The notes beneath the pieces are model-generated. The model saw only the letters and a program-made list of their open reading frames with translations. It did not search any database and was not told where the DNA came from. Shown piece by piece: positions 1-53,795 of a DNA stretch of 53,795 bases. Numbering within the stretch: the stretch's first letter is position 1; every line of letters begins with the position of its first letter. The position numbers and the translations under genes are program-made. Source of the stretch: Flavobacteriaceae bacterium (GTDB lineage: Bacteria; Bacteroidota; Bacteroidia; Flavobacteriales; Flavobacteriaceae); the NCBI GenBank assembly GCA_029248185.1, contig JAQWJV010000052.1, forward strand, positions 1-53,795, in the 5' to 3' direction.

Positions 1-2
1 AA

Positions 3-1178
3 TCGATCACCGAAGTAGAAATTGCACAATGGCTTGTAGCCGATGGAGATTACGTAGAAAAAGATCAAGCAATTGCTGAGGTAGACTCTGATAAGGCCAC
101 TTTAGAACTTCCTGCGGAGGTGAGCGGAACAATTACACTCAAGGCTGAGGAGGGAGACGCGGTAGCTGTGGGAGCTATTGTTTGTTTGATCGATACTGAA
201 GGCCAAGCTCCACAAGGTCAGTCAATTTCTGAAGAAGCTAGCCCCGTTGCGGTAAGCTCTGAAGCGCCCAAACCAACTCCGGTTAAAGAAACTTCTTATG
301 CAACGCAAACCCCTTCTCCTGCGGCAAGAAAAATAATTGCTGAAAAAGGAATGGATCCAAAGGCGATTCAAGGTACAGGAAGAGCTGGGAGAATTACCAA
401 AGAAGATGCAGTAAAAGCAGTTCCTTCAATGGGAACCCAGCCTGAATGGGGAGACCGGTCACAAAATAGATCAAAACTTTCCATGTTACGGCGTAAAGTG
501 GCAGAGAGATTAGTGGCTGCAAAAAATGAGACTGCTATGTTGACGACTTTCAATGAGGCAGATATGGCTCCAATTTTTGCAGTTCGTAATGCGCACAAAG
601 ATGCATTTTTAGAAAAGCATGGAGTTAAACTTGGGTTTATGAGTTTTTTCACCAAAGCTGTGGTTCGTGCGCTCAAACTTTATCCTGATGTGAACTCCAT
701 GATGGATGGAGATTACAAAATCAGCTATGACTACTGTGATATTAGCGTTGCCGTTTCAGGTCCCAAAGGATTAATGGTGCCCGTAGTTCGAAACGCTGAA
801 ACCATAAGTTTTGCAGGAATAGAGCAAGAAATAGGACGTTTGGCAGTTAAGGCCAGAGATGGAAAAATTACAGTAGATGACATGACAGGAGGTACTTTTA
901 CTATCTCTAATGGAGGCGTTTTTGGATCCATGTTATCCACCCCCATTATCAATCCACCGCAATCAGGGATCTTGGGAATGCACAACATCATTGAGCGACC
1001 CGTCGCAATCAAGGGTAAGGTTGAAATTCGACCTATGATGTATTTGGCCTTGTCTTATGATCATCGAATTATTGATGGGAGAGAATCGGTTGGATTTTTA
1101 GTAGCTGTTAAAGAAGCTTTAGAGGATCCTTTGACACATCTTATGGATGGCGATGCAAAAAAAGCCTTTGAGCTATAG
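3..1178 (+). CDS. sucB: 2-oxoglutarate dehydrogenase E2 (dihydrolipoyl succinyltransferase), 5' truncated by window edge
   Basis: This is the E2 core of the 2-oxoglutarate dehydrogenase complex, which transfers succinyl groups to CoA in the TCA cycle. The reading frame is open from base 3, so the gene starts outside the window; a GTG at 120 lies inside the lipoyl domain and is not the start. Visible parts in order: most of a lipoyl domain with the lipoyl-lysine motif DSDKAT (about residue 31 of the 391 visible), a Pro/Ala/Ser-rich linker, a peripheral subunit-binding domain ([12 protein letters not shown], then [13 protein letters not shown]), and the acyltransferase domain ending in the catalytic DHRIIDG. 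The lipoyl sequence resembles flavobacterial OdhB/SucB more than pyruvate dehydrogenase E2. The E1 gene (sucA) is expected just upstream. The last 6 bases overlap the convergent gene. Confidence 0.93.
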
Positions 1179-1580
1179 CCAGAGTTTTCGCATTCGATAG
1201 TCGATTACGGCTTTATTCTTTTTTAAAAAATCAGCTCCAATGATGCCGTCTATGGCGGAAGCTCCTTGAGAGGATAAGGTGGAGTTAATGTGGGTTAAAT
1301 CAAGTAAAACAAAGCTTAATTTACCCGCCTCATGTCTTCCCAGTTGTAATTTACTTTTTCGAGTCAGTATTGCTTCCATTTTGCCTTTACTAGCGCCTGC
1401 AGCGTCAAAAGGATCTCCTTTACTTCTTAACTTAAACTGTTCTTGTAATTTAGAGTGTATACAGCTACTCGAGGCTCCTGTGTCTAGGAGTAACTGACAA
1501 GCAACTCCATTTATATGCGCCTTACATATTATATGACGGGTTTTGGTAATTTGTAGAGAAACAGAAGGACGTGTATTCAT
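1173..1580 (-). CDS. Retropepsin-like aspartic protease (clan AA)
   Basis: A 135-residue protein with the retropepsin active-site motif [10 protein letters not shown] (Asp about 33) and the second clan AA element [16 protein letters not shown] about 80 residues later. Such proteins are single-domain and must dimerise to make a complete active site; their substrates in bacteria are mostly unknown. There is no signal peptide or membrane segment, so it is probably cytoplasmic. A TACATTTG promoter element lies about 34 bases upstream of the ATG. It is transcribed alone towards sucB, and the stop codons overlap by 6 bases. The family call is firm; the role is unknown. Confidence 0.78.
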
Positions 1581-1613
1581 TTTGTCGATACGATTCAGTC
1601 ATTTAGCTTGACG

Positions 1614-1621
1614 CAAATGTA
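1614..1621 (-). promoter_or_regulatory. Bacteroidota -7 promoter element for the retropepsin-like gene
   Basis: Reads TACATTTG on the minus strand, matching the Bacteroidota consensus TAnnTTTG. Transcription would start a few bases further on, giving a leader of roughly 27 bases before the ATG at 1580. It lies back to back with the tatD promoter element at 1662-1669. Confidence 0.6.
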
Positions 1622-1661
1622 ATTGTTCCAGTGAAACGAAAGCATATTTTTTATAGTTAAG

Positions 1662-1669
1662 TATCTTTG
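1662..1669 (+). promoter_or_regulatory. Bacteroidota -7 promoter element for tatD
   Basis: TATCTTTG matches the TAnnTTTG consensus exactly. It covers the in-frame TTG at 1667, so that TTG lies upstream of the inferred transcript start and cannot serve as the start codon. The first ATG at 1691 gives a short leader of about 15 bases. Confidence 0.7.
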
Positions 1670-1690
1670 CGTCTTGATAAAGACTTGCAA

Positions 1691-2473
1691 ATGGAATTGA
1701 TGGATACCCATACTCATTTATATACTGAAGCCTTTGATGAAGATCAAAGTTTGGTAATTGAACGTGCTCGGGCAGAGGGGGTTCAACACTTTTTTATTCC
1801 AGCCATTGACAGTACCTATATTGAAAGAATGTATGCGTTGGAAGCTGCCTATCCCGATCAAATTCATTTAATGGCGGGACTGCATCCAACACATGTCAAA
1901 GAGAATTTTAAAGAAGAACTGAATTTGGTTGAAGCTCAATTAAAGCAGCGAAAATTTTGTGCCATTGGTGAGATTGGAATGGATCTTTATTGGGATAAAG
2001 AATTTATAAAGGAGCAACAAGATGCTTTTTCCCAACAGATACTATGGGCTAAAACCTATTCACTTCCGATTGTGATCCATTGCAGAGCTGCTTTTGATGA
2101 AGTATTTGAAGTTTTAGAACAACATAGGGGAGAAGATTTATTTGGTATTTTTCATTGTTTTACGGGAACCCTAGAAGAGGCTAAACGAGCGATTGATTTG
2201 AATTTTAAGCTGGGAATTGGTGGAGTTGTTACTTTTAAGAATGGTAAAATTGATCAGTTCTTAAATCAAATTTCATTAGAATCTATAGTGTTAGAAACCG
2301 ACGCTCCTTATTTGGCGCCAGCTCCTCATCGTGGAAAACGAAACGAAAGTAGTTACCTTACTTTGATTGCAGAAAAAGTAGCCCAATGTTATGGTGTTTC
2401 AGTCGATTTCATCGCTGAAAAAACTTCGGAAAATGCCAGAGCCATTTTTAAAAATCAAAAAATTAAATTTTAA
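1691..2473 (+). CDS. tatD: TatD family metal-dependent deoxyribonuclease
   Basis: A TIM-barrel metal-dependent hydrolase of the TatD family; characterised members are 3'-5' exonucleases linked to DNA repair. Visible metal-site motifs are DTHTHLY at the N-terminus, GEIGMDLYWD, PIVIHCRAAFDE, GIFHCFTGT and LETDAPYLAPAPHRGKRNES, so all family ligands are present. The length, 260 residues, is normal. I chose ATG 1691 because an earlier in-frame TTG at 1667 falls inside the promoter element at 1662-1669; a second ATG at 1700 is also possible. It is a single-gene unit followed by tRNA-Ser. Confidence 0.9.
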   Translation: MELMDTHTHLYTEAFDEDQSLVIERARAEGVQHFFIPAIDSTYIERMYALEAAYPDQIHLMAGLHPTHVKENFKEELNLVEAQLKQRKFCAIGEIGMDLYWDKEFIKEQQDAFSQQILWAKTYSLPIVIHCRAAFDEVFEVLEQHRGEDLFGIFHCFTGTLEEAKRAIDLNFKLGIGGVVTFKNGKIDQFLNQISLESIVLETDAPYLAPAPHRGKRNESSYLTLIAEKVAQCYGVSVDFIAEKTSENARAIFKNQKIKF

Positions 2474-2527
2474 AAAGTAAAATATTTTTTTAAAAAGATA
2501 TTTTTCCCTTTATTTGGATATAGATTA

Positions 2528-2615
2528 AGAGAGGTGGCCGAGTGGTCGAAGGCGCACGCCTGGAAAGTGTGTATACGCCAAAAGCGTATCGAGGGTTCGA
2601 ATCCCTTCCTCTCTG
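2528..2615 (+). tRNA. tRNA-Ser (GGA anticodon)
   Basis: Cloverleaf read by eye. The acceptor stem pairs AGAGAGG (2528-2534) with CCTCTCT (2608-2614), with discriminator G at 2615. The anticodon stem-loop CACGC-CTGGAAA-GTGTG gives anticodon GGA. The long variable arm (TACGC paired with GCGTA) is the class II feature of tRNA-Ser. The T-arm is GAGGG-TTCGAAT-CCCTT. The CCA end is not encoded. It stands alone between tatD and the exbB operon. Confidence 0.95.
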
Positions 2616-2689
2616 CAAAAATGAATATCGTATATATTTTTTTTTATCTTTAACCGCATTTAACTAAAAAGAACTAACAATTAATTAAA

Positions 2690-3448
2690 ATGAAAAAATT
2701 ATTTTTTGCCCTTACATTGCTAGGTTTTATGGCAACTGCCAACGCTACAATCGTTACTACTAGTCCCGTTGCCACTTCAATTTCTCAAGATGCTGACGAA
2801 CAAGCTACGGCTGAATCTGCAACTTTTACGCAGGAATTAAAAAAGCGTTTCATCGAAGGTGGACCCGGATTCATGGGGATCGTATTGATCTGTTTGATTC
2901 TAGGATTAGCAATCGCTATCGAGCGTATCATCTTTTTGAACTTAGCAACCACCAATTCTAAGAAATTAACTGAAGGTGTTGAAGAAGCATTATCCTCAGG
3001 TGGTGTTGATGCTGCCAAAGAGTATTGCAGAAATACAAAAGGACCTGTTGCTTCGATTTTTTATCAAGGTTTAGATAGAATGGATGAAGGTGTTGAAAGT
3101 GCTGAAAAAGCAGTTGTTGCTTATGGAGGTGTTCAAATGGGACAATTAGAAAAGAACGTATCTTGGATCTCTTTATTTATCGCATTGGCACCCATGCTTG
3201 GGTTCATGGGAACGGTAATTGGGATGATTCAAGCATTTGATAAAATTGAAGCTGCTGGAGATATGCAACCTTCACTTGTTGCAGGGGGTATTAAAGTAGC
3301 CCTTCTTACAACAGTATTTGGACTTATCGTTGCAATTATCCTTCAAGTATTTTACAATTACATTGTTGCAAAAATAGACAGTATTGTAAACGATATGGAA
3401 GATGCATCAATCACTTTGATTGACATCCTTGTTGCACAAAAAAAATAA
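2690..3448 (+). CDS. exbB: ExbB/TolQ/MotA family proton channel subunit
   Basis: Inner-membrane subunit of an ExbB-ExbD type proton-driven motor, which powers TonB-dependent uptake or a related envelope process. The 252-residue protein has an N-terminal signal-like segment (residues 1-19), a linker, a membrane segment at about 58-80 (GFMGIVLICLILGLAIAIER), a cytoplasmic loop, and two more membrane segments containing the family signature WISLFIALAPMLGFMGTVIGM and GGIKVALLTTVFGLIVAII. It is first in a four-gene operon with a small membrane protein and two ExbD proteins. A near-consensus promoter element, TATCTTTA, is at 2645-2652. No tonB is in the window. Confidence 0.9.
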   Translation: MKKLFFALTLLGFMATANATIVTTSPVATSISQDADEQATAESATFTQELKKRFIEGGPGFMGIVLICLILGLAIAIERIIFLNLATTNSKKLTEGVEEALSSGGVDAAKEYCRNTKGPVASIFYQGLDRMDEGVESAEKAVVAYGGVQMGQLEKNVSWISLFIALAPMLGFMGTVIGMIQAFDKIEAAGDMQPSLVAGGIKVALLTTVFGLIVAIILQVFYNYIVAKIDSIVNDMEDASITLIDILVAQKK

Positions 3449-3471
3449 ATAACCCCTAACAGCAATTCATT

Positions 3472-3921
3472 ATGAATATTCAAACAATTGTAAAAGTTAT
3501 TAGTGCTGTTTTTGGTTTGCTAGGCGCTGTATTCTTATTCAGAATCATTGGCGCAGGAGATGAAGAAATTAAAATGGCAGCCAGCATGGGTGACTTTGGA
3601 GCAGTTTCTCCTTTGGTGACTTTGTCTATAGCTATTCTTGCAATCACAGTGGTGATTACAGTTTTATTTTCTTTATTGAACCTAGCTTCAAGTGGACAGA
3701 AATTAAAAAAATCCCTCCTCTTTATAGGATGTTTCCTTGTCGTAATGGGAATCGCTTATGCGACTTCTACCGGCGTTGAAACTCCCATGAAAGATGGCGA
3801 AATGCTTTCTGCTAATGGATCCCGTTGGGTTGAAACAGGATTAAGAATGTTTTATCTTTTAGCAGTATTGGCCATTGGCTCGATGGTGTTTTTTGGAGGT
3901 AAAAAAATATTCAATAGATAG
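3472..3921 (+). CDS. Small membrane protein inside the exbB-exbD operon
   Basis: A 149-residue protein with about four hydrophobic segments: residues 8-26 (VISAVFGLLGAVFLFRIIG), about 48-72, about 82-99 and about 127-143. I recognise no named domain. It lies 23 bases after exbB and 3 bases before the first exbD, so it is co-transcribed and probably an accessory part of the same envelope motor. That role rests on operon position only. Confidence 0.7.
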   Translation: MNIQTIVKVISAVFGLLGAVFLFRIIGAGDEEIKMAASMGDFGAVSPLVTLSIAILAITVVITVLFSLLNLASSGQKLKKSLLFIGCFLVVMGIAYATSTGVETPMKDGEMLSANGSRWVETGLRMFYLLAVLAIGSMVFFGGKKIFNR

Positions 3922-3924
3922 ATT

Positions 3925-4551
3925 ATGGCAAAGAGATCAGCACCCGAAGTTAATGCAGGCTCTATGGCCGACATTGCGTTTCTTCTTCTTATCTTTTTCT
4001 TGGTTACAACGACCATTGAAACAGATAGCGGATTGAATCGTAAGTTACCTCCGATGGAAGATCAAGTTGACCCTCCTATTATCAGACAGAAAAATATCTT
4101 TACTGTTTTGGTAAGTAAAAACGACCAACTTCTTGTTGAGGAAGAACTAGCAGATATCAAAGACTTACGTGCTTTGGCTGTTGAGTTCCTTGATAATGGT
4201 GGTGGAGTAGGAGATGAGGCTTGTGACTATTGTCAAGGAAAGCGGGATGAATCATCCTCAGATAATCCGGATAAGGCCATTATTTCTTTAAAAAGTGACC
4301 GTGAAACTTCTTATAAGGTTTATATCGCAGTTCAAAATGAATTGGTAGCGGCCTATAATGAATTACGTAATCGTGAGTTTTCTCGTTTGAATCCTAATCT
4401 AGGATTAAATTATGTAGAGGCTCAAAAGAAATATGATGATCCTAGAACATCAGAAGACGATCGTGAGGAATTAAAGCCAAAGTTAGATGTGGTGAAAAAA
4501 ATGTATCCACAAAAACTTTCCGAGGCAGAATCAAGTAGTAAATCAAGTTAA
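3925..4551 (+). CDS. exbD: ExbD/TolR family protein, first copy
   Basis: A motor stator or transmission subunit of the ExbD/TolR family. It has a short cytoplasmic N-terminus, one membrane helix with the proton-carrying Asp (SMADIAFLLLIFFLVTTTIE, residues 13-32), and a periplasmic domain. At 208 residues it is longer than typical ExbD proteins (about 140). The extra length is a Cys-containing insert (ACDYCQGKRDESSSDNP) and a charged Glu/Lys/Ser-rich tail. It is followed 12 bases later by a second exbD; the two copies probably form a heteromeric ExbD pair with ExbB. Confidence 0.88.
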   Translation: MAKRSAPEVNAGSMADIAFLLLIFFLVTTTIETDSGLNRKLPPMEDQVDPPIIRQKNIFTVLVSKNDQLLVEEELADIKDLRALAVEFLDNGGGVGDEACDYCQGKRDESSSDNPDKAIISLKSDRETSYKVYIAVQNELVAAYNELRNREFSRLNPNLGLNYVEAQKKYDDPRTSEDDREELKPKLDVVKKMYPQKLSEAESSSKSS

Positions 4552-4563
4552 AAGATATAAGCT

Positions 4564-5046
4564 ATGTCAAAATTTAAAAAGAAAAAAGGAGGAGAATTAC
4601 CTGCCATTTCTACTGCATCATTACCCGATATCGTTTTTATGCTATTGTTCTTTTTCATGGTTGCTACTGTGATGCGGGACAGTACTTTATTGATCGTCAA
4701 TAAATTACCTGCGGCAGATCAAATTGAAAAACTTGATAAAAAAGATCGTGTAATGTATATTTATGCAGGAAAACCCTCCAGTCGATATGTCGATAAATAC
4801 GGGTCTACTGCAAGAATACAGTTAAATGATAAATTTGCTACAGTCAGTGAAGTAGGTGCCTTTATTTTAGCAGAACGGGCTTCCAAGCGTCAGGAACTTC
4901 AAAATGTTTTGACAACGGCTTTGAAAGTTGATAGTGAAACTAAAATGGGTCTTATTCAAGATATCAAACAAGAATTGCGAAAGGTAAGTGCTTTGAAGAT
5001 CAACTATACCACACGTGTCGGAGATTATACACAAAACATAAACTAA
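4564..5046 (+). CDS. exbD: ExbD/TolR family protein, second copy
   Basis: The second ExbD of the operon, 160 residues. It has a Lys-rich cytoplasmic start (MSKFKKKKGG), a single membrane helix carrying the conserved Asp (STASLPDIVFMLLFFFMVAT) and a periplasmic domain. It differs clearly from the first copy outside the helix, so this is an old paralogue pair rather than a recent duplication. It is the last gene of the operon; a hairpin with a T-run follows at 5069-5096. Confidence 0.88.
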   Translation: MSKFKKKKGGELPAISTASLPDIVFMLLFFFMVATVMRDSTLLIVNKLPAADQIEKLDKKDRVMYIYAGKPSSRYVDKYGSTARIQLNDKFATVSEVGAFILAERASKRQELQNVLTTALKVDSETKMGLIQDIKQELRKVSALKINYTTRVGDYTQNIN

Positions 5047-5068
5047 TATTCTTATTTATATTATTTAA

Positions 5069-5096
5069 AAGTGTCTTTTTAAGGCACTTTTTTTTT
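5069..5096 (+). terminator. Rho-independent terminator after the exbB-exbD operon
   Basis: The stem AAGTGTC (5069-5075) pairs with GGCACTT (5083-5089), with one G-T pair and a 7-base loop, and runs directly into a T tract ending at 5096. It lies 22 bases after the exbD stop. Confidence 0.85.
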
Positions 5097-5109
5097 ACAT
5101 TCACTTCTC

Positions 5110-5823
5110 GTGATCTTTAAATTTACATATCGCCTGATATTACTTCCTTTTCTAGTAGGATTTTTTTCTTATGCTCAGGAGTCTACATTGCTTAAAAATG
5201 AGGCTGAAACAGACACACTAGCATCTACATTTTACAGGGAAGATCAAATCTATCTTGGGGTGTCTTTTGTTGCTTTGGTAAGTGATCAAGAAGCCTTTGA
5301 TGCCAGAGGGCTCTCCAGTCATTTTCAATGGGGTTTTGTGCGTGATTTTCCTATGGTTCCCTCGGGAAAATTTGCTTTGGGTGTGGGATTAGGTATGGGT
5401 TTTGAACGCTACAATACAAATCTTTATAAAACAGACGATTTTCAAGGTAGAGGCAGCTACTCATTCAATGAGGATACAACCTCCGACCCTTTGTTTTTTT
5501 CTATCCAATCCTTAGAATTACCCTTGAGTTTTCGATGGAGAAGTTCCTCTGCAACCGATTATGCTTTCTGGAGGATTTATGGCGGAATTGCTCTTCAATG
5601 GAATTATCGATTACGTGCAGAGCAAAATGACCTCTCTTTGTCTGTTCGAGATGACTTACAACATTTTGGAGCCACAACACATTTAAGCTTTGGTTACAAT
5701 ACTTGGAATTTTTATCTGGCTTATCGATTAACGCCTTTTTTCAACAAAGACTCCCTTTCCTCTCAATGGCTTCCTTTGAAATTAGCTCCAATTAAAGTAG
5801 GCTTAATTTTTTATCTACTTTAA
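5110..5823 (+). CDS. Outer-membrane beta-barrel protein
   Basis: A 237-residue protein with a Sec signal peptide (MIFKFTYRLILLPFLVGFFS, cleavage near SYAQES) followed by alternating aromatic and polar strands typical of small porin-like barrels (for example WGFVRDFPMVPSGKFALGVG and NTWNFYLAYRLTPFF). The start is GTG at 5110; no nearby ATG would keep the signal peptide. It lies just after the exbD terminator and abuts rpoN with no gap. The size resembles the T9SS protein PorT, but I cannot see enough to claim that. The substrate is unknown. Confidence 0.65.
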   Translation: MIFKFTYRLILLPFLVGFFSYAQESTLLKNEAETDTLASTFYREDQIYLGVSFVALVSDQEAFDARGLSSHFQWGFVRDFPMVPSGKFALGVGLGMGFERYNTNLYKTDDFQGRGSYSFNEDTTSDPLFFSIQSLELPLSFRWRSSSATDYAFWRIYGGIALQWNYRLRAEQNDLSLSVRDDLQHFGATTHLSFGYNTWNFYLAYRLTPFFNKDSLSSQWLPLKLAPIKVGLIFYLL

Positions 5824-7266
5824 CTATAATTCTTTACGCATTCTAGCGACGGGGATTTCGAGTTGTTCTCGATATTTTGCAACAGTTCGTCGTGCAACGA
5901 TATATCCTTTTTCTTTTAGAGCTTTTGAAAGCGTGGCGTCTGTAAAGGGTTTTTTCTTATTCTCTTCAGCAATCAGTTGCTCTAGTATATTTTTAATTTC
6001 GATGGAAGAGACATCATCGCCTTCTTCGTTTTTTAAGCCTTCGGAAAAGAATGTCTTGAGTAATTTAACTCCATATGGGGTCTCAATGTATTTACTATTT
6101 GCAACGCGTGAAACAGTTGAAATATCCATTTGAATTTTATCAGCAATATATTTTAAAATCATTGGTTTTAGCTTTCGTTCGTCTCCTGAAAGAAAGTATT
6201 CCTGCTGATGATCAATAATGGCTCTAATGGTTAGGTATAAAGTTTGGTGCCGTTGCTGAATAGCATCGATGAACCATTTTGCAGCATCGAGTTTTTGTTT
6301 AATAAAAAGTACAGCCTCTTGTTGAGATTTCGACTTTGAGGTGCTTTCTTGATAGCCCGTAAGCATTTCTTTATATGCATTAGAAACTTTCAATTGAGGT
6401 GCATTTCTTCGATTTAAAGTCACTTCAATTTTTCCTTCTTCGATAGTCAAAATAAAATCAGGTACCACATGCGTATTTTGTACTGTACTTGAAAGGGCCC
6501 CTCCAGGTTTTGGGTTTAAATGACTAATAAGTTCTAGGGCAGTTTTTAATTCTTCCTTTGTAATCCCAATGCGATCTTGAAGCTTGCTGTAATGTTTGTG
6601 TGAAAAATGATCAAATTCGTCATTGATAATTCTTAATGCATGCTCAACTTCTGGGCGGTCTTTTTTCTTTTTTGAAAGCTGGATGGAAAGGCATTCCTGT
6701 AATGATCTAGCTCCTACTCCTGGTGGGTCTAGTGTCTGAACAGATCGCAGAATTTTTTCTACAGTATTTTTATCCACCATAATGTTTTGGGTGAAGGCCA
6801 AATCATCAATTAATTCATCTAAAGTTCTTCTGATATAGCCACTTTCATCAATGCTTCCAATAAGAAACTCCGCAATTGGCATTTCCTCTTCATTGAGAAT
6901 TAGATTTCCCATTTGTTGATGTAAATATTGATGAAAACTAATCCCACCGCTTAAGGGGATTGTTTTGTCTTCCTCATCACTACTATAATTGTTTGTATAT
7001 AGACGGTATGCAGGGATTTCATCATCGCTTAGGTACTGATCTACATTAATTTCGTCTGCTTCGATTTTTGTATTTCCTTCAAAATTATCTTCATGATTTT
7101 CGGAAACAGTTTCTTCCTTGCCCGTCTCCAAAGCAGGGTTTTCTCCCATCTCTGCTTCAATCTTTTGTTCGAGATCGAGCGTAGAAAGTTGAATCAACTT
7201 CATCAATTGGATTTGTTGAGGAGAGAGTTTCTGAGAAAGCTTTATTTGGAGCTGTTGCTTTAGCAT
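5824..7266 (-). CDS. rpoN: RNA polymerase sigma-54 factor
   Basis: Sigma-54, the alternative sigma factor that needs an AAA+ activator to open promoters. The N-terminal Gln-rich activator-interacting region (MLKQQLQIKLSQKLSPQQIQ) is followed by an acidic stretch, the core-binding domain (PGVGARSLQECLSIQL), a helix-turn-helix region (ISTVSRVANSKYIETPYG) and, near the C-terminus, the diagnostic RpoN box ARRTVAKYRE. The length of 480 residues is normal. Its own promoter is a TATATTTG element at 7286-7293. No sigma-54 activator gene is in the window. Confidence 0.96.
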   Translation of the reverse strand: MLKQQLQIKLSQKLSPQQIQLMKLIQLSTLDLEQKIEAEMGENPALETGKEETVSENHEDNFEGNTKIEADEINVDQYLSDDEIPAYRLYTNNYSSDEEDKTIPLSGGISFHQYLHQQMGNLILNEEEMPIAEFLIGSIDESGYIRRTLDELIDDLAFTQNIMVDKNTVEKILRSVQTLDPPGVGARSLQECLSIQLSKKKKDRPEVEHALRIINDEFDHFSHKHYSKLQDRIGITKEELKTALELISHLNPKPGGALSSTVQNTHVVPDFILTIEEGKIEVTLNRRNAPQLKVSNAYKEMLTGYQESTSKSKSQQEAVLFIKQKLDAAKWFIDAIQQRHQTLYLTIRAIIDHQQEYFLSGDERKLKPMILKYIADKIQMDISTVSRVANSKYIETPYGVKLLKTFFSEGLKNEEGDDVSSIEIKNILEQLIAEENKKKPFTDATLSKALKEKGYIVARRTVAKYREQLEIPVARMRKEL

Positions 7267-7285
7267 AAATTAATGATTCAATAGA

Positions 7286-7293
7286 CAAATATA
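7286..7293 (-). promoter_or_regulatory. Bacteroidota -7 promoter element for rpoN
   Basis: Reads TATATTTG on the minus strand, a full match to TAnnTTTG, about 20 bases before the rpoN ATG. It implies a leader of about 13 bases and a housekeeping sigma factor for rpoN itself. Confidence 0.65.
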
Positions 7294-7312
7294 AAACTTT
7301 ACAGCTTACTGT

Positions 7313-8746
7313 TTAGAATGAAGCATTTTGAGGTGTTCTAGGAAAAGGAATAACGTCTCGTATATTGTTCATCCCGGTGGTGAACTGAACTAAACGCTCA
7401 AATCCGAGTCCAAAACCACTATGCGGAACGCTCCCAAAGCGTCTAAGGTCTAAATACCACCAAAGTTCCTCCTTGTCAATTTTCATTTCTTCAATCCTTT
7501 TCTCAAGAACCTCAAGACGTTCCTCTCTTTGAGATCCCCCTACAATTTCTCCTATACCTGGAAATAAAATATCCATTGCACGCACTGTCTTTTCGTCATC
7601 ATTTCTTCGCATGTAGAACGCTTTGATATTCGCAGGGTAATCAAATAAAATCACAGGACAGTTGAAATGTTTTTCCACTAAAAACCGTTCGTGTTCACTC
7701 TGAAGGTCTACTCCCCATTCTGTAATTGGGAATTGGAATTTCTTCTTTTTATTGGGTTTGGAGTTTCTTAAAATCTCATAAGCTTCAGTATAACTGACGC
7801 GTTTAAAATCGTTATCAACAACAAATTTTATTTTTTCTAATAAACCCATTGGACTTCTTTGGAGTTGGGGTTTACTTTTTTCTTCTTGATTAAAACGATC
7901 GTCTAGGAATTGTAAATCTTTTTCACAACGAGTTAATACTTTTTTTAGAACTGAAGTAATGAACTTTTCAGCCAGATTCATATTGTCATTTAAATCGTAA
8001 AAGGCCATTTCGGGTTCAATCATCCAAAACTCTGCTAAATGCCGGGTGGTATTAGAGTTTTCTGCACGGAAAGTAGGGCCAAAAGTATATACATCTCCTA
8101 ATCCAAGTGCATAGGCTTCTGCCTCCAATTGTCCTGAAACAGTCAGATTAGTTTCTTTTCCAAAAAAGTCACTTTTATAATCTAAATCTCCTGTTTCAGT
8201 TAAGGGTGGGTTTTTGGGGTCTAAGGTTGAAACGTGAAACATTTCACCAGCCCCTTCGGCATCACTCCCTGTGATGATGGGTGTATTAACGTAAAAGAAT
8301 CCTTCTTCTTGAAAAAATTCATGAACTGCAAAAGCCAGTGCAGAACGTACTCGCATGACTGAAGAAAAGGTAGCCGTTCGCACTCTTAAATGGGCTTTTT
8401 CTCTCAAGAATTCAAGACTGTGTTTTTTGGGTTGAATGGGGTATTTTTCTGGGTCTGATGCCCCTAAAAGAGTGATTTTTTCTACTTGAAGTTCAACGTT
8501 TTGTCCGCTCCCTTGACTCTCGACTAAATTTCCCTCCAGGTGAAGTGCAGCACCGGTGGTGATTTGTTTTAATAAGGATTCATCTAAAGCTTCAAAATCA
8601 ACAACACACTGGAGATTGTCTAGGGTAGAACCATCATTTAAGGCGACGAATCGATTGGCTCTAAAGGTTCTTACCCAACCTTGAACCGAACAGGATGTGT
8701 TTGTAGCCCCCGTTTGTAAAACTTTTTTGATTTTTACTGCTTTCAT
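7313..8746 (-). CDS. asnS: Asparaginyl-tRNA synthetase
   Basis: A class II aminoacyl-tRNA synthetase charging tRNA-Asn. The N-terminal OB-fold anticodon-binding domain (VQGWVRTFRANRFVALNDGS) precedes the catalytic core with motif 2 (FRAENSNTTRHLAEFWMIEPE) and motif 3 (GFGLGFERLVQF, followed by the typical end IRDVIPFPRTP). An insertion in the catalytic domain (residues about 265-320) is typical of bacterial AsnRS. The length of 477 residues is normal. A TATCTTTG promoter element is at 8766-8773. It lies 46 bases upstream of rpoN. Confidence 0.96.
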   Translation of the reverse strand: MKAVKIKKVLQTGATNTSCSVQGWVRTFRANRFVALNDGSTLDNLQCVVDFEALDESLLKQITTGAALHLEGNLVESQGSGQNVELQVEKITLLGASDPEKYPIQPKKHSLEFLREKAHLRVRTATFSSVMRVRSALAFAVHEFFQEEGFFYVNTPIITGSDAEGAGEMFHVSTLDPKNPPLTETGDLDYKSDFFGKETNLTVSGQLEAEAYALGLGDVYTFGPTFRAENSNTTRHLAEFWMIEPEMAFYDLNDNMNLAEKFITSVLKKVLTRCEKDLQFLDDRFNQEEKSKPQLQRSPMGLLEKIKFVVDNDFKRVSYTEAYEILRNSKPNKKKKFQFPITEWGVDLQSEHERFLVEKHFNCPVILFDYPANIKAFYMRRNDDEKTVRAMDILFPGIGEIVGGSQREERLEVLEKRIEEMKIDKEELWWYLDLRRFGSVPHSGFGLGFERLVQFTTGMNNIRDVIPFPRTPQNASF

Positions 8747-8765
8747 GAATTTGCTTTTGGCGTAG

Positions 8766-8773
8766 CAAAGATA
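8766..8773 (-). promoter_or_regulatory. Bacteroidota -7 promoter element for asnS
   Basis: Reads TATCTTTG on the minus strand, an exact TAnnTTTG match about 20 bases before the asnS ATG. It lies in the 68-base gap after the RND gene, so asnS can be transcribed separately from the upstream pyrH-frr-RND unit. Confidence 0.68.
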
Positions 8774-8814
8774 AGTTTATTTCATAAAAATTCCACGGTG
8801 GAGAGGCACTTCCC

Positions 8815-11187
8815 TTATTGATCTAAAATCTCGATTTTTGGTTCTTTCAACACTTTATCATTACTGATCGTATCTTCTAATGAAATAAGCAAGGAGGGGA
8901 GAAGAATTAAATTAGCTAACATTGCCATCAATAGGGTTACTGCAACTAGACCACCCAAGGCTTGAGTCCCTCCAAAGTTGGAGGATAAAAAGACAGAAAA
9001 CCCAAAGAATAATACGACAGATGTATAAAACATGCTAATCCCGGTTTCTCTTAAGGCAGCAAATACGGCTTGCTTAATTTTCCATTTATTTGATATTAAT
9101 TCCTGTCTGTATTTTGCTAAAAAGTGAATGGTGTCGTCCACTGAAATTCCAAAGGCAATACTGAAAACTAAAATAGTTGAAGGTTTAAGTGGAATTCCAG
9201 CAAATCCCATTACCCCAGCAGTGATGATCAAAGGTAAAAGATTCGGAATCAAGGAAATTAAGATCATTTTGAAGGATCGAAATAAATAAGCCATAAAAAA
9301 TGCAATCAGTAAGATGGCCAAGGATAAGGAAAGAATCAGATTATTTATGAGGTATTTTGTTCCTTTTAGAAAGAGTAACGATTTTCCTGTGATATTCACT
9401 CCGTAACGATCTTTGGGAAATATTTTCGTGATTGCTTTTTTTAGCTCTGCTTCAATAGTTTCCATACGATCGGTATCAATATCTTGCATGAAGGTGGTAA
9501 TTCTTCCAAACTGACCGGTACGATCAACATAACCACTCAGAAGCTGACTGTCTCCGTTGGCTTTACCCAAATAGGGGTAAATAAAGCTATTTTCTTGAGT
9601 CGTCGGAAGACTGTAGTAATTGGGATTGCCATTGTAATAGGCTTGTTTGGCGAACTTTACTGCATTGACCACTGAGAGGGGTGGGGCAAGTTCAGGGTAT
9701 TCTCCTATGACTTCTTGGAATTCGTTCATTCGCTTTAATGTAGCGGGTTTTACAATTCCATTTTCTCGTTTACTATCTAGCCAAATTTCAATAGGGACAA
9801 TTCCATTAAAGCTTTCATCAAAAAAGCGGATATCTTTAAAAAATGGGGCGCTTTTGGGCATGTCCTCAATAATACTTCCTGAAATTTTGATTTGATAAAT
9901 TCCAATAATTCCTATGATTAAACCCAATAGTGAAACGATATAGACATTGATGCGTTTTTTGCGCACCTTGTCTTCCATCCATTTTACAAAATAGTCGATG
10001 GATTTGTTTTTTAAATGCTTTAAATGTTTCTTCTTGGGAAGGCTCATGAAGCTGTAAACAATAGGGATGATTAAAAGAGAAAGCAGGAAAATGGAAACAA
10101 TATTTATGGAAGCGACCACACCGAACTCTTTTAAAATTTTACTATTGGTTAAAATAAAAGTCGCAAATCCAGAAGCCGTGGTCAGGTTGGTCATCAAGGT
10201 GGCATTCCCAATTTTTACAATAACACGCTGAAGTGATTTAGCTTGATTACTGTGTTTGGCGACCTCTTGTTGGTATTTGTTAATGAGAAAAATACAATTT
10301 GGAATTCCAATAACAATAATCAAAGGCGGTATTAAGGCTGTAAGTACGGTAATTTCATAGCCCAACCAACCTAGAATTCCAAAAGCCCACATGACTCCAA
10401 CTGCAACTACAATGAGTGAAATAAAGGTAGCTCTAAACGACCTAAAAAATAGAAAGAAAATTAAGGAGGTAATGAGTGTGGCTCCTAAAATAAAAAGTCC
10501 AATTTCATCAACAATGTTTTGGGCATTAAGTGTCCTAATGTAAGGCATTCCTGAGACACGTACATCCATTTGGGTATCCTCCTCAAAAGCCTCAATGAGT
10601 GGAATAAATGTTTTAAAAATGAAATCCTTTCGTGTAGCTGTATTAACGATATCGGGGTCCATGTAGATCAAGGTCCGAATGGTATTCGTTTCTGAATTGT
10701 AAATCAAATTATTGTAGAAAGGGAGTTCTAAAAATAATTTTTGCTTGAATTTTAATAAACCGAGTGAATCTTTGGCTGCACTGAGCTTGACCGTTTCAAG
10801 TTTAAAGCTTTCTGTTTGGGTGTCTTTGGTAAGCTCTTGTAAGTTGTCAATGGAGAGCACAAAGTTAATTTCTTTAAAGGCTGTAATGCTATCATTGAGT
10901 TGTCGCCAGGCATTACGCTTTTTAGGTGAAAAAAAAGTGGCGTCCTCTACTGCGATGACAATTACATTACCTTCCTCACCAAATGTGTTAACGAAAGATT
11001 GGTAGAGAATATTTTCAGGATGATCGTCGGGTAATAGGTTGGCTTCTGTAAAAGTAAATTGCATATACTTCCACTGTGATGCCCAAAAACCAGTCAGTGC
11101 AATAATAGCCGCAAGAATGAGTATTCTATTTCTTAGAATAAGTCGTGCCACTAGGCCCCATATATTGGATTGGTTTTTCTTTTTCAT
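8815..11187 (-). CDS. RND superfamily exporter (MMPL/HAE3 type)
   Basis: A 790-residue inner-membrane transporter with two repeats, each with a membrane helix, a large periplasmic domain and five further helices. Repeat 1 begins near residue 16 and its helix bundle lies at about 225-385. Repeat 2 begins near residue 412 with a helix bundle at about 640-775 containing SIAFGISVDDTIHFLAKYRQ, the conserved RND Asp-Asp motif. The MMPL-like architecture fits export of a lipid or hydrophobic molecule using proton force; the substrate is unknown. There is no membrane-fusion or outer-membrane partner nearby. It lies 33 bases after frr, an order common in Flavobacteriia. Confidence 0.87.
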   Translation of the reverse strand: MKKKNQSNIWGLVARLILRNRILILAAIIALTGFWASQWKYMQFTFTEANLLPDDHPENILYQSFVNTFGEEGNVIVIAVEDATFFSPKKRNAWRQLNDSITAFKEINFVLSIDNLQELTKDTQTESFKLETVKLSAAKDSLGLLKFKQKLFLELPFYNNLIYNSETNTIRTLIYMDPDIVNTATRKDFIFKTFIPLIEAFEEDTQMDVRVSGMPYIRTLNAQNIVDEIGLFILGATLITSLIFFLFFRSFRATFISLIVVAVGVMWAFGILGWLGYEITVLTALIPPLIIVIGIPNCIFLINKYQQEVAKHSNQAKSLQRVIVKIGNATLMTNLTTASGFATFILTNSKILKEFGVVASINIVSIFLLSLLIIPIVYSFMSLPKKKHLKHLKNKSIDYFVKWMEDKVRKKRINVYIVSLLGLIIGIIGIYQIKISGSIIEDMPKSAPFFKDIRFFDESFNGIVPIEIWLDSKRENGIVKPATLKRMNEFQEVIGEYPELAPPLSVVNAVKFAKQAYYNGNPNYYSLPTTQENSFIYPYLGKANGDSQLLSGYVDRTGQFGRITTFMQDIDTDRMETIEAELKKAITKIFPKDRYGVNITGKSLLFLKGTKYLINNLILSLSLAILLIAFFMAYLFRSFKMILISLIPNLLPLIITAGVMGFAGIPLKPSTILVFSIAFGISVDDTIHFLAKYRQELISNKWKIKQAVFAALRETGISMFYTSVVLFFGFSVFLSSNFGGTQALGGLVAVTLLMAMLANLILLPSLLISLEDTISNDKVLKEPKIEILDQ

Positions 11188-11220
11188 GAAGCTTGATTGG
11201 CAACCAGTGTGAAGAGTGCG

Positions 11221-11772
11221 TTAGACCGTTAAAATTTCTTTTTCTTTAATTCTAAAAATCTCATCCGCTTTTGCATTGTAGCGATCAGTTAGTTCTTGAA
11301 CATCAATTTCATAGTTCTTTTGGATGTCCTCGGAAGCCTCTGATTTTTTAATTTCATCATTAGCTTCTCTTCGTGCTGCTCGGATACCTATTTTAGCATT
11401 TTCAGTTTCTGATTTTGCCAATTTAGCTAGGTCTCGACGACGTTCTTCCGTCAGGGGTGGGATATTAATGATAATAGATTCCCCATTGTTCATAGGATTG
11501 AATCCTAAATTTGCAATGAGAATTGCTTTCTCTAATTCTTGGAGCATTCCTTTTTCCCAGGGCTGAACAGTAAGTGTTCTTCCGTCTGGGGTATTGATAT
11601 TTGCCACTTGACTAATGGGAGTCATAGTTCCATAATAATCAACTTTTACACTAGAGAGCATTATGGGGTTAGCTTTTCCAGCTCTGAGATTCAGCATTTC
11701 TTTTTCTAAATGCGCCAGCGCTTGATCCATACTCTCTTTTGCTGTATCGACAATAAAATCCATTTCTTCCAT
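11221..11772 (-). CDS. frr: Ribosome recycling factor
   Basis: Ribosome recycling factor splits post-termination ribosomes together with EF-G. The 183-residue sequence has the family hallmarks: LRAGKANPIMLSSVKVDYYG, a central domain with TPDGRTLTVQPWEKG, and IPPLTEERRRDLAKLAK before the long C-terminal helix. It follows pyrH by 10 bases, the conserved bacterial pairing, and is probably co-transcribed from the pyrH promoter. Confidence 0.97.
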   Translation of the reverse strand: MEEMDFIVDTAKESMDQALAHLEKEMLNLRAGKANPIMLSSVKVDYYGTMTPISQVANINTPDGRTLTVQPWEKGMLQELEKAILIANLGFNPMNNGESIIINIPPLTEERRRDLAKLAKSETENAKIGIRAARREANDEIKKSEASEDIQKNYEIDVQELTDRYNAKADEIFRIKEKEILTV

Positions 11773-11782
11773 AGCTACATTT

Positions 11783-12490
11783 TTATAAATTTACTCGAGT
11801 TCCTATGTTTTTTCCTTTTACTACATTCATTAAATTTCCAGGGGTATTCATGTCAAAAACTATAATGGGTAATTTATTTTCTTGACTTAGCGTGAAGGCA
11901 GTAGTATCCATTACTTTGAGCCCCTTTTTTAAAACTTCATCAAAGGAGATTGATTCAAATTTGACGGCTTCTTTATTTTTTTCAGGGTCTTCATTGTAAA
12001 TGCCATCCACACGTGTTCCTTTTAAAATAACATCTGCGTTAATTTCGATTGCTCTTAATACAGCTGCTGAATCTGTTGTAAAATAGGGGTTTCCGGTACC
12101 AGAACCAAAAATAACAACTCGTCCTTTCTCGAGATGGCGAGTGGCCTTTCTTTTTATGAAAGGTTCTGCAATGGCTTCAATTTTAATTGCTGTCTGATGT
12201 CTTGTTGGAACATCATTATTTTCTAAAGCACTTTGTAGCGCAAGACCATTGATGACGGTGGCCAGCATTCCCATATAATCTGCCTGTACGCGATCCATTC
12301 CTTTACTTGCTCCTGATACGCCTCTGAAAATATTGCCACCACCGATGACAATTGCGATTTCAATCCCTAAATCAAAAACCTTTTTTATTTCCTTGGCGTA
12401 ACTATCGATTCGAACAGGATCGATTCCGTGCGTGAGGTCACCCATTAAGGCTTCTCCGCTCAATTTTAAAAGTATTCTTTGGTATTTCAT
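11783..12490 (-). CDS. pyrH: Uridylate (UMP) kinase
   Basis: Phosphorylates UMP to UDP in pyrimidine synthesis. It is an amino-acid-kinase fold protein of 235 residues with the motifs [10 protein letters not shown] (residues 7-16), [11 protein letters not shown], the UMP-binding region [18 protein letters not shown], and [17 protein letters not shown]. It is the first gene of the pyrH-frr-RND unit, with a TATATTTG promoter at 12508-12515. Confidence 0.97.
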
Positions 12491-12507
12491 GCAGATGAAT
12501 GTGTTAA

Positions 12508-12515
12508 CAAATATA
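12508..12515 (-). promoter_or_regulatory. Bacteroidota -7 promoter element for pyrH
   Basis: Reads TATATTTG on the minus strand, 18 bases before the pyrH ATG. It is an exact consensus match in the 96-base gap between nadC and pyrH, and is the likely start of the pyrH-frr-RND transcript. Confidence 0.67.
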
Positions 12516-12586
12516 AAAATTAAAGAAGAATTTGCTCGAGTTAATAACCAACAATCTATTGTGTTAAATCTTTTATTTATTCTTTT

Positions 12587-13456
12587 TTAGGTTAAAACGG
12601 CTTTTAAACTCAAGTCGATGGGTTTTGAACTATAGGTTAAAGCTCCCATTGAAATATAATTTACCCCAGTTTCAGCCATTTCAACTAAATTGTTTTCTGT
12701 TATATTTCCGGAGGCTTCTGAGGGTACTTTATTGTCGATTAATTCAAGTGCAGTAACAAGTTCTTTGGCGTTGAAGTTGTCTAATAAAATTCTACTTACC
12801 CAGGGAAAAGGGAGGATTGCATTGATTTCATCAAGATTTCTTGCCTCAACAACTACCTCTAAAGACTGAGGTAGCGACTCCAAATACTGTTCCGTCTTTT
12901 GTAGTGCTTGGGTCATTCCACCACAGAAATCCACATGATTGTCTTTAATCATTAGGGCGTCAAATAAACCCATTCGGTGATTGGTTCCTCCTCCAATTTG
13001 AACAGCCCATTTTTCGGGATATCTAAAATTAGGAGTCGTTTTTCGGGTGTCTAAAAGTTGGCAATGTGTGTGCGCTATTTTTCGAGATAATGTATGGGTG
13101 AGTGAAGCAATCCCGCTCATACGTTGCATAGAATTGAGTACCAAACGCTCGGTGGCTAAGATAGATTGTGTATTTCCATTCACTTCAAAAGCAATAGCAC
13201 CCTTTTTTAGTGCTGCTCCGTCTTTAGCATAGGGATGAAAAATTAAATTGGGATCGTAGCGATGAAAAAGAATTTCTGCAAGTTCCATCCCAGCAAGTAT
13301 CCCCTCCTCTTTGACTAATAATTTTGCTGAACTTGTTGCAGTTTCGGTGATACAGGATCGACCACTATGGTCTCCAGAACCAATGTCTTCTTTCAATGCT
13401 TCATCGATGAAATGATTTAGCTCGTTTTTATATTGTTGGAAAAAAGGACTATGCAT
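12587..13456 (-). CDS. nadC: Nicotinate-nucleotide pyrophosphorylase (quinolinate phosphoribosyltransferase)
   Basis: Converts quinolinate and PRPP to nicotinate mononucleotide, the last dedicated step of de novo NAD synthesis. The 289-residue protein shows the N-terminal EDIGSGDHS, the substrate-binding stretch LLDTRKTTPNFRYPEKWAV, GGGTNHRMGLFDALMIKDNH, and the barrel end ISMGALTYSSKPIDLSLK. Its start overlaps the end of nadB by 8 bases, so the two are translationally coupled in a nadA-nadB-nadC operon. Confidence 0.96.
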   Translation of the reverse strand: MHSPFFQQYKNELNHFIDEALKEDIGSGDHSGRSCITETATSSAKLLVKEEGILAGMELAEILFHRYDPNLIFHPYAKDGAALKKGAIAFEVNGNTQSILATERLVLNSMQRMSGIASLTHTLSRKIAHTHCQLLDTRKTTPNFRYPEKWAVQIGGGTNHRMGLFDALMIKDNHVDFCGGMTQALQKTEQYLESLPQSLEVVVEARNLDEINAILPFPWVSRILLDNFNAKELVTALELIDNKVPSEASGNITENNLVEMAETGVNYISMGALTYSSKPIDLSLKAVLT

Positions 13457-15002
13457 AATCTTGATTGTAAAAAACTCCTTTATTTTCAGTAATGGATTGG
13501 GCTTGTTTGATGATCAAATGAGCGATACTTACCATATTTCTTAATTCACACAGGCCATGGGTTAGCCGATCTTGATTGTATATTTCCTGTACTTTATTGT
13601 AGATTTCAAGCATTTCTATATCAGCCTGTTGAAGTCCTTCTGATGTTTTAAAAATTCCAACATGATTGGTCATTACTTCTTGTAGTTTTAGGCGTAAATG
13701 ATGAATTTCTTTAATTTCAACTGAGTTGGAATAGGTATCTCCTTTCCATTCAGGTAAGGTGTCATAAAATGAGGGGTCGGGTAATTCCTTTTTCAAGGCA
13801 TCAAGAACATCAAGTGCCGCACGATGAGAAAAAACCAAAGCTTCAAGCAAGGAGTTAGAGGCAAGTCGATTGGCTCCATGCAGTCCTGTGGAGCTGCATT
13901 CTCCAATGGAGTAAAGACCTTTAAGTTTGGATTCGCTTTTACTGTTAACTTGGATACCTCCACAAAAGTAATGAGCAGCTGGAACGACTGGGATCATGTC
14001 TTGAGGTAGATGTATTTCTAATGAAGAACAAGTTTCATAGATATTAGGGAAGCGTTTTTTCCAAGTTTCAACAGTCAAATCAGAACAGTCAAGGGATACA
14101 AATTTTTCTTCTTGTTTTTGAATTTCTTTTTGAATGGCACGGGCTACGATGTCTCTTGGGGCTAGTTCTTTTCTGGAATCATATTGATCCATAAAACGCT
14201 CTCCCGAGCTATTTCTGAGTTTGGCTCCTGCTCCTCGAACCGCCTCGGTAATTAAAAAAGTATTTCCATTCACTTTATGGTATAAGGCCGTGGGATGAAA
14301 TTGAACGAAGGGTAACTTGTCCATATGAACTTTTGCTCTATAAGCAGCACCCAGTCCGTCGCCTGTAGCTATAGCTGGATTTGTACTGTGTGCATATAGA
14401 CTCCCAGCACCTCCAGTACAGAGTACCGTAATTTTCGCACTTATTTTAAGGATGCTCTCTTCTTCTCTAGAAATGACATAAGCGCCATAACATCGGTCAT
14501 GTTTTTGGGTACTGTGGTGATCTGTAATTAAATCAACTAAGGTGTGATTTTCTAAAATTTGAATATTGGGAAAGGATTTAATCTTACTTACCAAGGCTTG
14601 TTGAATATGCAGCCCTGTGTGGTCTTTATAGTGGACTACTCTTTTTTCAGAATGTCCTCCTTCTTTCACTAAATGAAGATTTTCTTGTTGGGTGTCAAAT
14701 TGAGTTCCCCAATTCATCAACTCCTTGAGACGATCTTTACCTTCCTCTACTACAAATTTCACAACTTCAGGATTGCAGGCACCATCCCCAGCAATCAAGG
14801 TGTCTTGTATATGTTTTTCAAAAGAATCTTTTTCGAAATCGGAGACTACCGCAATACCTCCTTGAGCATATTTTGTATTTCCCTCACTAACTTGATCTTT
14901 GGAAATTAAGACCATAGAAATTTCAGGATCATTCATTGCTAATTTGATGGCAAAAGAAAGTCCTGAAATTCCAGTCCCAATAATTAATACATCTGCAAAC
15001 AT
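13449..15002 (-). CDS. nadB: L-aspartate oxidase
   Basis: Flavoenzyme that oxidises L-aspartate to iminoaspartate, the first step of de novo NAD synthesis. The 517-residue sequence has the FAD motif IIGTGISGLSFAIKLA at residues 7-22, the active-site regions SEGNTKYAQGGIAVV and QFHPTALYH, RGAGAKLRNSSGERF, ELAPRDIVARAI, and the second FAD motif near CGGIQVNSKSESKLKGLYS. It ends in the helical domain typical of the succinate dehydrogenase flavoprotein family. It lies 2 bases after nadA and overlaps nadC. Confidence 0.96.
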   Translation of the reverse strand: MFADVLIIGTGISGLSFAIKLAMNDPEISMVLISKDQVSEGNTKYAQGGIAVVSDFEKDSFEKHIQDTLIAGDGACNPEVVKFVVEEGKDRLKELMNWGTQFDTQQENLHLVKEGGHSEKRVVHYKDHTGLHIQQALVSKIKSFPNIQILENHTLVDLITDHHSTQKHDRCYGAYVISREEESILKISAKITVLCTGGAGSLYAHSTNPAIATGDGLGAAYRAKVHMDKLPFVQFHPTALYHKVNGNTFLITEAVRGAGAKLRNSSGERFMDQYDSRKELAPRDIVARAIQKEIQKQEEKFVSLDCSDLTVETWKKRFPNIYETCSSLEIHLPQDMIPVVPAAHYFCGGIQVNSKSESKLKGLYSIGECSSTGLHGANRLASNSLLEALVFSHRAALDVLDALKKELPDPSFYDTLPEWKGDTYSNSVEIKEIHHLRLKLQEVMTNHVGIFKTSEGLQQADIEMLEIYNKVQEIYNQDRLTHGLCELRNMVSIAHLIIKQAQSITENKGVFYNQDYA

Positions 15003-15004
15003 TA

Positions 15005-15994
15005 TTATTTCAGCGCTAACATTTTAAGAATAGGCATTTTTGCTTTTTCGATGAGTTCAGGTGCTAACAAGATTTCAGGTTGCTCAAAACGCAAACAATT
15101 ATATAGTTTTTCTAAGGTGTTTAATTTCATGAAAGCACATTCACTACAAGCGCAAGTATCGTCTTCTACAGGGGCGGGTATAAAGGTTTTATGTGGACAT
15201 TTTTTTTGCATTTCATGTAAAATACCGGCTTCGGTAGCTACAATATAGTGATCAGCAGAGTCGGATTGAACAAATTGAAGTAAGCCTGACGTACTTCCAA
15301 CATAATGGGCAATCTCAAGAATTGGTGATTCGCTTTCAGGGTGGGCAATAAATTTAGCTTCGGGGTACTCCTGGGCAAGGGTTACAATTTTGTCAAAGGA
15401 AAAAGCTTCGTGGACAATACAGGCACCATCCCATAAAATCATATCCCGTCCTGTTTCTTTAATTAAAAAGCGACCTAGATTTTTATCAGGAGCAAAGATG
15501 ATTTCTTGATCAACGGGAATACTTTCAATCACCCTTTTAGCATTGCTAGAAGTACAAACGATATCACTCAGAGCTTTGATTTCAGCAGAACAGTTAATAT
15601 AGGTTACAACGATTGCTTTAGGATGCAACGCTTTGAATGCAGCAAAATCAGTGGGAGGACAAGAATCTGCTAAAGAGCAACCAGCTTTTAAATCGGGGAG
15701 TAATACTTTTTTCGATGGGTTGATGATTTTCGCAGTTTCTGCCATAAAATGGACTCCCGCAAAAACGATAATATCTGCTTCTACTTTTGCTGCTTGTTGT
15801 GCAAGATAAAGGCTATCTCCTAGATAGTCTGCTAAGTCTTGGATGGCTGGTTCCTGATAATAATGGGCAAGAAGAACAGCATTCTTTTCCTTTTTAAGTT
15901 TTACTATGGCTTGGCTCAGGTCAACATCTTTTTCAACAGGAGCTTGTATATATCCTAAACGGTCTAATTGTTTTGAAATCGTTTGTTGCGTCAT
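15005..15994 (-). CDS. nadA: Quinolinate synthase A
   Basis: A [4Fe-4S] enzyme condensing iminoaspartate with dihydroxyacetone phosphate to quinolinate. In the 329 residues the cluster cysteines are visible in [11 protein letters not shown], the region [21 protein letters not shown] and near the C-terminus in [19 protein letters not shown]. Substrate motifs [18 protein letters not shown] and [13 protein letters not shown] are intact. It is the first gene of the nadA-nadB-nadC operon, in pathway-complete order. I see no clear TAnnTTTG element in the short gap upstream. Confidence 0.96.
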
Positions 15995-16032
15995 TTTGAT
16001 TTAGTTAATAAATCTTAAAGCAAGTTATTACA

Positions 16033-16761
16033 TTATTTGCTTTTAATATTTATATCGGAGTTATTATTTAATACACTTTCCATTGTGTAGGCATTTTTCA
16101 ATTTAAAATCACCAACTTGAGTTCTCTGTAAAGCACTAAGGTGGGCACCGCTCGAAATTGATTTTCCAAAATCATGTGCTAAGCTTCTAATGTAAGTTCC
16201 TTTACTACAGCGAATTAAAAAACTAATATTGGGCATTTTTATTTTTGTAATTTTAAATTCAGAGACAGTTACAGTCCGTTTAACAATTTCGGGGGTTTCT
16301 CCTGCTCTAGCATATTCGTAGAGCCTTTTTCCATCTTTTTTAAGGGCGGAAAAAAGGGGAGGTTGCTGTTGAATAGTCCCGATGAATTCTTGTGTGGTGA
16401 TTTCTATGAGTTCAGGAGTAATGTGTTCAATATTATAGCTTTTGTCAATCTCGGTTTCTAGATCGTAAGAGGGAGTTGTCGCACCGAGTTGAAATGTTCC
16501 TTTGTACTCTTTTTCTGTATCCTGTAGCGTGCTGATTGTTTTTGTTTTCTTTCCAGTACAGATTAGCAAGAGTCCAGTGGCTAGGGGATCGAGAGTCCCA
16601 GCATGTCCAACTTTCAATTTTTTGAGCCCTGTTATATTTTTTAAATGCCAACGAATTTTGTTTACAACCTGAAAGGAGGTCCATCCTAGGGGTTTGTCAA
16701 TCAAGAAGATTTGACCTTCTTGAAGTGTTTCAGAATCAAAATGTTGTTTAAAGAAGTCCAT
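16033..16761 (-). CDS. truB: tRNA pseudouridine(55) synthase
   Basis: Makes pseudouridine 55 in the T-loop of tRNAs. The catalytic motif HAGTLDPLATGLLLICTGK (Asp near residue 58) is intact, preceded by LIDKPLGWTSFQVVNKIRW and followed by FSALKKDGKRLYEYARAG. The protein is 242 residues from ATG 16761 and lacks a C-terminal PUA domain, usual for this phylum. A TTG at 16785 would add 8 residues, but ATG 16761 fits the family start and gives a 14-base overlap with uppP. Confidence 0.94.
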   Translation of the reverse strand: MDFFKQHFDSETLQEGQIFLIDKPLGWTSFQVVNKIRWHLKNITGLKKLKVGHAGTLDPLATGLLLICTGKKTKTISTLQDTEKEYKGTFQLGATTPSYDLETEIDKSYNIEHITPELIEITTQEFIGTIQQQPPLFSALKKDGKRLYEYARAGETPEIVKRTVTVSEFKITKIKMPNISFLIRCSKGTYIRSLAHDFGKSISSGAHLSALQRTQVGDFKLKNAYTMESVLNNNSDINIKSK

Positions 16762-17539
16762 ACACCAAGGCAATTCCACCAACAATTATACAATAAAGAC
16801 TAAAATATTTGAGTTGACTTTTTTTAACTAATGCAATCATCCATTTACAGGCTAATATGCCTGTGAAAAATGCTGCAAAAAAACCAAAAAATAAAGGCAG
16901 AAATTCAATTTTATGGCGAACCCCCTCAGTATCTATGATGGTTTTAGCCATACTTCCAAAGATAAGCGGAAGGACCATGAGAAAAGAAAAGCGTGCCGCT
17001 TTTTCACGATCAATTCCAAGCAGAACAGCAGTAGCGATAGTTGATCCACTTCTAGAGATTCCGGGAAGAATAGCAATGGCTTGAACGATACCTAAAACGA
17101 TTGCATTTTGAGAAGAAACAATCTTGTCTGTTTTTTTGGCTTTATCTGCCCAGAATAAAATGATTGCTGTAAGACAAAGCATGGCTCCAACTAAGATCAA
17201 ATTTTGAGCAAAAAGTAATTCGATTTGGTCTTGTAAAAAAAGACCCACTAGCACAGCGGGAATCATGGAAAGTATAATTTTAAAACTAAATTCGGTACTC
17301 TCATTCCATTTAAAAGCAAAGAGGCCTTTGATGATTTCTAGAATGTCTTTTCTGAAGACTACAATGGTGCTCAATGCAGTGGCTACGTGAAGGGCGATAG
17401 TTAAAAAAAGACTTTCTTGGGCCTCTGCTTGATTTCCAAACAAGGTTTTGACAATTTCTAAATGACCACTTGACGAAATGGGTAGAAATTCAGTTAATCC
17501 TTGGATAATTCCAAGGACAATCGCCTCAACATAACTCAT
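16748..17539 (-). CDS. uppP: Undecaprenyl-diphosphatase
   Basis: Integral membrane BacA/UppP phosphatase that recycles undecaprenyl pyrophosphate for peptidoglycan and polysaccharide synthesis. The 263-residue, roughly eight-helix protein carries both signature motifs: GIIQGLTEFLPISSSGHLEI (residues 12-31) and LPGISRSGSTIATAVLLGI (starting near residue 158). It overlaps DUF3098 by an ATGA junction upstream and truB downstream, in a tight ftsX-DUF3098-uppP-truB operon linking envelope growth with RNA modification. Confidence 0.95.
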   Translation of the reverse strand: MSYVEAIVLGIIQGLTEFLPISSSGHLEIVKTLFGNQAEAQESLFLTIALHVATALSTIVVFRKDILEIIKGLFAFKWNESTEFSFKIILSMIPAVLVGLFLQDQIELLFAQNLILVGAMLCLTAIILFWADKAKKTDKIVSSQNAIVLGIVQAIAILPGISRSGSTIATAVLLGIDREKAARFSFLMVLPLIFGSMAKTIIDTEGVRHKIEFLPLFFGFFAAFFTGILACKWMIALVKKSQLKYFSLYCIIVGGIALVYGLL

Positions 17540-17781
17540 TCCTTAGAAGCTTGTTGTGTTAGGATAGAGTACATGGCAACTCCAAAACCAGCTAGGACTA
17601 GTGTGGGAGCCAAGCGAATACGTCTAAAGTTAAAAATGGCTTCATTGAAATAATTTGGATCTTCACTTCCACCCCCCGTCATTAAGATAAAACCCGTTGC
17701 AATTAGAGCAATTGCTAAAAAAAGAAAACGATAATTTCGTTTTCCAAACAATAATTTTTTAGGAGTGTTGGACTGTTTCAT
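17536..17781 (-). CDS. DUF3098 small membrane protein
   Basis: An 81-residue protein with two membrane helices (residues about 18-36 and about 58-75) separated by a GGGSEDPNYFNEAIFNFRR loop, the pattern of DUF3098 in Bacteroidota. The function is not known. Its position between ftsX and uppP with coupled stop and start codons (ATGA) suggests a role connected with cell division or envelope synthesis. Confidence 0.85.
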   Translation of the reverse strand: MKQSNTPKKLLFGKRNYRFLFLAIALIATGFILMTGGGSEDPNYFNEAIFNFRRIRLAPTLVLAGFGVAMYSILTQQASKE

Positions 17782-17795
17782 AGGACTAATACGTT

Positions 17796-18680
17796 TTAAT
17801 ATACAGCGTCAGTTTTGAGGTTTAAATAGCGTTGGGTTGCAAAGAAGGTACTGATACCTGTAATTCCAATTCCCAAAAGGAGAACGCCTCCAAAAACAAC
17901 AATGAGCTCCAACGGATGGTTCATCATGTTTAGTTCTGGAAAGCGCTTGTTGAGCTCCAAGAATAAAAGTGTAAGACCACCCAAAGCAAGCAAGGAGCTG
18001 ATAAATCCAAGTCTCAAATGGGTCCAAATGAATGGTCTGCGGATAAATGATTTAGTTGCCCCGACAAGTTGCATGGTTTTGATAATAAATCGCTTTGAAT
18101 AGATAGAAAGTCTGATGGAACTGTTTATGAGTAATAAAGCAATGACAACAAATAAAACCGTTGTGATAAGTAATACAATAGAAATTTTACGAATATTTTC
18201 ATCTAAAAGAGTGACTAGAGGTTGGTCATACACAACTTCATTTACAAATTCAGCAGTTTCGATATTTTCTTTTGTTTGCATAAGAGAAAGAGTATTTACA
18301 AAGGCAGCATTGAAATAAATATCAATTGAATTCAGTAAAGGATTATATCCTAAAAATTCCACAAAATCTTCTCCAATGTCTCTTGAATATAATTCTGCGG
18401 CTTCTTCTTTAGGAGTAAATCGAACATTTTTTGTAGCCGGATTGAGTTGAATTTTTTTTTGCAATTGGGTTATTTCAATGTCTTTAGTGTTGTCTTCTAA
18501 ATAAACAGTCATTACGATTTGCTCTTTGAAGTGCGAAGCAATATTCTTGGTGTTGAGAAGGAATAAACCAAGAACTCCCACAAAAAACAAGACAAGAGTA
18601 ATGCTTACCACCACAGAAAAGTATCCTGTAAGTAATCTTCTTTTTTGGTAATTTTCTTGAAAGCTTTGTGCCACAACCAA
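17796..18680 (-). CDS. ftsX: Cell-division protein FtsX (permease)
   Basis: The membrane part of the FtsEX complex, which transmits signals from the division ring to cell-wall hydrolases. The 294-residue protein has the FtsX layout: a helix at residues about 18-43, an extracellular domain with FTPKEEAAELYSRDIGEDFVEFLGYNPL, then three helices from about residue 170 onward with LVGATKSFIRRPFIW. No ftsE ATPase gene is adjacent, so it must lie elsewhere in the genome. Confidence 0.9.
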   Translation of the reverse strand: MVVAQSFQENYQKRRLLTGYFSVVVSITLVLFFVGVLGLFLLNTKNIASHFKEQIVMTVYLEDNTKDIEITQLQKKIQLNPATKNVRFTPKEEAAELYSRDIGEDFVEFLGYNPLLNSIDIYFNAAFVNTLSLMQTKENIETAEFVNEVVYDQPLVTLLDENIRKISIVLLITTVLFVVIALLLINSSIRLSIYSKRFIIKTMQLVGATKSFIRRPFIWTHLRLGFISSLLALGGLTLLFLELNKRFPELNMMNHPLELIVVFGGVLLLGIGITGISTFFATQRYLNLKTDAVY

Positions 18681-18763
18681 TATTTTTGTAAAAATAGAAA
18701 AGAATTATAAGACCTGGGCTTATAAAATATTCTTTTAGCATTTTAACATTCCAGCAATAAGCG

Positions 18764-18771
18764 TATTTTTG
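18764..18771 (+). promoter_or_regulatory. Bacteroidota -7 promoter element for leuS
   Basis: TATTTTTG matches TAnnTTTG. Its last three bases are the in-frame TTG at 18769, which therefore cannot be the leuS start codon. A transcript starting near 18776-18778 leaves about 25 bases before the GTG at 18802. Confidence 0.6.
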
Positions 18772-18801
18772 TGCCTTTCAAAGCAACCAATACCGAAACA
18801 C

Positions 18802-21618
18802 GTGGGATACGACTTTAAAGAAATTGAAAATAAATGGCAGGCATACTGGGCAGACCAGCAAACTTTTAAAGTCTCCAACCATTCAGAAAAACCAAAATTT
18901 TACATCTTGGACATGTTTCCTTATCCTTCGGGTGCCGGACTTCACGTAGGACATCCCCTCGGATACATTGCAAGTGATATTTATGCGCGTTTCAAACGCC
19001 ACAAAGGTTTTAATGTATTGCATCCACAGGGCTACGATTCTTTTGGATTACCTGCTGAACAGTATGCAATTCAGACTGGACAGCATCCTGCTAAAACAAC
19101 TCAAGATAATATTTCACGCTACAGAACTCAATTGGATCAAATGGGGTTTTCGTTTGATTGGAGCAGAGAGGTGAGAACTTCAAGTCCTGATTTTTATAAG
19201 TGGACCCAATGGATTTTCTTACTTTTATTTGATCACTATTATTGTAAAGATACTGACAAAGCATTGTCTATCACGTCTTTAATTAATCGCTTTGAAAAAG
19301 AAGGAAATGTCAATATCAATGCAGTTTGTGATGTAAAAATTGAGCCTTTTTCTGCAGCAGAGTGGCTTGCTTATGAAGACAGTCAACAACAAGAAATCCT
19401 CTTAGGATATCGACTCACTTATCTCTCAGATGCTGAGGTCAATTGGTGTGCTGAACTTGGAACGGTTTTGGCAAATGATGAAATTATTAATGGAGTTTCA
19501 GAACGCGGTGGTTATCCTGTAACCAAAAAGAAAATGAAGCAATGGAGTATGCGAATTAGTGCTTATTCCGAACGTCTACTCTCAGGTTTGGAACACCTCG
19601 ATTGGCCTGAATCTTTAAAAGAAATGCAACGCAATTGGATAGGGAAATCCATTGGAGCGAAAGTGTTTTTTGAGATTGAAGGGAGTGATAAAAAAATAGA
19701 AGTCTTTACCACCCGTCCTGATACGATCTTTGGGGTGACCTTCATGACTCTGGCTCCAGAACTGGATTTGGTGCAAGAGATTGTCCAACCCAATCAGAAA
19801 AAAGCGGTTGACTCTTACATTAAAGAAACACAGCAGCGTACCCAAAGAGAACGAATGGCTGATGTCAAGAATATTACAGGTGTTTTTACGGGGGCATATG
19901 CCGTACATCCCCTAACCGGTGATAAAATTCCAATTTGGATTGGGGATTATGTATTAGCCGATTATGGAACAGGAGCTGTTATGGCAGTACCTTGTGGGGA
20001 TCAAAGGGATTACGATTTTGCTAAACATTTTGATATCCCAATCACCAATATCTTTAAAGACGTTTCTGTCGCTGAGGAGGCCCATACAGATAAGGTCAAT
20101 ACAATCATTGCTCATTCTGATTTTTTAAATGGACTTTCTTACAAAGAGGCTATGGTGCGTGCCATCGATGTTCTTGAAGAAAAAGCGGCTGGGGTAGGAA
20201 CAATCAATTATAAACTTCGAGATGCTGTATTTAGCAGACAACGTTATTGGGGAGAACCGATTCCAATTTATTATAAAAATGGGATGCCGCAAGCTTTGAC
20301 TTTAGAAGATTTACCCTTGAATTTACCTGATGTTGAAAATTATTTACCCACCCCTGAAGGGGCTCCACCCCTGGGCAATGCAGTAAATTGGGCCTGGAAC
20401 GAAAAAGAAAGAAGGATTGAAGCGAATACTGCGATTGATCACACTACAATTTTCCCCTTGGAGTTAAATACAATGCCCGGATGGGCAGGAAGTTCATGGT
20501 ATTTCTATCGGTATATGGATGCACAAAATCCAGATGTTTTTGTTGGCGACGAAGCCAAAAATTACTGGCAAGATGTAGACCTTTATTTGGGGGGAAGTGA
20601 ACATGCAACGGGACATTTACTCTATTCTCGTTTTTGGCAAAAATTTCTTTTTGATTTAGACCTTTTGCCTGTAGAGGAGTATGCAAAAAAGCTTATCAAT
20701 CAGGGGATGATTTTGGGAACTTCTGCCTTCGTATATAGAAAACCTGGAACTCAAACCTATGTTTCTAAAGACTTGTTGAGTCCTGAAATAACCTGCGAGC
20801 CAATTCGAGTTGATGTTAGTCTGGTCAACGCATCAGATGAGTTAGATGTAGAAGGTTTGAAAAAATGGCAACCCCAATTTGCCGAAGCTGAATTTGAATA
20901 TAGCAAGGGAATCCTTAAAGTAGGAAGAGAAGTTGAAAAAATGTCAAAGTCTAAATACAATGTTGTCAATCCCGATGAGATTTGTGAACAATATGGCGCC
21001 GACACACTTCGCATGTACGAAATGTTCTTAGGTCCATTAGAACAAGCTAAACCATGGAATACTGCAGGAATGTCGGGTGTTCATAATTTCTTGAGAAAGT
21101 TCTGGAAGTTGTTTCATCAAGAGGATACGTTTTTAGTGACGGATACTGTACCCGATAAAAAAGCACTTAAAATATTGCATGAAACGATTAAAAAAGTAAC
21201 GGAGGATATCGAATCTTTTTCTTTTAATACCTGCGTGAGTTCTTTTATGATCTGTGTAAATGAACTGACAAGTATGGATTGCCATAGCCTTGAGGTGTTA
21301 AAACCTTTAACAATTTTATTATCTCCTTTTGCCCCCCACATTTCTGAGGAGCTTTGGCAAAAGTTAGGACACACTGAAAGTATCGTTGAAGCTCCTTTTC
21401 CTGTATTTGATGAATCCTTTTTGGTGGAAGAGGAAAAAAATTACCCCGTATCATTTAATGGAAAAATGCGTTTTACTCTTTCTCTTTCTTTAGCATTGGA
21501 TAAAGAAGCGATTCAGGAGGCGGTGCTGGGGTACCCTAGGACTCAAGAATACCTTGAGGGTAAAAGCCCGAAAAAATGGATTATAGTTCCCAATAAAATT
21601 ATTAATATCGTATTTTAA
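18802..21618 (+). CDS. leuS: Leucyl-tRNA synthetase
   Basis: A class I synthetase charging tRNA-Leu. It begins with YDFKEIENKWQAYWADQQTF, the HIGH-type motif is HVGHPLGY, the CP1 editing domain contains TTRPDTIFGVTFMTLAPE and GTGAVMAVPCGDQRDYDF, and the second signature is KMSKSKYNVVNPD. An unusual stretch near residues 130-200 (DTDKALSITSLINRFEKEGN) is a catalytic-domain insertion found in Bacteroidota. The start is GTG 18802 (938 residues): the upstream TTG lies in the promoter element, and the protein then begins MGYDF. The stop overlaps the next gene start (TAATG). Confidence 0.95.
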   Translation: MGYDFKEIENKWQAYWADQQTFKVSNHSEKPKFYILDMFPYPSGAGLHVGHPLGYIASDIYARFKRHKGFNVLHPQGYDSFGLPAEQYAIQTGQHPAKTTQDNISRYRTQLDQMGFSFDWSREVRTSSPDFYKWTQWIFLLLFDHYYCKDTDKALSITSLINRFEKEGNVNINAVCDVKIEPFSAAEWLAYEDSQQQEILLGYRLTYLSDAEVNWCAELGTVLANDEIINGVSERGGYPVTKKKMKQWSMRISAYSERLLSGLEHLDWPESLKEMQRNWIGKSIGAKVFFEIEGSDKKIEVFTTRPDTIFGVTFMTLAPELDLVQEIVQPNQKKAVDSYIKETQQRTQRERMADVKNITGVFTGAYAVHPLTGDKIPIWIGDYVLADYGTGAVMAVPCGDQRDYDFAKHFDIPITNIFKDVSVAEEAHTDKVNTIIAHSDFLNGLSYKEAMVRAIDVLEEKAAGVGTINYKLRDAVFSRQRYWGEPIPIYYKNGMPQALTLEDLPLNLPDVENYLPTPEGAPPLGNAVNWAWNEKERRIEANTAIDHTTIFPLELNTMPGWAGSSWYFYRYMDAQNPDVFVGDEAKNYWQDVDLYLGGSEHATGHLLYSRFWQKFLFDLDLLPVEEYAKKLINQGMILGTSAFVYRKPGTQTYVSKDLLSPEITCEPIRVDVSLVNASDELDVEGLKKWQPQFAEAEFEYSKGILKVGREVEKMSKSKYNVVNPDEICEQYGADTLRMYEMFLGPLEQAKPWNTAGMSGVHNFLRKFWKLFHQEDTFLVTDTVPDKKALKILHETIKKVTEDIESFSFNTCVSSFMICVNELTSMDCHSLEVLKPLTILLSPFAPHISEELWQKLGHTESIVEAPFPVFDESFLVEEEKNYPVSFNGKMRFTLSLSLALDKEAIQEAVLGYPRTQEYLEGKSPKKWIIVPNKIINIVF

Positions 21619-21878
21619 TGACACCCTTTCAAATTGAATTAATCGGTATGTTTGCTGCAGTGCTAACTACCTCTGCGTTTATACCCCAAGTATATAAAAT
21701 TTGGAAAACAAAAATTTCCGATGGAGTTTCTCTCAGTATGTATTTATCGATGTTTATAGGGGTTGCTTCTTGGTGTGTTTATGGGTTTTTGATTGGGAGT
21801 CCTTCTGTTTTAATCGCAAATATTGTGGCAGGTTTATTGCAGTTAATGATTATTTATTTTAAGTTAAAATTTAAATAA
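21618..21878 (+). CDS. SemiSWEET-type sugar transporter (PQ-loop/MtN3)
   Basis: An 86-residue protein with three membrane helices (about 5-25, 37-58, 63-82), the size and layout of bacterial SemiSWEETs that dimerise to move sugars across the membrane. The PQ motif FIPQVYKIWKTKISDGVSL is in helix 1 and its loop, and the conserved Trp-Asn-type region is WCVYGFLIGSPSVLIANIV. The start codon shares a base with the leuS stop, so it is translationally coupled to leuS. Family call firm; substrate unknown. Confidence 0.87.
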   Translation: MTPFQIELIGMFAAVLTTSAFIPQVYKIWKTKISDGVSLSMYLSMFIGVASWCVYGFLIGSPSVLIANIVAGLLQLMIIYFKLKFK

Positions 21879-21924
21879 ATAGGAATGTTTTTAATGAGAT
21901 TCAATTATTTTTAATAAAAAAATT

Positions 21925-22617
21925 ATGGGAAGTTACTACTTGATAATTATTATTATTTCACTTGCCAGTATGTGGGTAAGCAACACCCTAAAGAGCAAAT
22001 TTAAAAAATATGCTGCCTTGACTTTACGTAATGGAATGTCGGGAAAGGAGATCGCAGAAAAAATGCTTGCTGATCATGGAATTCGTGATGTAGAGGTGAT
22101 CTCTGTTCGAGGTTCTTTAACGGATCATTATAATCCTAAAAATAAAACGGTAAACCTCAGTGAGTCAGTATACAATGAACGAAACGCAGCAGCAGCAGCA
22201 GTTGCCGCTCACGAATGTGGCCACGCGGTTCAGCATGCAAAAGGATACGAATGGTTGAGATTGAGATCTCAGCTAGTGCCTGTAGTCGGAATTGCTTCTA
22301 ATTTATCCATGATTGTCATTATAGCTGGATTGGTTTTAATGCAAATGGTTTCTTTTGGATTTGAAATAGCAGTTGTTGGAGTCGGACTTTTTGGCTTGGG
22401 CACCTTGTTTAGTTTCATTACCCTTCCTGTTGAGTATGATGCAAGTAACAGAGCACTAGCTTGGTTGGAACGAAAGAATATGGTTTCTAGAGAAGAATTA
22501 GCTGGGTCAAAAGATGCTTTAAAATGGGCGGCGAGAACATATGTAGTTGCCGCTTTGGGTTCTCTGGCTACACTAGCTTATTTTGCTTTTCAAGTATTTG
22601 GCGGTAGGAGAAATTAA
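21925..22617 (+). CDS. Membrane zinc metallopeptidase (YugP-like)
   Basis: A 230-residue membrane protein of the Zn_peptidase_2 (YugP) family. The zinc-binding HExxH is AAHECGHAVQHAKGYEWLR (His at about 92 and 96), after an N-terminal helix and before helices at about 118-170 and 203-222. EYDASNRAL supplies the family Glu region. The physiological substrate is unknown. It lies 46 bases after the SemiSWEET and abuts the convergent Lrp gene with no gap. Confidence 0.88.
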   Translation: MGSYYLIIIIISLASMWVSNTLKSKFKKYAALTLRNGMSGKEIAEKMLADHGIRDVEVISVRGSLTDHYNPKNKTVNLSESVYNERNAAAAAVAAHECGHAVQHAKGYEWLRLRSQLVPVVGIASNLSMIVIIAGLVLMQMVSFGFEIAVVGVGLFGLGTLFSFITLPVEYDASNRALAWLERKNMVSREELAGSKDALKWAARTYVVAALGSLATLAYFAFQVFGGRRN

Positions 22618-23088
22618 TCAAAGTGCTATTTGACGATTCAATTGTTGTTGCAGTGAAATAAAGGTTTCGGTTCTTGATACCCCTTCAACGGATTGTATTT
22701 TTTTATTTAATAATTCCATTAAGTGTTCATTGTCTTTACAAAGTAATTTTGCAAAAATACTCCAGTTGCCTGTGGTGTAATGACATTCAATGACTTCGGG
22801 AATACTTTTGAGTTGCTTAACGGCCTCTGGATTTCTCATGGCTTTATCTAAATAAATTCCGATAAAGGCAACCGTTTTATAGCCTAGTATTTTTGGATTA
22901 ATGATGATTTGTGAACCTGAAATCACTTCAGCCTTTTCAAGCTTTTTTAATCTTTGGTGAACAGCAGCCCCTGAAATACCCGTATTTTTTGAAATTACCA
23001 AAATGGGAGTTCGCGCATCTTCCATTAAGGTTTTTAAAATAATTTTATCAATTCCGTCAATCGTAACTGTTTGCTCTGAAATTTTCAT
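22618..23088 (-). CDS. Lrp/AsnC family transcriptional regulator
   Basis: A 156-residue one-domain-plus-RAM regulator. The N-terminal winged helix (DGIDKIILKTLMEDARTPILVISKNTGISGAAVHQRLKKLEKAEVI, given here only as a region at residues 12-57) is followed by the ligand-binding RAM domain (KTVAFIGIYLDKA and ECHYTTGNWSIFAKLLCKD). These proteins usually sense amino acids. The divergent neighbour is a DUF423 protein. A TACCTTTG promoter element is at 23136-23143, giving a leader of about 40 bases that could hold autoregulatory sites. Confidence 0.92.
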   Translation of the reverse strand: MKISEQTVTIDGIDKIILKTLMEDARTPILVISKNTGISGAAVHQRLKKLEKAEVISGSQIIINPKILGYKTVAFIGIYLDKAMRNPEAVKQLKSIPEVIECHYTTGNWSIFAKLLCKDNEHLMELLNKKIQSVEGVSRTETFISLQQQLNRQIAL

Positions 23089-23135
23089 AATAGATGTATT
23101 GATCCAATTATTGTTAATGAATCTTTGAGTTTATT

Positions 23136-23143
23136 CAAAGGTA
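23136..23143 (-). promoter_or_regulatory. Bacteroidota -7 promoter element for the Lrp/AsnC gene
   Basis: Reads TACCTTTG on the minus strand, a consensus match, 48 bases before the regulator ATG. The surrounding 155-base gap to the divergent DUF423 gene is very AT-rich, the kind of DNA Lrp proteins often bind. Confidence 0.6.
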
Positions 23144-23243
23144 CTATACAATTTAAATAAAATAAACGATTTTGATTAATATATATTTTTAATCCGTTTA
23201 AAAATCAAATATTAATTTTAATTTTTTAAATGAAAAACAGCGT

Positions 23244-23642
23244 ATGATGTCTTTACAAACCAAGATGCGTTTATATGGAAGCGTATTTATGGCTATTTCT
23301 ATCCTCCTAGGTGCTTTTGCAAGTCACTATTTGAAGACTATTTTGGAATCTGATTCCCTGGCTAGCTTTCAGGTAGGCGTTCGTTATCTAGTTTATCACG
23401 GTCTTGCACTCTTGACTTTGTCAAACTTTACTTTTAATTCAATCAAGAGACAAAAGCAGATTGTAAATATACTTGTATTTGGGTGCATTCTTTTCTCTGG
23501 AAGTATTTTTATCTTGAGTTTTAAAGAGCAATTTCCCTTCTCTGTAAGTGGGTTAGGACCGATCACTCCTATAGGAGGTAGTTTGTTGATTTTAGGCTGG
23601 GTACTATTAACCTTTCAACTGATAAAGAAAAAAGACAAGTAA
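23244..23642 (+). CDS. DUF423 family membrane protein
   Basis: A 132-residue protein with four hydrophobic helices (about 9-28, 47-62, 72-92, 104-126) and the DUF423 hallmarks GAFASHYLK near the N-terminus, RYLVYHGLALL, and GPITPIGGSLLILGWVLL near the end. Function unknown; the family is widespread in bacteria. The start is one of two adjacent ATGs (23244 or 23247). It lies divergent from the Lrp regulator. Confidence 0.88.
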   Translation: MMSLQTKMRLYGSVFMAISILLGAFASHYLKTILESDSLASFQVGVRYLVYHGLALLTLSNFTFNSIKRQKQIVNILVFGCILFSGSIFILSFKEQFPFSVSGLGPITPIGGSLLILGWVLLTFQLIKKKDK

Positions 23643-23650
23643 ATTTTTAG

Positions 23651-24391
23651 CTAGTTGTTCTTTTGGATATACTGTTCAATCGCCATTGTCATTGACGGCG
23701 TTTCGGGGGTGGGTGCTTTGATATCAATTCTTAGGTCAGCTAATTCTGCGGCTTTAATAGTAGAATTTCCATAAACGGCGATTCGCGTATTATTTTGTTT
23801 GAAATCAGGGAAATTTTTGAAAAGAGACTCAATTCCCGAAGGACTGAAAAATACAAGGATATCATAGTATACATCTCGTAAATCAGATAAATCACTGACT
23901 ACTGTTTTGTATAAAATAGCCCGTTGCCAGTTTAAAGAAGCTTTATCTAAAAAATTGGGAACATCAGGTTTCAAAACATCAGAGGTGGGAAATAAGAAGG
24001 TTTCTTTGTTGAATTTTTTAAATACTGATTCAAGATCCTCTATTTTTTTTTCACCAACGTAAATTTTACGTTTTCGATAAACAACATATTTCTGAAGATA
24101 AAAAGCTACTGCTTCGGATTGGCAAAAATATTTTGTGCTATCTGGAACCGAAAAACGCATTTCCTTGCAAAGACGAAAGAAATGGTCTACCGCATTTCTA
24201 CTTGTTAAAACAATATTTTGAAAATTATTGAAATCGATTTTTTGTTGCCTTACTTCTTTGGCATCGAGGCCTTCTACATGAATAAAAGGTCTAAAGTGGA
24301 CGGTTAACTTATGCTTGTCTAGAAGCTTGCTATAAGGGGACTTGTCACTTGAAGGTTCTGGTTGGGAAACCAAAATAGTTTTCACTTTCAT
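23651..24391 (-). CDS. hemD: Uroporphyrinogen-III synthase
   Basis: Catalyses ring closure of hydroxymethylbilane to uroporphyrinogen III in heme synthesis. The 246-residue sequence has the divergent but typical HemD pattern: TILVSQPEP at the start, NIVLTSRNAVDHFFRL near residue 62, FLFPTSDVLKPDVPNFL, LVFFSPSGIESLF near residue 180 and AVYGNSTIKAAE. HemD is poorly conserved, so the call rests on this pattern and length. It is 13 bases downstream of the DUF4271 gene, a common flavobacterial pairing. Confidence 0.87.
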   Translation of the reverse strand: MKVKTILVSQPEPSSDKSPYSKLLDKHKLTVHFRPFIHVEGLDAKEVRQQKIDFNNFQNIVLTSRNAVDHFFRLCKEMRFSVPDSTKYFCQSEAVAFYLQKYVVYRKRKIYVGEKKIEDLESVFKKFNKETFLFPTSDVLKPDVPNFLDKASLNWQRAILYKTVVSDLSDLRDVYYDILVFFSPSGIESLFKNFPDFKQNNTRIAVYGNSTIKAAELADLRIDIKAPTPETPSMTMAIEQYIQKNN

Positions 24392-24404
24392 ATATCAGAA
24401 TAAA

Positions 24405-25070
24405 TTACATTCTAGTTTCAATAATCAAAAAATAAAGCCATAACCACGGCGCTATTTTAACCGTGCAAAGATAAAAAATTAAATAAAAAATATCCTTTGG
24501 ATTACTTTTAATAAAGGAAAGTAAAATACCTGCCTGCAAAATTCCCCAGATCAAAAAAAGCATAAATAAAAATACGGTAATGATTTCAGGAGCTAAATGG
24601 GTGTAATGTCCTATAAACAGTAGTGTTGATAAAAATAAAGAAAATTGGGTGTTGTGAGTAAAAGCCCTAAAATGATATGAATTTATTTTGTTTAACATAT
24701 TCATTTGTTTGAGAACAAACTGTACAAACATGAATCGAATCCATCCAAAAAAAATAATTGCAAATAAGATGTAGTAAAATTCAAAGGCATAGAGTTCAGT
24801 GCCAGAAGTCTTTTTAATACCCCATAGGATCAATAGGCTAACGGAACTGAAAATTAGAAGGGCACTTAATGTATTAAATGCACCTTGAAACGATAAGTTT
24901 CGATCGGTTGTATATTTACTAATATAAATACTGGAAGAATTAAATTTAAGTAAATCCCAAAATCTAGAAGCTTCAAAATAATGAAGACCAACAACAAGTA
25001 GTAGGTTGAAAAAGAAAATGAGACTGATCCAATCTTGGTCAATACTCGCTCTATAGATCCATTCTCCCAT
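24405..25070 (-). CDS. DUF4271 multi-pass membrane protein
   Basis: A 221-residue membrane protein with about five to six helices (about 16-32, 65-85, 95-118, 140-158, 162-185, 195-215). The spacing and the FWDLLKFNSSSIYISKY N-terminal loop match DUF4271, a Bacteroidota-specific family of unknown function almost always next to hemD. A TAAATTTG element at 25075-25082 is so close to the ATG that the transcript would have almost no leader. Confidence 0.83.
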   Translation of the reverse strand: MGEWIYRASIDQDWISLIFFFNLLLVVGLHYFEASRFWDLLKFNSSSIYISKYTTDRNLSFQGAFNTLSALLIFSSVSLLILWGIKKTSGTELYAFEFYYILFAIIFFGWIRFMFVQFVLKQMNMLNKINSYHFRAFTHNTQFSLFLSTLLFIGHYTHLAPEIITVFLFMLFLIWGILQAGILLSFIKSNPKDIFYLIFYLCTVKIAPWLWLYFLIIETRM

Positions 25071-25074
25071 GGAC

Positions 25075-25082
25075 CAAATTTA
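25075..25082 (-). promoter_or_regulatory. Possible -7 promoter element for DUF4271-hemD
   Basis: Reads TAAATTTG on the minus strand, only four bases from the start codon. If used, the mRNA would be leaderless or nearly so. Confidence 0.4.
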
Positions 25083-25154
25083 CTTTATTTTTAAAAATTA
25101 ATATCTTCTTCTTATTGATATGTTGCGAATACATTTCCTATTTTTACCCTGGTT

Positions 25155-25874
25155 ATGGAACAAACTCTTATTATTATTCCTACTTATAATGAAATCGAAA
25201 ATATTGAGGCGATTATCAAAACAGTTTTTGACACCAAATTGTTGCTAGATATTTTAGTGGTGGACGATCAATCTCCTGACGGAACAGGAGAGGCAGTAAT
25301 AGAATTAATGTCTCAATATAAGGCAAGATTGTTTTTAGAGTCAAGATCTAAAAAAAGTGGTCTTGGAGCTGCCTATGTGCACGGTTTTAAATGGGCTTTA
25401 AAAAGACAGTATCAGTATGTTTTTGAGATGGATGCAGATTTTTCTCATGATCCTAAAGAATTGGCTCCCATGTTGGAAAAGTTAAAAGCGGGTACAGACC
25501 TTGTTGTTGGTTCTCGCTATGTGAAGGGGGTAAATGTTGTGAACTGGCCAATGAGCAGAATTTTACTTTCTTACTTTGCCTCAAAATACGTTCAACTCAT
25601 AACGTCAATGCCTATTAAAGATGCTACGGCAGGTTTTGTTGGTTACCGCCGCGTTGTCTTAGAATCCATAGTGTTGGATGAAATAAAATTTGTGGGCTAT
25701 GCCTTTCAAATAGAATTAAAGTATAAAGCTTGGGTGAAAAAGTTCAAGCTAGAAGAACATCCGATTATTTTTACCAATCGTGTTTTGGGAAAGTCTAAAA
25801 TGAATGGCAATATTATTTGGGAGGCACTTTCTGGGGTCTTATTTTTGCGATTAAACAAAAGAAAATTTAAATGA
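25155..25874 (+). CDS. Polyprenyl-phosphate mannose synthase (DPM1-like GT2)
   Basis: A GT-A fold glycosyltransferase of 239 residues that transfers mannose from GDP-mannose to a polyprenyl phosphate. Motifs: IIPTYNEIENIEAII (residues 6-20), VVDDQSPDGTGEAV, the metal-binding EMDADFSHDPKEL, VVGSRYVKGVNVVNWP and GFVGYRRVVLESI. It lacks the C-terminal membrane domain of GtrB-type enzymes, like human DPM1. Its stop overlaps dihydroorotase by 4 bases. The donor lipid it makes could serve the GT-C enzyme at 44115-45479. Confidence 0.9.
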   Translation: MEQTLIIIPTYNEIENIEAIIKTVFDTKLLLDILVVDDQSPDGTGEAVIELMSQYKARLFLESRSKKSGLGAAYVHGFKWALKRQYQYVFEMDADFSHDPKELAPMLEKLKAGTDLVVGSRYVKGVNVVNWPMSRILLSYFASKYVQLITSMPIKDATAGFVGYRRVVLESIVLDEIKFVGYAFQIELKYKAWVKKFKLEEHPIIFTNRVLGKSKMNGNIIWEALSGVLFLRLNKRKFK

Positions 25875-27217
25875 ATTCAGGATCAATACTCAAAATAATA
25901 AATGCTAAAATAGTCAATGAAGGACATGTTTTTGAGGGTGAGATTTTAATCGAAAAGGATAGAATTAGTCAAATTGGAAATGAAATTACAGTTGAAGGAA
26001 TTCATGAAATTTTTGATGCCAAGGGAAATTATATTTTACCCGGATTAATAGACGATCAAGTTCATTTCAGAGAACCTGGACTCACCCATAAAGCAACTAT
26101 CGCTACTGAGTCAAAGGCTGCCATTGCAGGTGGAATTACTTCTTTTATTGAAATGCCTAATACTTCGCCACAAACCACTACCCGAGAAGCTTGGGAAGCA
26201 AAAAACAAACAAGCAGAAGCCACTTCTTTTGCTAATTATGCTTTTATGTTTGGAGGGACTAATGATAATTTGGAGGAGATTTTAGCATTAGATAACAAGA
26301 AAGTTCCTGCGCTCAAACTTTTTTTAGGCTCCTCTACAGGAAATATGTTAGTGGATAATCCAGAGGTCTTGAGAGAAATATTCAGGAATACAGACTTGGT
26401 GATTGCAGTTCATTGTGAAGACGAAGCCACAATCCGAAAGAATATGGAGAATGCGATAGCAACCTATGGTGATGATATCCCCATTTCAGAGCATCCCCTC
26501 ATTCGAAGTGAGGAGGCTTGTTATTTATCTTCTTCACAAGCGGTGGCTTTAGCCAAAGAAACTGGAGCAAGACTTCATGTATTTCATTTATCCACAGCAA
26601 AAGAGCTTTCTCTATTTCGAAATGATATTCCATTAAAAGAGAAAAAGATTACCGCCGAAGTATGTATCCATCATTTGTGGTTTTCTTCAGAGGACTATGG
26701 GGAAAAAGGAACTCGTATTAAATGGAATCCTGCCGTAAAAACAAAAGAAGATAGAGCAGCACTGTGGGAGGGTCTGAATTCTGATTTATTAGATGTTCTT
26801 GCTACAGATCATGCGCCCCATACAAAAGAAGAAAAAGAAAATAAATACAGTCAAGCTCCCTCTGGGGGGCCCTTGGTTCAACATGCCCTTCCTGCACTTC
26901 TAAGTGCTTATCATCAAGGAAAAATTACGCTAGAAAAGATAGTAGAAAAGGCCTGTCATAATCCTGCAATTTTATTTGATGTCAAACATAGAGGTTTTTT
27001 AAAGGAGGGTTACTTTGCTGACCTTGTTGTAGTTGACCTAGAAAAAGAACATCGGGTTGAAACTTCAAATATTTTATATAAATGTGGATGGTCACCTTTT
27101 GAAGGAACTACCTTGAAGGGATCGGTAGAACGCACTCTTTTAAATGGAAAATGGGTGTTTAAAGAGGGAGAAGTAGCAGAGCAATCAGCTGCAAAAGCAC
27201 TAACTTTTGATCGATAA
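25871..27217 (+). CDS. pyrC: Dihydroorotase (multifunctional/allantoinase-like class)
   Basis: Cyclises carbamoyl-aspartate to dihydroorotate in pyrimidine synthesis. The 448-residue amidohydrolase shows VPALKLFLGSSTGNM (probable carboxylated Lys), VIAVHCEDEATIRK, LHVFHLSTAKELS, and ATDHAPHTKEEKENKY with the catalytic Asp. The first metal motif, normally HxH, reads DDQVHFREPG, so Gln 63 replaces the first His. I recall the same variant in other Bacteroidota, so it is probably lineage-wide. The start overlaps the upstream gene (ATGA). An allantoinase-like role is less likely. Confidence 0.87.
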   Translation: MNSGSILKIINAKIVNEGHVFEGEILIEKDRISQIGNEITVEGIHEIFDAKGNYILPGLIDDQVHFREPGLTHKATIATESKAAIAGGITSFIEMPNTSPQTTTREAWEAKNKQAEATSFANYAFMFGGTNDNLEEILALDNKKVPALKLFLGSSTGNMLVDNPEVLREIFRNTDLVIAVHCEDEATIRKNMENAIATYGDDIPISEHPLIRSEEACYLSSSQAVALAKETGARLHVFHLSTAKELSLFRNDIPLKEKKITAEVCIHHLWFSSEDYGEKGTRIKWNPAVKTKEDRAALWEGLNSDLLDVLATDHAPHTKEEKENKYSQAPSGGPLVQHALPALLSAYHQGKITLEKIVEKACHNPAILFDVKHRGFLKEGYFADLVVVDLEKEHRVETSNILYKCGWSPFEGTTLKGSVERTLLNGKWVFKEGEVAEQSAAKALTFDR

Positions 27218-27219
27218 TT

Positions 27220-27591
27220 ATGAAATTACTTCACGTTTTTTATGCGTTTACTTTTTGCGCGCTACTTCTCAGTAGTTGTTCAGGGACAGGTTCTGTTGAA
27301 AAGCCAGAAAATTTGATTAGTGAGAAAAAAATGGAAGCCATTTTATATGATGCGATTATGATGGAAGTCATGACTACTTTTTCTCTGAAAAATCCAACTT
27401 TTGAAGCTTTGATGGGTAAATCATATCTCTATTTAAAGTATAAGGTTGATAGTGTTCAATTGGTTGAAAGTGAAAATTATTACGCCAAAAATCCTAGAAA
27501 TTATCTAAAGATTCATAATAATGTGTTGAGACGTATCGAAAAGGCAAAGGATAGTTTTGATCGATTAGGAAAAAAACAAAAAGTAAACTAA
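27220..27591 (+). CDS. DUF4296 lipoprotein
   Basis: A 123-residue protein with a lipoprotein signal peptide ending in a lipobox (ALLLSSCSG, Cys at 20), then a short helical domain with ISEKKMEAILYDAIMMEVM and PRNYLKIHNNVLRRIEKAKD, the DUF4296 pattern found in Bacteroidota. Function unknown. It is co-transcribed with pyrC (2-base gap). Its stop overlaps the convergent epimerase gene by 4 bases. Confidence 0.82.
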   Translation: MKLLHVFYAFTFCALLLSSCSGTGSVEKPENLISEKKMEAILYDAIMMEVMTTFSLKNPTFEALMGKSYLYLKYKVDSVQLVESENYYAKNPRNYLKIHNNVLRRIEKAKDSFDRLGKKQKVN

Positions 27592-28589
27592 AATTTATAG
27601 GATTCACCAATTTCGGATATACACTGCTCAATATCGGTGTATTTAAAATTAAGGGTGTTACAAATCTTAGTTCCAATGTAATGTTGTTTGCTACAAAGCG
27701 TTTCGATAAATGGAATACTCAAAAAGTTTTTTCGGATGTAGAGTAGGTCTAAGGTTTTTTCAATAACAAATAATAAATATAAAAGGCTTCCTTTAAGGGG
27801 AATCGAAGGGGGTTTCTTTTTTAGGGAAACTGCAATTTTTTCAAGTAACTCTTTTTGACTTAAATTTTCAGCAACTAAAATAAAGCGTTCATTTTGAATA
27901 TCGGATTCCATCAAATGGATTAAAACTTTCACAACATCATCAAGTGCAACAACACCCGTGTCTCCAGTTGGATAAAAACGCATCCCTTTTGCTACATTTT
28001 GAAAAAGGGAAGCACTACTTCGATTCCAAAGTTGACCCCCCAAAATAACTCCTGGATTGATGATGACAACCGGCAAACCTTCTTGTGACGCACGCCAAAC
28101 TTCCAATTCAGCTCCATATTTCGTGTAGGCATAAGCGGTATGGTTTTGATTGGGCTCCCAATTTGATTCTTCGTTGATTAAAGCATTATTCTTTTCAGCT
28201 CCAAGGGAAGCGATAGAGCTGACATAGGCTAGTTTTTTCACCTTGTGTTTAAGTGCTGCATTTACCACATTGGCTGTGCCTTCGACATTACTTTTTTGCA
28301 ATGTTTCAGCTTTATAACTTGCAAAGGAGACCTTTGCGGCACAATGATATACATAGTCCACTCTATGGAAAGCATCTTCGAGAGCATCAATATCATTTAA
28401 AGCTGCTTTTTTCCATTGAATTAATCCAAAATCTTTTAGGCTTTTTGGAGCAATAGTTTCAAATACTTTTTTTACAACTCCAATACTTTCTTCTCTTCGA
28501 TAGGTTGCCACGATGGCTTGTTTTTTTTTGACACATTCAACCAATAAATGTGCCCCTACCATTCCTGTCCCTCCAGTAACTAATATCAT
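27588..28589 (-). CDS. NAD-dependent epimerase/dehydratase (extended SDR)
   Basis: A 333-residue extended short-chain dehydrogenase. The NAD(P)-binding motif is VTGGTGMVGAHLL at residues 4-16, with VYHCAAKVSF, the Ser in LAYVSSIASLG, and the catalytic pair in YAYTKYGAELEVW (YxxxK). It resembles the dihydroflavonol-4-reductase-like branch common in Bacteroidota. Substrate unknown. It is a single-gene unit. Confidence 0.85.
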   Translation of the reverse strand: MILVTGGTGMVGAHLLVECVKKKQAIVATYRREESIGVVKKVFETIAPKSLKDFGLIQWKKAALNDIDALEDAFHRVDYVYHCAAKVSFASYKAETLQKSNVEGTANVVNAALKHKVKKLAYVSSIASLGAEKNNALINEESNWEPNQNHTAYAYTKYGAELEVWRASQEGLPVVIINPGVILGGQLWNRSSASLFQNVAKGMRFYPTGDTGVVALDDVVKVLIHLMESDIQNERFILVAENLSQKELLEKIAVSLKKKPPSIPLKGSLLYLLFVIEKTLDLLYIRKNFLSIPFIETLCSKQHYIGTKICNTLNFKYTDIEQCISEIGESYKF

Positions 28590-28643
28590 GAGAACGAATG
28601 TACACTTTTTTGATTTTGATTTTTGGTTTCCATTCTAGAAATC

Positions 28644-28651
28644 TATCTTTG
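28644..28651 (+). promoter_or_regulatory. Bacteroidota promoter for tyrS (-33 and -7)
   Basis: TATCTTTG at 28644-28651 is an exact -7 match. A TTTG at 28622-28625 lies 18 bases upstream, in the position of the -33 element, making this one of the best full promoters in the window. The leader is about 7 bases. Confidence 0.75.
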
Positions 28652-28663
28652 CAGTAAAAATTT

Positions 28664-29962
28664 ATGCCAACTAATTTTGTACAAGAGCTTCAGTGGCGTG
28701 GTTTACTTCACGACATTATGCCAGAAACAGAAACCTTCCTCTTAGAAAAGTCTACTAAAGGCTACATCGGTTTTGATCCTACTGCAGATTCGCTTCATAT
28801 TGGGAGTTTGGTACAGATAATGATTTTGATGCATTTTCAAAAACATGGGCATGCTCCCATCGTCCTTGTTGGTGGAGCAACAGGTATGATTGGGGATCCC
28901 TCTGGGAAATCAGATGAACGAAATTTATTGGATCAACAAACGCTTGAAAAAAATTGCGCAGGAATTCAAGATCAATTGGAGCGATTTTTGGATTTTGATA
29001 CTTCATTACCCAACCCAGCAATTTTGGTTAATAATTATGATTGGATGAAATCGTATAGCCTCATAGATTTTTCAAGAGAAGTAGGAAAACACATTACGGT
29101 AAATTATATGATGGCTAAAGAGTCTGTGAAAAAGCGTTTGAGTTCAGAGGCTAAGGTAGGGATGTCCTTTACTGAGTTTACCTATCAGTTGTTGCAGGGC
29201 TATGATTTTTTGCACTTGTATAAAAATTTTGATTGCCGTCTCCAGATGGGAGGAAGTGATCAATGGGGTAACATTACCACCGGTACCGAATTGATTCGGA
29301 GAAAGGAAAGTGGGAAAGCATATGCAATCACTTGTCCATTAATCAAAAAAGCAGATGGTTCTAAGTTTGGTAAAACAGAGGGGGGCAATATTTGGTTGGA
29401 TAAAACACGAACATCTCCATATAAATTTTATCAGTTTTGGCTTAATACTTCAGATGAGGATGCATTGAATTATATTAAAATTTTCACTTTTCTAGCTGAA
29501 GATGATATTAATTCCATTATCAAAGAGCACAGCCAAGCTCCCCACTTAAGACTTCTTCAGAATACAATAGCCAATGAATTAACGACCCTTGTGCACGGAG
29601 CAGAGGAATTGCAAAAAGCAAAAGAAGCTTCTCAAATACTATTTGGACGAGGAACAAGTGAGGCTTTTCAAAAATTAACTCCTGAAACTTTTTTGGAATT
29701 GTTTGAAGGAGTGCCTCAGGCTGACATCCCCAGAGACCAGATAAAGGAAGGACTGGATATCATTGCAGCACTGTCTGCATCTTCGGGGTTTTTAAATTCC
29801 AATAGTGAGGCACGAAGAGCACTCAAGGAAAATGCCATTTCGGTGAATAAAGCAAAGGTCGATCAGGAATTCAGGATTCAAGAATCTCACCTCATTGGGA
29901 ATCAATATGTTTTGTTGCAACGCGGGAAAAAGAATTATTTTGTTTTAAAAATTGTGGACTAA
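28664..29962 (+). CDS. tyrS: Tyrosyl-tRNA synthetase
   Basis: A class I synthetase charging tRNA-Tyr, bacterial TyrS type. It has the HIGH-type motif SLHIGSLVQI (near residue 46), GGATGMIGDPSGKSDER, the tyrosine-binding GYDFLHLYKNFDCRLQMGGSDQWGN, and the KMSKS-type KFGKTEGGN. A C-terminal S4-like domain ends the 432 residues (NAISVNKAKVDQEFRI). It is transcribed alone from a strong promoter at 28622-28651. Its stop overlaps the convergent gene by 4 bases. Confidence 0.96.
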   Translation: MPTNFVQELQWRGLLHDIMPETETFLLEKSTKGYIGFDPTADSLHIGSLVQIMILMHFQKHGHAPIVLVGGATGMIGDPSGKSDERNLLDQQTLEKNCAGIQDQLERFLDFDTSLPNPAILVNNYDWMKSYSLIDFSREVGKHITVNYMMAKESVKKRLSSEAKVGMSFTEFTYQLLQGYDFLHLYKNFDCRLQMGGSDQWGNITTGTELIRRKESGKAYAITCPLIKKADGSKFGKTEGGNIWLDKTRTSPYKFYQFWLNTSDEDALNYIKIFTFLAEDDINSIIKEHSQAPHLRLLQNTIANELTTLVHGAEELQKAKEASQILFGRGTSEAFQKLTPETFLELFEGVPQADIPRDQIKEGLDIIAALSASSGFLNSNSEARRALKENAISVNKAKVDQEFRIQESHLIGNQYVLLQRGKKNYFVLKIVD

Positions 29963-30945
29963 ACAACAAGGAGGTTACATCCTCTGATTTCTGCAGCGTC
30001 AAAACGACCTAGAACCTCAAAGCTACCATCATCGTATGTTTTTCCTAAATCTTGAGTCGCAATGAAGGCACAAGAATCAACATTGGCTAAATCAATAATA
30101 TTTAATCCCCCTGTTTTTTTTGTTCCAATAAGCTCAAAGGGATCTTCTGCTGAACGCGTTAATACTTGCATCCAAGGAGGACAATAAAATCGCCCTTCAC
30201 CCTTGGAATAGGCTTGACTCAAGAGTTCGGTCATACCGTATTCGGAGTGAATTTTTGAAACACCATATCCTTCTTGAAGTTTTTCATGCAAGGCAGAACG
30301 AACCCATTCTTTTCGCATTCCCTTCATTCCTCCAGTTTCCATTATTAGGGTATGTTTTAAGTTGAGCTTTTGCTTTTCGGCTCCATTGAATAAGGCATAG
30401 GTAACACCAAGTAAAATTATTTTTTTTTCTTCTTGTCTTTCAAGTTGTTGTAATGTCGTTGTTAATGTATCCCAATTCTCCAAATAAAAGCCACTTTGGG
30501 GATGTTTCGTTTTTTGAATTAAATGATTCGCCATGAAAATTAATGATGAATTGCCTTGTTCCTTATAAGAGGGAAGTAGAGCAAGGAGTATGTAATCTTC
30601 AATATTCCCATAAAAAAACTGAAACCCTTTCTCAAAACTTTTGATATACAAATCGATCTGATGAACATGATGTTTTGAAGGGATTTGTCCAGTAGTTTTA
30701 CTGGAAGTGAAAATATGAGTTGCCGAATCGGTTTGGCTACTGACGGTGTGGGATTTAAAAAATTGTATGGGTAAAAAAGGAATGCTTGTTACTTTTTTTA
30801 CATCCGATGAAGCGACATTGATGAGGTCGCAATAAGAACGATAAATGGAATTATGTTGATATTGATAATGAAATAATTTCAGCGCGTTTGCTTCAAACTG
30901 TGATTGAGATTTTATTTGATCAAAAGCGGTTAAAGAAGTCCTCAT
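29959..30945 (-). CDS. LuxE-like acyl-protein synthetase / acyltransferase
   Basis: A 328-residue protein of the ANL superfamily (LuxE/PaaK-like), which activates fatty or aromatic acids as acyl-AMP. Visible features: SIPFLPIQFFKSHTV, FTSSKTTGQIPSKHHV (P-loop-like AMP-binding stretch), LMETGGMKGMRKEWV, and IHSEYGMTELLSQAYS, which corresponds to the adenylate motif YGxTE. The C-terminal FEVLGRFDAAEIRGCNLLV resembles the family hinge. No luxCD or bioluminescence genes are nearby, so the acyl acceptor is unknown. Confidence 0.8.
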   Translation of the reverse strand: MRTSLTAFDQIKSQSQFEANALKLFHYQYQHNSIYRSYCDLINVASSDVKKVTSIPFLPIQFFKSHTVSSQTDSATHIFTSSKTTGQIPSKHHVHQIDLYIKSFEKGFQFFYGNIEDYILLALLPSYKEQGNSSLIFMANHLIQKTKHPQSGFYLENWDTLTTTLQQLERQEEKKIILLGVTYALFNGAEKQKLNLKHTLIMETGGMKGMRKEWVRSALHEKLQEGYGVSKIHSEYGMTELLSQAYSKGEGRFYCPPWMQVLTRSAEDPFELIGTKKTGGLNIIDLANVDSCAFIATQDLGKTYDDGSFEVLGRFDAAEIRGCNLLVV

Positions 30946-30952
30946 AGAAAAA

Positions 30953-30960
30953 CAAAATTA
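30953..30960 (-). promoter_or_regulatory. Possible -7 promoter element for the LuxE-like gene
   Basis: Reads TAATTTTG on the minus strand, 7 bases before the ATG. It fits the consensus but would give a nearly leaderless mRNA. Confidence 0.4.
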
Positions 30961-30978
30961 ACCAAAAAGCCGAGTGTT

Positions 30979-31335
30979 TTAATGAATTACTAAACGTTTA
31001 TATCCTTTTTTACCGTCTTGTTTTAGGTAGAAAACATAAATGCCTGTTTCTAATTCACTTAACAGGATGGTATCTTCGTAAGTGTGTATCTCAATTTTTT
31101 TTTCGCCTAAAACATTATAAATTTCAATATGTTTTTCACCGGAGCCATTACTTTAAATAAAAAGTCTATGATTTTTTAGTGGATTGGGGAAGATTTTAAA
31201 GTCTAAGGAATCAGGATCTGTTTCAAACAGTTCCAAAGGGATTAATTTATTTTTTAGCTTATTCAACTCATTGGCATGAGCAAACAAAGCGATAAGGCAT
31301 ATGCAAAGAGTAATGATGTTTTTCATTAGGGGCAT
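30979..31335 (-). pseudogene. Small T9SS sorting-domain protein broken by an in-frame TAA
   Basis: The reading frame starts with a signal peptide (MKNIITLCICLIALFAHANE), has a short spacer of about 25 residues, then begins a type IX secretion C-terminal sorting domain (FKIFPNPLKNHRLFI). There it meets TAA at 31153-31155. In the same frame it continues for 57 more residues with the rest of the domain (IEIYNVLGEKKIEI, LSELETGIYVFYLKQDGKK, YKRLVIH) up to TAA at 30979-30981. One changed codon separates the two halves, so this looks like a recent nonsense mutation. Apart from the sorting domain there is almost no cargo. Promoter TATTTTTG at 31344-31351. Confidence 0.8.
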
Positions 31336-31343
31336 ATTTTAAA

Positions 31344-31351
31344 CAAAAATA
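31344..31351 (-). promoter_or_regulatory. -7 promoter element for the T9SS remnant
   Basis: Reads TATTTTTG on the minus strand, 8 bases before the first possible ATG (31335) and 17 before the more likely ATG (31326). An intact promoter suggests the broken gene may still be transcribed. Confidence 0.45.
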
Positions 31352-31431
31352 GATAAAATTTATTGTTTTGTTAATATTAGAGTTTATGTAATAGTTTTAA
31401 GAAAGTGTTAAATTGGTATTTTTAAAATTCA

Positions 31432-32124
31432 ATGCAGAAAAAAGACATTAAAATACTTTTGGTTGATGATGAACCCGATATCATTGAAATTGTTAAGTAT
31501 AATCTGGAGCAAGTTGGATATCAGATTTTTTCTGCTTCAGATGGATTGGAGGCAATCCAAGTTGCGGAAAAGGAAGAGCCACACTTGATTATTCTTGATG
31601 TGATGATGCCCAATTTGAATGGGATAGAAACCTGTGAAAGATTACGTCAAAAAAAAAGATTCCAAAATACAATTATCATGTTTTTAACCGCTCGCGCCGA
31701 AGATTATTCCTATGTTGCAGCCTTTGATGTTGGAGCCGATGATTATATTACAAAACCAATTAAACCCAAAGTTCTTGTTTCTAAAGTAAAAGGATTGCTT
31801 AGAAGATTTAAAGATGAATCTTCCGTCCCCATGACACTTAATTTTTCAAATTTGATAATTGATCGGGAGGCTTACAAAGTTTTTATTAATGGAGCGGAAC
31901 GATCATTGCCAAGAAAAGAATTTGAGCTGCTTTATCTATTGGCTTCCAAGCCAGGAAAAGTGTTTAAGCGAGAACATATATTGGAAAAAGTTTGGGGCTA
32001 TGAAGTGGTAGTAGGCGATCGAACCATCGACGTACACATACGTAAATTGAGAGAAAAACTTGGCGATCCGTTTTTTAAGACCGTAAAAGGGGTAGGTTAC
32101 ACCTTTGTTCAACCCCCAAATTAA
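31432..32124 (+). CDS. OmpR/PhoB family response regulator
   Basis: A 230-residue two-domain response regulator. The receiver domain has the acidic pair D12-D13 (VDDEPD), the phosphorylated Asp 56 (LIILDVMMPNLNG), Thr in FLTARAE and Lys 108 (DYITKPIKPK). The C-terminal winged-helix DNA-binding domain (KEFELLYLLASKPGKVFKR, then DRTIDVHIRKLREKLGD) is of the OmpR/PhoB type. The stop overlaps the histidine kinase start (TAATG), so the two form a pair. PhoB is a plausible orthologue; no phosphate genes are nearby to confirm it. Confidence 0.92.
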   Translation: MQKKDIKILLVDDEPDIIEIVKYNLEQVGYQIFSASDGLEAIQVAEKEEPHLIILDVMMPNLNGIETCERLRQKKRFQNTIIMFLTARAEDYSYVAAFDVGADDYITKPIKPKVLVSKVKGLLRRFKDESSVPMTLNFSNLIIDREAYKVFINGAERSLPRKEFELLYLLASKPGKVFKREHILEKVWGYEVVVGDRTIDVHIRKLREKLGDPFFKTVKGVGYTFVQPPN

Positions 32125-33191
32125 TGGCTGTGACTCTATTTAAAAAGAATTTAATTAGCCTGTTTTCAGCATTGTATATCGCTGTTTTTGTTCTGCTTTT
32201 AACTCTTGGATTAAATTATTATTTTTTTAATATTGCGATCCGTTCATTTTTAATTCCAATGGGGATTGTCTTTTCCTTCACCCTTATTTTTTCGTATTTT
32301 TTATTGTCTATCAAAATTGAACGAAACATAATTGAAAAAGTAAGTGCCATTTACAATAATCTTTTTCCGACAACGATCTCCACAAGATCCCTGGATGATT
32401 TTGATTTATTAACTTCAAATTTAAAGAAAATCACCACGGATAAGAATACTGAGATTGAGTTGTTAAGGCAGCAGGAGAATTATAGAAAAGAATTTATTGG
32501 AAACATTGCTCATGAATTGAAAACGCCCTTGTTTACTATCCAGGGTTATGTGTTGACACTTTTAGACGGGGGTGTTGATGACCAAAAAGTACGGACTAAA
32601 TATTTGAAACAAGCAGCAAAGGGAGTGGATCGATTGATGTATGTAGTCAAGGACTTGGATTTAATAACCAAGTTTGAATCAGGAATTGAAACTTTGGAAC
32701 GTTCAGCTTTCGATTTAAGAAGAACTTTAGAAAATGTATTTGAGCTTCTAGAAATGGAAGGAATAAAAAATAAAATCACACTTCGGATGGATAAAAAATA
32801 CGAAGAACCTATTTTTATTTTTGCTGATGAAGAGCGTATTCAACAAGTTTTAACGAATCTGATCATTAATTCCTTAAAATATGGAATTGAGCAAGGGGTA
32901 ACAGAAATCGGTTTTGAAAAAATAGATGAAACCAAACTTTTGGTGCGAATTAATGACAATGGTAATGGAATTGCTGAAGAACATTTACCCCGATTATTTG
33001 AGCGTTTTTATAGAGTTGACAAAACCCGAAATCGAAATCAAGGAGGCTCAGGGTTGGGTTTGGCAATTGTCAAGCATATTATTGAGGCACACCATGAACG
33101 TGTATTTGTAGAAAGTAAAGTAGGAATTGGTTCAGAGTTCTCTTTTTCACTTCCTCTAGCAAGTAAAAAAGAACTCCAAAAGGAGCGTTAA
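32124..33191 (+). CDS. Sensor histidine kinase (PhoR-like)
   Basis: A 355-residue membrane kinase, partner of the upstream regulator. It has two adjacent membrane helices (about 11-31 and 41-63) with only a tiny external loop, so it may sense through a partner or the membrane. The phosphoacceptor His 130 is in IAHELKTPLFTIQ. The ATPase domain has the N-box NLIINSLKYG, DNGNGIAEEHLPRLFERFYR, and the G2 box GGSGLGLAIVKHI. PhoR of other bacteria has the same small periplasmic part. Confidence 0.91.
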   Translation: MAVTLFKKNLISLFSALYIAVFVLLLTLGLNYYFFNIAIRSFLIPMGIVFSFTLIFSYFLLSIKIERNIIEKVSAIYNNLFPTTISTRSLDDFDLLTSNLKKITTDKNTEIELLRQQENYRKEFIGNIAHELKTPLFTIQGYVLTLLDGGVDDQKVRTKYLKQAAKGVDRLMYVVKDLDLITKFESGIETLERSAFDLRRTLENVFELLEMEGIKNKITLRMDKKYEEPIFIFADEERIQQVLTNLIINSLKYGIEQGVTEIGFEKIDETKLLVRINDNGNGIAEEHLPRLFERFYRVDKTRNRNQGGSGLGLAIVKHIIEAHHERVFVESKVGIGSEFSFSLPLASKKELQKER

Positions 33192-33221
33192 ATTCCTTAT
33201 TTTTATCCAAAATTAAAAGGG

Positions 33222-33890
33222 GTGGGGAGTAAAAATAAATTAAAGCGTTTTAGAGAAAACGAAACTTTTTCAAACGTCATTCAACCGGAAAGAGAAACCA
33301 TTTTGCAGGGTGATTTTCCGTACAAAGGGCTTTGGAGAAAGAACTTTTTTAAAAACGATAATCCCATTGTTTTAGAGTTGGGTTGTGGAAAAGGGGAATA
33401 TACGGTTCATCTTGCCCAACGAAGCCCAGAGGTAAACCATATTGGAATTGATATTAAGGGGGCGCGATTTTGGCGGGGTGCAAAAACTGCAATCGAAGAG
33501 GGTTTGTCTAATGTTGGATTTATACGGACTCAAATTGAATTGATTGGACATTGTTTTGCTCCAGGAGAAGTTGATGAAATCTGGATTACTTTTCCAGACC
33601 CTCAAATTAAATACAAACGCAGCAAACATCGATTAACCCATCCCAAGTTGTTGGAGACTTACCAATCTGTTTTAAAGCCAAATGGACGGGTTCATCTTAA
33701 AACAGATAGCGAATTTTTATTTGGATACACCTTGGGGATTGTTTCTCAAATTGGTAAAATTGAATATGCCCATCACAATATTTATAATAACAGTGATGCT
33801 CCTGAAGTAGCTACAGCAGTACAAACGTTTTATGAAAATCAATTTTTAAAGGAGAAAAAAGCCATTACTTACATGAAATTTACTTTATAA
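33222..33890 (+). CDS. trmB: tRNA (guanine-N7-)-methyltransferase
   Basis: Methylates G46 of tRNA using SAM. The 222-residue protein shows the SAM motif LELGCGKGEYTVHLAQ (near residue 50), IGIDIKGARFWRGAKTA, and ITFPDPQIKYKRSKHRLTHP, typical of TrmB. The start is GTG at 33222: the N-terminus MGSKNKLKRF is the usual flavobacterial TrmB start and no ATG is nearby. Stop and next start overlap as TAATG. Confidence 0.93.
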   Translation: MGSKNKLKRFRENETFSNVIQPERETILQGDFPYKGLWRKNFFKNDNPIVLELGCGKGEYTVHLAQRSPEVNHIGIDIKGARFWRGAKTAIEEGLSNVGFIRTQIELIGHCFAPGEVDEIWITFPDPQIKYKRSKHRLTHPKLLETYQSVLKPNGRVHLKTDSEFLFGYTLGIVSQIGKIEYAHHNIYNNSDAPEVATAVQTFYENQFLKEKKAITYMKFTL

Positions 33891-34228
33891 TGCCTCAACA
33901 AGAATCCTTTTTTTCGAAAGTTTATACTGTTGTTAAATTAATTCCTGAGGGAAAGGTAACTTCCTATGGAGCGATTGCTAAATATTTAGGTTCACCCCAA
34001 AGTTCAAGAATGGTGGGTTGGGCAATGAATGCCTCACACGCTAAGGATGATGTACCTGCGCACAGAGTGGTCAATCGAAAGGGTTTATTGACAGGTAAGC
34101 ATCACTTTGGAGGAGGTTCTGTTATGAAACAGTTATTGGAAAATGAGGGGGTCAAAGTAGATCAAAATCAAATCCAGAATTTAGAAGACTATTTTTGGGA
34201 TCCAGTGGTTGAACTTCCCGCTTTTTAA
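33890..34228 (+). CDS. Alkyltransferase-like protein (MGMT family, no active Cys)
   Basis: A 112-residue DNA-binding protein of the O6-methylguanine methyltransferase family (Ogt C-terminal domain). The helix-turn-helix (GKVTSYGAIAKYLGSPQSSR) and Arg-finger region are present, but the active-site PCHR motif reads PAHR (Ala 57), so it cannot accept alkyl groups. Such alkyltransferase-like (ATL/YbaZ) proteins bind O6-alkylguanine and hand it to nucleotide excision repair. It is coupled to trmB. Confidence 0.88.
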   Translation: MPQQESFFSKVYTVVKLIPEGKVTSYGAIAKYLGSPQSSRMVGWAMNASHAKDDVPAHRVVNRKGLLTGKHHFGGGSVMKQLLENEGVKVDQNQIQNLEDYFWDPVVELPAF

Positions 34229-34262
34229 AAGAGGATCGCTTTTGATATTGAAAGCTTCGCTG

Positions 34263-34270
34263 TATATTTG
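34263..34270 (+). promoter_or_regulatory. Bacteroidota promoter for the mrp operon (-33 and -7)
   Basis: TATATTTG at 34263-34270 with TTTG at 34241-34244, an 18-base spacing identical to the tyrS promoter. Leader about 10-13 bases before the mrp ATG. It probably drives mrp, nifU-C, the reductase and ferredoxin. Confidence 0.72.
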
Positions 34271-34287
34271 TGACTTATTTATAACTC

Positions 34288-35418
34288 ATGAAAATTACCA
34301 AGGAAGCCGTAATCAATGCATTGAAAAAAATTTCACTCCCTGGGGAAGGAGAAAATATTGTAGATCGCGGGGTGGTATCCAATATCATGATCTTTGACGA
34401 TCAGATTGATGTTGATATTCAGCTTCAAAATCCAAGTTTACAAGCGAGAAAAAAACTCGAGGTAAGTATTTTGAAAACGATCCATGAGAATGTTTATGAG
34501 AAAGCAAAAATTAAAATCAACATTAAAGTTGTAAGTCCACCAGCCGAAGAAAACACGATCAAAGGCAAACCTATTAAAGGTATTGATAATGTAATTGCAA
34601 TTTCTTCTGGAAAGGGAGGTGTGGGGAAATCGACTGTTACGGCAAACATTGCCGTTACTTTAGCACAAATGGGATGTAAGGTAGGGGTCTTGGATGCCGA
34701 TATTTACGGTCCCTCTATTCCAACCATGTTTGATATGGAAGGTGCACGACCTCTTTCTGTTCAAGTAGAGGGTAAATCAATGATGGAACCCGTCGAAAAT
34801 TATGGAGTAAAAGTATTGTCTATTGGATTTTTCACAAAACCAGAACAGGCGGTAATTTGGAGAGGACCCATGGCTGCAAAAGCATTAAATCAAATGATTT
34901 TTGATGCTGCTTGGGGAGAATTAGATTTTTTGTTGATTGATCTTCCTCCAGGAACAGGCGATATTCATTTGAGTATTGTTCAGTCCTTACCCTTGAATGG
35001 TGCGGTTGTGATTAGTACACCTCAAAATGTAGCTTTGGCAGATGCTAAAAAAGGTATCTCCATGTTTCAACAAGACAATATTCAAGTTCCTGTGCTAGGA
35101 ATTATTGAAAATATGAGTTATTTCACTCCTCCAGAGTTACCCCAAAACAAATATTATATTTTTGGAAAAAAGGGGGCGGAATATTTAGCGAAAGATAAAG
35201 AAGTTCCTTTTTTAGGCGCTTTACCCATTGAACAAAGTGTTCGAGAAGCTGCTGACGCAGGCCGACCAGCAGGCCTTCAAGAGACAACACCCATAGCTGT
35301 AGCTTTTCAAGAAATTGCGAAAAAGCTGGTCTCTCAAGTCCTAATTAGAAATAAAAATTTACCTCCAACCAAAGCAGTAGAAATTACTAATTTAGTGGGC
35401 TGTGAAGCTGTAAAATAA
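34288..35418 (+). CDS. Mrp/ApbC (Nbp35-type) iron-sulfur carrier P-loop ATPase
   Basis: A 376-residue P-loop ATPase that handles iron-sulfur clusters. An N-terminal DUF59 (MIP18-like) domain covers about residues 1-90. The deviant Walker A is SSGKGGVGKSTVTANIAV (near residue 107), with VLDADIYGPSIPTMF and FLLIDLPPGTGDIHLSIVQ. The usual CxxC cluster-binding pair is absent: the region reads ENMSYFTPPELPQNKYYIFG, which I recall from other Bacteroidota. The next gene is a NifU C-terminal scaffold, so Mrp may depend on it for cluster binding. Confidence 0.93.
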   Translation: MKITKEAVINALKKISLPGEGENIVDRGVVSNIMIFDDQIDVDIQLQNPSLQARKKLEVSILKTIHENVYEKAKIKINIKVVSPPAEENTIKGKPIKGIDNVIAISSGKGGVGKSTVTANIAVTLAQMGCKVGVLDADIYGPSIPTMFDMEGARPLSVQVEGKSMMEPVENYGVKVLSIGFFTKPEQAVIWRGPMAAKALNQMIFDAAWGELDFLLIDLPPGTGDIHLSIVQSLPLNGAVVISTPQNVALADAKKGISMFQQDNIQVPVLGIIENMSYFTPPELPQNKYYIFGKKGAEYLAKDKEVPFLGALPIEQSVREAADAGRPAGLQETTPIAVAFQEIAKKLVSQVLIRNKNLPPTKAVEITNLVGCEAVK

Positions 35419-35424
35419 GAAACT

Positions 35425-35679
35425 ATGAATGCAGAGGAAATCAATGTTAAAATTTTAGAAGCCTTAGAAGAGATTCGTCCTTTCTTAAAGTCCGATGGAG
35501 GAGATATATCTCTTGTCTCTGTAGAGGAGGGTAAGCATGTTAAGGTTCAATTACACGGAGCCTGCGTGGGCTGTAGCGTGAATCAGATGACTTTAAAGTC
35601 TGGAGTTGAATTGACCATTAAAAGATACCTTCCTCAAATTGAAACGGTTACGAGTATAGATCCGAGTCACAATGATTAA
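35425..35679 (+). CDS. NifU C-terminal domain iron-sulfur scaffold
   Basis: An 84-residue protein that is just the NifU/Nfu C-terminal domain. The cluster-binding CxxC is GACVGCSVNQMTLKSG (Cys 47 and 50 region), preceded by LEEIRPFLKSDGGDISLV. It would carry and deliver Fe-S clusters. It lies 6 bases after mrp and its end overlaps the reductase start by 8 bases, so it belongs to one operon with them. Confidence 0.93.
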   Translation: MNAEEINVKILEALEEIRPFLKSDGGDISLVSVEEGKHVKVQLHGACVGCSVNQMTLKSGVELTIKRYLPQIETVTSIDPSHND

Positions 35680-36724
35680 AACAGATATTCTTATCATTGG
35701 AGCCGGACCTACGGGCTTATTTGCGGTTTTTGAAGCAGGATTGCTGCAACTTAAATGTCACTTAATCGATTCCCTTCCCATGCCTGGCGGTCAATGTGCT
35801 GAGATTTATCCCAAAAAACCCATTTATGATATTCCTTCTCATCCCGAAATACTTGCAGGGGATTTGGTGAAAAATCTAGAGCAACAAATCGCTCCTTTTC
35901 AACCGGGATATACACTTGGTGAAAGCGCAATCTCTATTGAAAAAACAGCTGAAAATGCATTTATTGTAACCACAGACAAAGGAACACAACATCAAGCCCC
36001 TGTTGTCGCAATAGCGGGTGGACTGGGGACTTTTGAGCCCCGAAAACCTCCTTTAAAAAATTTAGCCTTCTTTGAAGACAAGGGGGTGAGCTATATTATT
36101 AAAGAGCCTGAAATGTACAGGGATAAAAATGTTGTGATTGCTGGCGGAGGAGATTCCGCCTTAGATTGGACTATTTTCTTGGAAAATGTTGCAGCTTCTG
36201 TAACCTTGATTCATCGAAGAAATGAATTTAGAGGTGCCTTGGATTCAGTAGAAAAAGTGCAGCATTTGAAGAATGAAGGTAGAATCCAGTTGATAACTCC
36301 TGCAGAGGTTACCGCATTAGAAGGGGATGCCAAATTATCTTCCATTAGTGTAGATAAACAAGGAGAAATATTAAAAATAGACTGTGATCACTTTATCCCT
36401 CTCTTTGGACTGACCCCAAAACTGGGACCTATTGCCAATTGGGGGCTTGAAATTGAGAAGAATGCAATTAAAGTGGACAATACCTTAGACTATCAAACCA
36501 ATATTCCAGGAATTTACGCGATTGGTGATGTGAATACCTATCCGGGCAAATTAAAATTAATTTTATGTGGCTTTCACGAAGCGACTTTGATGTGTCAAAG
36601 TGCCTTCAAAAAAATCTATCCCGAAAAGCGAAATGTTTTGAAATATACTACAGTAAGTGGGGTTAGTGGATTTGATGGGTCTCAGAAACAGGCAGCAAAA
36701 TCTACAATCAAAGCAATAGAATAA
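35672..36724 (+). CDS. Ferredoxin-NADP(+) reductase (thioredoxin-reductase-like)
   Basis: A 350-residue flavoprotein of the TrxR-like ferredoxin-NADP reductase family, moving electrons between NADPH and ferredoxin. The FAD motif is IIGAGPTGLFAVFEAGLL (residues 6-23), followed by PGGQCAEIYPKKPIYDIPSH; the NADPH motif is VIAGGGDSALDWTIFLE; the second FAD motif is YAIGDVNTYPGKLKLI. It lacks the CxxC of thioredoxin reductase. Its partner ferredoxin gene starts 1 base later, but that gene carries a premature stop. Confidence 0.93.
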   Translation: MIKTDILIIGAGPTGLFAVFEAGLLQLKCHLIDSLPMPGGQCAEIYPKKPIYDIPSHPEILAGDLVKNLEQQIAPFQPGYTLGESAISIEKTAENAFIVTTDKGTQHQAPVVAIAGGLGTFEPRKPPLKNLAFFEDKGVSYIIKEPEMYRDKNVVIAGGGDSALDWTIFLENVAASVTLIHRRNEFRGALDSVEKVQHLKNEGRIQLITPAEVTALEGDAKLSSISVDKQGEILKIDCDHFIPLFGLTPKLGPIANWGLEIEKNAIKVDNTLDYQTNIPGIYAIGDVNTYPGKLKLILCGFHEATLMCQSAFKKIYPEKRNVLKYTTVSGVSGFDGSQKQAAKSTIKAIE

Positions 36725-36725
36725 A

Positions 36726-36968
36726 ATGTCCCAAGACATCACCATTTACCTAACGGATCGCGAAGGAAAGTTACATACTTTGATCGCACCTACCGACATG
36801 CAGATGAATCTCATGGAAATTTGTAAAGCTTATGAGCTTCCTGTTGAAGGAACTTGTGGAGGGATGGCCATGTGTGCTTCCTGTCAGTGTTATGTTGAAA
36901 GTGATCATCCCTTAGCTGAACGTTCTGAGGATGAAGAAGCAATGCTTTCAGAGGCTTTTTATGTTTAA
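36726..36968 (+). CDS. 2Fe-2S ferredoxin, truncated by a premature TAA
   Basis: An adrenodoxin-like ferredoxin, the expected electron partner of the upstream reductase. The 80-residue reading carries three cluster ligands in EGTCGGMAMCASCQCY. It ends with EEAMLSEAFYV and TAA (36966-36968). In frame beyond the TAA the family sequence goes on: ANSRLGCQIQMTKAIDG and IRLAPSE, then TAA at 37047-37049. The fourth ligand Cys (RLGC) is in this lost part. Related ferredoxins are about 107 residues long. The stop is one C-to-T change from CAA (Gln). The predicted short product should not hold a normal [2Fe-2S] cluster unless the stop is read through. Confidence 0.88.
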   Translation: MSQDITIYLTDREGKLHTLIAPTDMQMNLMEICKAYELPVEGTCGGMAMCASCQCYVESDHPLAERSEDEEAMLSEAFYV

Positions 36969-37049
36969 GCCAACAGTAGACTGGGTTGTCAAATACAAAT
37001 GACTAAAGCAATTGATGGATTGAAAATACGTTTAGCTCCTTCAGAATAA
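36969..37049 (+). other. In-frame ferredoxin C-terminal remnant beyond the premature stop
   Basis: Twenty-six codons plus TAA that continue the ferredoxin frame. They encode the fourth cluster cysteine (SRLGCQI) and the usual C-terminal strand (GLKIRLAPSE). Coding quality is intact, so the stop must be recent, tolerated by readthrough, or a sequence error. Confidence 0.85.
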
Positions 37050-37168
37050 AAAGTTAAGCAAAATGTGTATTTTTATCTTTCAGTTTATTTTTTAGTTTTA
37101 GTCACGACCCTCATAGAGGTTGTATGATGAAGTATTGCATGATAGATCAATTTTAATTAAGAAAAAAA

Positions 37169-38569
37169 ATGAAAAAAATCGTATTGCTGGTTATCGGAAT
37201 ATTTTTGATGGGGTGCCAATCAAATCAGGAAGAAGCACGTCAACCCATCGCTCAAGTCGAAGTAGAAGATACTTTAGCCCCTATTACAGAAAATATAATG
37301 GCTCATTCGGTTTTATATGAAGCCAATATCAGACAGTATTCTAATGAAGGAACCTTTAATGCTTTTGCTGAGGATCTGCCTGTATTGAAAAAAATGGGGG
37401 TAAAAATTATATGGTTAATGCCGATTAACCCAATTTCTACTAAAAAGAGTAAGGGACCCTTAGGAAGTTATTATGCCGTTTCAGATTACACTAAAGTGAA
37501 TCCAGAGTTTGGAACTTTAGAGGATTTCCAGGCTTTAGTCAAAAAAGCTCATGCTCTGGGAATGTATGTTATCTTGGACTGGGTTCCGGGACACACAGGC
37601 TGGGATCATCATTGGATTAAAGAGAATAGTGATTTTTATTTAAAAAATAGGAGAAGTGAGATCATTGATCCTATCGATTTTCGAACCGGAAAATCTTTTG
37701 GGTGGACGGATGTAGCCGATTTGAATTACAACAGCATGGAAATGCGCGAAGCCATGCGACAAGCGATGATTTATTGGGTGAAAGAAGCGAATATTGATGG
37801 CTATAGAATAGATCAAGCCTATGCAGTACCGCAAGAATTTTACGACAATACTTTTGCTGCTTTAAATGAAATTAAACCTCTTTTTTTATTAGCTGAAACA
37901 GATATTTACCATCCAGGAGGATTGGGACTTGTGAGTAAATTTGATGCTACTTATGATTGGCCAGGACACCAACTCTCAAAAGAAATTGCTCAGGGTAAAC
38001 GATCTGCGTATGATTATTCCAGACATATAGATAGAATGTTAAAAAGTTATGGTACCGAAAATAAGCTGGTAAATTTTATTTCAAATCATGACGAAAACTC
38101 GTGGAGCGGAACCGTTAAAGAAAGTTATGGCGATGCAGACCAAATTTTTACAGCCTTGAATTATACAACTCCCGGTATCCCCCTGATTTATTCTGGACAA
38201 GAATATGATTTGAATAAAAGATTGCATTTTTTTGAAAAAGATAGTTTCCCAAAAGTTAAAGGGAAAACGATGGAATTACTGCAACAACTGGGTGCACTCA
38301 AGAATAATCATAAAGCATTATCCTCGGGAGGAAAGGGAGGTTCTTATAGGAAACTTCAAACCTCAAATGCGAAGCAGATTTATGCTTTTGAAAGAGGTAA
38401 GGACGGAGATACATTGGTTGTAATAGCCAATTTGAGTAAAGACTATGCTCAATTTACGATGCCTCTGGATGGAATGTATGACAGGTACCAGGATTATAGA
38501 CCTAAAAGACTATCGTCAAGCTATCAATATGATTTAAAGCCTTGGGAGTTTTGGATTTTGATTCAGTAA
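37169..38569 (+). CDS. GH13 alpha-amylase family lipoprotein
   Basis: A 466-residue glycoside hydrolase family 13 protein with a lipoprotein signal (MKKIVLLVIGIFLMGCQSN, lipid Cys 16), so it is membrane-anchored on the envelope. Conserved regions: I DWVPGHTGWDHHWI (the usual Asn before His is Gly), II GYRIDQAYAVP (catalytic Asp), III FLLAETD (catalytic Glu) and IV FISNHDENSW. A C-terminal beta domain follows (YAFERGKDGDTLVVIANLSK). It stands alone; no susC/susD pair is near. Probably acts on alpha-glucans or malto-oligosaccharides; specificity unknown. Confidence 0.91.
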   Translation: MKKIVLLVIGIFLMGCQSNQEEARQPIAQVEVEDTLAPITENIMAHSVLYEANIRQYSNEGTFNAFAEDLPVLKKMGVKIIWLMPINPISTKKSKGPLGSYYAVSDYTKVNPEFGTLEDFQALVKKAHALGMYVILDWVPGHTGWDHHWIKENSDFYLKNRRSEIIDPIDFRTGKSFGWTDVADLNYNSMEMREAMRQAMIYWVKEANIDGYRIDQAYAVPQEFYDNTFAALNEIKPLFLLAETDIYHPGGLGLVSKFDATYDWPGHQLSKEIAQGKRSAYDYSRHIDRMLKSYGTENKLVNFISNHDENSWSGTVKESYGDADQIFTALNYTTPGIPLIYSGQEYDLNKRLHFFEKDSFPKVKGKTMELLQQLGALKNNHKALSSGGKGGSYRKLQTSNAKQIYAFERGKDGDTLVVIANLSKDYAQFTMPLDGMYDRYQDYRPKRLSSSYQYDLKPWEFWILIQ

Positions 38570-38620
38570 CTAGACTAAAAAGAGATAGATTTTAAACAAA
38601 TTGGCTATCTTGAAAAGAAA

Positions 38621-39379
38621 ATGTACAAACAAGGCTTCTTTTTAATTACGCTCATTAGTATTTTTATGACTTCCTGTACTCCCAATCAAACCCCACTTGT
38701 AATTGGACATAGAGGAGCCAAAGGACATTTGGCAGAAAATACGCTTCCTTCTATTGCCAAAGCAATTGAATTGGGGGTAGATGGTGTTGAGATTGATATT
38801 TTTAGGTGTGCCAGTGGTGAACTGGTAGTTTTTCACGACAAAACCCTAGATAAATTAACAAATACAACGGGCTATATTGAACAATTGACTTTGGACTCTA
38901 TTCAAAAAATTGAGGTTTTAAATGGGTTTACCATCCCTACTTTGGAGGAAGTATTGGATTTGATTAGGGGACGGGTGTTTTTAAATATTGAATTAAAAGG
39001 AACCCAAACAGCATTGCTTGTAAATGAAGTGATCCAAAACTACTTTGAAAAAGCGGAATGGGACTCAAGTAAGATTATAATCTCCAGTTTTAATTGGGAA
39101 GAACTTAAGATTTTTTATTCCGTAAACACTCAAGTTTCCATTGCCGTTTTAACCGAAGATGATCCTTTAGATGCCATTCCAATTGCAAAACAATTGAAGG
39201 CCAGTGCAATCAATCCTGATTTCGCTTCATTGACCGCTTCAAATGTTTCCAAAATAAAAAAAGAAGGGTTTAAAATTTATACTTGGACGGTTAATGATCC
39301 TCAAAAAATTGCAGAAATGATGACGCTGAATGTAGATGGTATCATTACAGATTTTCCAGAACGGGTACCAAAAAAATAA
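38621..39379 (+). CDS. Glycerophosphodiester phosphodiesterase lipoprotein
   Basis: A 252-residue GDPD-family enzyme that splits glycerophosphodiesters into glycerol 3-phosphate and an alcohol. It has a lipoprotein signal with lipobox MTSCTPN (Cys 19). The catalytic HRGAKGHLAENTLPSIAKA, the metal site VEIDIFRCASGELVVFHD, and the barrel end YTWTVNDPQKIAEMM with DGIITDFPE are all present. It lies 51 bases after the amylase gene, possibly one transcript, and is followed by a hairpin. Confidence 0.92.
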   Translation: MYKQGFFLITLISIFMTSCTPNQTPLVIGHRGAKGHLAENTLPSIAKAIELGVDGVEIDIFRCASGELVVFHDKTLDKLTNTTGYIEQLTLDSIQKIEVLNGFTIPTLEEVLDLIRGRVFLNIELKGTQTALLVNEVIQNYFEKAEWDSSKIIISSFNWEELKIFYSVNTQVSIAVLTEDDPLDAIPIAKQLKASAINPDFASLTASNVSKIKKEGFKIYTWTVNDPQKIAEMMTLNVDGIITDFPERVPKK

Positions 39380-39384
39380 ATGTC

Positions 39385-39413
39385 CTTTTGATGTAGGATT
39401 TTTCTATCAAAAG
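39385..39413. terminator. Hairpin between convergent genes, possible bidirectional terminator
   Basis: A perfect 8-base stem CTTTTGAT (39385-39392) and ATCAAAAG (39406-39413) around a 13-base loop in the 39-base gap between GDPD and the convergent gene at 39419. The T-run after the stem is weak on both strands, so termination strength is uncertain. Confidence 0.5.
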
Positions 39414-39418
39414 TAAGT

Positions 39419-39838
39419 TTAATCTCCTCCTTTAGGCTCAATGCTTTTGAAAGCCCAACCCATGATACCTCCTGTGATTCCATAATAAACAAAACACCAA
39501 ACGGCATCAACAATTTGTGCTTGTAAATCCATCCATTGGGCAGTGCCGTACATAATTAAGCCCATTCCGAATCCCATGAGAAGACCTATCCAGAGACCAA
39601 ACCGAAAACCTGAAGATAAGCCATAATTTTTGGTGTGGTGTCTGTAAAGGTTGGCCATTCCAAATGCAAAAATGATTGATCCAAGGCTAATGAATAACGG
39701 ATCCATATTTTCACCTATAGAAATATTCTGATGGGATTCAAAATAACTACCAGCGATGTACTCATAAAAAGCGTATCCCAGTAAGTTCAAAACGATGGCA
39801 CCCAGTAGCGTGCTGACTAAAGTAGATTTAGATAACAT
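39419..39838 (-). CDS. Four-helix membrane protein, unrecognised
   Basis: A 139-residue protein with about four hydrophobic helices (about 8-27, 46-63, 81-100 and 108-130). A charged loop with YRHHTKNYGLSSGFRFG connects helices 2 and 3. I recognise no named family. The gene starts close to the divergent-side TspO gene (71-base gap) and points towards GDPD. Coding quality and start context look real, but no function can be assigned. Confidence 0.65.
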   Translation of the reverse strand: MLSKSTLVSTLLGAIVLNLLGYAFYEYIAGSYFESHQNISIGENMDPLFISLGSIIFAFGMANLYRHHTKNYGLSSGFRFGLWIGLLMGFGMGLIMYGTAQWMDLQAQIVDAVWCFVYYGITGGIMGWAFKSIEPKGGD

Positions 39839-39909
39839 AGGTAAAAGATTTAGAGTTTCTTAAATATAAAAAAAATTATTTAAATCATTTAGAATCAAGC
39901 TTTAACGCC

Positions 39910-40395
39910 TTAATTCAAATACAAAATAGAGGCGTTTAAAAGGCTTGCAAAACTGACCCAAATAAGATAGGGATAGAGCATATAAGCTGATTTTTTATCA
40001 ACGACTCGAAACCAATAAATAGTGCGTTCAATCAGTATCCAAAGAATAATAATAACAATTAGCGCGAGTAAAGGGTTTCTAAGACCAAAGAAAATCAAGG
40101 ACCAAAGGCCATTGAAAATGAGCTGTGCAATAAAATGATATAAAGCTGTTTTTCCCCATCGATGTCTTCTTCCATAATACCAAACGCGTCCTATGGCTAT
40201 TCCCATTAAAAGATACAATACCGACCAAACGGGAGCAAAAAGCCAGTTGGGAGGGGAAAAGAAAGGTTTGTTTAGTCCATTATACCAAATTGGAATGGCT
40301 TCACTTGTTATCCTACTAGACAAAAAGCCTGTCGCCAAACAAAGAATAATTCCAAGAGTAGTAGCAATAATAAGTTGTGACCGTTTTCTTTTCAT
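39910..40395 (-). CDS. TspO/MBR (peripheral benzodiazepine receptor) family protein
   Basis: A 161-residue, five-helix membrane protein of the TspO family, which binds porphyrins and other small hydrophobic molecules. The signature is GLNKPFFSPPNWLFAPVWSVLYLLMGIAIG (residues about 41-70), followed by the Trp- and aromatic-rich helices NGLWSLIFFGLRNPLLAL and LYPYLIWVSFASLLNASI. In marine bacteria TspO often goes with light or oxidative stress; nothing here shows which ligand is used. Confidence 0.92.
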   Translation of the reverse strand: MKRKRSQLIIATTLGIILCLATGFLSSRITSEAIPIWYNGLNKPFFSPPNWLFAPVWSVLYLLMGIAIGRVWYYGRRHRWGKTALYHFIAQLIFNGLWSLIFFGLRNPLLALIVIIILWILIERTIYWFRVVDKKSAYMLYPYLIWVSFASLLNASILYLN

Positions 40396-40465
40396 ACTAG
40401 GGTAAAGCTAAACCAAAAAAATTAATTCTGATCACTCTGGATTACATTGATTGTAATTAAGACTG

Positions 40466-40473
40466 TATCTTTG
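40466..40473 (+). promoter_or_regulatory. Bacteroidota promoter for the mevalonate gene cluster
   Basis: TATCTTTG, followed by the same CAG as in the tyrS promoter (TATCTTTGCAG). A TTG at 40447-40449 may be the -33 element. Leader about 5-7 bases before the decarboxylase ATG. The following genes lie within 26 bases of each other and may share this transcript. Confidence 0.7.
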
Positions 40474-40480
40474 CAGCTGT

Positions 40481-41551
40481 ATGGATACATCCACTTTTAT
40501 TGCTTCAACAGCATCACCGATTCACTACACCTCTTCTTGGGAAGCCCCAAGTAATATTGCGCTGATAAAATATTGGGGAAAAAAGGAACCTCAAATACCC
40601 AAAAATCCCTCTTTGAGTTTTACCCTTTCGAGTAGTAAAACAAAAACAAAGGTGATTTTTACGCCACATGATAAAAACGAAATTGATTTTGAGTTTTATT
40701 TTCATGGCGTCCAAAAACCAGATTTCAAGCCCAAGCTAAAAACTTTTTTCGATCGAATTAGCGCTTATATTCCTTGGATTGTTAGGTATCATTTAGAAAT
40801 CCATAGTGAAAATTCTTTTCCTCATAGCAGCGGAATTGCCTCCTCAGCCTCCTCTATGGCAGCACTTTCGTTGTGTTTGATGGACTTAGAACAGCAGCTT
40901 TTCCCTGAAATGGAACAAGCGTATTTTTTTCAAAAGGCTTCTTTTTTAGCTCGATTGGGTTCGGGAAGTGCAGCTCGGAGTATTCAAGGTCCCGTTACTC
41001 TTTGGGGTAAAAATGAGACGAAAAAAACAAGTTCAGATTTATTTGCTGTCCCCTTTGGCTCCTCCTTGCATTCAGTTTTTGAGGAATATCAAGATACTAT
41101 ATTACTGGTTGACAAAGGCAGTAAGCCCGTTTCAAGTACTCAGGGACATAATTTAATGCATGGGCATCCTTTTGCTGAAAATCGATTTTCACAAGCTACA
41201 AACCATCTTTCGGAACTGGTCCCCATTATGGATTCAGGGGCATTAGACGATTTTATTCATTTAGTTGAATTAGAAGCTTTATCATTACATGCAATGATGT
41301 TGACCTCTAGTCCCTATTTTATTTTAATGCAACCCAACACCTTGGCGATAATCCAAAAAGTATGGGAGTTTAGAAAAGAAACTTTAACTCCATTATGTTT
41401 TACTTTAGATGCAGGAGCAAACGTACATTTGCTGTATCCCAATAGTTTTAGAACGGAAATCCACTCCTTCATTGAAGGGGAATTATCTGGATTTTGTCAA
41501 AAGGGTCAATACCTTTTTGATGCAGTTGGTAAGGGAGCTAAAAAAGTGTAA
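40481..41551 (+). CDS. mvaD: Diphosphomevalonate decarboxylase
   Basis: ATP-dependent decarboxylation of diphosphomevalonate to isopentenyl diphosphate, the last step of the mevalonate pathway. The 356-residue GHMP-fold protein shows SNIALIKYWGKKEPQIP, the ATP loop SFPHSSGIASSASSMAALSL, ARLGSGSAARSIQGP and the C-terminal DAGANVHLLYP. All are diagnostic of this enzyme rather than mevalonate kinase. It starts a run with a mevalonate-kinase-like gene and a UbiA prenyltransferase. Confidence 0.94.
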   Translation: MDTSTFIASTASPIHYTSSWEAPSNIALIKYWGKKEPQIPKNPSLSFTLSSSKTKTKVIFTPHDKNEIDFEFYFHGVQKPDFKPKLKTFFDRISAYIPWIVRYHLEIHSENSFPHSSGIASSASSMAALSLCLMDLEQQLFPEMEQAYFFQKASFLARLGSGSAARSIQGPVTLWGKNETKKTSSDLFAVPFGSSLHSVFEEYQDTILLVDKGSKPVSSTQGHNLMHGHPFAENRFSQATNHLSELVPIMDSGALDDFIHLVELEALSLHAMMLTSSPYFILMQPNTLAIIQKVWEFRKETLTPLCFTLDAGANVHLLYPNSFRTEIHSFIEGELSGFCQKGQYLFDAVGKGAKKV

Positions 41552-41561
41552 ATTTGAGCGT

Positions 41562-42491
41562 ATGAAAGGACCTTTATTTTTCGCTAAAATTTTATTGTTC
41601 GGTGAATATGGAATCATTAAAGATTCTAGAGGTCTTTCCATTCCTTATAATTTCTATCGTGGGGCTTTGAAGATTCCCAACGCTGAGACTCAACCCAACG
41701 AGGATTCACACCAAAAACTTTTAGCGTTTGCGGACTACTTAAAAACACTGGATGCAAGTTTAGTAGTGTTTGATTGGAATCAATTAGAAGCAGATTTAGA
41801 TCGCAAAATGTATTTTGACAGTAGTATCCCACAAGGCTATGGAGTGGGGAGTAGTGGTGCATTGGTCGCCGCTATTTATGATCAATACGCACAAAATAAA
41901 ATAACTGTTTTAGAAAACCTAACGAAGGAAAAGCTCCAGTTACTCAAAACAATTTTTGCTCAAATGGAATCTTTTTTTCATGGAAAATCTTCCGGCTTAG
42001 ATCCATTGAATAGTTATTTGAGTCTACCCATTCTGATCAACTCAAAAGAGCATATCGAAACTACGGGAATTCCCTCCCAACACAGCACTGGCAAAGGGGC
42101 TGTTTTTTTATTGGATAGTGGGATGACGGGAGAAACTGCTCCTATGGTTTCTATTTTTATGGAAAACATGAAGCAAGAAGCTTTCAGTACGATGATGAGA
42201 GAGCAATTTATTAAGCATTCGGATGCCTGTGTGGAAGATTTTTTGAAAGGAAATATGGGTTCTCTTTTTAGCAACATTAAGTCGCTGTCATCTCTAGTTT
42301 TAAAGAATTTCGAACCCATGATACCCGATGCTTTTCACACGGTTTGGAAAAATGGAATTGAAACCAACGAATACTACTTAAAGCTCTGTGGATCGGGAGG
42401 TGGTGGTTTTATTTTAGGTTTTACTCGTGATTTTGATAAAGCTAAAAAAGCATTGAAAGGCTTTCCTCTGGAGGTGGTTTACCATTTTTAA
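41562..42491 (+). CDS. GHMP kinase, probable mevalonate kinase
   Basis: A 309-residue GHMP kinase. It has KILLFGEYGIIKDSRGLS, the ATP-binding GYGVGSSGALVAAIYDQY, GKSSGLDPLNSYLSLPI (probable catalytic Asp) and the C-terminal glycine loop CGSGGGGFILGF. With mvaD just upstream (10-base gap) mevalonate kinase is most likely; phosphomevalonate kinase is the alternative. The start is ATG 41562. An earlier in-frame start at 41409 would lie deep inside mvaD and adds only non-homologous residues. Confidence 0.85.
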   Translation: MKGPLFFAKILLFGEYGIIKDSRGLSIPYNFYRGALKIPNAETQPNEDSHQKLLAFADYLKTLDASLVVFDWNQLEADLDRKMYFDSSIPQGYGVGSSGALVAAIYDQYAQNKITVLENLTKEKLQLLKTIFAQMESFFHGKSSGLDPLNSYLSLPILINSKEHIETTGIPSQHSTGKGAVFLLDSGMTGETAPMVSIFMENMKQEAFSTMMREQFIKHSDACVEDFLKGNMGSLFSNIKSLSSLVLKNFEPMIPDAFHTVWKNGIETNEYYLKLCGSGGGGFILGFTRDFDKAKKALKGFPLEVVYHF

Positions 42492-42502
42492 AAAGCATTG
42501 TG

Positions 42503-43387
42503 ATGCTCACTCCTCAATTACAACGTTCCTTGTTAAAACTTCTGAGCCTGTTCAGCCTCATCCGGGGATATAATATCATTGTTTTAGTTTTGGCACAATA
42601 TCTTACCGCACGATATATTTTAGCCCCGCATAGATCTTGGTGGAGCTTGATTTTGGATTATGATTTTTTCAGTATCATTATTGCTTCTGCCTTGACTACT
42701 TCTGCGGGATATATTATCAATAATTTTTATGACGCTGCCAAAGACCAAATCAATCGGCCTAAAAAATATGTTTTAGAGCATCTCGTTTCTCAACAGCATC
42801 AAATGGTTTTGTATCTGATGTTGAACATGATTGCTTTTGTTTTTGCTAGTGTGATTTCATCTCGTGCGGTTCTCTTTTTTGTCTTTTATATGTTTGCCAT
42901 TTGGCTCTATAGCTATCGCATAAAACGTCTTTTTTGGTTGAGTAATTTTTTTTCCGCATTGTTAATGATTTTGCCTTTTTGGGCGATTACCTTGTACCTC
43001 AAAAACTTTGACATTTTAATATTCTATCATGCAGGATTTTTATTTTTTCTGATTTTAGGTAGAGATCTTATTAAAGATTTAGAAAATTTTAGAGGAGATT
43101 GGGTGCAACGTTACCGGACCTTACCCGTAGTTTACAATGATACTGTTACTAAATGGATCATTTCCTTTAGTTTGTTGTTTAGTTTAATCCCTACCTACTT
43201 CCTAGTGCAACATCCCTTAGGATTAATGTATTACTACTTTGTATTTAGTATTCCCTATTTGATCTTAGTTTTATTATTGTTGTGGCGTGCAAAGGATCAA
43301 AAGATGTACCTTTGGCTCCACAATTTAATCAAGATCTGGATTTTAGTGGGTGTTTTAAGCATTGCTCTAATTTATCAAAATCTTTAA
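42503..43387 (+). CDS. UbiA-family prenyltransferase (GGGP synthase-like)
   Basis: A 294-residue membrane prenyltransferase with about eight helices. The two Asp-rich motifs that bind prenyl diphosphate and magnesium are NNFYDAAKDQINRPKK and LGRDLIKDLENFRGDW. Annotated relatives in Bacteroidota are called geranylgeranylglycerol-phosphate geranylgeranyltransferase; heme or menaquinone prenylation is the alternative. Position after two mevalonate genes fits a user of the isoprenoids they make. Start at ATG 42503, next to an in-frame GTG at 42500. Confidence 0.86.
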   Translation: MLTPQLQRSLLKLLSLFSLIRGYNIIVLVLAQYLTARYILAPHRSWWSLILDYDFFSIIIASALTTSAGYIINNFYDAAKDQINRPKKYVLEHLVSQQHQMVLYLMLNMIAFVFASVISSRAVLFFVFYMFAIWLYSYRIKRLFWLSNFFSALLMILPFWAITLYLKNFDILIFYHAGFLFFLILGRDLIKDLENFRGDWVQRYRTLPVVYNDTVTKWIISFSLLFSLIPTYFLVQHPLGLMYYYFVFSIPYLILVLLLLWRAKDQKMYLWLHNLIKIWILVGVLSIALIYQNL

Positions 43388-43412
43388 TCGAATAGCGACT
43401 AATATAAATCGT

Positions 43413-44180
43413 ATGAAATCTCAGTATCCTTCTTCGAAATCACAAAGTAATAATCCTTCTGGAAAACAGAATGAAACCATCCGTTTGAATAAGTTTTTAT
43501 CCAATGCGGGATTGTGTTCAAGAAGAGAAGCAGACACTCATATTGAGATGGGTTTGGTTCATGTTAATGGTAAAATTATAACGGAAATGGGTTATCAAGT
43601 AAAACCGACCGATGAGGTGAAGTTTGATGGAGCCCGGGTGCAACAGACGCCTCCTGTCTATTTGCTTTTAAATAAACCAAAAGGTTTTGTCGCAACCTCT
43701 CAGGGAGGAAAAATCGTAAAATCTGTACAAGATCTTATTCGATCTGCAGTTAAAACCAAGGTCCCTCCAGTAGGGGATATGGGGCGTCCTATGACAGGAT
43801 TACTCTTCTTTACTAATGATGAAGTGCTTCGAAAAAAACTGAATAACTCCAAGTCTATCCCCATGATTTATCAAGTCCTTTTGGATAAAAATGTTACTTC
43901 TGAAATGATGAAGCAGCTCAAAGAGGGGCAAGTGGTTTTTGAGAAAAAACAAAAAATTAATGAGATAAGTCACATGGATGGTAAATCCAAAAAAGAGGTC
44001 GGAATAGAGGTGCATTCTTTAAGTCCAGCAATTATTGTAAAATTATTTGCTGCCGTAGGATGTAAAGTTGTCCTTTTAGATCGTGTCACCTACGCGGGCT
44101 TGACAAAAAAAGAATTACCGCGTGGAAACTGGAGAAGACTCAATACTAAAGAAATCGGTTTTTTGAAGATGCTTTCCTAA
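43413..44180 (+). CDS. RsuA/RluB-family pseudouridine synthase, catalytic Asp missing
   Basis: A 255-residue protein with the layout of ribosomal pseudouridine synthases. An S4 RNA-binding domain (IRLNKFLSNAGLCSRREADT) is followed by LLLNKPKGFVATSQ and the catalytic-domain end LDRVTYAGLTKKELPRGNWR. The active-site loop, normally GRLDRxTTGLL, reads VGDMGRPMTGLLFFTND, so Gly 124 stands where the catalytic Asp should be. It therefore looks catalytically dead but RNA-binding competent. It may be a paralogue with a structural or assembly role. The 3' end overlaps the convergent gene by 66 bases. Confidence 0.85.
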   Translation: MKSQYPSSKSQSNNPSGKQNETIRLNKFLSNAGLCSRREADTHIEMGLVHVNGKIITEMGYQVKPTDEVKFDGARVQQTPPVYLLLNKPKGFVATSQGGKIVKSVQDLIRSAVKTKVPPVGDMGRPMTGLLFFTNDEVLRKKLNNSKSIPMIYQVLLDKNVTSEMMKQLKEGQVVFEKKQKINEISHMDGKSKKEVGIEVHSLSPAIIVKLFAAVGCKVVLLDRVTYAGLTKKELPRGNWRRLNTKEIGFLKMLS

Positions 44181-45479
44181 AGGTCCACTAATCAACTCCC
44201 AAAGAAAACACCCATACATTAAAAGATAAGCAGGAACTTGCCAGCCTAATTGCTCTTGAAAACCCTCAGGACCGTAAGCACTATAACTCCAAAATACGGT
44301 AAGACTCCAAACTAGCGGATAAGCATATCCTGTTAGAATCCCTAAGAAAATCAAATTGATGATATACCATGGGTGGACGGTGGTTGCCATAAAAAAGTAG
44401 CAACTTAAGAGAAATAGCATGCTGGTGAATATTGCTTTAAGCTCTCTATTGGAGCGTAACAAAGTGAATACCAGTACCAATGCTATCGTAATATATGGAG
44501 TGATTTTCCCCAGTTTTCGTATGATATTATATCCTTCAATTTCATAGCCGATGCTTCGCACAATATTATAAATGCTTCCATTAAACTCAAATCGGTTAAA
44601 CCAAAGACCAATGGTGTTTTGGTAATTCGTTATCATGTCTGCTTCAATAAACGGACCCCACAGAAGTGCAGAGAACGTTACTATTGAAAGACAAAAAACT
44701 AGAAATTTTTTGAATCCTAGATAACGAAAAAAGAAGGGAAAAATCAATAGAGGCAGCAGTTTGATGGCTATAGCGAGTGCCATAAATAGCCCTCCAAGAA
44801 TAATTTTTTTCCTTATCAAATATAAAAATGCAACCAAAGTAAAGCAGAGCATAAAGGCTTCTCCGTGAAGATTTCCAATTCCTTCAATGATGACCAGCGG
44901 GTTAAGGAAATACCATCCCAAATGTTCTGGATTGAGATTGACTTTTTTTAACAATGCGATTCCTGAAAAAAATAGAAAAATTTCTGCTACAAAGTAGAAG
45001 ATTCGGAGCGATACAATAGCGGGCATTAAGTCACTCCGATTTAGTGACCCCATGATTTGATATAGATACTGACTCAGCGGAGGATAGTTAGAAAAATTTT
45101 CAGTACTCAGCGAGCCCATCTCCTTTAACAGAAGGTCTGCATTTGGAAAACCAAGAATTTCAATCAAATGATTTGGGGTATATAAATAGGGATTAATCCC
45201 TAAAAGCTGGATGTTTCCATCCCAAATGAAGCGATAAAAATCCTGTGAAAGTTCGGGTGTGTAGCCTAAGAACAAACCTCGGGCTATGAGACCAAAAATA
45301 AAAATCAAAGTTAAATTACTGTACTTTTTTAACCAGAACCCAAGGATTACAAATAGACAAGAATAAGTGAGTAAAAGAGGAAGAGTTTCCGTTCTTTTCA
45401 AATGAACTACTATGATATAAAATCCTGAGAGCATAAGGAGAGGAAGCAGCCATTGTAAAAGGGTATTTTTCTTTTCCAT
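44115..45479 (-). CDS. GT-C family polytopic mannosyltransferase-like protein
   Basis: A 454-residue membrane protein with about 11 helices. The first loop after the second or third helix has YTPELSQDFYRFIWDGNIQL, where the acidic Asp-Phe-Tyr region matches the catalytic loop of GT-C enzymes that use polyprenyl-phosphate sugars (GT87/MptA-like). INPYLYTPNHLIE follows. It is likely to add mannose from a lipid carrier on the periplasmic side. The polyprenyl-phosphate mannose synthase at 25155 could supply the donor. Its 3' end runs 66 bases into the convergent RsuA-like gene. Confidence 0.76.
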   Translation of the reverse strand: MEKKNTLLQWLLPLLMLSGFYIIVVHLKRTETLPLLLTYSCLFVILGFWLKKYSNLTLIFIFGLIARGLFLGYTPELSQDFYRFIWDGNIQLLGINPYLYTPNHLIEILGFPNADLLLKEMGSLSTENFSNYPPLSQYLYQIMGSLNRSDLMPAIVSLRIFYFVAEIFLFFSGIALLKKVNLNPEHLGWYFLNPLVIIEGIGNLHGEAFMLCFTLVAFLYLIRKKIILGGLFMALAIAIKLLPLLIFPFFFRYLGFKKFLVFCLSIVTFSALLWGPFIEADMITNYQNTIGLWFNRFEFNGSIYNIVRSIGYEIEGYNIIRKLGKITPYITIALVLVFTLLRSNRELKAIFTSMLFLLSCYFFMATTVHPWYIINLIFLGILTGYAYPLVWSLTVFWSYSAYGPEGFQEQLGWQVPAYLLMYGCFLWELISGPLGKHLQKTDFFSIESSPVSTR

Positions 45480-45483
45480 GGGA

Positions 45484-46998
45484 TTATAAATTCGGTTTTA
45501 AACCATGATAAAAAATACTGCTAAATCCAATAAAGAGTAATAAATGAAAGGGGAACAATCCAAAATCTCCTTCTGCTGAAACACCAAAAGCACTGAACAT
45601 CCCAAAAAGAAAATAGAGGGCAAAAACGAATTCTATTAGAGTGTAAATTGAACTGTTTTTAAGGGAGTATTTATTCGTTGAAATGCGACTGGAGTCACTG
45701 TTGATATTGAATTTAGGGGTCCGAACAAAGGGACTTTTTTTGCCTAGATGTCCTTCAAGAACTGCAATTGAATTATGGACTGCAAAACCCATTACAAGGC
45801 TATAAAAAAGTAAAAACCGCTTGATGTACTCTAAAAATGAACTCAATCCACCGCCAAAAATGCGTTTATGGATAAACCAATAGCAAAAGAAAAAAATAAG
45901 TGTACTAGCAACAAACAGTCCGCTTAAATTAAAAAGAAATCTTAAGTCGGGATAATATGCTTTGATAAACAACAAGGGTACACTTAACACGGCAACTATC
46001 AGTACATTTAGAAACATACTGCTATTTAATAAATGGAATAGCGCATTGAATTTTACGGAAAATGAAATATTATTTGAACGGATCACTTTTCCGATCATCT
46101 TTCTGAAATTTTCTGCTCCTCCCTTGTTCCAACGAAAATGTTGAGATCGAATGGCACTCAATGTAACGGGAAGTTCTGCAGGGGTGACTACATCATCGAG
46201 ATACTGAAACTTCCATTTTTTTAATTGTGCTCTATAGCTTAAATCAAGGTCTTCGGTAAGGGTATCTCCCTCCCAGTTTCCAGCATCCAAGATGCATTCT
46301 TTTCTCCAAATTCCAGCCGTACCATTAAAGTTGATAATGTGATTCTGTTGGTTACGTCCTACTTGTTCTAACAAAAAATGAGCGTCTAAAGCAAAGGCTT
46401 GAATTTCAGTCAAGACCGAAAAATGTCTGTTTAAATGCCCCCACCGGGTTTGTACTACCCCTATGTTGGGATTTTTAAAGTGTGGAATGGTTTTTAATAG
46501 CCAATCGGGTTGGGGTAAAAAATCTGCATCAAAAATGGCAATAAATTCCCCTGTAGCTGTCTCTAAACCATATTTTAGAGCACCGGCTTTAAATCCTTTT
46601 CTGTCTTTGCGGGTAATCAGTTCAACGGGGATCTTGTTTTTTTGGTGTTTTAAAACTAAACGTTTGCTTAATTCTAGGGATTCATCTGTGGAATCGTCCA
46701 ACACTTGAATTTGCAATTTATTTTTGGGAAATTCTATTTTTGAGATACACTCCAGTAAGCGCTCTACAACATAGAGTTCATTATACAAGGGTAGTTGAAT
46801 TGTGATTTTGGGAAGCGTTTTGGGTAAAGAGGGAAGGGGATCAGGGGTGTTTATTTTCTTGTTTTCATAGCGTAGGTAATAACGCAACATATTCAGTTGC
46901 GTTAAGCTGTAAATGAAAATAAGCAAAAGGCAAAAAAGATACACCCCTAAAATGGCTAGGGAAAAATAGCGTATGATGAGTTCGAGCTTTATTTCCAT
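45484..46998 (-). CDS. Processive GT2 glycosyltransferase (cellulose-synthase-like)
   Basis: A 504-residue membrane glycosyltransferase. An N-terminal helix (about 10-35) is followed by a GT-A domain with ITIQLPLYNELYVVERLLE, the D,D,D motifs in DDSTDES, DADFLPQPDW and LTEDLDLSYRAQ, and the processive signature QHFRWNKGG. Three to four more helices complete it. These are hallmarks of cellulose- or ceramide-glucosyltransferase-like GT2 enzymes that make a polymer or glycolipid. No bcsB or PilZ domain is present. It lies 4 bases upstream of the GT-C gene in the same operon. Confidence 0.87.
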   Translation of the reverse strand: MEIKLELIIRYFSLAILGVYLFCLLLIFIYSLTQLNMLRYYLRYENKKINTPDPLPSLPKTLPKITIQLPLYNELYVVERLLECISKIEFPKNKLQIQVLDDSTDESLELSKRLVLKHQKNKIPVELITRKDRKGFKAGALKYGLETATGEFIAIFDADFLPQPDWLLKTIPHFKNPNIGVVQTRWGHLNRHFSVLTEIQAFALDAHFLLEQVGRNQQNHIINFNGTAGIWRKECILDAGNWEGDTLTEDLDLSYRAQLKKWKFQYLDDVVTPAELPVTLSAIRSQHFRWNKGGAENFRKMIGKVIRSNNISFSVKFNALFHLLNSSMFLNVLIVAVLSVPLLFIKAYYPDLRFLFNLSGLFVASTLIFFFCYWFIHKRIFGGGLSSFLEYIKRFLLFYSLVMGFAVHNSIAVLEGHLGKKSPFVRTPKFNINSDSSRISTNKYSLKNSSIYTLIEFVFALYFLFGMFSAFGVSAEGDFGLFPFHLLLFIGFSSIFYHGLKPNL

Positions 46999-47681
46999 TT
47001 CGAAAAATAAAATTTACCAATCCAAGTTAAAATTTTATAGCCTGCCATTACGGTTCCTTTGAGGGTCCCTGAAACTTTTGAGGTTCCAATTCTTTTGCGA
47101 TAACGAACTGGAATTTCAAGATAGGGGATTTTTCTGCGCAATATTTTTAACTGCATTTCTACTGTCCAGCCGTAGGTCTTGTCTTGCATTTCAATGGACA
47201 AAAGATCATTCCATCCCAAGGCTCTAAAGGGACCTAGGTCTGTAAAGGTACTTTTGTATAAAATGCGCATCAGGAAACAAGCCAAGGCATTCCCAAAGAT
47301 TTGTTGGGGTGTTAGGGAGCCTTTTTCTCTTAAGTTTTTGGTTCGACTACCCAAAACAAAACGTGCCTCTTTTTTGATTAGGGGGGCAATAAGGACATCC
47401 AAATCTTCAGGAAAATCGGAATAATCTCCATCCAGAAAAACAACAATATTGGGTGGATCATTCTCCAAATAGCTGATGCCTTTAAGACAGGCATGACCAT
47501 ATCCTTTTTTGGGTTCAAAAAGAACGGTAGCTCCTTTTTTCTTGGCAATATCTTGGGTTAGGTCCGTTGAATTATTGTCCACCACAATTATTTCGTGAAC
47601 ACGATTGGGTAGGGCTTCTATGACATAACCAATCGATAAGGCTTCGTTAAATGCAGGGATAATGACGACAATTTTACTCAT
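46989..47681 (-). CDS. GT2 glycosyltransferase (DPM1/UDP-glucose-type)
   Basis: A 230-residue soluble GT-A enzyme. Motifs: VVIIPAFNEALSIGYVIEAL at the N-terminus, VVDNNSTDLTQDIAKKKGA, the metal-binding FLDGDYSDFPEDLDVLI, and VLGSRTKNLREKGS. The C-terminal RYRKRIGTSKVSGTLKGT is typical of polyprenyl-phosphate sugar transferases. It overlaps the processive GT2 by 10 bases, giving a three-gene glycosyltransferase operon. A TATCTTTG element at 47686-47693 lies only four bases before the ATG. Confidence 0.86.
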   Translation of the reverse strand: MSKIVVIIPAFNEALSIGYVIEALPNRVHEIIVVDNNSTDLTQDIAKKKGATVLFEPKKGYGHACLKGISYLENDPPNIVVFLDGDYSDFPEDLDVLIAPLIKKEARFVLGSRTKNLREKGSLTPQQIFGNALACFLMRILYKSTFTDLGPFRALGWNDLLSIEMQDKTYGWTVEMQLKILRRKIPYLEIPVRYRKRIGTSKVSGTLKGTVMAGYKILTWIGKFYFSKWK

Positions 47682-47685
47682 TATT

Positions 47686-47693
47686 CAAAGATA
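47686..47693 (-). promoter_or_regulatory. -7 promoter element for the glycosyltransferase operon
   Basis: Reads TATCTTTG on the minus strand, an exact consensus match, ending 4 bases before the ATG. A transcript from it would be leaderless or begin inside the start codon region. Confidence 0.5.
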
Positions 47694-47741
47694 TCTAATC
47701 CTACGTAAAGAGAAATGAATATAGACTTCAATTAGAATTTA

Positions 47742-49253
47742 TTAGAGGGTATTCCCCAAGGGGTAGTTTTCTGAATTAATTCGGTTTTCCAAACGATCAT
47801 TTTCTAATTTTAATACGCCTCGTGGGCAAACTGCAGAACAAATCCCACAACCAACACAGGAGGAACGAACAATATTTTCTCCCCGTTGAGCGTAGGCTCT
47901 GACGTCAATTCCCATTTCGCAATAGGTCGAACAATTACCACAAGAGATGCACTGCCCTCCATTGGTTGTTATTCTAAAGCGAGAAAGTAAACGCTGTTGC
48001 AGTCCAAGAATAGCAGCCATAGGACATCCAAAACGACACCACACTCTACTGCCCAAGATGGGATAAAACCCAACGCCTAAAACTCCTGAAAAGGCAGCAC
48101 CAACCCCAAAGCCATACCACTTCTGAAGTTTGTAGCTATTAATAAATAAGATGTTTTTTTCACCTGAAAAGGCTTGAATACTCAGCACTGCAATTAAGAT
48201 GATTCCAAGACTCAATAGACTGTATTTTGCATCTTTACTGAGTGCGCCTGTTTTCCAAAAGAAAAGGAGTGCCATAACAACTAAAATAAAGATGACGATG
48301 CCCCCAATAAATTGTTCTCTGCTGAACCAACTCATCGTTGAGTTTGAGGATAAAAAAGACCAAAGCACGGCTATAGTTGTGACACTAATGAATACCAAAA
48401 CCACATGAATCATCCAGCGTTCAAATTTCCAAACACTAATTTTTTTACTAGATAATTGTCTAAATGGATCTCCAGCAGTTTCTGCTAAGGCTCCACATCC
48501 ACACACCCAAGAACAATACCAACGTTTTCCATACAAATAGGTGAGTATGGGGGAGATAATGAACATTAATGCAAGTCCGAATGTCAAGAAAAAGAGACCT
48601 AAATTTCCACCGTTTAGCATATTTTTCAAATGCCATTGATCTAAAAAATAATAATTTAAGGGCCACATGTTTTTAAGGTCCTTTGCAAAATAAGGTGTTT
48701 CAGGATTTAGTTTCCCCAAAATTTCAGGGATTAAAAAGGCAAAACACAACTGAAAAAACATAACCGAAAGGGTGCGGATAATTTGATACCGATTGTGTCT
48801 ATATTTCCAAATAAACTTCACTCCAAACAGGAGGATGGCTGTGGTGTAAAGGGTTCCGTACAAAAACCATTGTGTTGCTGCATTGCCATTAAGGGCATAG
48901 CTTAGCGGATCAAAAACTTGAACTAAACCCGTACTCGTTCCGTTCGTGTTGAATCCTAATACTTCAGGAAACCAATATATCGCTACATAAAATCCTGTCA
49001 GGGCGATTCCTAAAGCCCATCCCCAAATTCCTTCAGCGGTTAGCGCATTAAACCAAACCCCATCGTTTTTTATTCCGGCCAAAGAACTTCCATATACTTT
49101 CTTAAAATACAATAGACTTCCAGAGACCATCATGAGCATACTCGCTACCAAAAGCAATAATTCATCTTGTGGGCTAAAGAAAAGGCTGCTTAAAAGCAAA
49201 AGAAAACCTGAGCTACCCAGAATGAGACTTCCTTTTTTTTGTGTTAAAATCAT
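47742..49253 (-). CDS. Membrane polyferredoxin (4Fe-4S, NapH/NosR/CcoG-like)
   Basis: A 503-residue membrane protein with about ten helices and several iron-sulfur motifs. YCSWVCGCGALAETAGDPF and VWCRFGCPMAAILGLQ are the conserved Cys pairs of NapH/NosR/RdxA-type proteins. CISCGNCSTYCEMGID and SCVGCGICSAVCPRG hold two 4Fe-4S clusters near the C-terminus. It should pass electrons across or along the membrane. I chose ATG 49253 because it overlaps the oxidoreductase stop as ATGA; a start at 49283 would add 10 unlikely residues. Acceptor unknown. Confidence 0.85.
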   Translation of the reverse strand: MILTQKKGSLILGSSGFLLLLSSLFFSPQDELLLLVASMLMMVSGSLLYFKKVYGSSLAGIKNDGVWFNALTAEGIWGWALGIALTGFYVAIYWFPEVLGFNTNGTSTGLVQVFDPLSYALNGNAATQWFLYGTLYTTAILLFGVKFIWKYRHNRYQIIRTLSVMFFQLCFAFLIPEILGKLNPETPYFAKDLKNMWPLNYYFLDQWHLKNMLNGGNLGLFFLTFGLALMFIISPILTYLYGKRWYCSWVCGCGALAETAGDPFRQLSSKKISVWKFERWMIHVVLVFISVTTIAVLWSFLSSNSTMSWFSREQFIGGIVIFILVVMALLFFWKTGALSKDAKYSLLSLGIILIAVLSIQAFSGEKNILFINSYKLQKWYGFGVGAAFSGVLGVGFYPILGSRVWCRFGCPMAAILGLQQRLLSRFRITTNGGQCISCGNCSTYCEMGIDVRAYAQRGENIVRSSCVGCGICSAVCPRGVLKLENDRLENRINSENYPLGNTL

Positions 49254-50563
49254 AATATTAATTTTGCTTTTGAGAGTTCCCATTCCAGACTTAACTCTTT
49301 TTCATAGGTAGGATAAAATTCAGGATCAAAATTAGCCTGATTAAAATATTGAATTACCCGATCCATAGGTTCTTTATCAGTGAGCCATTGATCAAAAATA
49401 CTATGTCTTAATCGAATTCCCATACTGATACAACCAAGAAGTTCTAAGGTTGTGGGGTTAAAACTTAATCGGATGGACTGATTTTTATTGGAATGTTTCC
49501 AAAAAAGATGGTGTTCTTCTTCTGGATTAGGTTCGATACTCACGTTTCCATAGGTTTGATATTCAATATCAAAAAACTTAGCTGAATTGAACCAATGTCC
49601 TGGAGCATATTTGGTCTTATTTCCCACTACAGTTTGTGCCAGTGTTTCTCCCATCATACGCCCTGTGTACCAAACGGCCTCAATTGAACGTCTACCTGAA
49701 ACAGGTTCCATTTGCTCAGCACAATCTCCAATGGCATATATATTAGGTAGATTGGTTTCAAGGTAGGAATTTACTTTAACTCCTCTTCCTAGCGCTAGAT
49801 CACTATTTTTTAAAAAATCTATGTTTGGAGTCACACCCACAGTAAGCCCTACCCATTGACTTTCGATACGATCTCCTTTATGGGTGATCACCCCTTTGGC
49901 TCTTCCCTCCTCATTAGATTCGATAGCTTTCAGCTCAGTTTCTAGTTGAAGGTCTATGCCGTGGGCGCGAATGTGTTGATTGATCATTTCTGACTCTTCG
50001 GGAGGTAACACCTTATTCCAAAAGCTAGATTCGCGGACTAAAAAATGAACTTTCTTTCCCCGACTGTGAAGCATTTCTGCTAATTCAATTCCAATAAGAC
50101 CTCCACCCACTAGGGTGGCCGATTGGATGGTGGGACTCCAAGACTCTAGCGTGTCTAGGTCCTGTTTGTGATACAAGCCTTGAACTGCCTTTAAGTCTTG
50201 ACCGGGCCAACCCAATTTGTTGGGTTTGGATCCACTCGCAATAATCAATATGTCGTAAGCCAGCGTGGCCCCCGTTTCAAACTCCAGGATTTGTTTTTTG
50301 TTTACAACTTGAGTTACCCGCTCAGAGCGGAGGTTAATTTTATTCTTCTCCCAAAAGTCATTTTCATAAGGTTGGGTATGTTCAAAACGCATATGCCCCA
50401 TATAGACATACATCAAAGCGGTACGTGAAAAAAAATAAGGAGTTTCCTCAGAAATGATGGTGATTGTATGATCCGATTGTTTTCGAATGTGACGGGCTGC
50501 AGTAATACCTGAAATTCCATTACCGATGATGACAATAGATTTTTTTGGGGTGTTTTTACTCAT
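49250..50563 (-). CDS. FAD-dependent NAD(P)H oxidoreductase
   Basis: A 437-residue pyridine-nucleotide-disulfide oxidoreductase fold protein. FAD motif IIGNGISGITAARHIRKQ (residues 12-29), NAD(P) motif VGGGLIGIELAEMLHSRGKK, second FAD motif IYAIGDCAEQMEPVSGRRS and the C-terminal dimer domain. It is like the N-terminal half of NirB or rubredoxin reductase, with no Cys pair. Coupled by ATGA overlap to the membrane polyferredoxin, so it probably feeds electrons from NAD(P)H into it. Confidence 0.88.
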   Translation of the reverse strand: MSKNTPKKSIVIIGNGISGITAARHIRKQSDHTITIISEETPYFFSRTALMYVYMGHMRFEHTQPYENDFWEKNKINLRSERVTQVVNKKQILEFETGATLAYDILIIASGSKPNKLGWPGQDLKAVQGLYHKQDLDTLESWSPTIQSATLVGGGLIGIELAEMLHSRGKKVHFLVRESSFWNKVLPPEESEMINQHIRAHGIDLQLETELKAIESNEEGRAKGVITHKGDRIESQWVGLTVGVTPNIDFLKNSDLALGRGVKVNSYLETNLPNIYAIGDCAEQMEPVSGRRSIEAVWYTGRMMGETLAQTVVGNKTKYAPGHWFNSAKFFDIEYQTYGNVSIEPNPEEEHHLFWKHSNKNQSIRLSFNPTTLELLGCISMGIRLRHSIFDQWLTDKEPMDRVIQYFNQANFDPEFYPTYEKELSLEWELSKAKLIL

Positions 50564-50607
50564 AAAGCTAAGTTACAATTTTTGGTGAGATAAAATTAAT
50601 TTGTACC

Positions 50608-50620
50608 TTGGTTTAACCAA
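50608..50620. promoter_or_regulatory. 13-base palindrome in the divergent gap, possible operator
   Basis: TTGGTTTAACCAA is a perfect inverted repeat around a central base, in the 138-base gap between the FAD oxidoreductase (minus) and the SRPBCC remnant (plus). Size and placement suit a dimeric regulator site; no regulator gene is adjacent. Confidence 0.3.
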
Positions 50621-50701
50621 ATCTTACATATCCATATGAATTTATCATTCAGCATTTTTTTATATCAAAATAACAGTGTATTCATTTTTTAAATTTAAAA
50701 A

Positions 50702-51152
50702 ATGGAAAACAAGTCAACTTCATTGTGGGCCAAAGTCACTGCCACGATCCCCAAAACTAAAGAAAAGGTTTGGGAGGTACTTACGAATCCTAAATTAACG
50801 GAACAGTATATGTACAATTGCCAACTGCATTCCACTTGGAAGTTAGGTTCTGAAGCAGTATGGAAAGAAAAACAAGACGATGGAACTTGGCAAGACCATG
50901 TAGTAGCTGAAGTTTTGGCTTATAAACCCCTATGAACATTTGGCTTTTAAAATTTTTCATAAGGCGACGGAAGAGCAATCGAGAGCGGTTTCTGAATTAC
51001 ACTTTAATTTGGATACAGTAGCGAATTCAACTTTGTTAACGATTAAGCAAGGAGATTTTAATGCGATGGCCTCAGCTAAAAAAAATCATTAAGCCTGCCA
51101 GCAAGGATGGGAATATGTTTTACCAAAATTAATTGCAAGCTGTAATACATAA
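50702..51152 (+). pseudogene. SRPBCC/AHSA1-domain gene with frameshift and in-frame TAA
   Basis: The gene starts intact (WAKVTATIPKTKEKVWEVLTN, a typical START/AHSA1 N-terminus) and runs to YKPL and TGA near 50935. Removing one base from the C-run at 50927-50930 restores the frame, which then reads YEHLAFKIFHKATEEQSRAV, LDTVANSTLLTIKQGDFN and SAKKNH. It then meets TAA at 51090-51092, followed in frame by ACQQGWEYVLPKLIASCNT and TAA at 51150. The C-terminal GWEYVLPKL is the family end. Two lesions therefore separate it from an intact gene of about 149 residues. Confidence 0.83.
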
Positions 51153-51156
51153 AGTC

Positions 51157-51975
51157 ATGAATTTTGAATTCCAGAAAATTTACGAGCGTTCTATTGATTT
51201 TGTCTTCTTCTATGGACCTAAAATAATAGGAGCAATTCTTGTCTGGATTGTAGGACTCTGGATTATTAGAATACTGGGTCGCGGGGTGGACATTATTTTC
51301 AGTCGAAGTAAATTAGAAGTTTCTCTCAAAACTTTTTTACACAGTTTGATTTCGATGGCGTTAAAGATATTATTGGCCATAAGTGTTTTAGGAATGTTAG
51401 GAATTGAAATGACCTCTTTTATTGCCATTTTAGGGGCCGCTGGACTTGCATTCGGAATGGCGATGAGCGGGACACTTCAGAATTTTGCAGGCGGAGTAAT
51501 GATTCTTATTTTTAAGCCCATAAAAGTAGGCGACCTGATTGAATCTCAGGGGCATACGGGTGTGGTAAAGGAAATTCAGATTTTTGTCACCATTCTTTTA
51601 ACTCCAGACCACAAAACAGTAATCCTACCCAATGGAGCTGTTGCCAATAATGAAATCATCAATTACGCCACGGAAGGTACCATAAGAGTGGATTTAGAAT
51701 TCGGTATCGGTTATGGAGAATCTATCGATAAAGCTAAAGTTATTTTATGCCAAGTGATGAAGAATCACCCGCTGGTTCTTGAATCGCCTGAGTCTTTTGT
51801 GGGTGTTTCTGGATTGGGAGATTCCTCCGTTAACCTTGCCGTTCGACCTTATACAAAACCCAATAATTATTGGGAAGTGTATTTTGATATTTATGAGCTT
51901 GGAAAGAAAGCCTTAGATGCTGCAGAAATTGAAATTCCTTTTCCTCAACGGGTTATTCACCATGCTAAAACCTAA
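51157..51975 (+). CDS. Small-conductance mechanosensitive channel (MscS)
   Basis: A 272-residue MscS channel that opens on hypo-osmotic shock. Three membrane helices: about 23-42, about 62-84 and the pore helix TM3 with GAAGLAFGMAMSGTLQNFAGGVMIL (residues about 88-112), then the beta domain with FKPIKVGDLIESQGHTGVVKEI and the cytoplasmic alpha/beta domain to YFDIYELGKKALDAAEIEIPFPQ. The start is ATG 51157; a TTG at 51133 would overlap the SRPBCC remnant. Confidence 0.93.
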   Translation: MNFEFQKIYERSIDFVFFYGPKIIGAILVWIVGLWIIRILGRGVDIIFSRSKLEVSLKTFLHSLISMALKILLAISVLGMLGIEMTSFIAILGAAGLAFGMAMSGTLQNFAGGVMILIFKPIKVGDLIESQGHTGVVKEIQIFVTILLTPDHKTVILPNGAVANNEIINYATEGTIRVDLEFGIGYGESIDKAKVILCQVMKNHPLVLESPESFVGVSGLGDSSVNLAVRPYTKPNNYWEVYFDIYELGKKALDAAEIEIPFPQRVIHHAKT

Positions 51976-52007
51976 AATTTATATTATTAATTTAACAATC
52001 CCAAATT

Positions 52008-52187
52008 ATGATTTACCTACTGATTGCTATTTATATTGTTGTTTGTTTACTTATTTTATATAAAATCATTACTCAATTTAAAGTCTGTTTCGACTGGTTT
52101 AGTGCAGTCTTATACTTTCTTATTTTCGTAATTTCATGTAGTATTTTATACCTTCTTATTTTTTCTCCATATTACTTATTAAAATGA
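52008..52187 (+). CDS. 59-residue two-helix membrane protein
   Basis: A short open frame starting MIYLLIAIYIVVCLLILYK and ending IFSPYYLLK, with two membrane helices (about 2-21 and about 33-54) and a short charged middle. It starts 32 bases after mscS and ends 13 bases before the convergent glycosyltransferase. Composition is typical of a genuine small membrane protein, but it could be a chance hydrophobic frame in AT-rich DNA. No family recognised. Confidence 0.45.
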   Translation: MIYLLIAIYIVVCLLILYKIITQFKVCFDWFSAVLYFLIFVISCSILYLLIFSPYYLLK

Positions 52188-52199
52188 TATGTGAGGGAG

Positions 52200-52907
52200 T
52201 TAGTAGATATGGGCACGATAATATTTATGGAGTACATTTGGTTTCACGCCTAACCCATGTAAAAAATGAATCATTCCAAAATGAAACAGTAAACGCAACA
52301 CCCCGTTTTTATAAAATTTTCTTGAAGAGGTGGTTACAAAATGGGGGAGTACCGTAAAATCGGTTTTTTGATACAATTTTTTGATAAACTGAATGTCTTC
52401 ACAAATAATGTAATTGGGATCAAACCCTTTTAATCGGTCAAAAACTTTTTTGGTTACAAATAGGGTTTGGTCCCCCCCTCGGCAGAGTAAAGTATTCCAT
52501 TTGCTTCCCGAAGCAGCAAATTTTAGAATCCCATTGGCAACATCAAATTTTAAACGAAAACAACCCGCTGTTTTTCCTTTTGTTAAGTGACTCAGGATAA
52601 TTTCATCAAAATCCTGAGGGAGTCTACTGTCTACATGCACAAAATACAAGCAAGACAAGGTTGCTTTTGAAGCCCCATAATTCATTTGATTTGCTCTGCC
52701 TTTTTGAGTTTGAAATGAGCTGTAAGGATTTTGAGATTGAAGCCATTCCCAAGTGCCATCGGTACTCCCTCCGTCAACGATAATGACCTCTTGAGGATGT
52801 TTCAGCGCAATTTCTAGGTGAGTTATAAAATCGGCAATCAAGTCGATTTCATTGAAGACAGGAACAATAATGGAGAGACTCCGACTATTCGTTGAGATTC
52901 CAGTCAT
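52200..52907 (-). CDS. GT2 glycosyltransferase, TIGR04283-like (rSAM/selenodomain-associated)
   Basis: A 235-residue GT-A glycosyltransferase. It begins LSIIVPVFNEIDLIADFITH and has IIVDGGSTDGTWEWL, the pattern of TIGR04283, plus YFVHVDSRLPQDFDEIIL, SKWNTLLCRGGDQTLFV and GFDPNYIICEDIQFIKKL. The end RRFYKNGVLRLLFHFG-like strand is also typical (SRKFYKNGVLRLLFHFGM). I chose ATG 52907, at MTGISTNSRSLSI; a longer frame upstream is the shadow of the DUF547 gene. These enzymes occur with ArsM/ArsS arsenosugar genes, matching the neighbours. Confidence 0.83.
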   Translation of the reverse strand: MTGISTNSRSLSIIVPVFNEIDLIADFITHLEIALKHPQEVIIVDGGSTDGTWEWLQSQNPYSSFQTQKGRANQMNYGASKATLSCLYFVHVDSRLPQDFDEIILSHLTKGKTAGCFRLKFDVANGILKFAASGSKWNTLLCRGGDQTLFVTKKVFDRLKGFDPNYIICEDIQFIKKLYQKTDFTVLPHFVTTSSRKFYKNGVLRLLFHFGMIHFLHGLGVKPNVLHKYYRAHIY

Positions 52908-53580
52908 AGGGTAAATAATCAATTTTTGGATTGGATAAGGGGACTCCAGAATAACGTTGTATGAAGTCGATCCGTTCTTTTTTTGATCCAAAATCTTTTC
53001 CAAACCATAAAAAGATACGTGATAATTTAAGCTGTTTGGATTGAATGTCATTTTTACTTTTGTCTTCTAAGAAGGCTTTGGTTACAAGAGTCAACTGATT
53101 TTCCATTTGCTTTTCTAGAAATGCACGATTCCAAAGTCTTGGACAGGAGGCAGAGGCACAATTAATAGCGAAATGAATTCTCGGTTCATCCATTTTGCGT
53201 AAAATTTTATGCTCAATATCTCCTAAGGTAAATGATTTCCCCCCTGAACTAAAACATTCGGTATCCCATGGTGCTTTAATTTCTTTGATACTTTTTAAAG
53301 GGTAATTTCTTAGGATGAGTTGAACGGTCAATGCATTATAAGCATTGATCCAGTAGGCCAATTTAGCCTGTTTGGAATCACTTTCGTGCGGGGGCATTTT
53401 AGCTAAGGTCTCAATATAAGCATCTAAATTATCTTGATCTGTTAGCCATCCTTGATAATCAACTTGCCCCTTCTCATTCACAAATGATTGAAGCATGGCA
53501 TCCCATCGATGATGGATATTTTTTTGTGCATTTAAAGAAAAACTTAAAAAGGCGATCAGTAGGTAAAAGGTGGGTTTCAT
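52885..53580 (-). CDS. DUF547 family secreted protein
   Basis: A 231-residue protein with a signal peptide (MKPTFYLLIAFLSFSLNAQ). The DUF547 core is seen in KLAYWINAYNALTVQLILRNYP, GKSFTLGDIEHKILRKM, HFAINCASASCPRLWNRAF and QRYSGVPLSNPKIDYLPYDW. The conserved Cys-Ala-Ser-Ala-Ser-Cys and His positions suggest a hydrolase, but function is not known. Start ATG 53580 chosen over an upstream TTG-like start. It lies 17 bases after the ArsM-like stop and overlaps the glycosyltransferase start by 23 bases. Confidence 0.86.
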   Translation of the reverse strand: MKPTFYLLIAFLSFSLNAQKNIHHRWDAMLQSFVNEKGQVDYQGWLTDQDNLDAYIETLAKMPPHESDSKQAKLAYWINAYNALTVQLILRNYPLKSIKEIKAPWDTECFSSGGKSFTLGDIEHKILRKMDEPRIHFAINCASASCPRLWNRAFLEKQMENQLTLVTKAFLEDKSKNDIQSKQLKLSRIFLWFGKDFGSKKERIDFIQRYSGVPLSNPKIDYLPYDWNLNE

Positions 53581-53597
53581 ATTTTTTATGTTTTGGA

Positions 53598-53795
53598 TTA
53601 GCAACAACCTCCTCCGTCGTAATGGTAGGTAGAAGGCGAAATAAATAGATCTTTATGATTTAGAACTCCTAGTGCAGAGGCGGTTTTATCACAGACAGCT
53701 AGAGGTTGATTTTGAAGCAATACATGTCCTTTTTTGTCATCGAAAAAAGCATCACTACCAAAATAAATTGCGGCTTTTCCAGTAAAGACACAGGG
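53598..53795 (-). CDS. C-terminal fragment of an ArsM-like arsenite methyltransferase (window edge)
   Basis: Only the last 65 residues are in the window. They read AIYFGSDAFFDDKKGHVLL, QPLAVCDKTASALGVL and end in SPSTYHYDGGGCC. The VCDKTA segment and the terminal GGGCC are features I associate with the C-terminal part of arsenosugar-type ArsM methyltransferases; the two Cys could bind arsenic. The SAM domain is outside the window, so the call rests on this tail and on the neighbours DUF547 and TIGR04283. It is co-transcribed with DUF547. Confidence 0.55.
   Translation of the reverse strand, partial: PCVFTGKAAIYFGSDAFFDDKKGHVLLQNQPLAVCDKTASALGVLNHKDLFISPSTYHYDGGGCC

Follow-up and report, generated by a model that had tools for sequence, protein, structure and literature searches.

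The closest described counterparts of the gene analysed here encode adrenodoxin/Yah1-like [2Fe-2S] ferredoxins (PDB 2mjd, 2wlb, 3ah7). The gene shares with them the ligand arrangement C-X5-C-X2-C followed by Cys88 in RLGCQI, and its translation matches 2mjd (E 3.2e-15) in an alignment that runs across an in-frame TAA. Unlike those ferredoxins, its open frame ends 7 codons short of the fourth cysteine. Two kinds of interrupted gene are relevant to such a stop. Recent single-lesion pseudogenes carry one nonsense change in an otherwise coding-like sequence. In addition, Belinky et al. 2021 (PMC7918605) describe bacterial in-frame stops under purifying selection as widespread and mostly short-lived, and suggest readthrough.

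The window, the whole stretch of 53,795 nucleotides that was analysed, is one contig of a Flavobacteriaceae genome of 1.9 Mb in 53 contigs that is 89% complete. The interrupted ferredoxin gene is packed tightly behind genes for an Mrp-type ATPase, a NifU-like protein and a ferredoxin-NADP reductase (FNR), with spacings of 6, -8 and 1 bases along the series (Table 1). The three upstream genes are intact, with open frames throughout, as the preliminary description had stated. The reductase is homologous to solved ferredoxin-NADP reductases, and its translation contains no CxxC motif (no C..C), an absence that is expected for FNRs of the thioredoxin reductase (TrxR) type and sets it apart from TrxR itself. 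The nearest named records for the FNR locus are metagenome-assembled Flavobacteriaceae, one of them labelled MS024-2A (83% identity in FNR); titles of this kind suggest a marine source.

Table 1. Positions of the ferredoxin gene, its operon neighbours and two further broken genes in the window
Feature	Position	Strand	Description
Small T9SS-like gene	30982-31335	-	TAA 31155-31153, codon 61 of 118
Mrp/ApbC-type Fe-S carrier P-loop ATPase	34288..35418	+	Intact; PF10609, 314.9 bits
NifU-like Fe-S scaffold/carrier domain protein	35425..35679	+	Intact; PF01106, 90.3 bits
TrxR-type ferredoxin-NADP reductase (FNR)	35672..36724	+	Intact; best PDB match 5ygq, Ferredoxin--NADP reductase, E 2.8e-106
Adrenodoxin-like [2Fe-2S] ferredoxin gene	36726-37049	+	107 codons, TAA-interrupted
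Ferredoxin 5′ part	36726..36968	+	80 codons, Cys44/Cys50/Cys53, closed by premature TAA
Premature in-frame TAA	36966..36968	+	Codon 81 of 107
Ferredoxin 3′ part	36969..37049	+	26 codons, ferredoxin-like, fourth ligand Cys88, then the family's usual stop
SRPBCC/AHSA1-like gene	50714-51143	+	Frameshift near 50929, TAA at 51090

Past codon 81, the same frame reads ANSRLGCQIQMTKAIDGLKIRLAPSE up to the TAA at 37047-37049. With X placed at the stop, the 107-residue translation is 93% identical to its closest relative from end to end, and the alignments with the two best PDB matches, both adrenodoxin-type, cross the stop and reach the fourth cysteine, excluding a chance open reading frame as the origin of the post-stop part. 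The sequence and the PDB alignments therefore confirm the earlier reading that the frame closes at AFYV-TAA while 26 further codons, including RLGC, remain ferredoxin. Specifically, the open frame holds three of the four ligands of the pattern C-X5-C-X2-C-Xn-C (Cys44, Cys50 and Cys53), with Cys88 beyond the TAA. The 5′ part alone scores 19.9 bits against the Fer2 profile PF00111, under its gathering score of 21, and the translation with X at the stop passes with 24.9 bits. Replacing the stop by X still leaves the gene at 39.8 bits against the ISC ferredoxin equivalog TIGR02007, whose curated cut-off is 132.1.

A search of this genome for a second, intact copy gave a single match, the interrupted gene itself; the look for another ferredoxin gene that the preliminary description had advised thus found no further stand-alone adrenodoxin-type copy. 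Three other Fer2 hits in this genome fall within open frames whose lengths (365, 441 and 256 codons) suggest, respectively, a PaaE-like reductase, NqrF and the Fe-S subunit of succinate dehydrogenase. Scans for a promoter or terminator at the end of the ferredoxin gene gave nothing above chance, and a search of the window for a template from which the altered stretch could have been copied found no other site at ≤3 mismatches. The abstract openings of the literature on MS024-2A, readthrough, TrxR-type FNRs, in-frame stops in metagenomes and fourth-ligand mutants contained nothing on this gene.

The stop was compared with relatives in several samples. A search with X at the stop covered 100 genomes, of which 67 matched, this one included, and the gene has an internal stop in none of the other 66. 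Within the genus, the ferredoxin is present in 35 of the 37 other genomes searched, the two without it being 57% and 63% complete. In the family sample, the protein of the closest relative, G025, was matched in 330 of 397 genomes, and among the matches listed a stop occurs only in this genome. A further set was built from FNR loci (the best 80 of 374), which overlaps the 66-genome set, some contigs being the same: all 80 loci keep the ferredoxin, none with a stop, and 79 of the 80 have all four cysteines, so that a three-cysteine ferredoxin is indeed as unusual as had been supposed. The one exception in the best 80 of 374 is locus L051, whose ferredoxin (at about 11057-11362) carries Gly where the fourth ligand should stand (RLGGQI).

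The preliminary description had also considered that relatives might end naturally at AFYV. No such ending was seen: the gene is uninterrupted in all 66 genomes and in the best 80 of 374 loci. A truncated form belonging to the family is ruled out, since no relative compared ends at codon 80. That the 80-residue, three-cysteine protein is itself functional here, for example in Fe-S or metal binding, is scarcely credible; its intact 5′ part speaks for it and nothing else does, whereas the relatives compared all extend beyond this point and the 3′ part differs from that of G025 at only two amino acids, one adjoining the stop and one in a variable column.

The substitution pattern points to a gene that was long under constraint. 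Against G025, the 80 codons before the stop give dN 0.027 and dS 0.48 (dN/dS about 0.06), and the 26 codons after it give dN 0.059 and dS 0.69 (dN/dS about 0.09). Ratios far under 1 on both sides indicate that constraint acted on the entire gene for most of the period following the split from G025, and hence that the stop arose recently, is an error or is tolerated. Beyond the stop there are one synonymous and one nonsynonymous private change, too few to show relaxation. In the neighbouring FNR, 15 synonymous and 8 nonsynonymous changes are private to this genome, compared with 9 and 3 in G025, a difference that gives no clear sign of relaxed selection on the reductase.

The immediate surroundings of the stop carry a second change. 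In the 29 relatives, out of the 66, for which the locus was available, the stop column holds K in 19, R in 5, Q in 3 and E in 2; in the best 80 of 374 loci it holds K in 43, E in 20, Q in 12 and R in 5. The following column is acidic (Asp or Glu) in 26 of the 29 relatives and 76 of the 80 loci; here it is Ala, which occurs there in none of the 29 and none of the 80. A stop and a private Ala change in neighbouring codons weakly favour a true local mutation or early decay over an isolated miscall, clustered errors being known as well.

Taken together, these observations give about an even chance, in our estimate, to a recent nonsense change that inactivated the ferredoxin. The confinement of the stop to this genome among those compared supports this explanation, and if the sequence is correct the gene carries a lineage-private inactivating lesion, as a pseudogene does. 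The main alternative is that the stop is an error of consensus or assembly, or an uncommon strain variant that entered a metagenome-derived consensus, while the population has an intact ferredoxin; we regard it as a substantial possibility that falls short of probable. It draws on the near-universal presence of the gene in the genus sample, the purifying selection seen before as well as after the stop and the intact partner FNR. Furthermore, completeness and contig number fit a metagenome-assembled genome, and the Gly at the fourth ligand of L051 shows that single-copy oddities occur in such assemblies. Against it, a lone miscall fits less well with the adjoining private change.

The error rate of the assembly bears on this alternative directly. 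Open reading frames from 800 kb of genome G001 were compared with 454 kb of this genome, made up of the window and a further 400 kb. Matches below 50% identity or 70% coverage were dropped, and a stop was ignored if it fell within the initial 20 residues or 8% of a gene or within its final 5%. The 136 of 674 open reading frames that passed, about 133 kb of conserved genes, some of them inside the window itself, contain one internal stop, that of the ferredoxin, and one frameshift. The frameshift (contig C39, about 24392-24401, L189) adjoins an A run in a gene that is presumably acetyltransferase-like. In the reverse comparison, 135 of 413 open reading frames of this genome were mapped onto G001 and two were flagged: one at residue 51 of 360, read as a difference in N-terminal start, and another in which a divergent stretch of 53-56% identity contains stops and a frameshift. 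By these gene comparisons, the conserved genes of the assembly are for the most part intact, and the ferredoxin stop is conspicuous among them. A single internal stop among 136 such genes argues against a general error problem and supports a nonsense change, and a generally error-ridden assembly is disfavoured.

The rest of the window gives a less favourable picture. Two fast-evolving genes in it are also broken, one encoding what looks to us like a T9SS C-terminal sorting-domain protein and the other a product that we take to be SRPBCC/AHSA1-like (Table 1). In syntenic stretches, counted by eye with differences near gene starts and ends set aside, three genes are internally broken here (these two and the ferredoxin), compared with none in G023 and G033 and one or two in G030, which favours an error. 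Together with the C39 frameshift, the two broken window genes would also fit some assembly errors, and to that extent they oppose a true nonsense change. Elsewhere, the T9SS-like gene has in-frame stops at other positions in G030 and G005, and in G020 its sequence is spread over different frames and contains Ns; this pattern suggests that a fast-evolving gene has decayed repeatedly. Of 38 genomes searched for the SRPBCC/AHSA1-like gene, 9 including this one gave a match, and its G020 copy also contains stops.

A third explanation is that the TAA is read through at some rate, so that a little full-length ferredoxin is made and expression possibly kept low. The conserved 3′ part would suit this, as would the variable, hydrophilic stop column (K, E, Q, R), at which an inserted Gln, Lys or Glu should be tolerable, and the wide occurrence of in-frame stops under purifying selection in bacteria described in PMC7918605. 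Nevertheless, readthrough is unlikely. Among the 25 tRNAs over the Rfam cut-off, an incomplete set without Ala, Asn, Asp, Cys, Gln, Ile and Trp tRNAs, none has a UUA anticodon, which weighs weakly against suppression, and the RNA across the stop folds no better than shuffled sequences (z -0.47). TAA ends 258 of the 360 open reading frames of at least 150 codons examined and is thus the main natural stop, which rules out its reassignment. As at the ferredoxin stop, G follows TAA in 32 of these 258, indicating that the context is not special to the ferredoxin. Moreover, the stop is missing from every relative compared. The stronger proposal that a leaky stop lets the cell make full-length ferredoxin at a low and perhaps regulated level, the nonsense codon acting as an expression valve on a redox pair, is very doubtful. 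The preliminary description, which had offered a newly dead gene, readthrough or a sequence error, thus named the right three options; of these, readthrough has gained no positive sign, and an error in the form of a generally bad assembly is disfavoured.

Whether a genome of this family can do without the ferredoxin bears on the recent nonsense change. The family sample contains 67 ferredoxin-less genomes, and FNR was sought at E 1e-60 in the 20 of them that were listed. It is absent from 16 of these 20, including all 10 of high quality, and kept in 4, in one of which FNR runs off a contig end. In the other three (G212, G171 and G141, 83-88% complete), neither a genome search nor the surroundings of FNR yielded a ferredoxin of this kind, so that loss appears possible. 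In G212 and G171, Mrp, NifU and FNR are still in place without it (L155 and L156); a TAA flagged in the FNR of G141 is, by its coordinates, that gene's own end. Each of the three has another small Fer2 open reading frame, of 96 codons in G212, 120 in G171 and 88, at a contig end, in G141. FNR and ferredoxin thus usually seem to be kept or lost together, and the ferredoxin alone can apparently go, perhaps after replacement.

These precedents, together with an open reading frame with 4Fe-4S motifs in this genome (contig C52; about 119 codons, length and motifs judged by eye), support a nonsense change. Three observations oppose it: the co-loss with FNR and the presence of the ferredoxin in 35 of 37 genus genomes, by which FNR seems to need it; the lack of clear relaxation in FNR; and the search of this genome for a small Fer2 open reading frame like those of G212 and G171, which found none over the cut-off. 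Flavodoxin (PF00258), sought in this genome as a substitute carrier, was likewise absent.

If the nonsense change is real, we infer a recent event, private to this genome or strain, that would have hit the only stand-alone adrenodoxin-type [2Fe-2S] ferredoxin found in the genome. The 80-residue product would keep three cluster cysteines and lose the fourth and the C-terminal part, and no stable cluster would be expected. The upstream FNR would then lose its usual partner, or electrons might pass to another carrier, for example the 4Fe-4S-type protein of C52. A conserved ferredoxin would thus have been caught in the course of being lost, with its reductase still intact, as a step towards the ferredoxin-less operons of G212 and G171. 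If the stop is an error, it matters for annotation only. The locus also cautions against using one consensus sequence to declare a gene of this type inactive or a shortened protein genuine.

One nonsense codon that is confined to a single genome and interrupts a conserved gene is a phenomenon of a known and fairly ordinary kind. The locus resembles the stops treated by Belinky et al. 2021 (PMC7918605) in having a single in-frame stop in a gene under purifying selection; that study focuses on stops at the same position in at least two species, whereas the stop here is found in one genome. Like single-lesion pseudogenes, the ferredoxin gene has one nonsense change and is otherwise coding-like, but it comes from a well-conserved redox pair, and its inactivity is presumed from the stop.
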